A stretch of DNA of 64,000 bases, from contig CAIYWC010000097.1 in NCBI GenBank assembly GCA_903929795.1, positions 1-64,000 on the forward strand. Direction: 5' to 3'. Made by a program: the position numbers and the translations under genes. This DNA is from an uncultured Myxococcales bacterium (GTDB taxonomy: Bacteria; Myxococcota_A; UBA9042). Position 1 is the stretch's first letter. Every line of letters starts with the position of its first letter. Below, one piece after another: positions 1-64,000 of this stretch. Under the pieces are notes generated by a model. That model saw only the letters and a list, made by a program, of their open reading frames with translations, did not search any database and was not told the DNA's origin.

Positions 1-103
1 ATACACTCCGACCGAAGTTCGAGATCAAACGCCTTTCATCCGCGGCGTGCCACCGGAGGTGCACGCTCGTGGATCCAGTCCGAAATGCAACAGGTCTGAC
101 CGG
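1..103 (-). promoter_or_regulatory. Dispersed repeat copy R1; promoter-like end points left out of the window
   Basis: Reverse complement reads CCGGTCAGACCTGTTGCATTTCGGACTGGATCCACGAGCGTGCACC...TTGATC-N17-TGTAT; 82 bp from CGGACTGG to GTGTAT, same length as copies R3 and R4. Confidence 0.65.
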
Positions 104-146
104 AAGAATTTGGTGTTGGACATAGGTCAGCATGTTTAGTCGAATT

Positions 147-2858
147 CTAGTGCGCTTCCGACCAGTTCGCTCCAGAACGCACATCGACCTGAAGCGGCAC
201 CGCCAGTTCGCCCGCCGCCATCATCGCGGTGCGCACCAGCTGGGTCACCGCGGCGATCTCGGCTTCCGGAGCCTCCAGGACCAGTTCGTCGTGGACCTGC
301 AACAGCAATTTTGCCTGCAAATGCACGCGCTTCAGCTCCGCGGCCACGGTCAGCATCGCGCGCTTGATCAAGTCCGCAGCCGTCCCCTGGACCGGCGAGT
401 TGACCGCGATCCGCTCCGCCGCCGCCTTGTCGCCGTGGTTCTGGCTGCCCAGGTTCGGCACCTGCCGCCGTCGGCCGAACAGCGTCCTCACTTCGCCGGT
501 GCGCCGCGCGTCGTCCAGTGTGCGCTCCATGAAGCCCTGCACGCCGGGAAACTGTTGAAAATACAGGTCAATGAACGCCTTGGCGTCCTTTTGCGAGACG
601 CCGATTTCGCGGCTCAGCCGCTGCGGGCCCATGCCGTACAAGACCCCGAAATTGATGGTTTTTGCCGCGCTGCGCTGCTCGGCTGTCACCAGTTCGGGGA
701 AGACGTTGAACATGCGCGCCGCCGTCTCGCGGTGGATGTCGCGGCCGTGCTGGAAAGCCGTCAGCAGCCCCGGATCGTGGGCCAGGTGCGCCATGACCCG
801 TAGTTCAATTTGGCTGTAGTCAGCTGAAATTAAAACAGAACCCGGCAGCGCCACAAATGCCTGGCGAATCCGCCGACCCTCAGGCGAGCGCACCGGAATG
901 TTTTGCAGGTTCGGCTCGATCGAGGACAGCCGCCCGGTCGCCGCGACGGCTTGCTGAAAACACGTGTGAACACGGGAAGTTTCCGGCTGGATCTGCGCCG
1001 GCAGGGCGTCCGTGTACGTGCCTTTGAGCTTGGTCAGCTGGCGCCAACGCAGCACGCGCGCCGGCAGCGGATGGGCGTCGGTCAGGCCTTCCAGCACGCT
1101 CTGGTCGGTCGAATAGCCGCTCTGCGTGCGCTTTTTGGCCGGCAGCTTCAGGCGCTCGAACAACACATCGGCCAGCTGCGTCGGCGATCCGACGTTGAAT
1201 GGCGCGCCCGCCAGCGCGTGGATCTGCGCCTCCTCGCCGGCAATCTCCGTCGCCAGCCAGTCACTTTGCCTTTTCAGTTCATCGACATCCACGCGAATGC
1301 CCGTAAATTCCATGTCCGCCAGCACGTCCGAGAGCGGAACCTCCAGATCCGTGTACAGCGCCAGCAGGCCGTTTTCCGCCAGCATCGGCCGCAGCTCGTG
1401 CTCGGTCAGGCGCGTCAGGTACGCCCGCAGGCCCACGTGCGCCGCGGCCGCGTCGATCGGCACCGCGTCCCAGCCCGTCTGCGCTTTGCCTTTCCCCAGC
1501 AGCTCCGCGTCGTCGCCAATTTGCTGATTGCAATAGGATTGCGCGATGTTGCGCAGCGAATGGCTGTGCCGCTCCGGCTCGTGGAGGTAGCTCGCCAGCA
1601 TCGGATCGCCCGCCCAGCCGCGCACTTGCGCGCCGGCGCGGCGCAGCGCGATCGCGTCGTACTTGGCGTGGTGACCGATCTTGGCGATCCGCGAATTCTC
1701 CAGGACTGGCGCGAGGATCCGCAGCACGTCGGCCGGATCCAGCTGCGCGCCCAGCGTCCGGTGGCGCATCGGCACATACGCGACGTGCAGCGGCGACCAG
1801 CACAAGCCCAGGCCCACCAGCTCGCCCCACATCGGCATCAGCCGCTCCGGGTCGGCGTGGCTTTGGACGGCGCAGATCGCCAGCTGCCGGGTGGAACGAA
1901 TTTGCTCGACAGCGCCCGCCAAATCCTTGAGATCTGTAATCGTTTCGATGGCGATGCGCTGCGGCGCCGTCGCCTCGACCGGCTCCGCGTACTCCGCCGT
2001 CAGCCGCTTGAACCCGAGCTGGGCGAAAGTGGTCGCCAGTGCCGCGCGCTGCTCGGGCTTGGGCGTCAGCTCCGCGAGCGAAAAGGGCAGCTGCGCATCG
2101 CATTTGAGCGCGACAAGTTTCTGTGCCAGCCGGGCCGCGTCGTGGGACGCCCGCAGCAGCTCCTGGGCCCGCGGCGGCGTCACTTCGTCGATATGGGCAT
2201 AGATCGCGTCCAGCGAGCCCCAATCGGTCAGCAGCTTGACCGCGCCTTTCTCGCCGATGCCGCGCACGCCGGGGATGTTGTCCGCCGTGTCACCCATGAT
2301 CGCCAGCAGATCGCCGACCTGGTCGCGGCGCACGCCCCACTTCGCGTGCACGCCTTTTTCGTCGTAGGTCACGCCCTTGCCGTCGTCCAGCTGCGTGATG
2401 CCCGGCTGGCCGTCCTTGGGGTCGATGACGAGCTGCATCAGGTCTTTGTCGCCCGACACCACGATCACGTCATGGCCCGCCGCCTGACCCTGCACCGCCA
2501 GCGTCGCGATCAGGTCGTCCGCCTCCAGGCCGGGAATCCCGATGACAGGTAAGCCGAATTCCTCCGCCACGCGCGTCGCGATCGGCCATTGCTGCGCCAG
2601 ATCCTCAGGCATGTCCGGGCGGTTGGCTTTGTAGTTCGGGTCCATTTCGTGGCGAAACGTCGGCCCGGAGACGTCAAAGCACACGGCGATCTTGTCGGGC
2701 TTTTTCTCGCGGATCAGTTTTTGCAGCATCGACACGAAGCCGAACACCGCGCCAGTGGGCTGGCCGGTCGGCGACGTCAGGTGGCGCACGGCAAAATAGG
2801 CGCGAAACAGCGCGTGTGAGCCATCGATCAGCAGCAGCGTTGGGCGACGCTCAGCCAT
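147..2858 (-). CDS. polA: DNA polymerase I
   Basis: Begins MAERRPTLLLIDGSHALFRAYFAV; 5'-3' nuclease motifs GDKDLMQLV and GDTADNIPGVRGIGEKGA; polymerase motifs DYSQIELRVMAHL and HDELVLE. The ORF extends upstream to 2945 but ATG at 2858 fits the family start. Confidence 0.95.
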   Translation of the reverse strand: MAERRPTLLLIDGSHALFRAYFAVRHLTSPTGQPTGAVFGFVSMLQKLIREKKPDKIAVCFDVSGPTFRHEMDPNYKANRPDMPEDLAQQWPIATRVAEEFGLPVIGIPGLEADDLIATLAVQGQAAGHDVIVVSGDKDLMQLVIDPKDGQPGITQLDDGKGVTYDEKGVHAKWGVRRDQVGDLLAIMGDTADNIPGVRGIGEKGAVKLLTDWGSLDAIYAHIDEVTPPRAQELLRASHDAARLAQKLVALKCDAQLPFSLAELTPKPEQRAALATTFAQLGFKRLTAEYAEPVEATAPQRIAIETITDLKDLAGAVEQIRSTRQLAICAVQSHADPERLMPMWGELVGLGLCWSPLHVAYVPMRHRTLGAQLDPADVLRILAPVLENSRIAKIGHHAKYDAIALRRAGAQVRGWAGDPMLASYLHEPERHSHSLRNIAQSYCNQQIGDDAELLGKGKAQTGWDAVPIDAAAAHVGLRAYLTRLTEHELRPMLAENGLLALYTDLEVPLSDVLADMEFTGIRVDVDELKRQSDWLATEIAGEEAQIHALAGAPFNVGSPTQLADVLFERLKLPAKKRTQSGYSTDQSVLEGLTDAHPLPARVLRWRQLTKLKGTYTDALPAQIQPETSRVHTCFQQAVAATGRLSSIEPNLQNIPVRSPEGRRIRQAFVALPGSVLISADYSQIELRVMAHLAHDPGLLTAFQHGRDIHRETAARMFNVFPELVTAEQRSAAKTINFGVLYGMGPQRLSREIGVSQKDAKAFIDLYFQQFPGVQGFMERTLDDARRTGEVRTLFGRRRQVPNLGSQNHGDKAAAERIAVNSPVQGTAADLIKRAMLTVAAELKRVHLQAKLLLQVHDELVLEAPEAEIAAVTQLVRTAMMAAGELAVPLQVDVRSGANWSEAH

Positions 2859-2875
2859 GTCACCCTCGCGGCGGC

Positions 2876-4831
2876 TTACGGGCAGTAGGTCGCTTTGTCG
2901 CTGCAGCAGTCGCCGGCCTGTGTGCAAACGGCGTCGCAGTAGCAAAACGTGCCGTCGGCCTCAAAGCTGGAGCCGCCGCACTTGCCCTGGCAGCCGGGCG
3001 CGCAGTCGGCGGGGCAGCTCGTGGCGGTTTCGCCGCTGTCGCAGTTGCCGTCGCCGCAGTACGCCGGGCAGGCGCCGCAGTCCTCCGAGCACGTCTTGCA
3101 CGTCTCGCCCGAGCAGATGCCGTCGCCACAGTTCGAGATCGGGCAGCTGCCGCCGCCGTTCGCGGTGATGCAGGTGGTGCACGCGTCCTGGCAGCCAAAG
3201 CCAAAGCCGTCCGTGCAGCAGGTCGAGTCGGACAGGCAGGCGCAGCTGAAATCGCCGCACGCGCCGCAGTCGGCCGTGCAGGTGGTGCAGCTCTCGTCGC
3301 TGGAGCAGGTGCCGTCGCCGCAGCCCGTCGACGTCAGCCCGCCCAGCATGCAGTAGCCGCAGTCCTGGGAGCAGCTCGTGCAGTCCTCGGAATCGGCCAC
3401 CGAGCACACGCCGTCGCCGCAGTAGCTCGACGAGCAGTCGTTGGGGCAGGTCGTGCCATCCTCCGTGCCGTCGCACGTGCCGTTGCCGCAAGTGGAAATG
3501 ATGCTGGGGCACGTGGCGCCGCAGCCCTTGCACTCGCTGGCGCAGTTGTCGTCCCACAGGCTGGCGCAGCAGTACGCGTCGCCGTTGGGATAGTTGGGCT
3601 GTGGGCCGGTGCAGACGCAGGCCTCGCAGCTGCAGCCGCCGCACTTGGGACCTGACCCGGCCGCGCAACCGACGTCACAGACGCCGCAGTCGGCCGGGCA
3701 CAAGGAGCAGTCTTCGGTCGCATCGCAGGTCTTGTCGCCGCAGGCGCCGCCGGTGCACTTGCCGCAGTCCTTGGGGCAGCCACCGCAGGTCTCGGAGGCG
3801 TCGCAGATTCCGTCGCCGCAGATGACGGTGGCGGTGCAGTCCAGCGTGAGCGTCACGATGCCGGTGGTCGCGGTCGCCGTGTCGATGATGACAATGCGCG
3901 GGACGTTGGCCGGCAGGCCCAAGCTCAGCGAAAAGAAGTCGGACATGTCGCACGCCGCGGTGTCGCATTTGCCGTCGAGCGTAGGCGCAATGTCAAAGAG
4001 CTGCACGTCAACCGAGGTGCCCGAGACGTCCATGTTCAAGGACGCGGTCATTGTGACGTCGGATTGCATCAGGATCGCGGCCTCCGGGCCGGCCCAGACG
4101 TTGGTGTCGCACTTGCCGTAGCCGCCAAACGCGGACGGGCCCAGCTGGCCGAGGTCGATCTTGACCTGGGTGCCGCACATCAGTTGCTGCGGCGAGCAGA
4201 CGTCTGGCTTGCAGGTCGACGGCGCATTGCAGCCGCCGTGGCTGCACAGCCCGGGACCGCCGCAGGAGCCGCCGATGCTGCACGCGACGCCGTCCGCCGC
4301 GGCCTTGACCTTGCACATCTTGCTGCCAGTGTCGCAGTAGCCGATTTGGCATGGCGCGAAATTCAGCCCCGCGCAGTCGGTGTCGCTCGTGCAGGAGCCG
4401 GGCGCCACGTCGGGCACATCCGGTGGCGCAATGTCCGTGTCGACCACGTCCGGTGCGGCGTCGATGTCCCACGCGTCATCGATTGCGTCGGCGTCAGCCG
4501 CGTCCAGATCGGCAATGGCGTCCGAGCCATTGGCATTCTCGTCGATCGTGTCCGTCCCGCCGGCGGCATCGGTTCCAGTCGCGTCCGTCCCGCCCGCGGC
4601 GTCCGTTCCTGCAGCATCGGTGCCCTCTGCGTCCTTGCCGGTGGTGTCGGCGACCGCGCCGTCTTTGCCCGCCGTGTCGTTCGCCGCGCCGTCGGTTCCG
4701 CCCTGCGTGTCGCCGGCCAAGCTGTCACTGCCGCCCACCGGGCTGCCGCCGCCGCTCGCGACCGTTGCGCCGCACGCTGTGCCGAGGAGAACCAAGCTAC
4801 AGGACAGGATAATCAGGGGTGTCGTGCGCAT
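2876..4831 (-). CDS. Cys-rich secreted lipoprotein with CGDGxC repeats and a C-terminal somatomedin-B-like Cys pattern
   Basis: Lipobox-like N-terminus MRTTPLIILSCSLVLLGTAC; D/A/T/G-rich linker; about seven CGDGxCxxxExCxxCxxDCGxC units; ends CQGKCGGSSFEADGTFCYCDAVCTQAGDCCSDKATYCP. Confidence 0.8.
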   Translation of the reverse strand: MRTTPLIILSCSLVLLGTACGATVASGGGSPVGGSDSLAGDTQGGTDGAANDTAGKDGAVADTTGKDAEGTDAAGTDAAGGTDATGTDAAGGTDTIDENANGSDAIADLDAADADAIDDAWDIDAAPDVVDTDIAPPDVPDVAPGSCTSDTDCAGLNFAPCQIGYCDTGSKMCKVKAAADGVACSIGGSCGGPGLCSHGGCNAPSTCKPDVCSPQQLMCGTQVKIDLGQLGPSAFGGYGKCDTNVWAGPEAAILMQSDVTMTASLNMDVSGTSVDVQLFDIAPTLDGKCDTAACDMSDFFSLSLGLPANVPRIVIIDTATATTGIVTLTLDCTATVICGDGICDASETCGGCPKDCGKCTGGACGDKTCDATEDCSLCPADCGVCDVGCAAGSGPKCGGCSCEACVCTGPQPNYPNGDAYCCASLWDDNCASECKGCGATCPSIISTCGNGTCDGTEDGTTCPNDCSSSYCGDGVCSVADSEDCTSCSQDCGYCMLGGLTSTGCGDGTCSSDESCTTCTADCGACGDFSCACLSDSTCCTDGFGFGCQDACTTCITANGGGSCPISNCGDGICSGETCKTCSEDCGACPAYCGDGNCDSGETATSCPADCAPGCQGKCGGSSFEADGTFCYCDAVCTQAGDCCSDKATYCP

Positions 4832-4897
4832 CAGTTCCTCCGTCGATCGGCGGTCATGGTGCCATCTGCCGGCATCGATCGTCAACGCGTGCGGGTG

Positions 4898-5533
4898 CTA
4901 GGGCGGGTTCAACAGCACGATCGCAGCGGGGACCGGCGCGCCCGCTGACCACTCCAGCGTCGCGCCGCGCCAGGGTGGCTGTGAAAAATGTCCAAGAAAA
5001 TCAGTGACTGGTGCGAGCGCCAGCGCAATGCGCGGGTCCGCCGCGTGCATTGGCATCGCCATTTTCGGTTGCACTGCGCGGACCAACGCCGCCGCCGCCG
5101 CGCCGTCCAAGGTGTACGTCCCGCCGACCGGCACCAGCAGCACGTCCGCGCCACGCAGCCAAGCCACATCGGCGTCGTCGTAGGCGCACACGTCGCCGCA
5201 ATGCACCACGCGCACGCCTTCTGCCTCAAACGACAGCATCGTCGACAGCCCGGCGCGCAGCCCGCGTTCGGTATCGTGGAATACCGGTCGCCCGCGCACT
5301 GTGACAGCGCCCAGCACCGCATCGCCCTCGATCCGCCGCAGCGTGCCCAGCTCTGGCGTCCAGGCGCTGTGGTCCTCGTGCGCGTGCGTGCTCGCGATCG
5401 CGTCAAACGGCCCGGTGATCGCCGGCAGCTGAAACCGCCCGCCGACCACGCCTGGCTTGTGCGGGTCCAGGCATAGCCGGAGGCCGCCCAGCTCCAGCGC
5501 AAACGCGGCGTGACCCAGAAAGCGCAGCTTCAT
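4898..5533 (-). CDS. MBL-fold metal-dependent hydrolase
   Basis: MKLRFLGHAAFALELGG...DAIASTHAHEDHSAW, metallo-beta-lactamase-like HxHxDH variant. Confidence 0.8.
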   Translation of the reverse strand: MKLRFLGHAAFALELGGLRLCLDPHKPGVVGGRFQLPAITGPFDAIASTHAHEDHSAWTPELGTLRRIEGDAVLGAVTVRGRPVFHDTERGLRAGLSTMLSFEAEGVRVVHCGDVCAYDDADVAWLRGADVLLVPVGGTYTLDGAAAAALVRAVQPKMAMPMHAADPRIALALAPVTDFLGHFSQPPWRGATLEWSAGAPVPAAIVLLNPP

Positions 5534-5554
5534 GCGCGTCGGCTCGGGAGGATC

Positions 5555-6088
5555 TCAGTCAAAATGCATCACTCCGATGTACGGCAGGTTGCGGTAGCGC
5601 TCCTCGTAGTCGAGGCCGTAGCCGACCACGAACACGTCCTCGATCGTGAAGCCGACCCAGGTCAGCGGCACGGCGACTTTCTGGCGCGCTGGCTTGTGCA
5701 GCAGCGTGCAGACCGACACCGACCGCGGCCCACGCGATTCCAGGTTGTGCAGCAGGTAGCTCATCGTCAGGCCGGTATCGACGATGTCCTCGACGATCAC
5801 GACGTCGCGGCCGGCGATGTCCAGCGTCAGGTCATGGGTCAGCCGCACCGCACCGGAGCTCTCCGTCGCGCCCGCGTAGCTCGACACGCCGAGGAACACG
5901 AGGTGCACCGGCCGCTGCAGGTTGCGCACCAGATCGGCAAAGAACAGGATCGAGCCCTTGAGCACGCAGATCACCACCAGCGGCTGCTCCGTCGGCGGCA
6001 GCGCCTCGATCTCGCGGCCCAGCTCGGCCACCCGCGCGTCCAGCTTTTGCGCCGACAGGAACACTTCCACGCGTTCGATCTTGGCCAT
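5555..6088 (-). CDS. hpt: Hypoxanthine phosphoribosyltransferase
   Basis: VVIVEDIVDTGLTMSYLL PRPP-binding loop; VCVLKGSILFFADLVR; family length 177 aa. Confidence 0.93.
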   Translation of the reverse strand: MAKIERVEVFLSAQKLDARVAELGREIEALPPTEQPLVVICVLKGSILFFADLVRNLQRPVHLVFLGVSSYAGATESSGAVRLTHDLTLDIAGRDVVIVEDIVDTGLTMSYLLHNLESRGPRSVSVCTLLHKPARQKVAVPLTWVGFTIEDVFVVGYGLDYEERYRNLPYIGVMHFD

Positions 6089-6289
6089 GGCCTGCTCCTG
6101 GGCGATCGCGACTGAGTCGCTCCGTTGCTTTGCGTCCGTGCGATCTGCGCGGTGCGGCGGATTCTCGATCGTTCCGCGCTTTTTTCACAGGGGCCGACAG
6201 CGCGGCCCAAACACTTTGGGCTGGCACCAAGCTCCGTGTTTGAGCCGTCGGAGCGATGGCTTCGCGAAGTAAATTCGCGGGTTTCACGC

Positions 6290-7108
6290 CTAGGTCAGCG
6301 CGTTGTTCATGATTTCGCCCATGCCGCCCGCGCCCGGCACGATGTAGTGGTGGTCGTTTAGCCCGCGCTCGCGGTCCCATTGCGCGCCCGGCACGTCCGC
6401 CAGCACGTCCTGTGGCGACAGTCCGCGATCCAGCCGATAGGCGTAAATGTGCACAAGCGTTGGGAAAAGCGTCGTCAGCTTCTTGATGAATTCCGGCGTC
6501 ACGATCAGGTTCAGGGCAAAAACCTGGCGCGGCGCGCCGTCCAACTCGGTCTGGTAGAACGCGATCGCCTCCGCCAGCGACGACCCGGTCGCGCCCATCG
6601 GATCGGGAAACAGCAGGATGCGGTCCTTGACCGGACCGGCGATCTTGCGGCCGAACATGCCCGCGCCGGTCACCTGCGCGCGATCGTCCACAAGCCGATT
6701 CATCAGGATGTGGTCCTGGCGCACGCGCGTCGGGTCGATGACCTCGCACAGCGCGTCGAAGCAGACCATGGACGGCAGGATGCCGGCGCGCGCGATGTCG
6801 ACGGTCGTCACTTCCGACGTCGGGTCGATGACCTGGCCTTCATACACGCCAAACGGTGTCAGCTCGCGCATCCGTGTCTCGGAGCGAACCGCGCGCCGCG
6901 GAAATTCGCGGTTGATGACTTCCCGCACCAGGCCGCGATACAGCAGCGTAATCAGACGGTTCACCTCGGGCTGCACGCAATTCGGGTGGCACAGCCGCGC
7001 CAGCCAGGTCAGCGCCAGCGGGTCGTGAATCAGGTGCACCTGCGGGCCGTAGCGGTGCGCCAGCTCGGTCTCGTGCTTGTGCAGGTCCAGATATGCGGTC
7101 TCGCCCAT
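6290..7108 (-). CDS. upp: Uracil phosphoribosyltransferase family protein
   Basis: MGETAYLDLHKHETELAHRYGPQVHLI...TTVDIARAGILPSMVCFDAL...LLFPDPMGATGSSLAEAI...YIVPGAGGMGE. Confidence 0.85.
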   Translation of the reverse strand: MGETAYLDLHKHETELAHRYGPQVHLIHDPLALTWLARLCHPNCVQPEVNRLITLLYRGLVREVINREFPRRAVRSETRMRELTPFGVYEGQVIDPTSEVTTVDIARAGILPSMVCFDALCEVIDPTRVRQDHILMNRLVDDRAQVTGAGMFGRKIAGPVKDRILLFPDPMGATGSSLAEAIAFYQTELDGAPRQVFALNLIVTPEFIKKLTTLFPTLVHIYAYRLDRGLSPQDVLADVPGAQWDRERGLNDHHYIVPGAGGMGEIMNNALT

Positions 7109-7122
7109 GACGCGTCTCCCAG

Positions 7123-7146
7123 AGACCTTGGACGCTAGGCCGCGGC
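7123..7146 (-). promoter_or_regulatory. Possible sigma70 promoter upstream of upp
   Basis: Reverse strand has TTGACG-N18-TAGCGT just upstream of the upp start; coordinates approximate. Confidence 0.3.
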
Positions 7147-7284
7147 CTTGCGCAGCGTCAAGGCGAAAGCGGGGACGGACGTGCAACTTCTATGTGCCAA
7201 AACCGCTTGCGGTCGTTGATGAAGGGCCACGCGGCGGCCTGCGGTGCTGAAAAGCCGAGCAGCCGCCTGGTCGAGGCCCGCGCT

Positions 7285-8001
7285 TCAGCGGATCTTCGGC
7301 GCCCGCGGGCCAAAAATCGCTGTGCCGACGCGGACGTGCGTTGCCCCTTCGGCAATCGCCACCGGGTAGTCGCCGCTCATGCCCATGGACAGCCAAAGCG
7401 CGGCCGGCGCGCCCGGACGCCCGCGCAGCTGCGCCTGCAGCCGATCGCGCAGCGCGCGCAGGCGCTTGAACCACGCCCGCGTCACTTCCGGATCCTCGTC
7501 CGCCGGCGGCAGCGTCATCAGCCCCCGCAGCCGCAAATTCGGCGAGCGCAGCAGCACGTCGATGAACAGCTCCGCGTCGTCCTCGCCACAGCCGCGCTTT
7601 TGCGCTTCGTCGGCCAGATTGATCTGCAACAGCACGTCTTGCTTGAGGTTTACGCTCCACGCCGCGCGCTGCATTTCGTCGATGCCGGCCATGTCGTCCG
7701 CCGAGTGCAGCAGCGCCACCTTGCCGATCACCTGGCGGATCTTGTTGCGCTGCAGGTGGCCCAAAAAATGCCAGCGCAGCTCCGGCAAGTCCGCCAGCGC
7801 CGCGGCCTTTTCCTGCCATTCCTGCACGTAATTCTCGCCAAAATCGCGCTGACCGGCGGCGTAAGCCACGCGCACGGCCTCGGCGTCGTGGCCCTTGGCG
7901 ACCGCGATGAGCGTCACGTCCTCCGCGCGCCGACCCGCGCCCTCGGCAGCCGCAGCGATCGCTGCGCGCACGCTGTCCAGGTTGTCCCGCACGTCTGTCA
8001 T
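7285..8001 (-). CDS. yggS: YggS family PLP homeostasis protein
   Basis: LIAVAKGHDAEAVRVAYAAGQRDFGENYVQEW...RWHFLGHLQRNKIR; LSMGMSGDYPVAIAEGATHVRVGTAIFG. Confidence 0.92.
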   Translation of the reverse strand: MTDVRDNLDSVRAAIAAAAEGAGRRAEDVTLIAVAKGHDAEAVRVAYAAGQRDFGENYVQEWQEKAAALADLPELRWHFLGHLQRNKIRQVIGKVALLHSADDMAGIDEMQRAAWSVNLKQDVLLQINLADEAQKRGCGEDDAELFIDVLLRSPNLRLRGLMTLPPADEDPEVTRAWFKRLRALRDRLQAQLRGRPGAPAALWLSMGMSGDYPVAIAEGATHVRVGTAIFGPRAPKIR

Positions 8002-8675
8002 AGCGATTCCCGCGCGCCCCAGGGCAGCACGTCGCGCGCACCCATTTCTTCCATCATTTCAATAACCTGACACAGCGGCAAGCCCACGACGTTGGTGTAG
8101 GAGCCGCGCAGGTACTCCACCAGATAGCTGCCGACGCCCTGAACGGCGTAGCTGCCGGCCTTGTCCATCGACTCGCCGACCGAGACGTACGCGTCGATTT
8201 CCGTCCGCGTCAGCTCCTTGAATTTCACAACGGTTGTCACGGCTTGCAGCCCTTCACGGGCGCGCTTCAAGTCAAACAGGCAAAAGCCAGTGATGACCAG
8301 GTGCTCGCGTCCGGACAATTTCTTCAGCATTTCGCGGGCTTCCTGCACATCAGTCGGCTTGCCGTAGATGACGTCGTCCACGACCACGACCGTATCGGCG
8401 CCAATCACCCAGCGGACCGTCTCGTCCACGCGCGGCATGCCCGCCGCCAGCGAGCGCCGCGCTTCCACGTCGGACGTGTACAGCGTCGCCTGCAGCCGTT
8501 TGACCGCGGCGAGCACCTTGGCGCGCGCCACGCGCTTGGCGTAGTCCTCCGGCAGCTCGCCGGGCAGCTGCGTCTCGTCGATGCCGCTCAGCACAACGCG
8601 CACCTGAAAGCCAAGTTTTTCCAGCAGTTCCTTACGGCGCGGCGAGCTGGAGGCAAGCGTCAACGGTGCGGCCAT
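7998..8675 (-). CDS. maf: Maf-like nucleoside triphosphate pyrophosphatase
   Basis: LTLASSSPRRKELLEKLGFQVRVVLSGIDE; VIGADTVVVVDD; overlaps yggS start by 4 nt. Confidence 0.92.
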   Translation of the reverse strand: MAAPLTLASSSPRRKELLEKLGFQVRVVLSGIDETQLPGELPEDYAKRVARAKVLAAVKRLQATLYTSDVEARRSLAAGMPRVDETVRWVIGADTVVVVDDVIYGKPTDVQEAREMLKKLSGREHLVITGFCLFDLKRAREGLQAVTTVVKFKELTRTEIDAYVSVGESMDKAGSYAVQGVGSYLVEYLRGSYTNVVGLPLCQVIEMMEEMGARDVLPWGARESL

Positions 8676-8705
8676 GCGGTCGATCTCCCTCGGACGGTTC
8701 GGGCG

Positions 8706-8984
8706 CTACTGCGGCGCGCTGTTGGACGGGCCGGTCGCGTGCACCGCTTTCGCGGCTTTCTGCGCCTTCTTGGCGTCCTTTTTCGACTGGCGCGCGGCGA
8801 TCGTCGCCTGTCGCCGCAGCTGCCGCGCCTGCTTCCACCGCGCCAGCAGCGGATCTTCGCCCAGGAACAGGCGGCCCAGCAAATTGCCGAGCATCGGCAG
8901 CACCGCGCCCAGCAGGCAAATCGCCGTCGCCAGGAGCACGACAGCCCATTCAATCCCCGTCATGTCGGTGAAAAGTGATTTCAT
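8706..8984 (-). CDS. Small membrane protein, unknown function
   Basis: 92 aa with hydrophobic segment WAVVLLATAICLLGAVLPMLGNLLG, then basic tail. Confidence 0.55.
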   Translation of the reverse strand: MKSLFTDMTGIEWAVVLLATAICLLGAVLPMLGNLLGRLFLGEDPLLARWKQARQLRRQATIAARQSKKDAKKAQKAAKAVHATGPSNSAPQ

Positions 8985-9002
8985 TTCAATCGGCTGAGAT
9001 GC

Positions 9003-10253
9003 TCACAGCTTGGGGATCTTCAGTTCGCTCAGGCCCTTGACCTTGTCCGCCGCGCCCTTGGCTTTGTCCACGGTGTTGGTCACGCGCTTGCCCATGTTCT
9101 CGGCTTCCGTATACGTCCGACCGGGCGTGTCCACCACTTTGTTGACCTTGTTGATCGCCTGTTCCGGCTGCGCCAGCACTTTGTTCTGTTTGCGCCGCGC
9201 CGCAGCGACCTGATCGTCCACCGTATCCGGGCCGATGCTGTCGGCGGTCTTCTTGCCGTCCGCGTCCACGGTCACTTTCGCGCCCCAGCGCACGATGATG
9301 TCGTATTTGCTCGGGTTGTCCGCGGCCATCGGCTGCAATTCCACCTTGGGATGCTTGAGCAGGTCCGCCAGCAGTGCGACCTGTGCCTTGGCGTGCGGCT
9401 TGAAGTGAATCTGCGGGTGATCCAGCGGCGCGCTGTCGTCGTCCTTGGCGTCCGGCTTGCGCTGGTCCAGTTTCACCAGCAATTTCTGGATGTTTTCCAC
9501 CGCGGGCTCGCCCGGGCTGCCAATCGTATTGACCACCTGCACGCGCACCGCACCAGTCACGCGCTTGAAGTCGGGCTCATCGCGCACGCCGTCAAAATCC
9601 GGGTCCGTTCGCGCCTTGATCAGCCGGTCCGTCGCGGAATCCGTGCCCAGATCCGCCAGATCGCGCAGGTGCAGGATCGCCTCCGCGTGCTTGTCCGCCA
9701 GGTTCGCCTCCGCGCACGCCAGGTTGTACAGGCCGCCCTCCGAGCGCGGATCCTTGTCCAGCGACTTCTCCAGCAACCCCGCACCATCCTTCCACTTTTT
9801 CTTCTTGTTGAGCGCGATGCCTTCCTTGACAAGCTTGTCCGCCGCCTCGCGATCGGCGGTCCGCGCTTCCGGCGGGTCATAGCGCTTGCGCTCGTCGCTG
9901 GCCTTGGCAGTCGGGTTTTCCGTCACCGTCGGCGCGCGCGGCGGCAGCTTCACTTCCAGGCGCAGCAGGCTCTCGCGGGCGATCGCCGCGTTGGGATCGC
10001 TGCCGTGCTCGTACAGCCAGCGCAGGCCTTGTTCGACGGATTTGCGATCATGGGCCGAGAGCCTGTCCAGCCGCGCGCTCGAGCCAAAAGCATCCGCGCA
10101 GCCTACCAGGGATTTTTCATTGGAATCAGCGGGTTTGTTGAACGCCACAAGGCAGGCCATCGCCTGTTCGTCCCAGCTGGCGGCGTGTGCGCGCGCGGGC
10201 AGCCCGCCGACAAGCAGCACGGCCGCAAGCACTTGCAGGATCGCGCGCATCAT
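9003..10253 (-). CDS. Secreted TPR-containing protein, unknown function
   Basis: Signal peptide MMRAILQVLAAVLLVGGLPARAHAA; TPR-like segment ADKLVKEGIALNKKKKWKDGAGLLEKSLDKDPRSEGGLYNLACAEANL. Confidence 0.65.
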   Translation of the reverse strand: MMRAILQVLAAVLLVGGLPARAHAASWDEQAMACLVAFNKPADSNEKSLVGCADAFGSSARLDRLSAHDRKSVEQGLRWLYEHGSDPNAAIARESLLRLEVKLPPRAPTVTENPTAKASDERKRYDPPEARTADREAADKLVKEGIALNKKKKWKDGAGLLEKSLDKDPRSEGGLYNLACAEANLADKHAEAILHLRDLADLGTDSATDRLIKARTDPDFDGVRDEPDFKRVTGAVRVQVVNTIGSPGEPAVENIQKLLVKLDQRKPDAKDDDSAPLDHPQIHFKPHAKAQVALLADLLKHPKVELQPMAADNPSKYDIIVRWGAKVTVDADGKKTADSIGPDTVDDQVAAARRKQNKVLAQPEQAINKVNKVVDTPGRTYTEAENMGKRVTNTVDKAKGAADKVKGLSELKIPKL

Positions 10254-10333
10254 TTCCACCCCTTGGCACACGTCACGAGTCACCGCCGATGACGCCCGGT
10301 TGCGCTCGCGCCCGCTTGGTTTCCATACTACCC

Positions 10334-10363
10334 GCGGCCCTGTGTCAGGGTCAACGGACGCGC
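10334..10363 (-). promoter_or_regulatory. Possible sigma70 promoter of the 9003..10253 gene
   Basis: Reverse strand TTGACC followed by TAGTAT at about 18 nt spacing; coordinates approximate. Confidence 0.35.
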
Positions 10364-10394
10364 CGCGCCTCTGCGGGCCCCAGGATGTGCCGGC

Positions 10395-11702
10395 GTGACC
10401 GATCAAACATCTCGAAAACAAATGGCTTTGTGGATCGGCGCGCTCGCAGCCGCAGCCATTGGCGGCGCGCTCGTCGTGGGCGGCGTGCTCTGGCAGGTCA
10501 ACGCCCACACGCCGGCTGCCGCGGCTTTGGCGCTCGATGCGGCGGTGTCACCCGTCGATGCCGGCGCCAGCGATGCTGTCGCACCTGCCGTCGCCGTCAC
10601 TGCCACTGCCGCGCTGCCGCCGCCCGTGACCGCCGCCGACGCCGCGCTGCACGTCATCGCCGACCCCGCTGAGCTGCGCGTCTGGGCCAACACGCGCGTG
10701 CGCTTGAGCGTGCAGACGGATGTGCCGTTTGAGCGCTTCGTCTGGCACTTCGAGGACGGCAGCGAGCCGGTCGCCGGCGCCGTTCTGGAGCACGTGTTCG
10801 CCGAGAGCGTGCGCGATCGCCACGTGACGGTGGAAGCGATGCGCCGCGGCCAGCCGACCGAGGTGGCGACGCTGCGGCTGCCGGTGGAGCGCCTGGCGGT
10901 GCTGGCGGCCGACGGCGAAGCGCGCGCGGAGGCGGAGCGGCTGCCCAAGACCGACGGGACGCGGCTGCTGCTGGCCGGCGGGTTGATCGACGATGCGCTG
11001 GCGACGCGGTTGACGGCAGTCGCAGCGGACATCCAGGCGCAAGTCCTCGTCGCGACAGGCGATGAAGCGTCCGCGCAGGCGCTCGCGCAGGCGATCGACA
11101 ACGGTGCGCTGACGGTGGCGCTGCTGCACTGGCCGCGGCAGCTGCAGGGCGATGCGCCGCCGCTGGCGCTGCTGCGCAATCCGGGCGACGCGCTGACGCC
11201 AATCCGCCGCGGCGATCGCGACTTGGGCGCGTGGTCCATCGGCGACGTGGGCTTGGCGGCAGTCGACACGCGCGGGGAGACGCTGGCGGAGGCCGAGTTG
11301 AAGCGCCTGCACGACGTGCTCCAATGGACGAGCGCGTATCGCGTGAGCCTGCTTCTCTCGGCCCGGCCGCTGACACAAACGCGCGACGCGGAGCTGATCG
11401 CTGACCGCGCCTACCGCATCTACGAGTACGCGCTGCGCCACCAGGTCGCGGCCGTGCTCTCCGCGTCCGGTGTGTTCTACGACGGGCGCTTCGGCGGCGT
11501 CCGGGTCATCGGCATCGGCGAGGCGCAGACGTCCTGCTGTGTGCGGCCGCTGGGCCAGGACGCGTGCCAGCAGCCGTCGCTCTCCGTGCTCGACGTGCCC
11601 GCGCAGGGCCCGCCGCGCCTGCACGTGCTGGTCGGCGATGGCTTTGAAACGGCGCTTGCCCGGCACGCGCTGCCCGCGGAAGTGGGCAAAATCCGCCGAT
11701 GA
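10395..11702 (+). CDS. Membrane-anchored protein with PKD-like segment and possibly degenerate calcineurin-like phosphoesterase fold
   Basis: N-terminal TM WIGALAAAAIGGALVVGGVLW; PKD-like FVWHFEDGSEPVAGAVLEHVF; C-terminal half follows metallophosphoesterase layout without the metal ligands. Confidence 0.55.
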   Translation: MTDQTSRKQMALWIGALAAAAIGGALVVGGVLWQVNAHTPAAAALALDAAVSPVDAGASDAVAPAVAVTATAALPPPVTAADAALHVIADPAELRVWANTRVRLSVQTDVPFERFVWHFEDGSEPVAGAVLEHVFAESVRDRHVTVEAMRRGQPTEVATLRLPVERLAVLAADGEARAEAERLPKTDGTRLLLAGGLIDDALATRLTAVAADIQAQVLVATGDEASAQALAQAIDNGALTVALLHWPRQLQGDAPPLALLRNPGDALTPIRRGDRDLGAWSIGDVGLAAVDTRGETLAEAELKRLHDVLQWTSAYRVSLLLSARPLTQTRDAELIADRAYRIYEYALRHQVAAVLSASGVFYDGRFGGVRVIGIGEAQTSCCVRPLGQDACQQPSLSVLDVPAQGPPRLHVLVGDGFETALARHALPAEVGKIRR

Positions 11703-12865
11703 ACCCCGCGATTCGCCACGTCTACGTGCATTTTCCCTACTGCCTGCACCGCTGCGGCTACTGCGATTTTGCCACGACCGTCGCCCGCGTCATTCCGCGC
11801 GAGCGCTACCTGCAGCACATCCTGGCCGAGCTGGAGCTGCGCGCGCAATCGCTGCACTTCGCGCCGCTGGAGACCGTGTTTTTTGGCGGCGGCACGCCGT
11901 CGCTGTGGGGTCCGGCGGCGATCGGCGCGGTGCTGGCGTGGCTGAATCGCCGGGCGGGATTCGCGCAGGATCCTGAAATTACGCTGGAAGCCAATCCGGG
12001 CGCGCTGGAATCCGGCGACCTGGCGGCGTACGCCGCGGCAGGCATCACGCGCGTGTCCGTGGGCATCCAGGCGCTCCAGGACTCGCGGCTGCGCGCGCTG
12101 GACCGACTGCACGATGCCGCTTCGGCGCACCAGACGCTGGCGCAGCTGGGCGATTTGCTGGCCAGCGGTCGGCTGAAGTCGGCCAACGCGGACCTGATTT
12201 TTGGCGTGCCCGGCCAGACGCTGCTCGATTTGCGCGCAGACGTCGCGGGCATCCTGGCGTACGGGCTCAGCCACCTGTCGGCTTATTCGCTGACGGTGGA
12301 GGCCGGTACGCCGCTTGCGGCGCAAGTCAGACGCGGGCAGGCGCTGCGGCCCGACGACGACCTCCAGGCGACGATGCTCGATGCGCTGCCCGGGCTGCTG
12401 GCGCCGTTTGGCCTCGCGCGCTACGAAGTGTCGAATTACGCGCGTCCGGGGCACGCCTCGCGCCACAACCTGGCGTATTGGACCGGGCGGTATTACCTGG
12501 CGGTTGGCGTTGGCGCGCACGGTTTTGTGCCGCAACCGGGCGCGCTCGGGCTGCGCTACGGCAATTCCCGCAAGCACGAGGCCTGGCAGCGCGCGCTGGC
12601 GCAGCAGCAGCTCAGCGAAGATCTGCGGGAGACCATCGACGCCGGCCAGCACCAGGATGAGCGCCTGCTGACGGGGCTGCGGCTGACCGCGGGGCTCGAT
12701 CTCGCGGCGTTTGCGGTCGACTTGGGCGACGCGCGGCGGCAAGCCCTGCAGCTGCGCGCGCAGCCGGCGATCGACCGCGGCGATTTGTGGTTGCATGACG
12801 AGCACTTGGGCGTGGTTCCGCACGCGCTGGCGCGGCTGGACAGCTTGATCGCGGAGTTGGCGTGA
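11699..12865 (+). CDS. hemW: Radical SAM HemW/coproporphyrinogen III oxidase-like protein
   Basis: VYVHFPYCLHRCGYCDFAT (CxxxCxxC); FFGGGTPSLW; TRVSVGIQALQD. Confidence 0.9.
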   Translation: MNPAIRHVYVHFPYCLHRCGYCDFATTVARVIPRERYLQHILAELELRAQSLHFAPLETVFFGGGTPSLWGPAAIGAVLAWLNRRAGFAQDPEITLEANPGALESGDLAAYAAAGITRVSVGIQALQDSRLRALDRLHDAASAHQTLAQLGDLLASGRLKSANADLIFGVPGQTLLDLRADVAGILAYGLSHLSAYSLTVEAGTPLAAQVRRGQALRPDDDLQATMLDALPGLLAPFGLARYEVSNYARPGHASRHNLAYWTGRYYLAVGVGAHGFVPQPGALGLRYGNSRKHEAWQRALAQQQLSEDLRETIDAGQHQDERLLTGLRLTAGLDLAAFAVDLGDARRQALQLRAQPAIDRGDLWLHDEHLGVVPHALARLDSLIAELA

Positions 12866-12899
12866 ATCATCCCGCTCACCGCGCGTTATGCGCTGCGGT

Positions 12900-12928
12900 T
12901 TGACACGATCTCCAACGCGAACGATGCT
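12900..12928 (+). promoter_or_regulatory. Possible sigma70 promoter
   Basis: TTGACA-N17-GATGCT immediately upstream of ATG 12935. Confidence 0.35.
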
Positions 12929-12934
12929 GAAGCC

Positions 12935-13858
12935 ATGAAAACTGCGTTCTCCTTTTTGTGGGTGCTGGTCCTGACGACGACGGCTTTTGCGGCTTTCGCG
13001 GCGACGCCTGAGCAGGAAAGTCGCGCGGAATCCCTGGTAGCGCAGGCCAAAGAGCGCTACCAGGCTGGCGATTTTGAGCATTGCGCGCAGCTGTACATGA
13101 AGGCCTATGGCGAAGTCCAGCGACCGGCGCCGGTGTTCAACGCGGCGCGCGCGTATGAGCAGGCGGGGCTGTGGGCGGAAGCCAAGCCGCTGTTTGAGTT
13201 GTACCTGCAGATCGACCGCGGCGAGGACGCCGACAGCCTTGCGGGCCACGCGGATGCGCAGCGCCACCTGGACGCGGTCAACGCCAAGATCGCGGCCGAC
13301 GCGGCTGCCCACAACGCGCCGCCGCCGCCGGTCGCCAAGCCGGTGCCGCCGGACCTGCCGCCGGTCACGATCACACCGCCGCCCGTGACGCATTCGCCGG
13401 TCATCGTCGATCCGCCCATGGCCGAACCGCCCAAGGATCTCGCGGATTTGTCGGCGCAGCAACCGACCGACGATACGTGGTCGGGCAAGAAGCAGGCCGC
13501 GGTGGTCACGCTGTCGGTCGGCGGCGTGCTGATCGTCACGTCAATCGCGATCGCCATCATCGCCCACAGCGATTTGGCCAATCTGGACGCGCGGTTGCAA
13601 GCCGATCAGGTGGCGAACAACCAGGGCTTGATCTTGCACAGCTCCGTGACGCAAGTGCAGATGGACTCTGGGATTTCGACCTACAATGCGCGGCAGATCG
13701 CCGCGGGTGTGCTGGGCGGAGTTGGTGCGGCGGCGGTCGTTGTCGGCGGGTATTTGCTGTGGCAGGACGGCCAGCAATCCAACGGCCACGTGGCGCTTTC
13801 CACCGGCGTGGTGCCCAACCACGGCGGCGCGGTCTGGACGCTCGCGGGGCATTTCTAA
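12935..13858 (+). CDS. Secreted/membrane TPR protein with Pro-rich linker and TM helix
   Basis: Signal peptide MKTAFSFLWVLVLTTTAFAAFAA; TPR-like repeats; PPPPVAKPVPPDLPPVT linker; TM AAVVTLSVGGVLIVTSIAIAIIA. Confidence 0.65.
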   Translation: MKTAFSFLWVLVLTTTAFAAFAATPEQESRAESLVAQAKERYQAGDFEHCAQLYMKAYGEVQRPAPVFNAARAYEQAGLWAEAKPLFELYLQIDRGEDADSLAGHADAQRHLDAVNAKIAADAAAHNAPPPPVAKPVPPDLPPVTITPPPVTHSPVIVDPPMAEPPKDLADLSAQQPTDDTWSGKKQAAVVTLSVGGVLIVTSIAIAIIAHSDLANLDARLQADQVANNQGLILHSSVTQVQMDSGISTYNARQIAAGVLGGVGAAAVVVGGYLLWQDGQQSNGHVALSTGVVPNHGGAVWTLAGHF

Positions 13859-13891
13859 ACCGGGATGACGTGGTCGGAGGTCAAAGTGCGT

Positions 13892-13993
13892 CGGTCAGCC
13901 CCGTTGCATCCCGGATTGGGACCGCGTCTGTGCACGTGTGGCCGCTCTCTGCGGCTTGCGCATCTTCGACCGTCGACCTCGGTTCACGCGTAT
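13892..13993 (+). promoter_or_regulatory. Dispersed repeat copy R4
   Basis: CGGTCAGCCCCGTTGCATCCCGGATTGGGACCGCG...GTGCAC...GCGTAT; 82 bp from CGGATTGG to GCGTAT, as in R1 and R3. Confidence 0.6.
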
Positions 13994-14007
13994 AGGCAGG
14001 TAGGGTG

Positions 14008-14775
14008 ATGAACGTCATGCGGCAAAACTCCATTCGCTTCAGCGGGTCCGTGCTGGCGGCCTGCGGGCTCGTCCTTGCCTTTTTCGGCTGCACGGACGGC
14101 CGCAACGCCACCACGCCGGGCGAGCTGTACCATTGCGACTCCAGCGCCGACTGCCTCAGCGGCTGGGCCTGCGAATGCGGATACTGCCAACAGCCTGGCG
14201 TCACGCAATTCGCCTGCGGCGTCACTGCCGGCGACACGACCGGAGATGGCAGCCTCAGTTCAGACACCGGCGACAGCGCGGTTGGCGACGCGACCGGCAG
14301 CGACGCGGAACCCGGCGACACCGCGGGCACGGACGCCACCGCAGACAGCGGCGCTACCGACGCCACCGGCGACACGGGTGGCCCGCCGGTCGGCACACCG
14401 CTGGGCATCTGCAACCAAGCGGTCTCCAGCGACGTGGTCTTTGCCGCCTGCAACTTGACTGACTGGACCGGCTGCGCCGCGGGCTTTGGCTGCTACTACG
14501 GCCCGGCGATCAAGCAGACTTTGTGCAAGAAACACGCAAGCTTGGCCGAAGGCGCCACCTGCGACCCGTGCAACCTGACGGAATGTGGGTTGGCCGCGGA
14601 CAGCCACGTGCTGATTTGCGACGCGCCGACCAAGACCTGCCGGCGGACGTGCGACGCGACCGTCGTGGGGACCGGCGTCAAGCCCGGCCAATGCCCGGCG
14701 GCCCAGCAGTGCTACCAGCTCGTGGACGCGAACAACATCCCATATCCCAGCCAAGGCGGCATCTGCGCGCCGTGA
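14008..14775 (+). CDS. Cys-rich lipoprotein with D/T/G/A-rich linker
   Basis: MNVMRQNSIRFSGSVLAACGLVLAFFGC lipobox; linker GDTTGDGSLSSDTGDSAVGDATGSDAEPGDTAGTDATADSG; many Cys. The track starts at a GTG one codon earlier. Confidence 0.7.
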   Translation: MNVMRQNSIRFSGSVLAACGLVLAFFGCTDGRNATTPGELYHCDSSADCLSGWACECGYCQQPGVTQFACGVTAGDTTGDGSLSSDTGDSAVGDATGSDAEPGDTAGTDATADSGATDATGDTGGPPVGTPLGICNQAVSSDVVFAACNLTDWTGCAAGFGCYYGPAIKQTLCKKHASLAEGATCDPCNLTECGLAADSHVLICDAPTKTCRRTCDATVVGTGVKPGQCPAAQQCYQLVDANNIPYPSQGGICAP

Positions 14776-14834
14776 GCGGCGAATCGCCCTGACATGCCAA
14801 GCTTCGCGACGAAGTGCCCGCGGATGCGGTTGGT

Positions 14835-16118
14835 CTAGCGCACGCCGGGAATCTTCCACACGCCAAAAAAGTGCAGCGCGGCAACGACTGCGAGCAACAC
14901 GAGCACCGCGATCGCCGCGATCTTCGGCGGCGTCAGGAATTTCTGCGGCAACGCGGCGACCGGCATCCGCTTGGACGGCGAACTGGCGGGCTGCAGCGTC
15001 GTCTGGCTGCGGTTCGTGTGGCCGGTCACCGCTGCGCGAATCGCACTGCCAGATGGCTGCGTCGCACCTTGCAAGGCCGGCTGCTTGCCCGTCGTGCCAC
15101 TGCGGGCTGCGGGGCCATTCGGCGTGGCGGGATTGGTCACGGCCCGGTTCGGCATCCCCGGCGTGCTCGGCATGCGCATCGACCCCAGTTCCTTCGCGCT
15201 GCCCTCGGACGGCGGGCGCAGCCCTTCCAACTCCGGCAGCTCCGGGCGCAGCTGGTTGATCGTGCGGGTCACGCGCGGCGTGGTCGGCGGCGGCGGCGCG
15301 TTGCTCGGGTCGGGCGCGTTCTCGAACGCCTTCTTGATCGACACCCCGTCGCGGATCGCGCCATAGAACGTGTGAAAATCCTTCCAGGTCTCGCCATCGT
15401 GCGACAGCGACATGGGCTGGCCGCTTTTGTTCGCGGCCCAACTGAACAGCGGATCCAACCCATGAAAATTGTACGTGATCCCCATGGCCTTCAGCTTCCA
15501 ATCGCGGTGCGCCAAATCCGTCTCCGGAATCTGCGCCTGCAGCTGGTCGGCAAACGCCGCCGCATCCTCCATGTCGCTCATGGCGGAAATGTCGACGGGC
15601 GTAGGCTCGTCCGTTGTGATCGAGAGCTCTTCGCCGACGATGAAGGCCTTGGGCACCGGCGACGTCTGGCGGACCGCCGCGAGCAGCGCGTCGTTGTCGT
15701 GCGTGCCGCTCAGCGTGCGCTCGGCCAACGCGAAGTCGTGATCCGGGTCGCCAACCAGCACGCCATCGCCAAAGGGCGTGTCAAAATCATCACTTTCAGC
15801 CACGGGACGCGCTTGACGCTGATCCGGCGGCAGCCAGACCTTGCCCGCGCTGTCATCCTCGGCTTCCGGCACGAATTCAGACGTGTCGCGAAAGCCCTGC
15901 GTGCGAATCGCCCCGGAATCGCGCTCGGCGACGTGCGGCGCGTTGCGCACGGCGTTCGCAAGCTGATCCGCCAGATCTTCCTGGAGCAGCGGCGTGCCGC
16001 AATGCGGGCAGATGATCTGGTCGCCGACGACGACACCGGGGTCATTGCGGCTGAAGCCGTTCCAGCACGATCCGCAGACGAAGTCCGTGATGTTGGTGAT
16101 CGGCCGCGCGTCGGACAC
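14835..16118 (-). CDS. Zinc-ribbon N-terminal, C-terminally membrane-anchored protein
   Basis: FVCGSCWNGFSRNDPGVVVGDQIICPHCGTPLL zinc ribbon; C-terminal TM IAAIAVLVLLAVVAALHFFGVW; GTG start. Confidence 0.6.
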   Translation of the reverse strand: MSDARPITNITDFVCGSCWNGFSRNDPGVVVGDQIICPHCGTPLLQEDLADQLANAVRNAPHVAERDSGAIRTQGFRDTSEFVPEAEDDSAGKVWLPPDQRQARPVAESDDFDTPFGDGVLVGDPDHDFALAERTLSGTHDNDALLAAVRQTSPVPKAFIVGEELSITTDEPTPVDISAMSDMEDAAAFADQLQAQIPETDLAHRDWKLKAMGITYNFHGLDPLFSWAANKSGQPMSLSHDGETWKDFHTFYGAIRDGVSIKKAFENAPDPSNAPPPPTTPRVTRTINQLRPELPELEGLRPPSEGSAKELGSMRMPSTPGMPNRAVTNPATPNGPAARSGTTGKQPALQGATQPSGSAIRAAVTGHTNRSQTTLQPASSPSKRMPVAALPQKFLTPPKIAAIAVLVLLAVVAALHFFGVWKIPGVR

Positions 16119-16225
16119 CCATGCCTCCCTGACTCAGACTGCTGGCTTGCGCCGCGGCGGGTTGGAGCCCGGATCGGCCTGCGAACAAGCGTCCGCGCTG
16201 GCCCGACCAGAACGCCCCCGGGCAG

Positions 16226-16253
16226 GATACACGGCGGTTTGCCAAACGGTCAA
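16226..16253 (-). promoter_or_regulatory. Possible sigma70 promoter of the zinc-ribbon gene
   Basis: Reverse strand TTGACC-N16-TGTATC. Confidence 0.4.
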
Positions 16254-16392
16254 CGCGTTCACGATTTCGATCACGGGCTGCTCTGAAGCCTGCGATTCTT
16301 GAACACGCGCGCATTCACCGCCGCCGCCAAAGTCGGGCAGCGCGCCGGCCCGCGTGTTCCGAAACCGGCTCAGTCCGATTCCAACGGTCCTG

Positions 16393-17523
16393 CTACGGCG
16401 ACTTGCTGCCGGGTGCTGGCAGGACCGACCACAGCGCGTCGTGCAGGTGTGGACGCAACGCGCGGATGCCTGCCATAGCTTCGCGCGTCGGATGGACGCG
16501 GTTGGTCAGGAGCACGGCGAAGGCGTCCGCGGCGGGCGCGAGCCACACGCTCGTGCCGGTGAACCCGAGGTGGCCAAATGCATCCACAGGCGCGCTGTCG
16601 CCAGCGCTCGACCCGGGCCGCGACGGCGTGTCCCATCCGTGGCGCCAAGTTGTCCCCGCGCAGCCCGGCGACGCGATCAGCCCACGGCACAGCTCGGGCG
16701 GCAAGTACAAGGGCCGGTCCAGGCCGCTTTCGACACCGCGCGCCGCGTCGAGCCAGCAGTCCGCCCACGTCGCGACGTCGGCAATCGAGCCAAAAAGCCC
16801 CGCGTGGCCGGCAACGCCATCCAGCGCTGCACAGTTGTCGTCGTGCACGGCGCCCCACAGCGGCTGCCCGTCCGGGCACCGCGGCGCCCAGACTTCGGTC
16901 GCGACCACCGGCGCTGGCAATGCCTGCGGTGCGCTGATTCGCCGGAAGCTGGCCTTTAGCCCCAGCGGCCGGGCAATCCGCTGCTGGTACAGCACATCCA
17001 GCGGCTGGCCGGCGAGGTGCTCCAGCAGCCAGCCCAGCGCCATGTAGCCCAGGTCGCTGTACACCGCCTGGGTCCCGGGCGCGTGCGCGTTGCCCGTTGT
17101 CAGCACGGCGCGCTGTACCGCCGCTGCCCGGCAATCGGCCGGCAATTCGCGCGTCGCGGCGAAGAAATCGAGCCACGCGGGCGCACCCGAGGTGTGGCTC
17201 AGCAGCTGGCCGATCGTCGCCGCTCCGCGCGCCGTTTGCCGCGCCACCGGGAGGTGCTTGTCCAGGCGATCCGCCAGCGCCAAGCGCCCCGCAGCCAGCT
17301 CGCCGACCAGCAGCGTCAGCGTCACCATCGGCTTGGTCAGCGACGCGAGGTCAAAGTGCGTCTCCGTCGTCACTTTTTGGTTGGACCAATTGGACAGCGC
17401 GGTCCGACCAGTTGCCGACAGCGATCGCTCGCCCGCATGTTGCCACGCCAGCGCCGCGCCCGAGCCCACGCCCGCACGCACGGCATCCTCCAGGATGTGC
17501 TGCGCTTGCGCCGGAATCGCCAT
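16393..17523 (-). CDS. Serine hydrolase, beta-lactamase/class C family
   Basis: FDLASLTKPMVTLTLLV (SxxK); HTSGAPAWLDFFA; QAVYSDLGYMALG. Confidence 0.88.
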   Translation of the reverse strand: MAIPAQAQHILEDAVRAGVGSGAALAWQHAGERSLSATGRTALSNWSNQKVTTETHFDLASLTKPMVTLTLLVGELAAGRLALADRLDKHLPVARQTARGAATIGQLLSHTSGAPAWLDFFAATRELPADCRAAAVQRAVLTTGNAHAPGTQAVYSDLGYMALGWLLEHLAGQPLDVLYQQRIARPLGLKASFRRISAPQALPAPVVATEVWAPRCPDGQPLWGAVHDDNCAALDGVAGHAGLFGSIADVATWADCWLDAARGVESGLDRPLYLPPELCRGLIASPGCAGTTWRHGWDTPSRPGSSAGDSAPVDAFGHLGFTGTSVWLAPAADAFAVLLTNRVHPTREAMAGIRALRPHLHDALWSVLPAPGSKSP

Positions 17524-17526
17524 GGC

Positions 17527-20109
17527 CTACGGCGTCTCGCCCGGGGTCGTGTGGCGCTGTACTTCGCGATCCAGCCGCTCGGTCAGGCTGCGCCAGTCGT
17601 TGCGCAGCGCCTCCACGTCGCCGCGCAGGCCGTCGAACTGCGGGCCGGCCGCCAGACCGCCGCGCACCCCTGCGATCGCCTCGCGCGCGCGCTTGATCAC
17701 GCGGTCATCCACCGCGCGATCCGCCACCTGCTGCAGCAAACCGATCGTCCGCCCGTCGCCGAGCGTCGGGAGCGCGGCGCCCAGCGTCATGCCGAGCCGA
17801 AAATTCGTGTCCGCGGTCCACGGTCCCAGGATTTCCAGCACCCGGCTCGGCTCCGCGACGAAACGGCAGAGCGCGCGCACCGCGCCGCAGCGCAGCAGGA
17901 CGTCGTGGTGCCTGGCCAGAAACGGCGCGATCACGTCGATCGCCCGCGAATCACCAAGCGCCGCAAGGCCTTCCAGCACACCGACGCGCACCGTCTCGTT
18001 CCAGCCCACGCGGTCCAGGCTTGCCACCAGCGCGTCGTACGCCAGCTTCTGGCGGGTCTGGCCGAGCGCCAGCGCCGTATCCGCCTCGACGAAATAGGAC
18101 GCATCGCCCGATCGCAGTCGGTTCGCCAACAGTTCCGCCGCCTCGGGCGTCTGGAAGCGGCCCAGCGCAACGCGCACCGCCCGCCGCGCCTTGGGATGCG
18201 GCAGATCCACCGCCGCGGCGAGCAGGCCATACGCGCGTTGGCTGGCGATTTTACCAAGGACTTTCGCTACTTCCGCTTGCACCGCCCATGCCGTGTCGTG
18301 CTGCAGCGCGGTGCCCAGCGCGTCCGTGTTCTGGGCCGTCGGCCGTTTGCCCAGCGCTTCCGCCGCCCGCAGCCGCGCCAACGCCGTCGGCGCCTTGCGC
18401 AGCGCCGCCCGCAGCACCGGCTCGCCCAGCGCCAAATCCCAGGTCGCCAGCAGGTCGCCGCGCGGGTCCACGAGCACCAGCTCCGGCGCCGTGGCGCAGG
18501 CAATCCAGACGCTTTGCTGCTTGCGATCCACCTTGACCAGCCGCGCCACGTGCGAGCCGTCGGCAAAATGCAGCTCCACGGGCACAGTCAGCTCAAAAAG
18601 CGGCGCAAAAGCTGTGTCCTGCGTCTGTTCCAGCGTCAGCTGCAGCTGCTTGTCGTCGCCGTTCCACGACTGCGTGGCCTTCAACTCCGGATAGCCTTTG
18701 CCGTTTTCCACCCACTGGCTGAAGAACCGGCCCAGATCGCGGCCGCTGTAGCGCTCCAGCGCGCGCCGCAGGTCCGGCGTCTCGACATTGCCGTCGGCGT
18801 GCTGGTTCAGGTACGCGCCCAGGCCCTGAAAAAACGCCGCGTCGCCCAGCGTCCGGCGCAGCATGTGCAGCACGGCGCCGCCTTTTTCGTAGAGGTGCGC
18901 GTCGAAAACGTCGATTGGCGCTTCGTATTTGTTCGTGACGATCGTCCGCCGGTAGTGATCCCGATCCTCGGCCATGTAGCCGCGCTGCGCTTGCAGTCGG
19001 GCGTAGTCAAATTCGTCGGGCGTGTCGCTTTCTTCGCGCCACAACTGCTCGAAATATGTGGCAAAACCTTCATTCAGCCAGCCGTGCGACCACGTGCGGC
19101 AGGTGACCAGATCGCCAAACCACTGGTGCGCCAGTTCGTGCGAAACCAGCGGCTCCGATGAGAAATCCAGGTGCGCCCGCGCGTCGTGCAGCGTCAGGTC
19201 GGTCTGGGTCGTCATGGAGCTGTTCTCCATGCCGCCGAAAATGAATTCCGACACCGCGACTTGGCTATACTTTTCAAAGGGATAGCGTACGCCCAGCAGG
19301 CGCTCATACAGCGCCACGATCTGCGGCGTCCGGCCAAATGCTCGCTCACCGTCCGCCTCCCGCCCCGGCAGTGTCCAGTAGCTGACCAGCGTCGGTTCGC
19401 GCTGCTGCACGACCTCCACGAACGGCCCGACCACCAGCGTCAGCAGGTAGGTCGGCGCCGGCCGCGACAGCTGCCAGTCGTAGATGCGCTTGGCGGGATC
19501 GGCGGCCTTGTAAATGTCGCGCAGCGCGCCATTGGACAGCGCAACTTGCGTGTCCGGCACGGTTGCGATCACGTGCAGGCGCACCTTGTGGTTCGGGCTG
19601 TCGTGGCAGGGAAACCAGAATTTGTGGTCCTCGTCCTGGCCCTGCGTCCACGCATGCGCGGGGCGATTCGGGTGATCGGCGTCGGGCAAAACGAACCAAA
19701 ATCCCGCCTTGGGCTCGCGTGTGTCGAAATCCATGGTCACGCGTACCGTGTCGCCGCGCTGCACGGGCTGGCCCAGATCGAGCCACAGCACCTTGCCGTC
19801 GTGATCCGTCGCCAGCTGGCGGCCTTGGCCGTCGTACGCACGCTGAATCACGGGGCCTTCCGCGTCAAAACGCAGCTTCTGCAGGCCGGAACGGCGCACT
19901 GCGCCTTCGTACGTCGCCGATCCCCAGACGTGCCGCGCCGCCAGATCGACCTCGACAAGCAACGTCAGCTCCTGCCAATCCACCGGCACGTCGGGCGGAA
20001 ATTGCTCGACCGCATCCGCAGTTGCAAAATCCTTGGGCGCGCGCAGGGCTGACATCCGGGCGGCTTCAACCGCGTGGATGCCGTGAAATCCGTGTTCGTT
20101 GCAGGGCAT
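17527..20109 (-). CDS. M1 family aminopeptidase N-like with C-terminal HEAT-like repeats
   Basis: FGGMENSSMT; HELAHQWFGDLVTCRTWSHGWLNEGFATYFE (HExxH-x18-E); C-terminal HEAT-like repeats. Start uncertain. Confidence 0.92.
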   Translation of the reverse strand: MPCNEHGFHGIHAVEAARMSALRAPKDFATADAVEQFPPDVPVDWQELTLLVEVDLAARHVWGSATYEGAVRRSGLQKLRFDAEGPVIQRAYDGQGRQLATDHDGKVLWLDLGQPVQRGDTVRVTMDFDTREPKAGFWFVLPDADHPNRPAHAWTQGQDEDHKFWFPCHDSPNHKVRLHVIATVPDTQVALSNGALRDIYKAADPAKRIYDWQLSRPAPTYLLTLVVGPFVEVVQQREPTLVSYWTLPGREADGERAFGRTPQIVALYERLLGVRYPFEKYSQVAVSEFIFGGMENSSMTTQTDLTLHDARAHLDFSSEPLVSHELAHQWFGDLVTCRTWSHGWLNEGFATYFEQLWREESDTPDEFDYARLQAQRGYMAEDRDHYRRTIVTNKYEAPIDVFDAHLYEKGGAVLHMLRRTLGDAAFFQGLGAYLNQHADGNVETPDLRRALERYSGRDLGRFFSQWVENGKGYPELKATQSWNGDDKQLQLTLEQTQDTAFAPLFELTVPVELHFADGSHVARLVKVDRKQQSVWIACATAPELVLVDPRGDLLATWDLALGEPVLRAALRKAPTALARLRAAEALGKRPTAQNTDALGTALQHDTAWAVQAEVAKVLGKIASQRAYGLLAAAVDLPHPKARRAVRVALGRFQTPEAAELLANRLRSGDASYFVEADTALALGQTRQKLAYDALVASLDRVGWNETVRVGVLEGLAALGDSRAIDVIAPFLARHHDVLLRCGAVRALCRFVAEPSRVLEILGPWTADTNFRLGMTLGAALPTLGDGRTIGLLQQVADRAVDDRVIKRAREAIAGVRGGLAAGPQFDGLRGDVEALRNDWRSLTERLDREVQRHTTPGETP

Positions 20110-20175
20110 GGGAAACTCCAAATCGGGAAGTGCAAGCGTAGGTCGCGCCAGCATGCGCGGCAAGGCTGGCGTGGG

Positions 20176-22470
20176 TCAGGCAAGGCCCCAACGGCGCCGC
20201 AGCGCCCACTCGAGCCCCAGGAGCAGCGTCAGCCAGAGCATGACCTCCGGCCGGGTCCAGAGGTCGCTGTGATCGAGGTCCATGAGCTCCGCGTCGGCTT
20301 GACGCGGCAGCGGGATGCCCGTCGCCGGTACGTTTTCGTGCCAGAACTGACCGCCCGACGACTTCGCCAGCAGCCGCAGCAGCGCCTCCGAGGGCTGCAG
20401 CCGGCTCGCCTCCCGCGTCGCGGGCGCCACGGCAAACGGCGCGCCGGCCTGCTGGTTGCGGCCATCGACGACCGCCTCGACCTGCACCTGATGCGGCCCC
20501 GGCGGCACGTCCGGCAGCGCGAGGATCACCTCGCCATGCTCGTCTGTCGGCTCCTGCCAGGCCTTGGACTCCGCCAGCGGCTTGACCGGCGCGGCCTTGT
20601 CTGGCGGCGGCTCCAGCGGCGCCAAGCGCCACCGCAGGGTCAAGCCCGAGACCGGCTGACCGCCCGCGGACCGCGCCGTCACGCGCACGCGCACCGGCTC
20701 GCCCGACGGCACGGGCTCAGTCGGCGGCTCCAGGCGCAGCGCGTTCAGGTCGGGATCGTGCAGCAGCCACGCGGTCAATTGGTCGAGCAGCCGGTGGTAG
20801 TCGTCGCGGCTCGTGTCGCGTGCATCGGTGGCCGCTTGTGGCGGAAACGCCCATTGCCACAGCGAATCTGAAGCCAGCACCGCACTTCGCCCGTCGCCGA
20901 TATCGGCCACGGCCAGCAGCGGGTGTCCCGCCGTGTCCGTCGCCAGCACATTGCCCTCGCCGCCAGCCCGCAGCGACGTGTTGCGACCGGAAAAGGCATG
21001 GCGATTCCACGCCTTGTTGTTGCCGTCCGCGTCCGCTGCCAGCAGTGAAACGGGATGCAGCGCGCCCGCCGGCGTCAGCATGGGCGTGACCGGGCCTTCT
21101 TCCCAGCCGACGTCGGCCCCTTGCAGCGGCTCCAGCTTGACCGGCAGCCACTCCGCCAGCGCGGTGCCGTAGTAGCCGCCGCCGCTCAGCGACTGCCGGC
21201 CGCCGAGCACCAGGAACGCGCCGCCGCCGGTCACGTATTTGTGCAATTCCGATAGGTAGCGCTCCACCTGGAACGGCCCGAATGGGAAATCCTGAAAGAT
21301 CACCAGGTCAAAGCTGGACAGCGATTCCTCAAAGATTTCACGGGTCGGGAAGGGAATCAGCGTCGTATCCTCGCCCGAGACGTAGCCCGCCGCGCCTTGG
21401 CCGATCATGATGTAGAAACTCACCAAATCCACTGCCGGATTGCCGCGCAAGTGCGCCCGCAAGAACCGCGTGTCCCAGGACGGATGTCCGGCCAGATGCA
21501 ACACGCGGGTGCGATCGCGCACGACCTGCAGCGCCGCCCAGGTCTGGTTGTTGACCACGGTCGCCTCGTCCGGCAGCGGCGCGATCGCCGCCTCCAGCAG
21601 GTGTGGCCCCACGTGCAGCGGCTGGAATTCCAGGTCCACCGCGCGTCGTGCCGGGCCCCGCAGCGGCAGCTTCTTCTCCGCCGCGACCCGGCCGTTGTCC
21701 CTGAGCGTCAGTGTCAGCTCGCCGTCGGCCGCGTCGTAGCCGCTCAGCTCCAGCTCCACCGTGACCGGCATGAACGTGCGCGTGAAGCCGAACGCGCTCG
21801 CCCGCAGCGCCGTCACCGCCACGTCGCGCACCGGCGTGGCATCGTCAATTGCCGGCGCGTGGACGCCGACCCGCAGCCGGTCCAGCGTCTCCGCAGACTC
21901 CGCGTCCAGCGTCTTGGCGTCCGCCGCCGTGCGCGCCTGCAGCGGGCCGTTGTCCAGCCCGTCGCTGACCAGCACCACGGCCGACAGGCCACCGGTGCGC
22001 CGCGCATCGCCCAGATCGGCCAGCGCCGCCAGCAGGTCAGTCGACTGGCCATCGGGCTTGCGCGCCTTCACCTCGGCCAGGGAGCGCGCCGGCTCCAGTC
22101 GCTGCGCCATCGTGTACCAGGCCACCGGCTGCTTGCGCTCGATGCGCGCCGCCGCCGCCAGCGCCAGATCCCAGCGCGTCTTGCCCTCAGGGCCGTGCGC
22201 CATCGACGCTGAGCGATCCACCACCACAGCCACGCGCTGCCCGCCCGGCCGCAGCGATCGACTGACCCAGGTTGGCTGCGCCAGCACCGCCAGCACGCTC
22301 GCGACCGTCAGCGTGCGCTGCACCAGCAGCAGCGCGCGCCGTCTCTTGCTGGGCAACTTGCGGATATTCCAGGCCGCCAGCACCACGACCGCCAGTGATA
22401 GCGCGCCGACCAGCAGCCAAATCGGCCATGCCCAATGCAGTCCCCATTCCAGGTGGTCGCCGTGGTTCAT
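20176..22470 (-). CDS. vWA/glutamine amidotransferase-like membrane protein
   Basis: Two N-terminal TM segments; VAVVVDRSASM MIDAS-like motif; VLHLAGHPSWDTRFLRAHLRGNPAVDLVSFY; C-terminal TM. Confidence 0.75.
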   Translation of the reverse strand: MNHGDHLEWGLHWAWPIWLLVGALSLAVVVLAAWNIRKLPSKRRRALLLVQRTLTVASVLAVLAQPTWVSRSLRPGGQRVAVVVDRSASMAHGPEGKTRWDLALAAAARIERKQPVAWYTMAQRLEPARSLAEVKARKPDGQSTDLLAALADLGDARRTGGLSAVVLVSDGLDNGPLQARTAADAKTLDAESAETLDRLRVGVHAPAIDDATPVRDVAVTALRASAFGFTRTFMPVTVELELSGYDAADGELTLTLRDNGRVAAEKKLPLRGPARRAVDLEFQPLHVGPHLLEAAIAPLPDEATVVNNQTWAALQVVRDRTRVLHLAGHPSWDTRFLRAHLRGNPAVDLVSFYIMIGQGAAGYVSGEDTTLIPFPTREIFEESLSSFDLVIFQDFPFGPFQVERYLSELHKYVTGGGAFLVLGGRQSLSGGGYYGTALAEWLPVKLEPLQGADVGWEEGPVTPMLTPAGALHPVSLLAADADGNNKAWNRHAFSGRNTSLRAGGEGNVLATDTAGHPLLAVADIGDGRSAVLASDSLWQWAFPPQAATDARDTSRDDYHRLLDQLTAWLLHDPDLNALRLEPPTEPVPSGEPVRVRVTARSAGGQPVSGLTLRWRLAPLEPPPDKAAPVKPLAESKAWQEPTDEHGEVILALPDVPPGPHQVQVEAVVDGRNQQAGAPFAVAPATREASRLQPSEALLRLLAKSSGGQFWHENVPATGIPLPRQADAELMDLDHSDLWTRPEVMLWLTLLLGLEWALRRRWGLA

Positions 22471-22476
22471 CGCGCG

Positions 22477-23286
22477 CTACGGCTCCGGTTTGGGGGGCAA
22501 AATCGGCGGCGGCGGCGGTGTGCCCGCGACCGGCGCCTTGGCCCCGCGCCGCGTGCGCAGCAGGTGCATGACGTGCGTGTGGTCGTCCTTGTAGTCGAGG
22601 CACAGCGCGTACATCACGAGGTTCACGGCGAGGCGAAACGCCTGTTCCCGCTGCGTTTCCCCGCCCGGCACGACCGCCAGCGCATAGACGCCGACCGACT
22701 GGCGCGCCAGCGCACCCGCCAGATCGTTGCGGCCGTACAACACCGCGAACTGATTGCCGACGCGGATACCTTCCAGCTCATGCGCATCCGCCCGACGTCC
22801 CACGGGCCGCTCCAGCCGATAGAACGAGCGGTACAGCACATGAGTTGGCGCAACCCGTTGCAATGGCTGGGGAAATAAGCGCGCAAGCTCGTGCCGTACG
22901 CCCTGGTCAAACGCCTGCGACGCCTCGGTCCGCCCCAGATTGTCGACAAAAAGCATGCCGCCGGTCGACAAATGCTGCCGCAGCGCCGCCACGGCTTGAT
23001 CAGACAGGCGCGCCGGCGCCTTGTCGCCGCCCCAGTACAGCAGCGGGTAGCTGAACAGCGCCGGGTCCTCTGGCCGCACGCCCACGGGCTGCGCCGCGAT
23101 GTCGATACTGGTCCGCAGGCGAATTTCCTGGGCCCAGGCCGTCAACGACGACGTCGGATCCGGCGCACCCGGGACCTTGAGCCACGCCAAACGCACCGCC
23201 GAACCGGGCAGATCAACGGCTGACGCCGGACCGGCCAACAGCAGCCAAGCCAGCGCGAACACACGACAAAACCTGAGACGCGGCAT
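22477..23286 (-). CDS. DUF4159-like secreted protein
   Basis: Signal peptide MPRLRFCRVFALAWLLLAGPASA; FSYPLLYWGGDKAPARLSDQAVAALRQHLSTGGMLFVDNLG; Pro-rich tail. Confidence 0.7.
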   Translation of the reverse strand: MPRLRFCRVFALAWLLLAGPASAVDLPGSAVRLAWLKVPGAPDPTSSLTAWAQEIRLRTSIDIAAQPVGVRPEDPALFSYPLLYWGGDKAPARLSDQAVAALRQHLSTGGMLFVDNLGRTEASQAFDQGVRHELARLFPQPLQRVAPTHVLYRSFYRLERPVGRRADAHELEGIRVGNQFAVLYGRNDLAGALARQSVGVYALAVVPGGETQREQAFRLAVNLVMYALCLDYKDDHTHVMHLLRTRRGAKAPVAGTPPPPPILPPKPEP

Positions 23287-23489
23287 CGGGACTTCCGGCG
23301 CAAACGCGGGCGCGGGCTGCGAGTGTAGCAGTTTCAGCGTGGCGCGGGGATCGCCTGGACGCGGCAGAAACGCCCGGTGCGTTGCGGTGTGGAGTATCCG
23401 CGCCGTCCGTGGCAGACTTTGGCGGTCTGCGGTGTTGCAACGCCCGCGGACCTCGCGCTTTATCCCAATGGAAAGGACCCGGTGAACCC

Positions 23490-24623
23490 ATGAATCGTCG
23501 CTCGCTTGTCTCTGGTCTCCTGGTTGCCAGCTTGGCGTTGGTCGCCACGGCGTGTGGCAAGAAAACTGTGGAGAAAAAGGCCGATCAGCCGGCCGCCGCC
23601 GAAGCTGCCAAGGCTGTGCCCGCCGCAGAAGCGGCATCGCCGACCGTGGCCGAAGCGCCCGAGCCGCGGCCCCAGCTGGACATGCCGTTTGAGACGTTTC
23701 ACGAGGCGCGCCTGCTGCAGCGTTGCGCCCTGAAGTACGGCGTGGCCGAGCGCGCGGCGGAGCGCATGGCGATCGACTCGACCCAAGGCAAACAGCCGGA
23801 GCTGCACCTGGACGCCGTGTTCCAGAAGGCCGAACCCAAGGCCAAGCCGGCGCCTGAGCCCAAAGAGGGCCACGAGGCCGAAATCGAGCGCGAGAAATGG
23901 CGCACGACCGTGCGGCTGGCGGAAAGCCACACGGGGACGGCGGCGCAGCTCAAGGACGAGGTCGAGACGTGCCTGTACGCCCCGGAGATCGGCGTGATTG
24001 CAGGAAAAACGATCGAGACGTACGTCAAGGTGTTCGTCGAAGTGACGTGCCTGCAAAAGCAGCTCACGACTGCGGGCGGCGCGCTGGATGATTTGGGGCA
24101 CGCCCAGGCAGCCGCCAAGATCTTTCAAGACAACGGCATGACGGCGGGCGAATTTTCGCGCTACGGCCTCATTTTTGCGCGTTTTCCGATCGTGATTCAG
24201 CAGGCCTACGCCGCGCGCGGCCAAAAGTGCCCGGAGACGGGGCCCGCGACGGTGGTTGGCGCACCGGCCCCGCCGGCGGCAGTGTACAACGGCGTGGTTT
24301 CGGGCGACCGCAACGCCTCGGTGCGGCTGGAGAATCGCGCTGGCAAGCTGACGGGCGCCGTGCAATGGCAAGGCGTGCCGCCACCCGCGCCGGACGGCCG
24401 TCCGCAGCCGCCGGCGATCATCGCGCTGACCGGCACGATCACCGCGGCCACGTTCAGCGCGTCGGGCGAAGTGCAGGGCGAGTCGTTCAAGCTGACCGGC
24501 AAAGTGCAGGACACGGGCCTGACGGGCTCCTGGATCAACGTGCGGCCGGCTCCTGCGGGCAAGTCCACTGGCAAGTTTGAAGCGACCAAGCTCCCGAGCG
24601 CCCCCGCCGCTGTGCCCAAGTAA
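23490..24623 (+). CDS. Lipoprotein, unknown function
   Basis: MNRRSLVSGLLVASLALVATACGKK lipobox; Ala/Pro/Lys-rich linker. Confidence 0.65.
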   Translation: MNRRSLVSGLLVASLALVATACGKKTVEKKADQPAAAEAAKAVPAAEAASPTVAEAPEPRPQLDMPFETFHEARLLQRCALKYGVAERAAERMAIDSTQGKQPELHLDAVFQKAEPKAKPAPEPKEGHEAEIEREKWRTTVRLAESHTGTAAQLKDEVETCLYAPEIGVIAGKTIETYVKVFVEVTCLQKQLTTAGGALDDLGHAQAAAKIFQDNGMTAGEFSRYGLIFARFPIVIQQAYAARGQKCPETGPATVVGAPAPPAAVYNGVVSGDRNASVRLENRAGKLTGAVQWQGVPPPAPDGRPQPPAIIALTGTITAATFSASGEVQGESFKLTGKVQDTGLTGSWINVRPAPAGKSTGKFEATKLPSAPAAVPK

Positions 24624-24666
24624 TTCACGCCGCTGCGCGTCGCTGGCCGACGCTGTGGAGAACCTC

Positions 24667-25518
24667 ATGCCGCAAGCTCCCACCCAGACGGGTACGCTGA
24701 CGACCTCGGACGGCCTGCAGCTGCAGACGCGCGCCTGGGTGCCCGATGGCGCCAAAGGCACGGTCATCGTGCATCACGGTTTTGCCGAACATGGCGGCCG
24801 CTATGGCCACCTGATCGACGCGCTCTTGCCGGCGGGTTTCGCCGTCGCGACATTCGACGCGCGCGGCCACGGTCGGTCCGGCGGCACGCGCGTGTTTGTG
24901 GAGCGGTTTGACATCTACCTGGACGACCTCGCGCTGGTGATCGACGACGCCAAGCGCAAGCTGCCCGCGCCGCTGTACCTCTTTGGCCACTCGATGGGCG
25001 GGCTGATCGCTGCGAAATTCGTGCAACAGCATGGACTTGGCGCGCTGAGCGGCGTGATCCTGTCCAATCCAGGGCTGGTCAACAAGGTCAAGATTCCCGG
25101 CTGGAAATCCGGGCTCGCGACGGCGGCGTCCCGGTTTGCGCCCAAGCTGCGCGTGCCGTCGGGCTTGCCGCCGGAGGACATCAGCCGCGATCCGGCCGAA
25201 GTTCGGGCGTACGACGCGGATCCGCTCAACGTCAAAGTGGCAACTGCGCGCTGGTACACGGAATTCCTCGACGCGCAGGCCCAGACGCTGGCCAAGCCGG
25301 AAGCGCTGCGGGACGTGCCGCTGCTGGCGCTGATCGGCGACGGAGACCGCATCATCGACTCCCAGCAGACGCTGGATTTTCTGCGGCGGGTCGAGGGGCG
25401 CGGGCTGACGGTCAAGACGTACGCCGGTTTTTACCACGAGCTCATCAACGAGCCGGAAGCGGATCGCGCGCGCGTGCTGGCGGACATCACCGCGTGGCTC
25501 GACGCGCACGCGGCCTGA
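24667..25518 (+). CDS. Alpha/beta hydrolase, monoacylglycerol lipase-like
   Basis: VIVHHGFAEHGGRYGHLIDALL; LYLFGHSMGGLIAAKFVQQ (GHSMGG); ATFDARGHGRS. Confidence 0.9.
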   Translation: MPQAPTQTGTLTTSDGLQLQTRAWVPDGAKGTVIVHHGFAEHGGRYGHLIDALLPAGFAVATFDARGHGRSGGTRVFVERFDIYLDDLALVIDDAKRKLPAPLYLFGHSMGGLIAAKFVQQHGLGALSGVILSNPGLVNKVKIPGWKSGLATAASRFAPKLRVPSGLPPEDISRDPAEVRAYDADPLNVKVATARWYTEFLDAQAQTLAKPEALRDVPLLALIGDGDRIIDSQQTLDFLRRVEGRGLTVKTYAGFYHELINEPEADRARVLADITAWLDAHAA

Positions 25519-25536
25519 GCCTGGGGCGGACGGCGC

Positions 25537-27168
25537 ATGCAAACGGAGGTCGGTCGCTATCGGCTGGTCCGCCATCTGGCAACGGGCGGCATGGGCGAGG
25601 TCTACTTGGCGGAAGCGCCGGGCGCGGCTGGCTTTTCCAAGCGCGTCGTCGTCAAGACGCTGCGGCAGGATCTCGCGTCGGATCAAGAGCTTGTGCGGCA
25701 GTTCATCGCCGAGGGCCAGCTGCTGGAGGCGCTGGATCACCCCAACATCGCGGCGATTCTCGATCTGGGCCAGGACGGCGAGGGCTATTACCTGGCGATG
25801 GAATTCGTCGAGGGCTTTGATCTGCGCGCCGTCCAGCGCGCCCTGCCGATGACGGAAAACGGGCAGTTACTCAGTGAAATCGCGGTGCTGGAGATTATTC
25901 GCGCGGTGGCGCAGGCGCTCGATCACGCGCAGACGCGGCGCGGGCCGAACGGCAAGGCGCTGGGGATTGTGCACCACGACGTGACACCGTCAAACGTGAT
26001 GGTGCGCCGCGATGGCCACGTCAAGCTGGTGGATTTCGGCGTGGCGCGCACGGCGCTGGTGGCGCGGCTGTCGGCCGGTGCGCTGCGCGGCAAGCTGCCC
26101 TACCTGAGCCCGGAGCACGCCCGGCAGGAGCGCGCTGATGGCCGCAGTGACTTGTTTTCACTGGGTTTATGCGCGCTGGAGTGGCTGTCCGGTCAGCGGG
26201 CGTTGGACGTGGGTGAGCCAGAGTCGCTGGCCGAGGCGTATGCGCTGCTGCCCGCCAAGCTCGAGGCGCTCCGGCCGCGCGTGGCGCAGGGCACCTGGGA
26301 GTTGCTCCACGACTTGACGCAGCTGGAACGCACGCAACGGCCCGCGCGGGCGGCGGAGGTCGCAGATCGCGCCAACCGGCTGCTGGCCGAGGCGGGCGAG
26401 CTGTCCCCGGCGCGGCGGCTGGCGGCGGAACTGGCCCCGGCGTTCGATGTGCTGGCGGCCCGTGCGGGCAGTTTCGACCAGACGCTGGCGCAGACGATCG
26501 GCCTGCTGGGCCAGTCGCAAGACGAGTTCACCGGCACGCTGAGCCTGCCGGGCATCGAGGTGGTGCGCCAGTCAGCGGCAAGCGTGCGTTCGGCCGTGGC
26601 GTCGGGCGCGCTGGCTGCGGAGCCCGTCCACCGGACGTCGCGCTGGGCGCTGTTGCTGGGCGTGCTGGTGCTCCTGCTGGCGCTGTGGGTCTGGCAGTCC
26701 CGGCGCGACGATCACGCAGCGTTTGAGCCGCCGCGCACGGCACGGCCGCTCGCCCAGCTGGTTCAGCCGCCGATTGCGCCGGCTCCCGTCCCGGTCGCTG
26801 AGCCCGAGGTGCCGACGCCCACCGCGGTCGCGCTTGCACCGAGCCGTCCGCCGACTCCGGAAGTGGCGGTCGCGGCGGAGCCGGTCGCGCCCGAGAAGCA
26901 CGCGCGCGACGCCAATCCGGAGCCCAAGGGCGCGGCGCAATGGGGGATTGTCGAGTTTCGCGTGCTGCCGGCGTCCATCGTGATCACGGTCGATGGCCGC
27001 AAACGGGCGGCGACGACGGGCGGCGACCGCTACGTGCTTCAGCTCAAGCCGGGAAAACACACGATCGTGGCGCGGGATCCTGAAGGGACCGAGCCCGCGC
27101 AGACCACCGCGGTGGAGCTGGAGCCGGGCGAACATCAGACGCTCAAGGGCTTTAGTTTCCTGCCGTGA
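25537..27168 (+). CDS. Serine/threonine protein kinase with TM and PEGA-like C-terminus
   Basis: YRLVRHLATGGMGEVYLAEA; IVHHDVTPSNVMV catalytic loop; KLVDFGVA; TM ALLLGVLVLLLALWVW; PEGA-like ITVDGRKRAATTGGDRYVLQLKPGKH. Confidence 0.92.
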   Translation: MQTEVGRYRLVRHLATGGMGEVYLAEAPGAAGFSKRVVVKTLRQDLASDQELVRQFIAEGQLLEALDHPNIAAILDLGQDGEGYYLAMEFVEGFDLRAVQRALPMTENGQLLSEIAVLEIIRAVAQALDHAQTRRGPNGKALGIVHHDVTPSNVMVRRDGHVKLVDFGVARTALVARLSAGALRGKLPYLSPEHARQERADGRSDLFSLGLCALEWLSGQRALDVGEPESLAEAYALLPAKLEALRPRVAQGTWELLHDLTQLERTQRPARAAEVADRANRLLAEAGELSPARRLAAELAPAFDVLAARAGSFDQTLAQTIGLLGQSQDEFTGTLSLPGIEVVRQSAASVRSAVASGALAAEPVHRTSRWALLLGVLVLLLALWVWQSRRDDHAAFEPPRTARPLAQLVQPPIAPAPVPVAEPEVPTPTAVALAPSRPPTPEVAVAAEPVAPEKHARDANPEPKGAAQWGIVEFRVLPASIVITVDGRKRAATTGGDRYVLQLKPGKHTIVARDPEGTEPAQTTAVELEPGEHQTLKGFSFLP

Positions 27169-27207
27169 GTTGTCGAGCCGCGGTCGAAAGCGCTACGATC
27201 CGCGCCC

Positions 27208-28554
<1,347 letters not shown>

Positions 28555-28555
28555 G

Positions 28556-28580
28556 CACGCGCGCCCGCGGATGGCGCGTG
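28556..28580 (+). terminator. Possible terminator hairpin after the sigma54 activator
   Basis: CACGCGC-N11-GCGCGTG directly after the stop codon; no T-tract. Confidence 0.3.
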
Positions 28581-28798
28581 TCGGTCGCAACTGCCCGCAA
28601 CGCTTGATCAAGCCCGCGACGGCTCTGAAATGCTTCGGTCGGGGCTGTTGCGGCGACTTCACAACTCTTCACATTGTGCCGTCAGGGCGTCCCGATAGCG
28701 TGCCGTCAACCGCCATTCGGGACTGTGCGGGATCTCGCGGTCTTACGCGGCAGGCCGCGCGACAACTCGCCCGGCATGCGGACAAACACTGGAAAAAA

Positions 28799-28826
28799 TT
28801 GCTTGATCGGCGGCCTGTCGTACATT
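28799..28826 (+). promoter_or_regulatory. Possible sigma70 promoter of the sigma-region-4-like small gene
   Basis: TTGCTT-N16-TACATT about 36 nt upstream of the GTG start. Confidence 0.35.
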
Positions 28827-28862
28827 GGTTGGGCTGGGGGTAACCCAGACGTGGAGAGTACC

Positions 28863-29120
28863 GTGAGCAAGACGACGACACAGACCAAGACCCGCATCGA
28901 AGTCGATGTGGCGCTGCGCCAGGCCAACCTGACCAGCGAGGAAGAGAAAGTGCTGCGCATGCATTATGGCATCGGCATGGCGGCGCAAGGCGAGATCGAG
29001 GCGCACGCTGCGGTGAACGCGGACGTCCAGGCGCAGATCGCAGCGATCGAGCAAAGGGCCATCGGCCATGTCCGGCGCCAGCAGGCCGTGATCGACCGCC
29101 TGCGCCACATCGACGGCTAG
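28863..29120 (+). CDS. Small protein resembling isolated sigma70 region 4
   Basis: GTG start preceded by GGAGAG; LTSEEEKVLRMHYGIGM...IAAIEQRAIGHVR parallels RpoD LTAREAKVLRMRFGIDM...IRQIEAKALRKLR. Confidence 0.55.
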   Translation: MSKTTTQTKTRIEVDVALRQANLTSEEEKVLRMHYGIGMAAQGEIEAHAAVNADVQAQIAAIEQRAIGHVRRQQAVIDRLRHIDG

Positions 29121-29340
29121 ATTTCGCGACGGCCTCGTTCGCGGACACGGAGGGCTCGGTGGCCGTAGGAATGGATGCTACAGTGTTCCCGGACGTGTTC
29201 GCGCTTGACGCGAGGGCCGGTTTTGGTCAAACTCATGCCCCCGCTTTGCGCCAAATGGCCGCAAGTGCTGGATTTCTGGGCTCGCTGCTGAACCCATTCT
29301 TTGACCCTGCGAGTCCCGCGCTCGACCTCTGGAGTTTCCC

Positions 29341-29502
29341 ATGGCATCGCCCACACGCTCGACCGATCGCATCCGCAAAGCCAAGCGCGTCAGCGCCGGC
29401 AAAGAGCGCAAGCGTGTCATCGCTCGCGACCAGCGCATTGCCTCCGAGAAGCAGCTGGAAATCGCCCTGGGCGAAAAGTTCTCGCTGCCGACCATCCGCT
29501 GA
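29341..29502 (+). CDS. 53-aa highly basic small protein (below the ORF-track length cutoff)
   Basis: ATG preceded by GGAG; MASPTRSTDRIRKAKRVSAGKERKRVIARDQRIASEKQLEIALGEKFSLPTIR stop. Confidence 0.55.
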   Translation: MASPTRSTDRIRKAKRVSAGKERKRVIARDQRIASEKQLEIALGEKFSLPTIR

Positions 29503-32455
29503 ATTCAGCGCCACGCCAGCGCCGGACGCCTCGGGCGGCGGCGATCGCGGTGGCAGCCGTCGCCTGATCCGCGTCTTTCGCGGTCGTCGCGCGTGGCTTG
29601 CGCTGCTGACCTTTTGCCTGATCCTCGCGTTCGCCGCCGTCACCGCGCTGCACCGCGCGCCGATCAACCCGCCGCCGTCGTCGCCATGGCGCCTCCTGGA
29701 GCGCATCGGGCTGCTGTTTGGCGTCACGCCGGATTTGCCGGCCGATTGGGCCGTGGATCTCGACAAAGTCGGCCAGGGCGACGCGACGCGATTCGCCGTA
29801 ACGGCGCCGCTGGGCGAGATCGCCAACCCGTTTCACGACGCCGACGCCCGCAAAGCCTGGACCGCGTGGCATGAAGGCCGCTTTCAGGACGCGCTGGCGC
29901 CGGCGAGCAAGGCCTGGAACGCGCTGGCCCAAGCGGATCCGCAGCAGGAACGGCCGCTGCTGGCGTTTCTCTACGCCCAGACCCGATTGTATGCCAAGGA
30001 TGCGGCGGGCGCGCTGGCCGCGGCCCGGATCGCGACGCAACAGCCGCTGCTGGGCGCCGATGCGCTGACGTTCCTGGCGGCGCGGGCCGACGAGCAGGGC
30101 TTGTCAATGGTCGTGCTGGCGCTGCTCAAGGGCCGGTCGGAGCCGCAGCAGCAGCTGCTCGTGGCCAAGGCGCTGCGCCGCAACGGCCAGATGACCGCCG
30201 CCGCGCAGGCGCTGGCGCAAGTCCACGCGGCGACGGGGACCGGGCTGTGGCGCAAGCAGCAGCTCGAGGCGATGCGGCTGGCCGGCGCGCGTGGGCAGAT
30301 GGACGACGCGGTGCAGCTGGCGCGGCAGCTGATCGACCAGGCGGGCAAAAGCACGCAAACCGAAGAAGCGGTGGACGCGCTGATCGGCGGCAGCGACGCG
30401 GTGTGGCAGGCGCGGCTCAAGAAGCGGCCGCAGGACGCCCCGGCGGTGCTGGACGCGCTTGTGTGGACGGCGCAGCGCCGGCGCTATGCCCGCGCGACGC
30501 CCGCGCTGGAGGCGATGGGCAAGGACATGTCCCTGCCGCTGCCGATTCGCTGCCACGCGCGCTCGTGGGCGGCGCACACGCATGATCGCAAAGGCGAACT
30601 GGACGCGTCGATCGCGCTGCTGGAAGGCGTCGCGGCGGATTGTGCGACGCCGGAAGTGCGCCAGCTGGCGGTGGATGAGGACACGCTGGCGCCGGGCGAT
30701 CCCGAGTGGCGTATCGGCCGCGCGCGGCTGCTGCAGGGCAAGCTGGAAGGCGCGGCGGACCTGAAGAAGGCGCTGGAGCTCGGCTTGGGCGGCTTGGATG
30801 GCGAGGATGCCCGCACGCTGCTGCACCTGACCACGCTGCCGGATGCGGCGCAAAAGTTGAAGACGCACGGCGCGACGTCGGCGAACGACTACGCGGAGCG
30901 GGACATCGTGGACGTGATGGCGTGGCGCTTTGCCATGGACGCGATGGTCGCTGGCAAGTGGCCGGATGCGCTGAAGATTTTGGACCGGCTTGTCGAAGTG
31001 CGCGACGCGGAGCCAACCGCCACGGCGTTTGCCCCGCGGGCCGCCGACGCTCCGCCGCCGCGCTACGACGATCGCGATTGGGCGCGCGGGCGAGGCGACT
31101 ATTTTGCCGGGCGCGCGCTGCAGGCGCTGGGCAAGGACGACGCCGCGATCGCCCGCTGGCAGCGCGTGGTGCTGCGCCATCCGCTGAGCTACTACGCGAC
31201 GATGGCGCTCGCGCAGCTGCAGGCGTCCGGCGCCAGGATGCCGGAGCTGCCGCAAGACGAGCTGGTGGCCGGTCCGGTGCTGACGGCCAAGCTGCTGGCC
31301 GACGCCAATGTGCAGCGCGCGCGTCTGCTGGGTCAGCTGGGCTGGCACGACGAAGCGGGCGACCTCCTGGACGCTGTGGGCCTCGGGCGCGACGTGGCGG
31401 CGGCAGACAAGTGGGCGGCGGGCGATCCGTCGGGTGCCTGGGCGCGCGCGGCGCTGGACGATGAAGCCGGGCGCTGGACGGCGTCGCACGCCATGGGCCG
31501 CGATGCCCTGCGGCGTTTTGCCACGCGCTATCCGGGCGAGAGCAACAAGCTCGCATGGCAGATCGCCTACCCGCGGGCGTTTCGCACGCTGATCGAGGAC
31601 GCGGCGCAGGAATTTGGCCTGCATCCGTCGGTGGTGTGGGCGATTGGCCGCAGCGAGAGTGGCTTCAATCCGCGCGTCGAATCGCACGCGGCCGCTATCG
31701 GGCTGTTGCAGCTGATTTTGCCGACCGCCCAGGCGATGGCCAAGCCGCTGGGGCTGACGGCGGACGCTGGCACGCTGCGGCAGCCGGCGGTGAACGTCCG
31801 CCTGGGCGCGCGCTACCTGAAGACGTTGCTGGGCCGCTTTGATCGCGAGGCGCAGATGGCGGCGGGCTACAATGCCGGCGGCGGCGCGGTGGGTCGCTGG
31901 CGCAAGACGCGCGGCGATTGGCCGATGGACTTGTTTGTCGAGTCGATCCCGTTTCGCGAGACGCGTGACTACGCCAAGCGCGTGTGCGCTTCGATCGCCG
32001 TCTACCGCAACCTCTACGACGGCGAGACGCTGCACGCGTTTGGCCTGACGCAAAAAGCTGTGCCGACGCAGGATGAACCGCCGACGGAGCCGTCCTCGAC
32101 CGCGGGTACGCAGGTGGCGCGCGCGCCGGCGGTGGCCGTCGTCAGCCATGCCGCGCAGACGCTGGTGGTGGCGGACGCCGCGCCGGTGAAGCCGGCCGTG
32201 ACGGTGATCGCCCATGGACTTTCCGCGCCCCGCGCCGTGCGGGCGCCTCATCCGGTCACAGTCCGCGCCGTGGCCCACGTTCGCGCGCAGCCGCGGCAGC
32301 AAGCCCACACGCACAGCCGGCGCGAGATCGCTGCGGTCAGCCGGCACGTGGCGAAGAAAGCTCCGCGCGAGCGGATGTTGGTGTCGGCGGTGGTCATGCC
32401 GGTTCGGGCGGGTAAGCCGGCGTCGGTCGCGCCGCGCCACCACCGGCACCGCTGA
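29438..32455 (+). CDS. Soluble lytic murein transglycosylase (Slt-type) with N-terminal TM
   Basis: ESGFNPRVESHAAAIGLLQLILPTAQAMAKPLGL...NVRLGARYLKTLLGRF...AAGYNAGGGAV; TPR-like solenoid. Start uncertain: TTG 29438 or further upstream. Confidence 0.88.
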   Translation: MPPRSSWKSPWAKSSRCRPSAEFSATPAPDASGGGDRGGSRRLIRVFRGRRAWLALLTFCLILAFAAVTALHRAPINPPPSSPWRLLERIGLLFGVTPDLPADWAVDLDKVGQGDATRFAVTAPLGEIANPFHDADARKAWTAWHEGRFQDALAPASKAWNALAQADPQQERPLLAFLYAQTRLYAKDAAGALAAARIATQQPLLGADALTFLAARADEQGLSMVVLALLKGRSEPQQQLLVAKALRRNGQMTAAAQALAQVHAATGTGLWRKQQLEAMRLAGARGQMDDAVQLARQLIDQAGKSTQTEEAVDALIGGSDAVWQARLKKRPQDAPAVLDALVWTAQRRRYARATPALEAMGKDMSLPLPIRCHARSWAAHTHDRKGELDASIALLEGVAADCATPEVRQLAVDEDTLAPGDPEWRIGRARLLQGKLEGAADLKKALELGLGGLDGEDARTLLHLTTLPDAAQKLKTHGATSANDYAERDIVDVMAWRFAMDAMVAGKWPDALKILDRLVEVRDAEPTATAFAPRAADAPPPRYDDRDWARGRGDYFAGRALQALGKDDAAIARWQRVVLRHPLSYYATMALAQLQASGARMPELPQDELVAGPVLTAKLLADANVQRARLLGQLGWHDEAGDLLDAVGLGRDVAAADKWAAGDPSGAWARAALDDEAGRWTASHAMGRDALRRFATRYPGESNKLAWQIAYPRAFRTLIEDAAQEFGLHPSVVWAIGRSESGFNPRVESHAAAIGLLQLILPTAQAMAKPLGLTADAGTLRQPAVNVRLGARYLKTLLGRFDREAQMAAGYNAGGGAVGRWRKTRGDWPMDLFVESIPFRETRDYAKRVCASIAVYRNLYDGETLHAFGLTQKAVPTQDEPPTEPSSTAGTQVARAPAVAVVSHAAQTLVVADAAPVKPAVTVIAHGLSAPRAVRAPHPVTVRAVAHVRAQPRQQAHTHSRREIAAVSRHVAKKAPRERMLVSAVVMPVRAGKPASVAPRHHRHR

Positions 32456-32511
32456 AGCCACCGCGATGGGCTATCCGGGATTGCCTCGGTGCGAGACCAA
32501 ACGCGCGAAGG

Positions 32512-32610
32512 GCAGACCTGTTGCGTTTCGGATTGGACCGCATGCGTGCTCCTCCGGAGTCACGGCGCAGTAAACGGGCGCTTGATCTCGAACGTCGGCG
32601 AATGTGCTAC
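32512..32610 (+). promoter_or_regulatory. Dispersed repeat copy R2
   Basis: GCAGACCTGTTGCGTTTCGGATTGGACCGCATGCGTGC...TTGATC-N17-TGCTAC. Confidence 0.65.
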
Positions 32611-32717
32611 CGCGCCGACGGCCAGTTGAATCGACAGCCCGGTTCGCGCGTCCATGCTGCAGCGCGGGAACAGGATCTGCTTGGCCGGTGTTGTTCACGC
32701 CAGGGCTGGAAGGCAAG

Positions 32718-34871
32718 TTGACGAAGCATCCCGATCACAAGCCGCAAGCCTGGCCCAGCGACGTCCGTGCGCGCGTTGCGCCTGTCCTGCGCGTGCTGGC
32801 GCGGGTGCGCATGCGTCGGTGGCTGCAAACGGCGACGGCGCGGCTGCTGGGCTGGCTGACGCTGCTGGCGGCGCTGCTGGCGCCCACCGTGGCGCTCACG
32901 CGGCTTGACGTGGCGGCGTTGCCGATCGCGGCGGGTGTGGTGCTGGTGGCGGTGCTCGCGCTGCTCCACGCGCTGTGGCAGCGGCAGCCGTGGCGGGTGC
33001 TGGCCCGGCAGGTGGATGAACAAACCGGCAGCAAGGACGTGCTGGCGACCGCGCTGTGGCTGGCGGAGACCGGGCGGCACGATGGCTGGGCGCTTGTGCA
33101 GGCGCAGGCGGCGTTGGCGTGGGCGGGCCGGCTGGAGCCGCGGCTGCTGGCGCCGTGGCGGCTGCCGCGCGCGTTGCCGTGGCTGGCCGGTGCGGTGGTG
33201 CTGATGGCGGTGGCGATTCAGGTGCCGCTCGATGGCGCCAAACGGCTGGTTGGCCTGTACCGCACGGATCCGCTTGTCGGCGTGGCGCTGACGCTTCCCG
33301 GTGGGCCGCAGCCGTTCACGTCGGCGGCGGCGCTGCTGGGCGAGGACACGACCCGGCTGCTCGACGCGGATGCCAAGCTGCTCGACGAGATCGCCGACCA
33401 AGTGACGGACTTGCCGACGCGGAAGTGGCTGGAGGGCGTGCGCAGGGTCGTGGGTGGCGTGGCGGATGGCCAGCTGGACAAGCGCCAGGCGCTCGAACAG
33501 CTGGCGGAACTGGATGCCCAAAAGCCGGCCGCGCCGCACAATCCGCTGGATCCACCGGAGCCCAAGGCCGCGCCCGAAGGCGACAAGGCGACCGGTGCGC
33601 CGCAGAGTCCGGAGCAGGCGGAGCAAGCGCAGGAGCAAAAGGATCAGGCGTTGAAGAACGCGGTCGCGCAAGCGGCCAAGACGGCAGCCAAGGCCGCGCC
33701 CAAGGGCGAGGAGCAAAAGCTGCTGGAAGAAGCCGCGGAGAAAAAGGATCTCGGGCTGTTGGCGAAGCTGGCGGAGAAGCTGGCGGCCAAGAACATGAGT
33801 GACAAGGAGCTGGAGCAGTGGATCAAGGTGGCGGAGAAGTTTGCCGGCGCGCTGAAGGACCAGAAAATTCCAGATAAATTCAAAGACTTGGCGGATCGTG
33901 TCGATCGGCTGCAGAAAAAGCGCGCGCAAGAAGGCGGCCTGGGCGCGAGCGATCAGGAGCGGCTGAAGTCGGCACGCAAGGAGCTGGAGCAGCTGCGGCG
34001 GGACAACGGCGACGTGCTGGCGGCGCAGCATCAGGTGCAGCGGCTGGAGCGCGGCGCGAAAGGTGCCGCGGATGAGCTGCGGCGCGCGCAGCAAGACGAC
34101 CGGCTGGGCAAGAAGGACAGCGCCGAGGACAAGAAGCAGGCCCAGGAGGAGCTGCGGCGGCAGATGCGCGCTGCGGCCAACGAGCTGCGGCGGGAAAGCG
34201 AGCGGCAGCAGGCAGGCCAAGCGCAGCGTATCGGCCAGAACCGGATGCGGGAGCTGCGCGAGGCGCTGGATCGGACCGGCAGCAAGCCGGACCTGGCGAA
34301 GCGGCAGTTCGACAAAAAGGCCATGCAAAACGGCGACAAGCCTGAGCGCGGCGAAGGTCCGCAGCGGCTGGGCCAAAAGGGCGGCAAGCCGGACGAGGAT
34401 TCGCCGGAAGCGCGCGACGCCAAGCGCATGGCCGAGGCGCGCGCCAAGGAGGCGGCGCAGGGCCAGCCGGGCGACAAGGGCGGGCAAAAGTCGGGGAAAT
34501 TCAAGCTGGGCCAGGGCAAGGACGGCCAGTTTGACCGGATGGAGCAGATTCGTCAGGGCTACGAGCAGGGCGGCAGCCAGCCCGGCAAGGAAAAAGGCGA
34601 TGCGCGCGAGGATGCGGCCAACAAGCGCGTGGCGGGCGGCAAGCGCGAGCAGCTGAAGGGCCAGGAGGGTGCGGGACCGGATATCAAGAAAGTCTTCAGC
34701 GACGCGGCGCGCAAGGGCTTCTCGCGCCAGGGCTGGCGCGACGTGTACAAGGAATATTCACAGGTTGCGGACGACATGCTGGATCAGGAGCAGATTCCGC
34801 CGGGGCGGCGCAGCGTTGTGCGGCACTATTTTGAGTTGATTCGCCCGCGGACGGGCTGGGGGCCGCGCTGA
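32718..34871 (+). CDS. Membrane protein with long charged coiled-coil, first gene of the MoxR operon
   Basis: TTG start preceded by GGAAGG; TM segments LLGWLTLLAALLAPTVAL, AAGVVLVAVLALLHALW and LPWLAGAVVLMAVAI; K/E/Q/A-rich C-terminal half. Confidence 0.65.
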   Translation: MTKHPDHKPQAWPSDVRARVAPVLRVLARVRMRRWLQTATARLLGWLTLLAALLAPTVALTRLDVAALPIAAGVVLVAVLALLHALWQRQPWRVLARQVDEQTGSKDVLATALWLAETGRHDGWALVQAQAALAWAGRLEPRLLAPWRLPRALPWLAGAVVLMAVAIQVPLDGAKRLVGLYRTDPLVGVALTLPGGPQPFTSAAALLGEDTTRLLDADAKLLDEIADQVTDLPTRKWLEGVRRVVGGVADGQLDKRQALEQLAELDAQKPAAPHNPLDPPEPKAAPEGDKATGAPQSPEQAEQAQEQKDQALKNAVAQAAKTAAKAAPKGEEQKLLEEAAEKKDLGLLAKLAEKLAAKNMSDKELEQWIKVAEKFAGALKDQKIPDKFKDLADRVDRLQKKRAQEGGLGASDQERLKSARKELEQLRRDNGDVLAAQHQVQRLERGAKGAADELRRAQQDDRLGKKDSAEDKKQAQEELRRQMRAAANELRRESERQQAGQAQRIGQNRMRELREALDRTGSKPDLAKRQFDKKAMQNGDKPERGEGPQRLGQKGGKPDEDSPEARDAKRMAEARAKEAAQGQPGDKGGQKSGKFKLGQGKDGQFDRMEQIRQGYEQGGSQPGKEKGDAREDAANKRVAGGKREQLKGQEGAGPDIKKVFSDAARKGFSRQGWRDVYKEYSQVADDMLDQEQIPPGRRSVVRHYFELIRPRTGWGPR

Positions 34872-34892
34872 CAGCGGCGAGTGGGGATTGGC

Positions 34893-35888
34893 ATGGGACA
34901 GGCGGTGGAACAGCTTGAAATTGAACATCAAATCGCATGGATGGCCGAGAGGCTGGGCGCGCTGAAGGCGGAGCTGCACAAAGTCATGGTCGGCCAGGAC
35001 GAGGTCATCGAAGGCGTGCTGCTGGGTATGCTCGCCGGTGGCCACGTGCTGCTGGAAGGCGTGCCGGGCCTGGGCAAGACGCTGCTGGTGCGGACGTTGG
35101 CGCAGGCGATGGACCTGCACTTTTCGCGCGTGCAGTTCACGCCGGACTTGATGCCGTCGGACATCATCGGCGCGCAGATCCTGGCGGATGACGGCAAGGG
35201 CGGCCGCGCGCTGGTGTTTCAGGAAGGTCCTGTTTTTACGAATATTTTACTCGCCGACGAGATCAACCGCGCGACGCCCAAGACGCAGTCCGCGCTGCTG
35301 GAGGCGATGCAGGAGCGGTCCGTGACCGTGGGGCGGACGACGTACCCGCTGACGCCGCCGTTTTTTGTGCTGGCAACGCAAAACCCCCTGGAAATGGAAG
35401 GGACTTACGTGCTGCCGGAGGCGCAGCTGGACCGTTTCCTGTTCAAAATCGACGTGCCGTTTCCGAGCGACAAGGAGCTGACGGAGATCGCGACGCGCAC
35501 GGTGCGATCGGTGCAGGCGACGGTGCAGCCGGTGTTGTCCGGGCTGGACATCCTGACGATCCAGCATTTCGCGGTGGATTGTCCGATTGCGCCGCATGTC
35601 ATTGAATTTGCTGTAAAATTGGTGGGTGGTTCGCATGGTCGGCTGGCGGCGGCCAAGCAGTACCTGCGCGGGGGTGCGAGCCCGCGCGCGGTGCAGGCGC
35701 TGGTGGCGGGCGCGAAGCTGCGCGCGCTGCTGCAGGGCCGGCTCAACGGGTCGATCGACGACGTGAAGGCGCTGGCCAAGCCGGTCCTGCGCCACCGGCT
35801 GCTGCTGAACTTTGACGCGGAGGCGGACCGCGTGCGACCCGACCAGGTGATTGAGCAGATGATTGCCGAGCTGGATCGCCAGCGTTGA
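34893..35888 (+). CDS. MoxR family AAA+ ATPase
   Basis: GVPGLGKTLLVRTLAQAM; LLADEINRATPKTQSALLEAMQE; FVLATQNPLEMEGTYVLPEAQLDRF. Confidence 0.95.
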   Translation: MGQAVEQLEIEHQIAWMAERLGALKAELHKVMVGQDEVIEGVLLGMLAGGHVLLEGVPGLGKTLLVRTLAQAMDLHFSRVQFTPDLMPSDIIGAQILADDGKGGRALVFQEGPVFTNILLADEINRATPKTQSALLEAMQERSVTVGRTTYPLTPPFFVLATQNPLEMEGTYVLPEAQLDRFLFKIDVPFPSDKELTEIATRTVRSVQATVQPVLSGLDILTIQHFAVDCPIAPHVIEFAVKLVGGSHGRLAAAKQYLRGGASPRAVQALVAGAKLRALLQGRLNGSIDDVKALAKPVLRHRLLLNFDAEADRVRPDQVIEQMIAELDRQR

Positions 35889-35895
35889 GGTCTGC

Positions 35896-36819
35896 GTGAG
35901 CGCTCCGGCCCCCAGCCACCACGAAGGCATCCGCGACGACCTGTTCGACCCGGCATTCCTCGGCCGCGTCGAACAGTTGGCGTTGCTCGCGCGCCGTATG
36001 GCCAGCTCCGGCACGCGCGCAAACCGCCGTTCGCGCATCGTCGGCAGCGGCATCGAGTTCGCCGATCACCGCGGCTACACGCCCGGCGACGACCTGCGCA
36101 ACGTGGATTGGAAGCTTTTTGCCCGCACGGAGCGGCTGAATTTGCGGCTGTACGAGGAGGAAGAGGACCTGTCGGTCTATTTTCTCATCGACCGCTCGAC
36201 CTCCATGACGATGGCGCCCGACGGCGAAAAGACCTTGCTGGATAGGGCGTTGCAGGTCGCAGCGGCGCTGTCCTACATCGCGCTGTCCAACCTCGACCGC
36301 GTCGCCGTCGTGCCGTTTGCCGACAAAATCGCGGCGCCGATGCGGCCCGTCCGCGGTCGCGCGCAATTCTTCAAGATTCTCAGGGTGTTGTCCGATGTAC
36401 CGCCCGGTGGCCGCACCGACATCCAGGCGGCGTTCAACGGCTGGTTGCGCACACAGCCACGGCCGGGGCTGGCGGTGGTCATCTCGGATTTCTTTGATTC
36501 CAAGGGCTTGGGCGATGCGCTGCGGCTGCTGACCTACCGCGGTTTTGAGCCGATGGTGCTGCAGCTGGTGGACCGCACGCTGCTGGACGCGGACGTGCAG
36601 GGTGATCTGGCGATTGTCGACTGCGAGACCGGCGAGACCCGCGAGATTGTCCTGACGCCGCAGCTGCTGGCGCGGTACCGCGCGGCGTTCGAGATGCTCG
36701 GCCACGACGTGCAGCGGGCGGCGAGCGAGGTCGGCGCGCGTTGCCTGCAGATCGACCTGAGCGTGCCGTTCGACGACGTGGTGATGCGGGTGTTTCGCGC
36801 CGGAGGTTTCCTCGGGTGA
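35896..36819 (+). CDS. DUF58 domain protein (vWA-like)
   Basis: GSGIEFADHRGYTPGDDLRNVDWKLFARTERLNLRLYEEEEDLSVYFLIDRSTSM; GTG start. Confidence 0.93.
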   Translation: MSAPAPSHHEGIRDDLFDPAFLGRVEQLALLARRMASSGTRANRRSRIVGSGIEFADHRGYTPGDDLRNVDWKLFARTERLNLRLYEEEEDLSVYFLIDRSTSMTMAPDGEKTLLDRALQVAAALSYIALSNLDRVAVVPFADKIAAPMRPVRGRAQFFKILRVLSDVPPGGRTDIQAAFNGWLRTQPRPGLAVVISDFFDSKGLGDALRLLTYRGFEPMVLQLVDRTLLDADVQGDLAIVDCETGETREIVLTPQLLARYRAAFEMLGHDVQRAASEVGARCLQIDLSVPFDDVVMRVFRAGGFLG

Positions 36820-38843
36820 ACGCGCTGCATGTCCATGAATTACTGACGAATTCCGCTGATTTGTTGCGCGTGTCCGCCGCTGTGCTCGCGGCCATTGTGC
36901 TGCTGTACCTGCTGCGGCCGCGCCAGCGCCGCGTGGAAGTGCCGTTCGGTGGGCTGTGGCAGCGCGTGCTGGCCGAGAGCGAGTCGCGGGTGGTCGGTCG
37001 CAACCTCCGTCGGCTGCTGTCTTTTTTGCTGATGCTGCTGATCGCGGGCCTGCTCATCGCGACGTTGGCTGAGCCACTCTTTGGCCACGTGACGTTTGGC
37101 CAGCGTCCGGAGCCGGCGCGGCCACATACCGTCGTGATTGTCGACGTTTCCGCGTCGATGCAGACCGAGGACGGCCAAAACGGCACGCGGCTGGCGGAGG
37201 CGCAGGCGGCACTGCGCGCGTGGCTGCTCGCGGGACCGCCGCAGGAAGACGTGCTGCTGCTGGCGGCGTCCGGACATGCCGAGGTGCTGGCAGGCTGGGG
37301 TAGCGATCGGGCGGCGCTGAACGACGCGGTTGACCGCCTGCACGCGACCGACGGTGGGCTTGACCTGCGCCGCGCGGTGGACACGGCGCAGCAGGCCCTG
37401 GCGCACCGCCTGTCGCCGCGGATCGTGCTGGTGAGCGACGCTGGGCCGGCAGAGTTGCCGCTGGACGTGACGCCGCCAAGCGCAGCGCAAGAACAGGTCG
37501 CGATCGAGCACCTGCGCGTCGGCCCCGCGCGCGCGTGGCAGCCCGGACAGCCCGCGCCCGAGCCGACCCTGACCAACCTGGCCGTGGGCGAGCTACGGGT
37601 CCGGGCCGATCCGCTCGACCCGGGCCGCGGCACGCTCTCAGTGCAAATTCGAAATGATTCCAAGGCTCCAGTGGCCGCGCAGCTCCTGCTGGCCGGGAGC
37701 GACACCGCTTTTGACGCGGCGACGTTTGGCGCGACGGACGCCCTGCGGCGCATTGTCGACGTCGACGCGCCGCCGGGGCTCTCGACGCAGGTGGTGCCCG
37801 GCGTGGACCTGACCGCCGCGCGGTTTGCCGTCCAGGTGCGCGGCAAGGCCGGTCAGCACGACGTAGCGCCTTGGGATGACTGGGGTTTTGCCGTTCTGGC
37901 GGAGCGGCGGGAGCTGGGCGTGCTCGTCGTCTCCGGCGCGCCTGGCGTGGACCCGTCGGCCGGAAACCTGTACTTGGCGGCCGCGCTGTTCGCGCATGGC
38001 AAGGTCAAGGTGCAGCACGTGGCGGCGGCGGATTACCGGCCGGAGACCTTTGCTGCTCGCGATCGCGCGCGCCACGGCATCGACGTCGTGGTGCTGGACC
38101 AGGCGGGTTTTGCCCTGCCGGAAGGGACGCCGGGGCTGATCCTGTCGCTGGCCGGCGCGCCGACCGAGACGCTGCGGCTGGCCGAGGGGCCTGAGCTGGC
38201 CGTGCGCAACGAGGACCACCCAGCGATGCGCGGAATCTCCTTTGCGGACACGAACTTTGACAAGGTGCGGCTGATTCCACCGCGGCCGGGCGACACGGTG
38301 CTGGCGGTCGCCAAGCCGCGCGGCGTGGTGATGGTGGCGCGCCAGGACGGCGTGCGCACGATCGAGTGGGGCATCGACCTGCTGGAGACGGACCTGGGCG
38401 CGCGCTACGCGATGCCGCTGCTGGTGTCCAACGCGCTGCTGTGGCTGGTTGGGCAAGAGGAGTCGCTTGTGCCGCCGCTGCTCGTCGGGCGGCCGTGGGC
38501 GGTCGATGCGCCAGTGGACGCGACCTGGCAGTACGTGGAGCCGGGCCAGAAGCCGCGGCCGGCGCGCACGTCCGGGCGACAACTGTTGGGCCAGAGCGAG
38601 CGCCACGGCGTGCACGTCTGGCAGTCCGATGGCGACCGGTTGGTGGCGCGCGCAACCGTGCTAGCGCCGACAGAAAACCCAACATTGTTGAGGCCTTGGG
38701 GCCAGACGGTGCGGACGTTGCCCGCGGCGCCCCAGGTTGCGCGTGAACGCCTCGGCTTGCCGCGCTGGAGCCTGTGGCTGCTGGCGGCGATGGTTATTTT
38801 GTCCGTGGAATGGGTGACTTACCTGCGGCGGAGGACGGTATGA
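36816..38843 (+). CDS. BatA/vWA domain membrane protein
   Basis: GTG start overlapping the DUF58 stop; BatA-like N-terminus AAIVLLYLLRPRQRRVEVPFGGLW; vWA TVVIVDVSASMQ; C-terminal TM. Confidence 0.85.
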   Translation: MNALHVHELLTNSADLLRVSAAVLAAIVLLYLLRPRQRRVEVPFGGLWQRVLAESESRVVGRNLRRLLSFLLMLLIAGLLIATLAEPLFGHVTFGQRPEPARPHTVVIVDVSASMQTEDGQNGTRLAEAQAALRAWLLAGPPQEDVLLLAASGHAEVLAGWGSDRAALNDAVDRLHATDGGLDLRRAVDTAQQALAHRLSPRIVLVSDAGPAELPLDVTPPSAAQEQVAIEHLRVGPARAWQPGQPAPEPTLTNLAVGELRVRADPLDPGRGTLSVQIRNDSKAPVAAQLLLAGSDTAFDAATFGATDALRRIVDVDAPPGLSTQVVPGVDLTAARFAVQVRGKAGQHDVAPWDDWGFAVLAERRELGVLVVSGAPGVDPSAGNLYLAAALFAHGKVKVQHVAAADYRPETFAARDRARHGIDVVVLDQAGFALPEGTPGLILSLAGAPTETLRLAEGPELAVRNEDHPAMRGISFADTNFDKVRLIPPRPGDTVLAVAKPRGVVMVARQDGVRTIEWGIDLLETDLGARYAMPLLVSNALLWLVGQEESLVPPLLVGRPWAVDAPVDATWQYVEPGQKPRPARTSGRQLLGQSERHGVHVWQSDGDRLVARATVLAPTENPTLLRPWGQTVRTLPAAPQVARERLGLPRWSLWLLAAMVILSVEWVTYLRRRTV

Positions 38844-41653
38844 CCCGCTCGCGCCTGCTGTGGCTGGGCATCTGGACGGGCGTCGCGATCGCGGTGACGC
38901 TGCTGTTCGCGCTGCAGGTGCCGCCGCAGCTGGCGCTCTTGGCGCGTCGGGGCGTCGATTTCGCGGCGCCGCAGGCCCTGTGGCTGGCCGTGCTGGCGTG
39001 GCTGGTGCCCATGGCGGCGGCGTGGTCGCTGACGGACCTGCCGCGCTGGCAGCAGGCGGTGCAAGTGCTGGTGCGGATGGCGCTGATCGCCCTGCTGGCG
39101 GTGGCGATCGCCGGGCCGCGGCTGCTGCATGAACGGCCGCGGCGCGCGCAAGTCGTGCACGTGATCGACCGGTCGGCGTCGGTGCCGGATGCGCTGCTGC
39201 GGGCGGCGGAGCGCGGCGTGCGGGACACCGAGCTGGCGGCGCGGCTGGCGCCCAAACATGCCGCGGAAGACGCCCTGGACGCGAGCGACGCGCGGGTTCC
39301 GCCGGTGCAGGTCATCGCGTTTGATCGCGAGGCGCTCGCGCTGCCGTGGCCGCCGACGCCGGTGCAGGACGACGTGCCGTTGCCGCAGATCGCGCGGCGG
39401 CCGCTGCTGGAGCGGGAGACGGACCTGGCGGGCGCGCTGAACCTGGCGCTGGGGCTGCTGGACGGCCACAGCGTGCCGCACGTGGTGGTCTGGTCTGACG
39501 GTCAGGAGACGCAGGGCGACGCGCTGCAGCTGGTGGACGCCCTGCGCGCCGCCGGCGTGCGCGTGCACGTGCCGGCGCAGCCAGTGCCGCCGCCAACGGG
39601 CGAGGTCGTCGTGGAGCAATTCGAGCTGCCGGCGAAAGTGCGCGCCAACGTGCCGTTTCCTGTGGCGATCGCGGTGCAATCGTCAGGGCCGGCCAAGGTG
39701 CGGTGCACACTGACGCTGCACAACCAGCCGCCGTTGCAGGTGGAGCAGGTGATCGCAGCGGGGACGACGCGGCTGGAATTCGGCTTGGCGCGGCTCAAGG
39801 AGGCCGGCACGCACGATTTGGAGACCACGTGCGAAGTGCTGGCGGGTGCCGATCGCTTTCAGCTCAACAACCACTTGCGTGGGCGCGTGGCGGTGTTGGT
39901 GCGGCCGCGGCTGCTGTACGTCGAGGGTGCCAAGGGCCAGAGCCAGTACCTGAGCCGCGCGCTGACGGACGATTTCGAGGTGGAGACGGCCGACGCCGAC
40001 GGCCTGCCGCGCGCGGTCGCGGGCCTGAAACCGTTCCAGGCGATCGTGCTGAGCGACGTGCCGCGGGTGTCGGCCTCGGGCGTGCCGCTGCTGACCGATG
40101 GCGACATGCGCAACCTGGAGGCGTACGTCAAAGCCGGCGGTGGACTGCTGGTGCTGGGCGGAGAAAATAGCTTGGGATCAGGCGGTTATCAGGACACGTA
40201 TCTGGACAAGCACGTGCTGCCGGTGCGCATGGACGTCGAAGCGACGATGGAGACGCCGACGATCGCGCTGATGCTGGCGGTGGACCGGTCGGGCTCGATG
40301 CAGGGGCCCAAGATGGAGCTCGCCAAGGAGGCGGCGCGGGCGACGGCGGAGTCGCTGGCGGCGGAAGACCTGATCGGCGTGGTGGCGTTTGACGCGGAGT
40401 CGCGGCTGGCGGTGCGGCTGCAGCGGGCCGGCAATCGCTACAGAATTTCTACGGATATCAGCAAGTTGACGGCGAATGGCGGGACCAACATCTACCCGGC
40501 GCTGGACCTGGCCTACCAGACACTGCTGACGGCGCCGGCCAAGATCAAGCACGTGATCCTGCTGACGGACGGCCAGGCGCCGCGCCAGGGGATCGACGCG
40601 CTTGTGCGGCAGATGAAGCGCTCCGGCATCACGGTGTCGACCGTCGGCGTGGGCAGCGACGTGGACCACAACCTGCTGGAAAGCATCGCCGATCGCGGCG
40701 GCGGGCGGTTCTACTTTACCGACCGGCCGGAGACGCTGCCGCGGATCTTCGTCAAGGAAACCAAGCTGATCGCCGGCGAGAGCGTGATTGAGCAGCGCGT
40801 GCACGCCAAGCGCGCGCCGGGCCTGGGGCGCATCGATCTGCTGCGCGGCGTGCGCATCGAGGACGCGCCGCTGCTGACGGGCTACCTGCCGACCAAGGTG
40901 AAGCCGGGCGCGGAGGAGATCCTGCGGCTGTCGTCGGGCAAGCCGCTGCTTGTGCGCTGGAAGCTGGGACTGGGCAAAGTCAGCGTGTTCACGAGTGATT
41001 TGAAGAACCGCTGGGCCGCGCAATGGCTGGATTGGCCGGGCTATCCGCTGCTGGCGCGGCAGATGGTGCGCGACTTGCTGCAGGAGGACGTTGGCATGGC
41101 GCTGGACGTGCGGCTGGCGCGCGAGCGCGATCGCCTGCGGGTGGCGGTGGACGCGCTGGACGAGGACGACCACTGGCTGACGGGAATGCTGGCGGTGGCG
41201 AAAGTGACGCGGCCCGATGGCGCGCAGGTCGAGGTGAACCTGACGGAAGTGGCGCAGGGGCGCTACGAAACCGCGCTGCCGCTGGACGCGCTGGGGCCGT
41301 ACGATGTGGCCGTGACGCTGCGGGCGCGCGCGGACCAACCGGTGCTGGCGAGCGGGCGCGCGACGGCGGTGCATCCGTACCCGGACGAGTACCGGCTGGC
41401 GGATGGCCAAAGTGCGGTGCTGGCGCAGCTCGCGGCAGCGACGGGCGGCAAGCTGGCGAGCGTCCCGGCGGATTGGCTGGACAGTCACGGCGCGACGCAC
41501 AAGGACTGGCAGTGGCTGTGGCCGCAGCTGGTCTGGTGGGCGCTGGGGCTGCTGCTGGTCGATTTGCTGCTGCGGCGGGTGCGGCTGGGTCGCGCGACGT
41601 CGGTGCGCTGGCACGCGCTCCGGGTGCGCGGCAAGCGGCGCCCTGCACGCTGA
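38840..41653 (+). CDS. vWA and glutamine amidotransferase-like membrane protein
   Basis: ATGA overlap with previous gene; PRLLYVEGAKGQSQYLSRAL; GGENSLGSGGY; vWA IALMLAVDRSGSMQGPK. Confidence 0.85.
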   Translation: MTRSRLLWLGIWTGVAIAVTLLFALQVPPQLALLARRGVDFAAPQALWLAVLAWLVPMAAAWSLTDLPRWQQAVQVLVRMALIALLAVAIAGPRLLHERPRRAQVVHVIDRSASVPDALLRAAERGVRDTELAARLAPKHAAEDALDASDARVPPVQVIAFDREALALPWPPTPVQDDVPLPQIARRPLLERETDLAGALNLALGLLDGHSVPHVVVWSDGQETQGDALQLVDALRAAGVRVHVPAQPVPPPTGEVVVEQFELPAKVRANVPFPVAIAVQSSGPAKVRCTLTLHNQPPLQVEQVIAAGTTRLEFGLARLKEAGTHDLETTCEVLAGADRFQLNNHLRGRVAVLVRPRLLYVEGAKGQSQYLSRALTDDFEVETADADGLPRAVAGLKPFQAIVLSDVPRVSASGVPLLTDGDMRNLEAYVKAGGGLLVLGGENSLGSGGYQDTYLDKHVLPVRMDVEATMETPTIALMLAVDRSGSMQGPKMELAKEAARATAESLAAEDLIGVVAFDAESRLAVRLQRAGNRYRISTDISKLTANGGTNIYPALDLAYQTLLTAPAKIKHVILLTDGQAPRQGIDALVRQMKRSGITVSTVGVGSDVDHNLLESIADRGGGRFYFTDRPETLPRIFVKETKLIAGESVIEQRVHAKRAPGLGRIDLLRGVRIEDAPLLTGYLPTKVKPGAEEILRLSSGKPLLVRWKLGLGKVSVFTSDLKNRWAAQWLDWPGYPLLARQMVRDLLQEDVGMALDVRLARERDRLRVAVDALDEDDHWLTGMLAVAKVTRPDGAQVEVNLTEVAQGRYETALPLDALGPYDVAVTLRARADQPVLASGRATAVHPYPDEYRLADGQSAVLAQLAAATGGKLASVPADWLDSHGATHKDWQWLWPQLVWWALGLLLVDLLLRRVRLGRATSVRWHALRVRGKRRPAR

Positions 41654-41730
41654 CCGAATTCGCCGATCCTGGCCGCCGTGGGCGCGAGGTCGCGGTCCAG
41701 TCCGACACGCGAAAGGACTGCCCGCGTAGG
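41643..41730 (-). promoter_or_regulatory. Dispersed repeat copy R5 (shortened)
   Basis: Reverse complement GGGCAGTCCTTTCGCGTGTCGGACTGGACCGCGA...GATCGGCGAATTCGGTCAGCGTG; about 20 bp shorter in the middle than R1; overlaps the 3' end of the vWA gene. Confidence 0.5.
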
Positions 41731-41761
41731 CCTGGCGTTGATTTGCGGCCAGCCTACGCAG

Positions 41762-42337
41762 TCACGGCTTCCACAGCGCTTCGGGCTCGCCGGTCCGCTT
41801 GGCGACCCAGCGGCTGGCCACGAATAGCCAATCGCTCAGTCGATTCAGGTACTTCACGTCCTCCGGCGCGACCGGCTCCACGTGCGCGAGCTCGATCGTC
41901 CGGCGCTCTGCCCGCCGGCACACCGTCCGCGCGAAGTGCAGCGCCGCGCCCGTCGGTCCGCCGCCGGGCAGCACAAAGGACAGCAGCGGCGCCAGCTCCG
42001 CGTTCATCGCGTCCAGCGACTGCTCCAGCGCCGTCACATCCGCAGCGACGATCACCGGCTGGTTCGGCCGCCGGCTCGCCAGCCGCGTAGCGAGGCTCGA
42101 GCCCAGGTTGAAGAGCTGCTGTTGGATCGTGAACAGCTGGTCGTCCAGCGCCGCGCGCGCTGCCGTGTCCGCTGTTTGGCGATTGGCTTCGCGACACAGC
42201 CCGAGGCAGGCGTTCAACTCGTCGACGGTGCCGTACGCCTCGATGCGCGGGTCGTCCTTGGCGACGCGTTCGCCGCCGACCAAGCCGGTGGTGCCGTCGT
42301 CGCCTGTCCGTGTGTAGATGCGGTTGAGCCTGACCAT
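41762..42337 (-). CDS. pduO: ATP:cob(I)alamin adenosyltransferase, PduO type
   Basis: MVRLNRIYTRTGDDGTTGLVGGERVAKDDPRIEAYGTVDELNACLGL; LPGGGPTGAALHFARTVCRRAER. Confidence 0.92.
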   Translation of the reverse strand: MVRLNRIYTRTGDDGTTGLVGGERVAKDDPRIEAYGTVDELNACLGLCREANRQTADTAARAALDDQLFTIQQQLFNLGSSLATRLASRRPNQPVIVAADVTALEQSLDAMNAELAPLLSFVLPGGGPTGAALHFARTVCRRAERRTIELAHVEPVAPEDVKYLNRLSDWLFVASRWVAKRTGEPEALWKP

Positions 42338-42382
42338 GCGCGGAGTGTACACATCCTGACTCCAATCGAACATCAGACTTGG

Positions 42383-42485
42383 CCGGTTGGACCTGTTGCA
42401 GCTCGGACCGGGACCGCGAGCGTGCACTTGCAGTGGCACGCCGCGGTGCGGGAGGTGGTGACGTTGGAATTCAGTCAGCGTGTAT
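42383..42485 (+). promoter_or_regulatory. Dispersed repeat copy R3
   Basis: CCGGTTGGACCTGTTGCAGCTCGGACCGGGACCGCGAGCGTGCACTTGCAGTGGCACGCCGCGG...GGAATTCAGTCAGCGTGTAT; 82 bp from CGGACCGG to GTGTAT. Confidence 0.65.
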
Positions 42486-42643
42486 CGCCGGCCGACCCGC
42501 CCGTGTCCAGCCCCGCGCCGCCAGGTCCGCGCGATCCCAGTCAAAACCTGCGCAAGCCACCACACAGTCGACAGCGGGGGCGATTGCCTCGGCGCGCGGT
42601 CTTCCCACGCGGCTTCGCACTGCGCGGAAATTTGGCGGCAAGA

Positions 42644-42671
42644 TTGTTGCGCAATTTCAAGGTGATATCTT
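42644..42671 (+). promoter_or_regulatory. Possible sigma70 promoter of the candidate ncRNA
   Basis: TTGTTG-N16-TATCTT. Confidence 0.4.
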
Positions 42672-42677
42672 GAATCT

Positions 42678-42818
42678 TGCAGCGATCTCCCGATCCCACA
42701 CGGCGGCTGTCGTTCAGTGGAAGCCCGTGAGGGCTCACCCTACCGCTTGAGCCGCCGGTGATCTTGACGCCCAGCAATCGCCGTCCGCTGAACATGCAGA
42801 ACTAGGCACATTTTTTTT
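42678..42818 (+). ncRNA. Candidate structured small RNA ending in a T8 tract
   Basis: GAT(CC)CAC(A)CGGCGGCT at 42692-42708 pairs with AGCCGCCGGTGATC at 42750-42763; inner hairpin AGCCC-GTGA-GGGCT (GNRA loop); outer GCGAT/ATCGC; T8 at 42811-42818; no plausible ORF. Confidence 0.45.
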
Positions 42819-42914
42819 GCGAAGCTCTTCACGGGGCTCGGCAAAAGATGTACAAAGTCGTCGCTCGCTGTGCGGACAGCTGGCCACCAGCCCCAACTGA
42901 TGGAGTGTATGATT

Positions 42915-43130
42915 ATGCCCAAGACCAAAGGCACTGCCGCGGAATTCATTCTGAACCTGTTGCGCGCGCACCCCGACTATGAAATGCAAGTGTCTGATAT
43001 TTATGAAGAAGGCGATCGGCGTTGGACCAAGGCCAACATCTCCAACGCGCTGACGCGCCTGCTGGAGAAGGGCTTGATCGCGCGGACGGTTGATCCCAAT
43101 CGCGCCGCGTGGTGGACGATCGCGGGCTAG
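42915..43130 (+). CDS. Small winged-helix-like DNA-binding protein
   Basis: MPKTKGTAAEFILNLLRAHPDYEMQVSDIYEEGDRRWTKANISNALTRLLEKGLIARTVDPNRAAWWTIAG; GGAG 9 nt upstream of the ATG. Confidence 0.65.
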   Translation: MPKTKGTAAEFILNLLRAHPDYEMQVSDIYEEGDRRWTKANISNALTRLLEKGLIARTVDPNRAAWWTIAG

Positions 43131-43153
43131 CGCCGCGACGAGAGGGGTCGAAC

Positions 43154-44686
43154 TCAAGACGCGTGCGAGGCGAGCCGATCCGCCAGCGCGTGGGCCATTG
43201 TGATGATCGGCGTCATCGTGTGACTTGAGCTGCTGCTGGGAAAGATGCTGCCGTCGCAGATGAAGACGCCGCGCGTACCCCAGACCTGTCCGTTCAGGTC
43301 GCACGCCGAGGTGGCTTCGCTGGTGCCAAGCCGTCCGCCGCCCTGTTGATGGGCGGAGATGAGCGAGATCGTCGCGGCGTCGAACGTCAGCGTCTCGACC
43401 TGCGCCAGCTGTGCCTCCGATTGCAGGACCAGCGGCGGCGCGGCGGGGATGACGACCATTTTGGCCCCGGCGGCAAAGTACGCGCGCGCGGCGGCACGCA
43501 CGGCCTGGCGCGCGCGCGCCTTCCACTCGGCCGTCAGCGTGTAGTCGATTTCCGGCCGGCCATCGCGCCGCAGGGTGATCTGGCCAACCGGCTGATCCGG
43601 AATCAAAATCAGCGACGCTGCCGCATGGTCAAGCTGCGCCATCAGCGTCTTGCCCGCGGCGCCCGGCTGCGACACAAGCGAGCCCAACACGCCCGGCGTG
43701 CCAAAAATGCTCTCGACGCGAAAACCGCCGAGGCCGTGATCGGGGTCATGCCGCTCAAACTCCGTCATCGCGTAAGCCTGCGGAATTCCTTCAAAAGCGT
43801 TCACCGGATCTGCCATCAGCGCGACGATTGGCACCTGCGGCTGCAAGGACACGTGCTGGCCCAGCTGGTCATTGCCCAGGTGCGAATTGCGCAGCAGCGC
43901 GACCGTACCCACCGGATTCGCGGCGACAATCACGCACTTGGCGTCGATCGCGAACCGGTTCACCGGGTGGTAGCCTTTGGCGTCCAGCGTCTGCACTTCC
44001 ACGCGCTTGCGGTCCGTCGTCGCGTCGCGGATCAGCGTCGCGCGCGCCCGCACAAGCACGCGCGCGCCCGCGGCCAGCGCCTTGGGAATCGCGACCATCC
44101 GCGGATTGCGCTTGGCGCTCGCCGGACAGCCGATCAGGCACGAGCCCAAGCCTTGGCATTTCACGCGGTTGTGCATCATCACTTCACCGCGCCAGCCCAG
44201 CGCCTGGGTGCCTTGGCGCAGGATCTGGTTGTTTCGGTTGATCTGCTGTTCAAGGATGCGGTTGGCCGACAGATCCGCCAGCGCGCGCTGCACGTACGGC
44301 TGCATTGCCGTCGCCGAAAAGTCATGCCAGCCATGGTGTTTTTGCCAATAGGCCCACGTCGCATCGTGGATCGGCACGACGTCGCACGCGTTGATGACAC
44401 CGCCGCCGCCAAGCACGCGGCCCGACAGGATGTTGACGGTGCGGTCCTTGTTGGTGCGGCCGCCGCGGTCGACGTAGAGCTGGTCGTACATCGGCGTGTC
44501 GCGCTGGCTCAGCTTGTCGGGGCCGACGAAATCGCCGCCTTCTTCCAGCAAAATCACGTCTTTGCCGGCCTCGGCCAGGACGCGCGCCGCTGTGCCGCCG
44601 CCACAGCCACTGCCGATGACGAGGAAGTCGCACTTCAGGTCGTGCGGGACAAAGCCGCTGGCGGCGCAGTCGAGGACGTCGCTCAT
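43154..44686 (-). CDS. GMC family FAD-dependent oxidoreductase
   Basis: DFLVIGSGCGGGTAARVLAEAGKDVILLEEGG; GGGGVINACDVVPIHDATWAYW; C-terminal FICDGSIFPSSSSSHTMTPIITMAHALADR. Confidence 0.93.
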   Translation of the reverse strand: MSDVLDCAASGFVPHDLKCDFLVIGSGCGGGTAARVLAEAGKDVILLEEGGDFVGPDKLSQRDTPMYDQLYVDRGGRTNKDRTVNILSGRVLGGGGVINACDVVPIHDATWAYWQKHHGWHDFSATAMQPYVQRALADLSANRILEQQINRNNQILRQGTQALGWRGEVMMHNRVKCQGLGSCLIGCPASAKRNPRMVAIPKALAAGARVLVRARATLIRDATTDRKRVEVQTLDAKGYHPVNRFAIDAKCVIVAANPVGTVALLRNSHLGNDQLGQHVSLQPQVPIVALMADPVNAFEGIPQAYAMTEFERHDPDHGLGGFRVESIFGTPGVLGSLVSQPGAAGKTLMAQLDHAAASLILIPDQPVGQITLRRDGRPEIDYTLTAEWKARARQAVRAAARAYFAAGAKMVVIPAAPPLVLQSEAQLAQVETLTFDAATISLISAHQQGGGRLGTSEATSACDLNGQVWGTRGVFICDGSIFPSSSSSHTMTPIITMAHALADRLASHAS

Positions 44687-45225
44687 GGCGTCACCGCCGG
44701 ACGGGTGGCGAGGCGGGCAAAGGACGGCCCGGCGTAGGCGATGTGCGGCCAGACGGCCTCGTGGTCATAGAACGTCAAGCCGAGAAACCGTGAAAAGGAC
44801 CAGAAAATCTCGCGCCGCGTCTGCTGCTGCGCCGTGCCCCAGGCGCTCCAGTGCGCAAGCTGGGCGTCCGGCGGCAGGTGGCTGAACGTGACCGCGTGCT
44901 GTTCAAACAGCACCGGGCCAAATTCAACGAGGTTCAGCGCGAGCGCGGCGTCCCGCTGATCGGCCTCGGGCTGGTCGGCGAGGTATCCGTCAAACAGCCG
45001 CGCGAGGTCGAAATCGTCCGCGCCGGGGCCAAAAGCGCCGCCTTGCGGGATGTGGGTGCGGCCGATCGCCGCCATGGTGCGGTATTCCTGGGACGACAGC
45101 ACGCGCAAGCCCGCGACGTCCGGCGCGGAGCCGCGCAGCCAGGCCAAGCTGCCCGCTGCACCCGCCGCCAGCGCCGCCGCAGACCCGCCCAGCACGAGAA
45201 AACGCCGCCGCGACACGGCATTCAC
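44683..45225 (-). CDS. Gluconate 2-dehydrogenase subunit 3-like protein with Tat-like signal
   Basis: GTG start; NAVSRRRFLVLGGSAAALAAGAAG twin-arginine-like signal; RTMAAIGRTHIPQGGAFGPGADD; overlaps the GMC gene by 4 nt. Confidence 0.75.
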   Translation of the reverse strand: MNAVSRRRFLVLGGSAAALAAGAAGSLAWLRGSAPDVAGLRVLSSQEYRTMAAIGRTHIPQGGAFGPGADDFDLARLFDGYLADQPEADQRDAALALNLVEFGPVLFEQHAVTFSHLPPDAQLAHWSAWGTAQQQTRREIFWSFSRFLGLTFYDHEAVWPHIAYAGPSFARLATRPAVTP

Positions 45226-46574
45226 GGCAGCTCCTCCAGCTTCCAGCTTGCGCGCGGGGCCGCGGTCACCGGCTGGCAGAACGCCGCGACGATGTCCTCG
45301 CCCGCCGCCTCGCGCTTGGCCAACTCCGCCGCCCGGGCGCTCAGCCGCGCATCCCGTACCGCGCCGAGCTCCTTGGCGGTCTTGATGCCTTTGTCCAGCA
45401 CGGCGTGCAGTGCGACCCGCAGCTTGGTGCCGCGGTAGAACAGCTTGCCGTAGCGCCACAGCTGCTTGGCGTCGATGTCAAAGCCCAGCCCCGGCGTGGT
45501 CGGCAGGTCCAGCCAGCCGCGATCGTGGCTCCAGGGCTGCTGCAGCAGGCCGTCGCGGAACTGCGGGACCCAGCCCGGCTCGCTGATCGGGTACTCCAGC
45601 AGCGTGTCGTCGCGCCAAGGAGAGGCGGAGAACAGCTGGAGATTGATGGCGAAACCGATGCCGTTGGTCCACGTGTGCGGCGTGTAGCGCGCACCGGCCT
45701 TGGCGATCGCGCCGATCATCCGCCACGTCTCGCTGATGCCGCCGGCAAAGACGGAATCGGGCTGGTAGACGTCCAGCGAGCGCTTTTCCAGCATCACTTT
45801 GACTTCCGGCAGCCCGACGTGATTCAGCTCCGCGCCGGCGATCGGGATCGCGGTTCGGCGCCGCAGCTCGGCCATGCCATCGTAATCGTCGTTGGCCAGC
45901 GGCTCTTCCAGCCACTTGTAGCCCAGCTCGGCGGCGCGGTCGGCAAAGCGCAGCGCGCGGTCCAGATCCCACAGCGGCGCATCGGCCACGACCGCCACGC
46001 GCCAGCCTTGGTTCGCGTCGATGCCCATGGCGAAATCGTCGCCCATCGCCGCTGCAACGGTCTCAATCTGCTCCAGATCCTCGGCCAGCGTCGGCTTGTG
46101 CACGCGCAGTTTGGCGGCGACAAACCCTTCCGCGCGGCGCTTTTCCAGCTCGACGATCCGCGCCTTGCCGTCCTTCACATCGCCGGTCGACGCGTACAGC
46201 TGCACCCGCCCAGGCCGGCCGCCCAGCAGCTGCCACACCGGCACGCCGCGCGCCTTGCCGATCACATCCCAGCACGCGGCCTCCAGCCAGCCGACATGCC
46301 AGCCCAGGTAGGTCATTTCGCGCAGGCGCTGGCGGATCGACGCGAGGTCATCCGCGCGCTCGTCCAGCAGGTATGGCCCCAGCAGCGCGCCCAGGCCCTG
46401 CCGCTCGACGTCCATCGCCGGCCCCGCCGACCAGCCTTCCAGCCCCGCGGCAGTGCGCAACCGCACGAGAGTAAAGCGATTTTCGGTCTGCGGCAGCCCC
46501 GGGATCCACGAGGGATAGAACGGCGCGGGCAGCGGGACAGAGACGTGCCAGAGCGTGACGTCGGTAATGCGCAT
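45222..46574 (-). CDS. Mandelate racemase/muconate lactonizing enzyme family (enolase superfamily)
   Basis: FVAAKLRVHK; GIDANQGW; YKWLEEPLANDDYDG; PDSVFAGGISE; PHTWTNGIG. Confidence 0.88.
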   Translation of the reverse strand: MRITDVTLWHVSVPLPAPFYPSWIPGLPQTENRFTLVRLRTAAGLEGWSAGPAMDVERQGLGALLGPYLLDERADDLASIRQRLREMTYLGWHVGWLEAACWDVIGKARGVPVWQLLGGRPGRVQLYASTGDVKDGKARIVELEKRRAEGFVAAKLRVHKPTLAEDLEQIETVAAAMGDDFAMGIDANQGWRVAVVADAPLWDLDRALRFADRAAELGYKWLEEPLANDDYDGMAELRRRTAIPIAGAELNHVGLPEVKVMLEKRSLDVYQPDSVFAGGISETWRMIGAIAKAGARYTPHTWTNGIGFAINLQLFSASPWRDDTLLEYPISEPGWVPQFRDGLLQQPWSHDRGWLDLPTTPGLGFDIDAKQLWRYGKLFYRGTKLRVALHAVLDKGIKTAKELGAVRDARLSARAAELAKREAAGEDIVAAFCQPVTAAPRASWKLEELP

Positions 46575-46765
46575 CGGGGACTCACAGCGGCGATTCAGGC
46601 CGACGCTAGCGTGCACTTCATGACCCTGCGGAATCAAGGGCTTGCCACACCTTTTGCCGCCGCCGTGGCAATTCGGTGACGCGACCGGCTGTCCAGCGAT
46701 CCTTGCCGCGGACTACACTGCCGCCCGCCGCGGCGATCCCCACGCGGCAGAAAAGGAATTCGCCG

Positions 46766-47230
46766 ATGAACAGTTCTCCCCGCTCGGCATGGCGCGTCGC
46801 CCTGCTCGCCTTGGTGGCTTTGGCGTGCGTGCTTGGGGCTCCGCCGGATGCGCAGGCCAAGAAGAAGAAAAAGGCCAAGGCCGCGCCAACCGCCCCTGCG
46901 CAGCCCGCGGCCGCCGCCAAGCCGGTTGAGCCGGCCAAGGCAGCTGAACCGGCCAAGCCCGTGGTTGCCGTGCTGGACGTGACGGACCTGTGGAACGGGA
47001 AGTGCAAGACGTGCCACGGCCCGGACGGCAAGGGCAAGCCGCCCAAGACGGAAGACATGACGGCGGCGGCGTGGCAAAAGCGCTTCACTGACGCGCAAAT
47101 CCGCAAGACGATTGTCGAAGGTTTTGAGCGCGACGTCGACGGCGTGCACCAGAAGATGAAGTCGTTCCCGGATCTCACGCCGGCGCAACTGGACGGCCTG
47201 GTGGCGCACGTGCGCGGTTTTGCCAAGTAG
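46766..47230 (+). CDS. Secreted mono-heme c-type cytochrome with Lys/Ala/Pro linker
   Basis: Signal peptide; AKKKKKAKAAPTAPAQPAAAAKPVEPAKAAEPAKP linker; CKTCHGPDGKGKPP; KMKSFPDLTPAQLDGLVAHVRGF. Confidence 0.88.
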   Translation: MNSSPRSAWRVALLALVALACVLGAPPDAQAKKKKKAKAAPTAPAQPAAAAKPVEPAKAAEPAKPVVAVLDVTDLWNGKCKTCHGPDGKGKPPKTEDMTAAAWQKRFTDAQIRKTIVEGFERDVDGVHQKMKSFPDLTPAQLDGLVAHVRGFAK

Positions 47231-47284
47231 CTGCGCCGATTGACCCCCGTGTGGCGCGAACGTAGGCTCGCGGCGGGAGACCGG

Positions 47285-48841
47285 ATGCAGCGACGCGAAT
47301 TCCAAGCTTGGGGACCGGTCGCCTTGGCGGCGCTGCTGGCCTGCGCGACGCTGCTGGCGGTGTGGTTCGTGGGCCGGCCGCCCGGCACGCCACTGGGTTT
47401 TCCGCTCGACGATGCCTGGATTCACTTGGTGTATGGCCGCAGCTTGGCGAACGAGGGCGCGCTGGCCTACAACCCCGGCGAGCCGACGACGGGTGCCACG
47501 TCCGTGCTCTGGGCGGTGCTGCTGGGCGGCGTGCATCTGGTCTGGGGCGAGGCGCCGCTGGCGGTGCGCATTGCCGCGGTGCTGCTGCTGGGCGGCGCAT
47601 TTCACGTGTTGACCGCGGCGCTGTGTGCCGATTTGGCGCGGCGGATGGCCAATTCGCGGGCGGGGCTGGCGGCGGGCGTGCTGGTCGCGGCGAATCCGGC
47701 GCTCGCGGCGGCGGCGCTGAGCGGGATGGAGGTCGCGCTGACGACCGCGCTGCTGGTCGCGGGCGTGCACGCGCTGCACCGGCGCGCATGGCTGGCGGCG
47801 GGCGTGTGGCTGGGTCTGGCGCCGCTGGCACGGCCGGAAGCCGCGCTGGCGGCGGTCCTGCTGGTCGCGTGGAGCGCGGTGCTGGACCGTCCGGGGCAGC
47901 CCCGGGCCTGGCTCAAGCGGGCGCTGCAGCTGGGCGGTCCGGCGGTTGTGCTCGGCGTCTGGCTCGTGGCCCGCAACCTGGCGACGACGCAGCACCCGCT
48001 GCCGGCGACCTACTACGCCAAGCTTGTCCAGGTGCCGTGGTCGGAGACGCCGGCGCGGACGTGGCATGCGCTGCGCGACGTGCTCGGCCAGACACCGCCG
48101 CTGTGGCACGGCCTGACCTTGCTGCTGCTGCCCGGGCTGGCGGCGCGCAACCAGGCGCGCGCGCTGCTGCCGCTGCTGGCGTCGTTCGGCTTTGTGCTGG
48201 CGCATGTGCGCGTGCTGGATCCCGGCGATCCGCGCGTGTTCTACACGCTGCGCTACCTGCTGCCGATCGTGCCGACGCTGACCGTCGCGCTCGTGCTGGC
48301 CGCCGTCGCGCTGGGCGCTCGCTGGTTGCCGCGTGTGGCCGGCTTGCCGCTGGCGCTGCTGGCGCTGGCGGCGCTGGCGCAGGCTGGGCTGACACTGCGC
48401 CCGGTCAGCGCCAAGCTTGCCAACGACACGGCCAACATCGACGCGCTGCAATGCGCCGCCGGGCGCTGGATTCATGACAACGTGCCGGCCGATCGCCGCG
48501 TTGCGTCGGTGGATGCAGGCGCGGTGCGCTACCTGGGCGAACGGTGGACGCTGGACTTGCTGGGCCTCAACACGCCGATGGTGCTGTGGGATCCGGCGCC
48601 GTACTTGCGCGCGCACCCGGTGGCGGCAGTCGTGTTCATGCCGGAGCTGGGCAAGCCGCAGGCGTCAGCCGAGTTCACCGCGCCGTGGTCGCACCGCGTG
48701 GCGGACTATACGGTGACGCAGTTCGCACCATTGGCGTTCCAGGCCATCGTAACTTGCCAGAAGGCAGCGGACCCGGGACCGCGGCCGATGCGCTTTGACG
48801 GCCCGCGCTTTCGCACGCTGCTGTGGTGCGAGCGCTTCTGA
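47285..48841 (+). CDS. Multi-pass membrane protein, GT-C glycosyltransferase-like
   Basis: Many TM helices; GFPLDDAWIHLVYGRSLANEGALAYNPGEPTTGATSVLWAVLL resembles the GT-C N-terminal acidic loop. Confidence 0.7.
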   Translation: MQRREFQAWGPVALAALLACATLLAVWFVGRPPGTPLGFPLDDAWIHLVYGRSLANEGALAYNPGEPTTGATSVLWAVLLGGVHLVWGEAPLAVRIAAVLLLGGAFHVLTAALCADLARRMANSRAGLAAGVLVAANPALAAAALSGMEVALTTALLVAGVHALHRRAWLAAGVWLGLAPLARPEAALAAVLLVAWSAVLDRPGQPRAWLKRALQLGGPAVVLGVWLVARNLATTQHPLPATYYAKLVQVPWSETPARTWHALRDVLGQTPPLWHGLTLLLLPGLAARNQARALLPLLASFGFVLAHVRVLDPGDPRVFYTLRYLLPIVPTLTVALVLAAVALGARWLPRVAGLPLALLALAALAQAGLTLRPVSAKLANDTANIDALQCAAGRWIHDNVPADRRVASVDAGAVRYLGERWTLDLLGLNTPMVLWDPAPYLRAHPVAAVVFMPELGKPQASAEFTAPWSHRVADYTVTQFAPLAFQAIVTCQKAADPGPRPMRFDGPRFRTLLWCERF

Positions 48842-48843
48842 CG

Positions 48844-51800
48844 TCAGTTGTGGCAGCACATCACGCCGAGGATCCACGGGTCGGTGCCCGAGTTGCGCAC
48901 GCACGTCTGGTTCATCGCGTCGATGCGGTAGTTGTTGCTGATGCAGCTGACGCCGTAGTTGGTGATTTTGCCTTGGCAAAGCGCGCCTACGCCGGCCGCG
49001 TCGTTGGTGTCGGTCGTGTTGGTGCACGCGTGGCAAGTGCCGTTGTCGTTCGCGGCGTTGAGCGACCAGCAGCCCTGCTGGAAGGCGTCCGCTTGGGTGA
49101 TGGATTGCTCGAGGACCTGGTCGGCCGCGCTGGAGTTGCAGACGTGGAAGTTGACGCCGCAGAGCAACTGTGCCGAGCCCGCGCCTGAGCTGGACGCGAT
49201 CGAGCCATACCAATTGCCGTTGCATTGCGCGATGTTCGGGTAGCGCGTCTTGTCCATCGTGCCGGCGCGCACGCCGCTGGCGCAGCTGGTGTCCTCGATC
49301 TGGCAGGTGCTGGAGCAGCCGTCGCCGCTGACCTTGTTGCCATCGTCGCACTGCTCGCCCAAGGCGGCTTGCACCACGCCGTCACCGCAGACGCCCAGCT
49401 TGCACACGCCGGTGAAGCAGAGGTTGACCGCGCCGCAGCTGGTCTTGTCCGGCAGCGCGATGTGCTGGCAGCCGATGCCGAGCACGCAGCTGTCCGTCGT
49501 GCACGCGTTGCTGTCGTCGCAGTTGATGGCGGGCGGCGCGCAGACGCCACCGGCGCAGACGTCGGGGCCGGTGCAGAGGTTGCCGTCGTTGCAGGGCGCA
49601 TTGTTGGCCGTGTGGCTGCAGCCCGTGAGCCCGTTGCAGGAGTCGTCCGTGCAGGCGTTGCTGTCGTTGCAGTTCAGCGCGCCGCCGGGCGTGCAGATGC
49701 CGTTGTTGCAGTAGTCGCCGCTGGTGCAGACGGAGCCGTCCGCGTCGCAGCTTGCGCCGTTGGCGCCGGCGCCGTTGAAGACGCACACGCCGGTCAGCGT
49801 GTTGCAGGAATCCACGGTGCACGCGTTGCCGTCGTTGCACACGGTCGCCGGCCCGGAGACGCAGGCGCCGCCGGTGCACTTGTCGCCGTTGGTGCAGGCG
49901 TTCCCGTCGCTGCAGGCGCTGGTGTTGGCCGTGTGGGTGCAGCCGGTCGTCGGGTTGCAGGCGTCGTTGGTGCAGGCGTTGCCGTCGTCGCAGTTGATTG
50001 CGGCGCCCGCCACGCAGCTCGTGCCGGTGCAGAGGTCCGGGTTGGTGCAGACACTGCCGTCGGCGTCGCAGAGGCCGCCGGCGTTTTGCGCGACGTAGCT
50101 GCAGGCGCCGGTCGCGGGCGTGCACGTGTTCTTGCGGCAGGTGTTGTCGCCCGCGGCGCTGCAGGTCACGATGGTCGCCGGATTGACCTTGCACTGGTAG
50201 GGCAGGGCGCTGACGTCGCAAAAGAGCGTGCCGTTGCAGAAGTTGCCGTCTTCCTGGCTGGCGCAATCCGCCGTGGTCTTGCAGCCACAGTTGTTGCTGC
50301 CGGACGTGCAGACGCCGCCGCTGCAGACGTCGCCGATGGTGCACGGGTTGCCGTCGTCGCAGGAGAGGATATTGTTGCTGTGCGTGCAGCCGGCGACCGG
50401 GTCGCAGGCGTCCGTGGTGCAGACCTTGCCGTCGTCGCAGAGCACCGTGGGCACCACAACGTTGCCCTTGCAGACGCCCGCGCCGCAGACGTCGCCGGTG
50501 GTGCAGGCGTTGCCGTCGTTGCACGCCAGGTTGTTGACGGCGAACACGCAGCCGGTGCCCGGGTTGCAACTGTCAGTCGTGCACAAGTTATTGTCGTTAC
50601 AGGTGATTCCGGTGCCGGCGCACGCCTTGGCGGCGCAGATGTCGCCGCTGGTGCAAGCGTTGCCATCGTCGCAAATCGCGGTGTTGGCGGTGTTCAGACA
50701 GCCGGTGGCGGAGCTGCACGAGTCCGTGGTGCACGGGTTCGCGTCGTTGCAGTTCAGCGTGCCGGTCGAGCTGCACAGGCCGCCCGAGCACGTGTCGCCC
50801 GTCGTGCACGCGTTGCCATCGTTGCACGGCAGGGCGTTCGCGGTGTATTTGCAGCCGGTGGCCGCGACGCAGGCGTCGTCGGTGCAGGTGTTGCCGTCGT
50901 TGCAGATGATCGCGGTGCCGACGCACGCGCCGGCGCTGCACGTGTCCGCAGAGGTGCAGGCGTTGCCGTCGTCGCAGCTCGCGCTCGAGTTTGTGAACAC
51001 GCAGTTTCCGGTCGTCACGTCGCAGGAATCGGTCGTGCATGGGTTCGAGTCGTTGCAATTGCGCACGCCGCCTGGCACGCAGCCCGAGGCGTTGCAGATG
51101 TCGCCGACGGTGCACGGGTTGTTGTCGGTGCACGGGCTGGTGTTGGCGGTGTGCGTGCAGCCCGTCGCGGGGTTGCAGCTGTCGTCGGTGCAGACATTGT
51201 TGTCGTTGCAGTTGACCTGCGGGCCGGGCAAGCACACGCCGGCGTTGCACGCGTCGCCCACCGAGCAGACCGAGTTGTCGGCGTTGCACGGCGCGTTTTG
51301 GTTCTGCGCGACGTAGCTGCACAAGCCGGTGGACGGCGCGCACGTGTCGACGGTGCAGATGCCGTTGCCGCTCGTGTCGCACGTGACGATTGTCGCCGGG
51401 TTGACCTTGCAGTTGTACGGCAGCGCGGACGTGTCGCAAAACAGCGTGCCGTTGCAGAAGTTGCCGTCTTCCTGGGCCGCGCAATCGCTGTTTTGCGTGC
51501 AACCACAGGAATTCGCACCGCTTGTGCAGACGCCGGCGGCGCAGACGTCGCCGACGGTGCAGCCATTGCCATCGCTGCACGCGTTTGTGTTGTTGACGTG
51601 CGTGCAGCCGCTCGCCGGGTTGCACGCGTCGTTGGTGCAGGGGTTGCCGTCGTCGCAGAACGTCGCGACCACGACCGCCGTGCCGCTGCAGGCGCCGCCC
51701 GCGCAGGCGTCGTTGGTCGTGCAGGCGTTGCCGTCGTTGCAAGACAGCGCGTTGTTTGTGTGCGCGCAGCCGGTCGCCGGCGAGCACGAATCGCTGGTGC

Positions 51801-54800
51801 AAATGTTGCTGTCATCGCAGTTGACGCTGACGCCGCTGCAGACGCCGCCCGCGCACTTGTCGTTCTGACTACAGGCGTTGCCGTCGTTGCAGCTCAGGGC
51901 GTTGTTGGCAAAGACGCAGGCGCCGGTTGCGGCATTGCAGGAGTCGTCCGTGCATGGGTTGCCGTCGTTGCAAACGGCGACTGCGCCGGGCTTGCACGCG
52001 CCGGTGGCGCAGATGTCGCCGACGGTGCACGCGTTGCCGTCGGTGCACGGCGACGTGTTGTTGCTGTGCTGGCAGCCCAGCGTCGCGCTGCAGGAGTCGT
52101 TGGTGCACGGGTTGCTGTCGTCGCAGTTCAGGCTGGCGCCAGCCTTGCAGACACCAGCGGTACAGATGTCCGGCGCGGTGCAGACGCTGTTGTCGGCGTT
52201 GCACGGACCGGCTTCGTTCTGGTTGATGTAGCTGCACTTGCCGGTCCCGGTCGCGCACGTGTTTTTGGTGCAAACCGTGTCGGCGCTGGCGTCGCAGGTC
52301 ACGATCGTCGCCGGGTTGACCTTGCAGCTGTACGGCAGCGCGGACTTGTCGCAAAACAGCGTGCCGTCGCAGAAGTTGCCATTTTCCTGGCTGGCGCAAT
52401 CAGCCGTCACCGCGCAGCCGCAGGTGTTGGCGCCGCTCTTGCACGCGCCTGCGCTGCACGCGTCGCCGACGGTGCAGGGGTTGCCGTCGTCGCACGTCAC
52501 CGCGTTGTTGGTGTGCGCGCAGCCGGTGGCGGGGACGCAGCTCTCGGTCGTGCACGGGTTGCCGTCGTCGCACAGCACCGCGGCGCTGATGGCGGTGCCG
52601 GCGCAGGCGCCGCTGGAGCAGAGATCGTTTTGCGTGCAGGCGTTGTTGTCGTTGCAGCTCAAGGTGTTGACCGCGTTGACGCAGCCTTTCTTGGGGTCGC
52701 AGCTGTCGGTCGTGCAGACGTTGTTGTCGTTGCAGTTCAGGGCGGTGCCGCCGCACACGCCGCTGGCGCAGACGTCATTGGCGCTGCACGCATTGCCGTC
52801 GTCGCAGCTGAGCGTGTTGTTGGCGAACAGACAGTTGCCGGTGGCCTTGTCGCAGGAATCGCTGGTGCATGCGTTGCCGTCCACGCAGACCTTGATTGCG
52901 CCGGGGACACAGCCGGCCGAGACGCACTGGTCGCCGACGGTGCATGCGTTGCCATCGGTGCACGGGTTGCTGTTGGCGGTGTGCGTGCAGCCGGCGATCT
53001 TGTCACAGGCGTCGTTGGTGCATGGGTTGGCGTCGTCGCAGTTCAACGCCGCGCCGGCCGAGCAGATGCCGCCCACGCACGTGTCGTTGGTCGTGCACAC
53101 GCTGCCGTCCGCATCGCACGGCTTGCCGCTGTTTTGACTCTGGTAACTGCACACGCCGGTCGCGGTCGCGCACGTGTTCTTGGTGCAGGTCGTGTCCGCG
53201 CTGGCGTCGCAGCTGACGACCGTCTTCGGGTTCACCTTGCAGTTGTATGGCAGCGCGCTCTTGTCGCAAAACAGCGTGCCGTTGCAGAAGTTGCCATCTT
53301 CCTGGGCGGCGCAATCCGCGTCCTGCGCGCAGCCGCACGTGTTCGTACCGCTGACGCACTTGCCGGCGGCGCAGGCGTCCCCGGTTGTGCAACTGTTGCC
53401 GTCGTCGCACGGCGCGGTGTTCGTGGCGTGGCTGCAGCCGGTCGACGGGTTGCAGCCGTCGGTCGTGCACGGGTTGGCGTCGTCGCATTGGACGGCCGCG
53501 CTGACCGCGGTGCCTTTGCACACGCCGCCGCCGCAGATGTCGTTGCTCGTGCAAGCGTTGCTGTCGTCGCAGGTGACCGTGTTGTTCGTGTGCACGCAGC
53601 CGCTGGCAGACGCGCACGAGTCGTTGGTGCACGGATTGCCGTCGTCGCAGCTGATGCCCACGCCGGAGCAGACGCCGTTGTTGCAGGTGTCGGTCTGGCT
53701 GCACGCGTTGCCGTCGTTGCAGGGCAGCGCGTTGTTGGCGAAGACGCACTTGCCGCTTGCGGGATCGCAGCTGTCCGTGGTGCAGGGGTTGCTGTCGTTG
53801 CAAACGGTGCCGGAGCCGGCCACGCAGGCGTTCTGGCTGCAGGTGTCGCCGACGGTGCACGGATTCCCGTCGCTGCACGGGCTGGCATTGGCGACGTGGA
53901 CGCAGCCGGTCTTCGCGTTGCAGCTGTCGTCGCTGCAGGGGTTGCCGTCGTCGCAAATGAGCGCGGCGCCTTGGGCGCACTCACCCGATTTGCACGCATC
54001 GTTCGTGGTGCACACGCTGCCGTCCGCGTCGCACGGTTGGCCTTCGTTCACCGCGTTGTTGCTGCACTTTCCGACCTGGGTGTTGCACTGGTTGTGCAAG
54101 CAGGCGGTGTCCGCCGTCGTGTCGCAGGTCACGATCGTCTTGGGATTGACCTGGCACTTGTACGGTGGCGCGCTCTTGTCGCAAAACAGCGTGCCGTTGC
54201 ACAGGTTTCCGTCTTCCTGGCTGGCACAATCGGCGTCGGACGTGCAGCCGCAGGTGTTGGTGCCGCTGACGCACACGCCCGCGGCGCACGCGTCGCCGGT
54301 GCTGCAGGGGTTGCCGTCGTCGCAGGTGTTGCTGTTGGGCGTGTGCGTGCAGCCGACGGTCGGATCGCACGCCTCCGTTGTGCACGGGTTGCCGTCGTCG
54401 CAGACCACGTTGGCGCTGACGGTTTGGCCCTTGCACGCGCCGCCGCCGCAGAGATCGCCGGTCGTGCAGGCGTTGCCGTCGTCGCACGGGACGCTGTTCG
54501 GCGTGTTCACGCAGCTCTTGGTCGGGTCGCAGGAATCCGACGTGCACGGGTTCTTGTCGTCGCAGATTGCGGACGTGCCCGAGCAGACGCCGTTCGCGCA
54601 CGTGTCGTTCAGCGAGCAGGCGTTGCCGTCGTCGCACGGCAGCGTGTTCTTGACATACGTGCACTTGCCGCTGCCTTGGTCGCACGCGTCGTCGGTGCAC
54701 GGGTTGCCGTCGTCGCAATCGGTCAGCGGTCCGGCGGCGCACGCGGCGTCCTTGCAGACATCGCCCACGGTGCAGGCGTTGCCGTCGCTGCACGCGGCGG

Positions 54801-56454
54801 ACGACGGCGCGAACACGCAGCCGTTCTTCGGGTCGCAGCTGTCGGTGGTGCATGGATTCTTGTCGTCGCAATTCAGCAGCGGGCCGGGCACGCAGGTGCC
54901 GCCTGTGCAGGTGTCGGTCGTGGTGCAGACGGTGCCGTCGGCGTCACAGCCCAGGCCTTCGTTCACCGGCATGTAGAGGCACTTGCCGGTCGGTTTGTCG
55001 CACTGGTTTTGCGAGCACGCCGTGTCGGCGCCGCCGTCGCATGTGATGACGGTGACCGGGTTCACCTTGCACAGCCACTGCGCGCCGCTCTGGTCGCAAA
55101 ACAGTGTGCCGTTGCACAGGTTGTTGTCGTCGTACGCCGCGCAGTCCAGATCGTTGGTGCACGCGCAGGACGACGCGCCGGAGTTGCAAATGCCGTTGGC
55201 GCACGTGTCGCCGGTCGTGCACGAGTTGCCGTCTTCGCACGGCAGCGTGTTGGCGGTCCAGGCGCAGCCGGTGATGGGGTCGCAGGATTCGGTGGTGCAC
55301 GGGTTGCTGTCGTCGCAGATCTGCGCGGCGCTCAACGCTTGGCCGACGCAGGCGCCACCGGTGCACGTGTCGTTGCTCGTACACGGGTTTTTGTCGTTGC
55401 ACGGCAGGGACGTCGGTGTGTAGATGCAGCCCTTGAGCGGGTCGCACGCGTCGGTCGTGCAAATCGAGCCGTCGTCGCAGGAAAAACCGGTGCCGCTGCA
55501 CGCGCCGCCGGCGCAGATGTCGTCCTTGGAGCACGCGTTGCCGTCGTCGCACGGCGCACTGTTGAACGTTGCGGTGCAGTCGCCGGCCAGATCGCAGCCG
55601 TCGGCCGTGCAGGCGTTGCCGTCGTCGCAGACCTTGCCGGGGCCGGGCGTGCAGACGGTGCCGACGCACGCGTCGCCGATCGTGCAGGAGTTGCCGTCGT
55701 CGCAAGCGGAGCCGTCCATGACCGCGTGTACACAGCCGGCGATCGCGTCGCAAGTATCCGCCGTGCATGGGTTTTTGTCGTCGCAGTCCAAGTTGCCGGC
55801 CGGCTTGCAGGTGCCAAAGACGCAAGCGTCGCCCACGGTGCATGCGTTGCCGTCGTCGCAGGTGCCGGCGTTAATCAGCGCATGTTGGCAGCCGTGGTTC
55901 AAATCGCACTGGTCCGCGCTGCACGGGTTGCCGTCGTCGCAGTTCTGCGCGACGCCGCCCTGGCAGGTGCCGTCGGTGCAGGATTGGCCAGTCGTGCAGG
56001 CATCGCCGTCTTCGCAAGTCGCGCCGTTGGGCAGCGGCGTGGCCTGGCAGATGTTCTCGACGCAGCTGCTGGGCGTGCACGGCGTGGCCAGTGGCAGGCA
56101 GTCTTCCGAGGTCTGGCACGTGGTCGTCACCGCGTCGGCGCTATCCGCGGCATCGCCGTCGGCCGACAAGGTGTCGAACAGCGGATTCACGTCGCCATCC
56201 AAGTACTTGGCGTCGTATTCGATGGTCGTGGCGTCCTTGGCCAGCTGGACGTCCTGCGGCAGCTTGGACACGTCATCGCCGCTGTTGGCGTCCGGATCGA
56301 ACACCGGCACGACCGTCGTGTTGTCGCTGCACGCCGCCATACCGGCCAGCAAGAGCGCGAGCAAGCCGCTGCGCATCAGCCAGTTCGACCCGAAGCGGTC
56401 GGCGGTTTGGACGAGCAGTGTGCGGTTCGAGACGGTGCAACAAGACGGATTCAT
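48844..56454 (-). CDS. Giant Cys-rich repeat lipoprotein (CDDGNxCTxxxC repeats, DUF4215-like unit, unique C-terminal domain)
   Basis: Lipobox-like LLALLLAGMAAC; dozens of CDDGNPCTxDxCDPxxGCxHxxN units; six NGTLFCD cassettes; CDDGNKVSGDGCSSTCQIED near the C-terminus. Confidence 0.85.
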   Translation of the reverse strand: MNPSCCTVSNRTLLVQTADRFGSNWLMRSGLLALLLAGMAACSDNTTVVPVFDPDANSGDDVSKLPQDVQLAKDATTIEYDAKYLDGDVNPLFDTLSADGDAADSADAVTTTCQTSEDCLPLATPCTPSSCVENICQATPLPNGATCEDGDACTTGQSCTDGTCQGGVAQNCDDGNPCSADQCDLNHGCQHALINAGTCDDGNACTVGDACVFGTCKPAGNLDCDDKNPCTADTCDAIAGCVHAVMDGSACDDGNSCTIGDACVGTVCTPGPGKVCDDGNACTADGCDLAGDCTATFNSAPCDDGNACSKDDICAGGACSGTGFSCDDGSICTTDACDPLKGCIYTPTSLPCNDKNPCTSNDTCTGGACVGQALSAAQICDDSNPCTTESCDPITGCAWTANTLPCEDGNSCTTGDTCANGICNSGASSCACTNDLDCAAYDDNNLCNGTLFCDQSGAQWLCKVNPVTVITCDGGADTACSQNQCDKPTGKCLYMPVNEGLGCDADGTVCTTTDTCTGGTCVPGPLLNCDDKNPCTTDSCDPKNGCVFAPSSAACSDGNACTVGDVCKDAACAAGPLTDCDDGNPCTDDACDQGSGKCTYVKNTLPCDDGNACSLNDTCANGVCSGTSAICDDKNPCTSDSCDPTKSCVNTPNSVPCDDGNACTTGDLCGGGACKGQTVSANVVCDDGNPCTTEACDPTVGCTHTPNSNTCDDGNPCSTGDACAAGVCVSGTNTCGCTSDADCASQEDGNLCNGTLFCDKSAPPYKCQVNPKTIVTCDTTADTACLHNQCNTQVGKCSNNAVNEGQPCDADGSVCTTNDACKSGECAQGAALICDDGNPCSDDSCNAKTGCVHVANASPCSDGNPCTVGDTCSQNACVAGSGTVCNDSNPCTTDSCDPASGKCVFANNALPCNDGNACSQTDTCNNGVCSGVGISCDDGNPCTNDSCASASGCVHTNNTVTCDDSNACTSNDICGGGVCKGTAVSAAVQCDDANPCTTDGCNPSTGCSHATNTAPCDDGNSCTTGDACAAGKCVSGTNTCGCAQDADCAAQEDGNFCNGTLFCDKSALPYNCKVNPKTVVSCDASADTTCTKNTCATATGVCSYQSQNSGKPCDADGSVCTTNDTCVGGICSAGAALNCDDANPCTNDACDKIAGCTHTANSNPCTDGNACTVGDQCVSAGCVPGAIKVCVDGNACTSDSCDKATGNCLFANNTLSCDDGNACSANDVCASGVCGGTALNCNDNNVCTTDSCDPKKGCVNAVNTLSCNDNNACTQNDLCSSGACAGTAISAAVLCDDGNPCTTESCVPATGCAHTNNAVTCDDGNPCTVGDACSAGACKSGANTCGCAVTADCASQENGNFCDGTLFCDKSALPYSCKVNPATIVTCDASADTVCTKNTCATGTGKCSYINQNEAGPCNADNSVCTAPDICTAGVCKAGASLNCDDSNPCTNDSCSATLGCQHSNNTSPCTDGNACTVGDICATGACKPGAVAVCNDGNPCTDDSCNAATGACVFANNALSCNDGNACSQNDKCAGGVCSGVSVNCDDSNICTSDSCSPATGCAHTNNALSCNDGNACTTNDACAGGACSGTAVVVATFCDDGNPCTNDACNPASGCTHVNNTNACSDGNGCTVGDVCAAGVCTSGANSCGCTQNSDCAAQEDGNFCNGTLFCDTSALPYNCKVNPATIVTCDTSGNGICTVDTCAPSTGLCSYVAQNQNAPCNADNSVCSVGDACNAGVCLPGPQVNCNDNNVCTDDSCNPATGCTHTANTSPCTDNNPCTVGDICNASGCVPGGVRNCNDSNPCTTDSCDVTTGNCVFTNSSASCDDGNACTSADTCSAGACVGTAIICNDGNTCTDDACVAATGCKYTANALPCNDGNACTTGDTCSGGLCSSTGTLNCNDANPCTTDSCSSATGCLNTANTAICDDGNACTSGDICAAKACAGTGITCNDNNLCTTDSCNPGTGCVFAVNNLACNDGNACTTGDVCGAGVCKGNVVVPTVLCDDGKVCTTDACDPVAGCTHSNNILSCDDGNPCTIGDVCSGGVCTSGSNNCGCKTTADCASQEDGNFCNGTLFCDVSALPYQCKVNPATIVTCSAAGDNTCRKNTCTPATGACSYVAQNAGGLCDADGSVCTNPDLCTGTSCVAGAAINCDDGNACTNDACNPTTGCTHTANTSACSDGNACTNGDKCTGGACVSGPATVCNDGNACTVDSCNTLTGVCVFNGAGANGASCDADGSVCTSGDYCNNGICTPGGALNCNDSNACTDDSCNGLTGCSHTANNAPCNDGNLCTGPDVCAGGVCAPPAINCDDSNACTTDSCVLGIGCQHIALPDKTSCGAVNLCFTGVCKLGVCGDGVVQAALGEQCDDGNKVSGDGCSSTCQIEDTSCASGVRAGTMDKTRYPNIAQCNGNWYGSIASSSGAGSAQLLCGVNFHVCNSSAADQVLEQSITQADAFQQGCWSLNAANDNGTCHACTNTTDTNDAAGVGALCQGKITNYGVSCISNNYRIDAMNQTCVRNSGTDPWILGVMCCHN
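50226..55104 (-). repeat. Higher-order tandem repeat inside the giant gene: 915-bp period, one unit of 1218 bp
   Basis: The marker GCG/TGTGCCGTTGCA-like encoding NGTLFCD occurs at 50226, 51444, 52359, 53274, 54189 and 55104; spacings 1218, 915, 915, 915, 915. Confidence 0.85.
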
Positions 56455-56585
56455 GGAGGCTCCTGGCAGATGTCCGCGGCAAGCATACCCGAAACAGCGC
56501 CACGTCCAGTAAAGAACGAATATGTCAATTTGTAAACGACACCTAGGCAGCGGGAATACGCTGGACCGACATGCCGGTCATGCCG

Positions 56586-57764
56586 TCATTTCAAGACCGC
56601 GGTGTGGCGCAAATCGTACGTGATATTCTTCTGGTGCGCTTCGATCGTCCCGCCGCCGATCTCCAGCAATTTCGCGTCGCGCCACAGCCGTTCCACGTCG
56701 TATTCGCCGACGTAGCCGTAGCCGCCCAGCGCCTGGATCGCCCGGTCGGCGACGTCTTTGGCCATCGTCGCGCAGTACAGCTTCACGCCGTCGGAATCCA
56801 CGCGGTTGCCGTGGCTCTCCAAATCCATGCGCGCCGCGGTCACGTACGTGTACGCGCGACCCGCCATCCATTGCGCATAGGAATCGCCGATGTAGCGCTG
56901 AATCTGCCCGAAATTGCGCAGCGATTGGCCAAATGCGTGCCGCTCGCCGCAGTACCGGTTCATCACTTCTACGCAGCGTCGGGCGATGCCCAGGCTCATC
57001 GCCGCGAGCGTCAGGCGTTCAATTTCCAGATTGCGCATCATGTGTTTGGTCGACTCGCCCTCGTTGCCGATGCGGTTGACGACCGGCACGCGGCAGTCGT
57101 CAAACACCAGCTCCGCCGTCGCCGACGCGCGCATGCCCAACTTGTCGTGGATCTTCTGGCCAAGGCGAAAGCCCGGCATGCCCTTCTCGACCAAAAAACT
57201 GCTGATCTGTTTGCCTTTTTCACCACCCGTGCGCGCGTAGACCAGAAAGCAGTCGCCCAGCTCCGTGTTGCTGATGGCGCCGTTGGTGATCCACATTTTG
57301 GCGCCGTTGAGGACATAAAAATCCCCGTCGCGACGCGCAGTTGTGCTCATGGCCAGCGCGTCGGTGCCAGCGTGCGGCTCGCTCATGCCCATGCCGGCGA
57401 TCCATTCGCCGGAAATCACCTTGGGCAGGACGCGCCGCCGCTGGTTGTCGTTGGCGTTGACATTGAAATTATTGACAAACAGCATCGCGTGCGCCAGATA
57501 GCTGAGCGTGAACGCCGGGTCCACGGCGCTCAGTTCTTCGTGGGCAATCACCGCCGCCGTCGCGTCCATGCCCGCGCCGCCCCAGCGCTCCGGCACGGTC
57601 AGGCCCAGCAGCCCGAGCGGGCCCAGCTTGCGAAACAGCGGCACGTTGAACGTCTCCGTGCGGTCAGCTTCCCGCGCCTGCGGCTGCAGTTCGCGCTCGG
57701 CAAAATCGCGGACAAGCTCGCGCAGCGCCAAGTGTTCTTCGGTCGGATTGTAGATGTCGTGCAT
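56586..57764 (-). CDS. Acyl-CoA dehydrogenase
   Basis: GMGMSEPHAGTDALAMSTTARRDGDFYVLNGAKMWITNG; YCGERHAFGQSLRNFGQIQRYIGD; ALGGYGYVGEYDVERLWRDAKLLEIGGGT. Confidence 0.95.
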   Translation of the reverse strand: MHDIYNPTEEHLALRELVRDFAERELQPQAREADRTETFNVPLFRKLGPLGLLGLTVPERWGGAGMDATAAVIAHEELSAVDPAFTLSYLAHAMLFVNNFNVNANDNQRRRVLPKVISGEWIAGMGMSEPHAGTDALAMSTTARRDGDFYVLNGAKMWITNGAISNTELGDCFLVYARTGGEKGKQISSFLVEKGMPGFRLGQKIHDKLGMRASATAELVFDDCRVPVVNRIGNEGESTKHMMRNLEIERLTLAAMSLGIARRCVEVMNRYCGERHAFGQSLRNFGQIQRYIGDSYAQWMAGRAYTYVTAARMDLESHGNRVDSDGVKLYCATMAKDVADRAIQALGGYGYVGEYDVERLWRDAKLLEIGGGTIEAHQKNITYDLRHTAVLK

Positions 57765-57796
57765 GATCCCCTCGCTGGCGTGTCAGCCTAGCACAG

Positions 57797-58843
57797 TCAC
57801 GTTCGTGGCGCACTGGCCCGGGTCAGCCGGTCGGCGATCGCCGGCCACAAGCCGTCGGTCCGCGTCACGGGTTCTGCGTAAAGCGTGCCGGTCGCCGTGT
57901 CCATTTCGCGCAGGCAGGCGAAGAGCCGCTGCGCCGCCGTCACGTCGCTGCCGTCCGGGCTCAGCAGCACGGGCTTGCACCCCAGCGCCCGCGTGGCCTC
58001 GCCGGCGCCGGTCACGACCAGCACGACGTCCCCAGGCTGCAACGCGGCGCGCGCTTTTTCGCCGAGATCCTGGACGGACGCGGGCAGCAGCCGCAGCGGT
58101 TGGGTCGGCGCGTAGTGGCTGGCCAGCAACCCAGGCGACGGCAGCGCCAGCGGCGAGATTTCGGTAATCATCACAGGATGTTGGCTCACGGCCGCGATGA
58201 CATCGGCCGTTACGCCGCCCGGCCGCAGCAGCGCGCAGCGGCCGTCGGGCTGCACGGCGACGACAGTCGATTCCACGCCCACGGCACACGGGCCGCCATC
58301 GACAATCCAGGCAATCCGCTCGCCCAGCTCGGCCAGCACGTGCGCGGCCGTCGTCGGGCTGATGCGGCCAAAGCGGTTCGCGCTCGGCGCTGCCAGCGGC
58401 TGGCCCAGCTGCTTCAGGATCTGCTGCGCCATCGGGTGCGCCGGCATCCGCACCGCCACGCTGTCCAGTCCCGCCGTGCACAAGTCCGGCACCGCGCGCG
58501 CCCGCGGCAGGACCAGCGTCAGCGGGCCGGGCCAGAGCGCGTCGACCAGCCGCTGCGCCGTCTGCCGCGCCAACGGCGTCAGCCGCGCCCCATCGACCAG
58601 CTGCGCCTCGGCCAGCGCCTCCAGGCGCCGACCGCGCGGACTCGGCGCCACATGTGCGATCAGCGGGTCGAATGTGGGCCGGTCCTTGGCGGCAAAAATC
58701 TGCGCCAGCGCGGCCGGATCCAGCGCCAGCCCTGCCAGCCCGTACACCGTTTCCGTCGGAATGGCGACCAGTTCACCGCCGCGCAACGCAGCGACGGCGC
58801 GCGCAATCTCCGCGGGCGTGTTGTGCAGAACGCGCGCGGTCAT
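57797..58843 (-). CDS. Sua5/YciO/YrdC family threonylcarbamoyl-AMP synthase
   Basis: GGELVAIPTETVYGLAGLALDP; KDRPTFDPLIAHV; AAPSANRFGRISPTTAAHVLAELG; long C-terminal Sua5 domain. Confidence 0.93.
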   Translation of the reverse strand: MTARVLHNTPAEIARAVAALRGGELVAIPTETVYGLAGLALDPAALAQIFAAKDRPTFDPLIAHVAPSPRGRRLEALAEAQLVDGARLTPLARQTAQRLVDALWPGPLTLVLPRARAVPDLCTAGLDSVAVRMPAHPMAQQILKQLGQPLAAPSANRFGRISPTTAAHVLAELGERIAWIVDGGPCAVGVESTVVAVQPDGRCALLRPGGVTADVIAAVSQHPVMITEISPLALPSPGLLASHYAPTQPLRLLPASVQDLGEKARAALQPGDVVLVVTGAGEATRALGCKPVLLSPDGSDVTAAQRLFACLREMDTATGTLYAEPVTRTDGLWPAIADRLTRASAPRT

Positions 58844-60483
58844 GGCAGCTCCACGCGCGCAATCGCGCCCGCGCGCACCCACGCGGCCAGCCACCGCCCG
58901 GCCTTGGCCGCCAACTGCGCTTGGTTCTGCACATCCATGGCTCCGACCGCCGCGATCGCCGGGCCCAGCGCGACGCCCGTCAGCAGCTCGGCCAGCAGGC
59001 GCGCCTCCACCGGGTGCAGCCTGCGCCGCCGCACTTGCCACCGCGCCCGGGTCACCAGCCACGCCTGCGGCCCCGGCGCGGCTGGCAGCACCGCATGGTC
59101 GAGCTGAACCAGCTGCGTTGCCGGCGCGAAATGCAGCACGAGGCGGCCCTGATCCGCGGCGGCCAGCGTCGCGAGCGCGCGCACGTCCAGTGGCGGGCAC
59201 GCGCGCGCGAGGTGCGCCTGGGTCTGCGCCCGCTCCAGTTGCGCCAGCGCGGCGGCGTCGGGCGGCAGGTCCGGCTGGCCGGCCAGCCATGCCGGAAAGC
59301 GCGCGCCGTAGTGCTCCAGCGCCCACGAGGTCGACGGAACAGCCAGCCGGTACCCCGCCGCCGCCGCGGCAAAAGGCTTGGCACCCAAGCGCTTGCGCAC
59401 CAGCGGAAAATCCTCCGCCAGCGCGTCATCACAGCGCCGCGCGTACATGGCGCTGTGGATGCGCAGCCGCTCGTCGGGCGCAAGCCGGCCCTCCCGCGCG
59501 ATCCACTGCTCAGCCGGAACGCCCGTCGCTCGGCCCGTCACCTCGTCCAGCATCCAGCGCATCAGCGCCGCAGCCGCTGGCGCCGCGACCGGCAGCGGCG
59601 GCGGCGGCGGCAGCGGCGCGATCGGCGCGTGAACCGGCAGCGGCAGGCGCAGATCCGCCACGCGCGCCCACGCGGCCTGTGCTTCGCGCCAGGTTTGAGC
59701 AAAAGACGGAATGGCAAAATCCCACTCCAGCAGCAGCGGCCGGCCGCCGCACGCGGCAAAAGCCGCCCGCAGCACCTCCCAAACCGGCGCGTCTACCGGA
59801 CCGATGTGACTGTCGAACAGGTGCGTCTCGAACGTGGTGTGCCCCGCCACATGGAACTGGCACACGCGCTCCCACGGCACCGCGGCCAGGTAGTCCTGCC
59901 ACGCGAACGCGTGATTCACCGCGCTGACATAGACGTTGTTGACGTCCAAGAGCAGCCCGCAATCCGCGTCCGTCGCCAGCTGCGCCAGGAACTGCCATTC
60001 CGGCAGCGTCGATTGGTGGAACTTCAGGTAACTTGACGGATTTTCCAGCACCAGCGGTCGCTCCAGCACGTCCTGCACCAGGCGCACGCGGCGGGTCAGC
60101 CACGCCAGCATCTCGTCGCTGTACGGCACCGGCAGCAGGTCGTGGCTCTGGCGGCCATCGATCCCGGTCCAGCACAGGTGATCGGACAGCCACGGCACCC
60201 GCCAGCGATCCGCCAATACCTTGATTTGCTTTAGATAATCCAGATCGAGCGGATCGGTCGACCCCAGGTTCATGGTCACGCCGTGCAGCACCAGCGGATA
60301 GCGCTCCGCGAGCGCGTCCAGCGCGTGCCGCATCCAGCCCTGCTGGACCAGCGCGTTGTCGGCGATCACCTCAAACCAGCCAACTTCTGGATTTTGCTTG
60401 AGGATCGTCGGGATATGTTTCCCGCGTAGGCCGAGGCCCAAGCCTGGATCGGGCAAATTCCAGCGGTTGGCGATCGGCGGCAT
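58840..60483 (-). CDS. DUF692 (MNIO)-DUF2063 (HvfC/BufC-like) fusion protein
   Basis: GLGLGLRGKHIPTILKQNPEVGWFEVIADN; WLSDHLCWTGIDG; LENPSSYLKF; LLLDVNNVYVSAVNH; QFHVAGHTTFETHLFDSHIGPVDAPVWEVL; LLEWDFAIPSF; then DUF2063-like C-terminal half. Confidence 0.85.
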   Translation of the reverse strand: MPPIANRWNLPDPGLGLGLRGKHIPTILKQNPEVGWFEVIADNALVQQGWMRHALDALAERYPLVLHGVTMNLGSTDPLDLDYLKQIKVLADRWRVPWLSDHLCWTGIDGRQSHDLLPVPYSDEMLAWLTRRVRLVQDVLERPLVLENPSSYLKFHQSTLPEWQFLAQLATDADCGLLLDVNNVYVSAVNHAFAWQDYLAAVPWERVCQFHVAGHTTFETHLFDSHIGPVDAPVWEVLRAAFAACGGRPLLLEWDFAIPSFAQTWREAQAAWARVADLRLPLPVHAPIAPLPPPPPLPVAAPAAAALMRWMLDEVTGRATGVPAEQWIAREGRLAPDERLRIHSAMYARRCDDALAEDFPLVRKRLGAKPFAAAAAGYRLAVPSTSWALEHYGARFPAWLAGQPDLPPDAAALAQLERAQTQAHLARACPPLDVRALATLAAADQGRLVLHFAPATQLVQLDHAVLPAAPGPQAWLVTRARWQVRRRRLHPVEARLLAELLTGVALGPAIAAVGAMDVQNQAQLAAKAGRWLAAWVRAGAIARVELP

Positions 60484-60492
60484 GGGTGCGGG

Positions 60493-62259
60493 CTAGGCCT
60501 TGTCCAGGGTGAACGGCAGCAAAATCGGAAATTCCGCAGCGCGCGGCGCCGTCGGCATCGGCAGCGGCCACTCGTGCCAGACGCCCTCGCGCCGCAGGGC
60601 CAGGCCGACGCCGGGCAGCACGCGCAGCGCCTCCAAATCGCCCATCTCGGGCAGCGACGCCAGCGCGGCCGCCAGCTCGTCCCCCGCCACTTGGCTGCGC
60701 CGCACGGTAATGGCCCGGATGTCCACGACTTCGTCGCGCGAGATGGACCGCGCCTGCAGCGAAGCACACGTGCCGTCGGCAAAAAGCAGAATCGGTTCAG
60801 CGGTGTAGGTCTGCTGCCGCGCCGTCCACGCTGGATTGTGCACCGCCAGATCGGCTAGGAGGGCGTCCACCAGCGCCTGCGACGCCGGGCAGTCAAACCG
60901 GCACGGGAGGTGGCGCAGCGGCGTGCGTGCCTCCTCGCCCAGCAGCCCGGGCAGCGACGTCAGGCGCGCGTCAAAATGCCGGGTCCGCAGCGCAGCGCGC
61001 AAAATCGCGATCGCGTTGTCGGTGTGCCGCACGTGCTCGACGATCTCCGCGTGGGCGTCCAGGAACGCCTCAATGCAGCACGTCGGATAGCCGTATTGTG
61101 CGCCCAGCCGCCGATGCGTTGCCGCAATCGATTGCCAGTGCGCGCGCTGCTCCCCCAGGGCCAGCGCCGGCGGCCGCTGCAGGTTCGCCAGCTCATCGCG
61201 CAGGCAGGCCGCCGCGTCCTCCGCAGTCACCGCGACGACCGTGAGCACGTGTTGGCCATCGCCGTCAGCCCGGATCATGCCGCCTGCGCCCGCATCGACA
61301 CTCGCCGCGGAACGCACGTGCCACCCACGCGCTGAAAAAGCCTGTTGGTACGCTGCGATTTCGGCCTGCGGTAGGAACAACCGCCACGCGCGCCGCAGCC
61401 CGAGCGCCAGTCCGCGCGCTTCCACGCAGTCCGGATCGACGTGCGCGTCTTCGTCGTGCTGCTGGGTAGTCGGCAGGCGCCGCCAGGCCTGCCAGTTCGG
61501 TCCCGGTCCGCCGGGCCGTTCGAGCAGCGCGGCGGGCACACCCGCGCAGCCATCCGGGCGATCCGGCCGCGCCCGCAGCGGACAGTCGTCGCACGCGGGC
61601 ACGTAGCGCGCCGCCGCTTGGCTGCGTTCACCGGCCGTCGCCGGCTCGATCTCAAAGCCCGCCAGACATGCCGGCCACACGCCGGACCGCCGCAGCGTCA
61701 CATCAGGCGGCAGCTGGCGCGGCCACGCCGCCGAGACGGCGTCCAGCGCGGGTGCCTCGGCCGGCTCCAGATGGGGCAACGCGATGACCACGATTTCCGC
61801 GCCCAGGCCGCTCAGCTCGGTCAGCTCGCCCAGCCCGGCCACGGCGCGTCCAGCCAGCCGCCACCGGAGCCGCACCGCCAGCCCGTGCGCGCCCGCCTGC
61901 GCGATCGCGTCCCGCAGCCCTGTGGCTTCTTGCGTATCGCCGGTCCAGGCCAGCGCGGCGCTCGATGTCGGCGCCCGCACGACCCACTCCACGGCATGGG
62001 CCCGACCCTGCGCAAGCGCCTGAAACAGCGCCGCATCGGCCCGCTGGATGCGCACCACGACCTGCGCGCCCGCCTGGGCCAGCAGCTCCAACGCGTCGCG
62101 CAAACGCGGCAGCGGCGTGTCGCCATCGACCAGCACGGTCACGTGCGGCTCGGTCAGCCGCGCGCGCAGCGCGGCCGCATCATTCGCGAGCACGGTCTGC
62201 AGCGGCCAGATTTGGCGATTCGCCGAATGGCGTTTCTGAGGCAAGGGCGTGGCGACCAA
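60493..62259 (-). CDS. Uncharacterised protein: barrel-like N-terminus with Cys cluster plus DUF483-like C-terminus
   Basis: YVPACDDCPLRARPDRPDGCAG; QYGYPTCCIEAFLDAH; RHLPCRFDCPASQALVDALL; TTG start. Confidence 0.6.
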   Translation of the reverse strand: MVATPLPQKRHSANRQIWPLQTVLANDAAALRARLTEPHVTVLVDGDTPLPRLRDALELLAQAGAQVVVRIQRADAALFQALAQGRAHAVEWVVRAPTSSAALAWTGDTQEATGLRDAIAQAGAHGLAVRLRWRLAGRAVAGLGELTELSGLGAEIVVIALPHLEPAEAPALDAVSAAWPRQLPPDVTLRRSGVWPACLAGFEIEPATAGERSQAAARYVPACDDCPLRARPDRPDGCAGVPAALLERPGGPGPNWQAWRRLPTTQQHDEDAHVDPDCVEARGLALGLRRAWRLFLPQAEIAAYQQAFSARGWHVRSAASVDAGAGGMIRADGDGQHVLTVVAVTAEDAAACLRDELANLQRPPALALGEQRAHWQSIAATHRRLGAQYGYPTCCIEAFLDAHAEIVEHVRHTDNAIAILRAALRTRHFDARLTSLPGLLGEEARTPLRHLPCRFDCPASQALVDALLADLAVHNPAWTARQQTYTAEPILLFADGTCASLQARSISRDEVVDIRAITVRRSQVAGDELAAALASLPEMGDLEALRVLPGVGLALRREGVWHEWPLPMPTAPRAAEFPILLPFTLDKA

Positions 62260-62262
62260 CGT

Positions 62263-63306
62263 CTACTTCACCCGAACCCAGTTGCGCGCCGGAAAGCCGC
62301 GGCTCGCCGGCGGTGGCTGCACGGACAGCACGTAGCTCGCGCGCCGGTTGCGGGCTTCATCGACGCCGTCGGCGGTCGGCACCTTCAACGCCGTCTCGCC
62401 AAAGCCCTGCGACTGGATTGGCACCTTGATGCCATGGGCAGAAAACCACGTGGCAATCGCGTGCGCACGCTTGCGTGACAGGTCCAGGTTGTCCGCCGCC
62501 TGGCCGACGGTGTCGGTGTAGCCGCCGATGTACAGTTCGATTTGCAGCACGCCTGCCACGGCCTTGAGCTGCTGCTGGATGCGCTCCAGCGGCTCGGTCA
62601 GCTTGGGCTCTTCGGTGGGCCGGATGTCCCATTTGCCCGACTCAAAAATCACGTCCTGGTGCGGGATGTCGACGAACGTCACCGACTCGATGCCGCTCCA
62701 GTAATTGGCCTGATCGTAGGCGCGAAGCTGAAATTGCCCAACGACTTCATCGGGTTTTTGCTCCCACGTCACCGTCAGCGGTGTGCCGGGCGCCTCGCCC
62801 GTGAACGTCTTGCTGACGTTGGCGATCGGCTTGCCGTCGTCGCCCATCACGTCCAGCTCCAGCTTGCCGGCGGGCTCGGTCAGGCGCACGGTGATCTTGC
62901 GGCCCGCCTCGTCGATGTCCGGCGGCGCGATCTGGATGCGCGGCGGCTCGCCGACGCGCGTGTCGAACTCCACGTCAAAATTGGCGAATTTCTCCTTGCC
63001 GGCCTGGCCGGACAGCTTGCAGGTGTAGTGGAAAACGCCTTTGACGACCGGCAGCGGTACGCGCTTCTCGGCGCCAGCGCGCAAGCCCGCGACGCTGAAG
63101 TTGACGTCCTGGCCGTCGGACCGCTTGCACGCGAACTGCACGGCGCCAAACGCGCGGGACGGCTTGAAGCCGAGCCACGGGTGATCCTTGGGCAATTGCG
63201 CCGTGCCGTGCACCGAAAAGCCAAGCTCGTCCGCACTAACCTGGGCGTGCGCGGAAGTGGCGAAAAATACGGTGAAAACGAGCGAGAACGGTGCGATCCA
63301 ACGCAT
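62263..63306 (-). CDS. OmpA family protein
   Basis: Signal peptide MRWIAPFSLVFTVFFATSAHA; C-terminal OmpA-like LYIGGYTDTVGQAADNLDLSRKRAHAIATWFSAHGI...GFGETALKV...EARNRRASYVL. Confidence 0.88.
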   Translation of the reverse strand: MRWIAPFSLVFTVFFATSAHAQVSADELGFSVHGTAQLPKDHPWLGFKPSRAFGAVQFACKRSDGQDVNFSVAGLRAGAEKRVPLPVVKGVFHYTCKLSGQAGKEKFANFDVEFDTRVGEPPRIQIAPPDIDEAGRKITVRLTEPAGKLELDVMGDDGKPIANVSKTFTGEAPGTPLTVTWEQKPDEVVGQFQLRAYDQANYWSGIESVTFVDIPHQDVIFESGKWDIRPTEEPKLTEPLERIQQQLKAVAGVLQIELYIGGYTDTVGQAADNLDLSRKRAHAIATWFSAHGIKVPIQSQGFGETALKVPTADGVDEARNRRASYVLSVQPPPASRGFPARNWVRVK

Positions 63307-63319
63307 GGCAGCCTCCACG

Positions 63320-63362
63320 GAAACCGCCGGGAGTGTAGCACAACGCGCGGGTCGCGAAACTT
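63320..63362 (-). promoter_or_regulatory. Possible promoter of the OmpA/DUF483/MNIO/Sua5 operon
   Basis: Reverse strand GTTTCG-N17-TACACT upstream of the OmpA gene. Confidence 0.35.
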
Positions 63363-63789
63363 ACCGACCGGCGCCGCGCGGGACCGCGATCGCCTCGCAG
63401 ATGTCGTCGCTGTCCGGGCCCGATTCGGCGCTCTTGGCGCATTCGTCGCGCGCGCCGTTCGGCCCCCAACTCAGCAGGATGACCGTTTCGCGGTCCTCGC
63501 GCTCCAGCACCAGCGGGTGCTGCCACAAGTCCAGCGTCACGTCGCGGCTGGCATCGGCGGTCCGGGTCTCGCGCAGGAACTGCGCCAGCTGATCGGCACG
63601 TCCCGGCAACGGAATCTGGTTGCCTTGCGCGATTTCCACCCGCAACAGCTTGGCGGACTCCTGGATTTCGCTGCGCTGCAGCAGCGTCCGCACGGCGTCC
63701 TGCACCTTGGCGACGGTCGCCGGCCCCTCCGACGTCGCCAGCGCGATCGTGCCGGTCAGCACCAGCAGCGGCATGACGCGGCCCAGCAT
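63361..63789 (-). CDS. Small secreted or membrane protein, unknown function
   Basis: MLGRVMPLLVLTGTIALATSEGPATVAK hydrophobic N-terminus; start not certain. Confidence 0.5.
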   Translation of the reverse strand: MLGRVMPLLVLTGTIALATSEGPATVAKVQDAVRTLLQRSEIQESAKLLRVEIAQGNQIPLPGRADQLAQFLRETRTADASRDVTLDLWQHPLVLEREDRETVILLSWGPNGARDECAKSAESGPDSDDICEAIAVPRGAGR

Positions 63790-64000
63790 CACGGCTCGCT
63801 CCGCTGCGCCTGCAAGCGCTCCGCCGCCACCTGCCACAGCCGCAGTGCCGCCAACGGATCGCGGGCCAGCGCCTGCTGAGTCACCGCCGCGGGCACGCGC
63901 AGCAGCTCCACCGGCGTTTCGGCGCGCACGGTCGCGTTGCGCGGCGCGCCGGTCAGCAAGGCCAGCTCGCCAAACCAGTCCTGCGGGCCGAGCATGCCGG
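63789..64000 (-). CDS. Cyclic nucleotide-binding domain protein (C-terminal part; continues beyond the window)
   Basis: LGPQDWFGELALLTGAPRNATVRAETPVELLRVPAAV, CNMP domain signature; open at the window edge. Confidence 0.75.
   Translation of the reverse strand, partial: GMLGPQDWFGELALLTGAPRNATVRAETPVELLRVPAAVTQQALARDPLAALRLWQVAAERLQAQRSEP

Follow-up and report, generated by a model that had tools for sequence, protein, structure and literature searches.

The window, a 64,000-nucleotide stretch of a 6.35-Mb Myxococcota assembly, encodes a 588-amino-acid protein (P0001) that is made of known parts in a new arrangement: a barrel traceable by profile comparison to a radical SAM protein but lacking the CxxxCxxC motif, joined to a C-terminal domain of the DUF483 type. 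The initial annotation had presented this protein as the co-transcribed partner of an adjacent MNIO; two points go beyond it, namely, the link of P0001 to an OmpA-domain gene and the cell envelope and the association of DUF483 with radical SAM enzymes. We tentatively propose that P0001 belongs to an envelope-linked modification pathway to which the MNIO was added within a single genus.

The coordinates of the features discussed are given in Table 1; an alternative GTG start for P0001 lies at 62193. The reading frame begins 3 nt past the stop codon of the OmpA-domain gene, and the ATG of the MNIO gene follows 9 nt past its end, as initially annotated; this gap measures 9, 9, 9, and 3 nt in the remaining four species of its genus, here designated g1. 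Compared with four orthologs from the same genus (66 to 77% identity), the gene has a dN/dS of approximately 0.2 to 0.3 and is therefore regarded as real and under selection. Both halves are under purifying selection, with weaker constraint on the N-terminal half.

Two sets of cysteines stand out in the protein: Cys198 (WPAC) with Cys223, Cys226, and Cys238 (CDDC...GCAG) on the N-terminal side and Cys394 and Cys395 (YGYPTCC) with Cys453 and Cys457 (HLPCRFDC) on the C-terminal side. These motifs are not chance occurrences, because the C-terminal four are invariant in 67 sequences and the N-terminal four are invariant in the 13 homologs that possess the barrel (alignment A2). CxxxCxxC, reported missing at the outset, is absent both from this frame and from all 32 homologous frames collected by similarity to P0001.

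TABLE 1 Features of the P0001 locus, in window coordinates
Feature	Coordinates	Strand	Basis
Pseudo-radical SAM/DUF483-like gene (P0001), 588 amino acids, TTG start	60493-62259	minus	Orthologs, purifying selection
Radical SAM-derived barrel plus twitch region without the CxxxCxxC segment (residues 36-250)	61510-62154	minus	hhalign, shuffles, AlphaFold2 (AF2)
LVDGDTPL, aligned to radical SAM LTGGEPTL (GGE strand); start of radical SAM homology	62110-62133	minus	hhalign
Auxiliary-cluster-type Cys198, Cys223, Cys226, Cys238 (WPxC ... CxxC ... CxG)	61546-61668	minus	Alignment A2; aligned to radical SAM twitch cysteines
DUF483-like C-terminal domain (residues 275-588)	60496-61437	minus	Alignments A1 and A7; AF2
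Cys394-Cys395 of GYPxCC, invariant	61075-61080	minus	Alignments
HLPCRFDC (His450, Cys453, Cys457), both cysteines invariant	60889-60912	minus	Alignments
OmpA-domain exported protein, immediate upstream neighbor	62263-63318	minus	PF00691, 44.5 bits
MNIO fused to DUF2063/HvfC-like region (P0002), 547 amino acids	58840-60483	minus	PF05114, 324 bits
Sua5/YrdC threonylcarbamoyl-AMP synthase, overlapping the MNIO stop	57797-58843	minus	Profile match; also adjoins the MNIO gene in G005 and G007
Acyl-CoA dehydrogenase-like gene, last of the genus-conserved block	56586-57764	minus	Assigned from sequence by eye

The N-terminal half had been described as a possible radical SAM-derived barrel ending in auxiliary-type cysteines, and profile-profile comparison bears this out. 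A profile of 13 homologous N termini aligned by hhalign with a profile of eight radical SAM/twitch domains, most of them from DUF483-linked radical SAM genes, at 96.9% probability (E = 1.3e-10, 210 columns), with the alignment running from the GGE strand (LVDGDTPL versus LTGGEPTL) through the twitch cysteines. The score of 68.5 compares with a maximum of 16.7 after column shuffling; the barrel alone scored 36.7 (shuffles, ≤16.3), and the twitch region alone matched at 82% probability. A second set of homologs, belonging to a different family within the class, matched at 94.9%, while TIM-barrel controls failed to match (dihydrouridine synthase [Dus], 0.1%; MNIO, 5%). The AlphaFold2 model of this half is an alpha/beta barrel. 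Since the alignment starts at the GGE strand, the missing piece comprises the first strand together with the CxxxCxxC loop. As judged by these comparisons, the N-terminal half descends from a radical SAM/twitch protein, has lost this segment, and retains the four auxiliary-cluster cysteines.

P0001 therefore resembles radical SAM/twitch proteins (PF04055) in its auxiliary-cluster cysteines and in the part of its barrel that starts at the GGE strand, and differs from them in lacking CxxxCxxC, the first barrel segment, and any match to PF04055; no Pfam family scored above its cutoff in a scan of the N-terminal half, and a sub-threshold match of the barrel to SIP (15.3 bits; cutoff, 26.3) was set aside. 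Foldseek searches with the barrel model returned only insignificant PDB matches, a mix of radical SAM proteins (HydE and biotin synthase) and other TIM barrels. By its name, the NCBIfam model TIGR04347, a pseudo-SAM/SPASM protein of haloarchaea, offers a precedent for radical SAM family proteins without the SAM site; however, P0001 does not match this model, and no DUF483 domain is recorded for TIGR04347 here. A literature search on dead radical SAM proteins returned nothing.

The C-terminal half scores 13.4 bits against the Pfam DUF483 model (PF04467; E = 0.077, residues 383 to 416), below the curated cutoff of 25 bits. Its homology to DUF483 is nevertheless clear at the sequence level, because a homologous paralog (G004:C428, locus L033), which matches P0001 at E = 1.6e-27 and is 28% identical to it in alignment A1, passes that cutoff with 26.2 bits. 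P0001 and the family have the GYPxCC and HxPCxxDC motifs in common; P0001 differs in its sub-cutoff score and in carrying a radical SAM-derived N-terminal half. Across 67 diverse C-domain sequences, the invariant residues are the four cysteines (two in GYPxCC and two in PCxxxC), two glycines, and one proline. The original assignment of a DUF483-type C terminus is upheld.

AlphaFold2 modeled the DUF483-like domain with a pLDDT of 90.5 and a pTM of 0.90. Because Foldseek searches of the PDB with this model returned nothing at an E value below 0.001, the predicted fold is either new or too remote from solved structures to be matched; 2guk and NleE were rejected as structural relatives (E values of 0.02 to 0.05, insignificant). 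A Foldseek search of a viral structure library gave no match, and sequence searches of solved structures with the whole family and the C-domain as queries gave nothing credible. The structural searches proposed at the outset for both halves thus yielded no significant PDB relative, and the case for radical SAM descent comes instead from profile-profile comparison. Just 7 papers in the open literature mention DUF483, a family of no known function.

In the C-domain tree, the 19 family members form one clade (support, 99/99). Forms without the radical SAM-derived half occur at several places inside this clade, in two strongly supported groups and in G015, so that at least three lineages of this OmpA-linked clade lack it; in G012, the barrel is kept and the cysteines are gone. 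This distribution reads as repeated loss of the radical SAM-derived half, with weak support for the deep branches. Because that half is dispensable in several lineages, the DUF483-like core is the essential part, and any companion role must rest on it.

DUF483-like domains also occur with radical SAM enzymes that appear intact. L110 encodes an intact radical SAM domain followed by a DUF483-like domain in a single frame, and L075 and L200 encode the reverse order, with both domains exceeding their Pfam cutoffs. A radical SAM gene with CxxxCxxC lies within 5 kb in 23 of 43 distant DUF483-like loci; these 23 come from Myxococcota and from records titled Desulfonema, Paracoccus, and Actinomycetota. 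From the density of PF04055 matches in the source genome (65 in 6.35 Mb, or one per ~98 kb), approximately 0.1 would be expected per 10 kb around such a locus; the corresponding binomial tail of ~1e-12 is a rough guide only, because it assumes independent loci, which these are not in every case, and the radical SAM density of one genome. These fusions and neighborhoods show that DUF483 domains travel with predicted active radical SAM enzymes, either fused in one order or the other or encoded next to them.

Several of these loci are distinctive. In the source genome, a carbamoyltransferase is fused to a DUF483-like domain (L036:8157-11780, minus strand) and neighbors a protein with two radical SAM domains and an oxidoreductase domain as well as a SPASM radical SAM protein. 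A DUF483-like gene of Paracoccus yeei (L115:6899-9961) lies between the gene for a HVNSGPPGFVNGGGHANFD-repeat protein and a radical SAM/SPASM maturase-like gene, an arrangement that looks like a RiPP cluster. In Polyangia, Kofleriaceae, and Archangium relatives, three to seven radical SAM genes are densely grouped around the DUF483-like gene (L076, L092, L098, L104, L116, and L121). Proteins of ~950 to 1650 amino acids (L194, L195, L199, L203, L204, L205, and L042) combine a DUF483-like domain with a B12-type-radical-SAM-like region in which the cysteines are spaced approximately C-x(25-29)-C-x2-C rather than CxxxCxxC; their matches to radical SAM models are very weak, and they are possibly a noncanonical or inactive radical SAM group.

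The most persistent neighbor of the P0001 family is the OmpA-domain gene, which lies directly upstream on the same strand in 17 of 18 assessable genomes, including those of g1 (the exception is G006). In a second family of the class, f5, the pseudo-radical SAM/DUF483 gene instead follows ExbD, TonB, and peptidase-MA genes in each of the five long contigs analyzed (L074, L085, L088, L094, and L096). Both of these lasting settings are, by the predicted nature of the neighboring products, cell-envelope settings. MNIO adjacency is limited to g1, where all five species share the order OmpA, DUF483-like, MNIO/HvfC, Sua5, dehydrogenase; the flanking genes differ in some of them. Elsewhere, the MNIO gene is on a contig separate from that of the DUF483-like gene (nine genomes possessing both), ~3.4 kb away and convergent (G005), or not found (four genomes that encode the DUF483-like protein, including two incomplete assemblies), and it is absent from all 43 distant DUF483-like loci. 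MNIO and Sua5 form a pair in their own right in G005 and G007. Most simply, this pattern is explained by the joining, in the ancestor of g1, of two older pairs, OmpA-DUF483 and MNIO/HvfC-Sua5. The MNIO-DUF483 pairing suggested initially is thus conserved within g1 and does not extend beyond it. The initial annotation would have been abandoned had there been no recurrent pairing in other genomes and an N-terminal fold unrelated to radical SAM barrels; recurrent pairing is largely missing, and the N-terminal fold is related.

P0002 itself scores just above the cutoff of the BufB model (NF050167; 312.5 bits versus 310), and its fused DUF2063 region scores 53.4 bits and falls below the cutoff of the HvfC model (33 versus 142 bits). 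It resembles the bufferin BufB and HvfB/HvfC systems in that the MNIO is joined to a DUF2063-type partner. The residues targeted by MNIOs are mostly cysteines, DUF2063 proteins serve as MNIO partners, and bufferin precursors undergo Sec export (PMC12452194); the same survey of the MNIO landscape makes no mention of DUF483. Unlike in BufB systems, no DUF2282 precursor was detected in genomes G000 to G012, the source genome included, and the conserved block has no room for a precursor gene, since all intergenic gaps from OmpA to Sua5 are 10 nt or less. In G020, the MNIO is encoded separately, and its neighbors are an HvfC-like gene and a gene for a 100-amino-acid exported, precursor-like peptide with cysteine repeats (KGDKHSCKGK; L156:5961-8144, minus strand). 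A search for cysteine-repeat precursors modeled on this peptide gave no match in a set that excluded G020 and hence held no positive control. Downstream of the block, at 48844-56454 on the minus strand, lies the gene for a lipoprotein-like, cysteine-rich repeat protein of 2536 amino acids (359 cysteines); its position is shared by G003 and G001, and similar proteins adjoin MNIO genes in G016 (L158) and G021 (L159). This protein is a candidate MNIO substrate, but with dozens of such genes in the genome (196 segment matches), its position near the MNIO may be due to chance.

Our preferred reading, held at slightly less than even confidence, is that the dead radical SAM/DUF483 fusion acts as a noncatalytic, cysteine-ligand-rich companion in an envelope-linked modification pathway and that the MNIO is a genus-level addition. 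Lacking CxxxCxxC, which is required to hold the SAM cluster, P0001 would be unable to cleave SAM. It would act in the cytoplasm and bind Fe-S clusters, or some other metal, at both cysteine sites. It might hold a substrate thiol or relay electrons as a different enzyme carries out the modification of an exported, cysteine-containing peptide or protein; PapB offers a precedent, with a substrate thiol bound by an auxiliary cluster and intermolecular return of electrons (PMC10470005). In g1, where the OmpA-DUF483 pair is joined to the MNIO/HvfC-Sua5 pair in one codirectional block, the modifying enzyme is perhaps the co-transcribed MNIO, whose superfamily mostly oxidizes cysteines, and a link between P0001 and the MNIO in this genus is plausible. 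A bolder version, which we consider unlikely, would make DUF483 a general metal-binding companion of radical SAM enzymes and the g1 pair a system of two components that modifies cysteines of an envelope protein, with the radical SAM relic as substrate-thiol holder for a nonheme iron oxidase.

It is quite possible, if somewhat doubtful, that the MNIO neighborhood is instead a historical accident, two old pairs having been rearranged together in the g1 ancestor, and that P0001 has an OmpA- or envelope-related role and none with the MNIO. Each pair does exist apart from the other, in the genomes described above; in G005, the two lie ~1.5 kb apart and convergent, and the nine genomes with the MNIO on another contig fit the same account. 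Yet the five-gene block has persisted in every g1 species, with gaps of only 3 to 9 nt between the DUF483-like and MNIO genes, while the flanks have changed in some. Metal handling, with P0001 using its CC/CxxxC and CxxC/C sites to store iron (or copper) or to supply it to the MNIO or to an envelope metallophore, would suit the two invariant cysteine sets, the need of MNIOs for several irons, and the chelation of copper by MNIO-modified bufferins (PMC12452194). It is improbable, given that across phyla DUF483 accompanies radical SAM enzymes and none of the 43 distant loci has an MNIO.

We give equally little credence to an enzymatic role for P0001 in which the auxiliary or DUF483 site carries out a chemistry of its own, independent of a SAM radical. 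Purifying selection on both halves speaks for such a role, as does the occurrence of the DUF483-like domain alone in many genomes; however, cysteines aside, there is no invariant catalytic residue pattern, and the domain shuffles onto active enzymes (radical SAM and carbamoyltransferase) as an accessory would. The view of P0001 as a decaying, functionless radical SAM pseudogene accounts for the lost CxxxCxxC and for relatives in which the barrel is wholly gone, but we reject it as hardly credible on the strength of the dN/dS values, the invariant cysteines, and a full-length frame intact in five species of g1.

DUF483 is a family without an assigned function. In several phyla, fusions and neighborhoods now connect it to the chemistry of radical SAM enzymes, and its four invariant cysteines are singled out as targets for testing. 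Its presence in one operon with an MNIO in a single genus points to a two-gene experiment, and a dead radical SAM domain that keeps its auxiliary-cluster ligands offers a natural case for studying roles of auxiliary clusters outside SAM chemistry.
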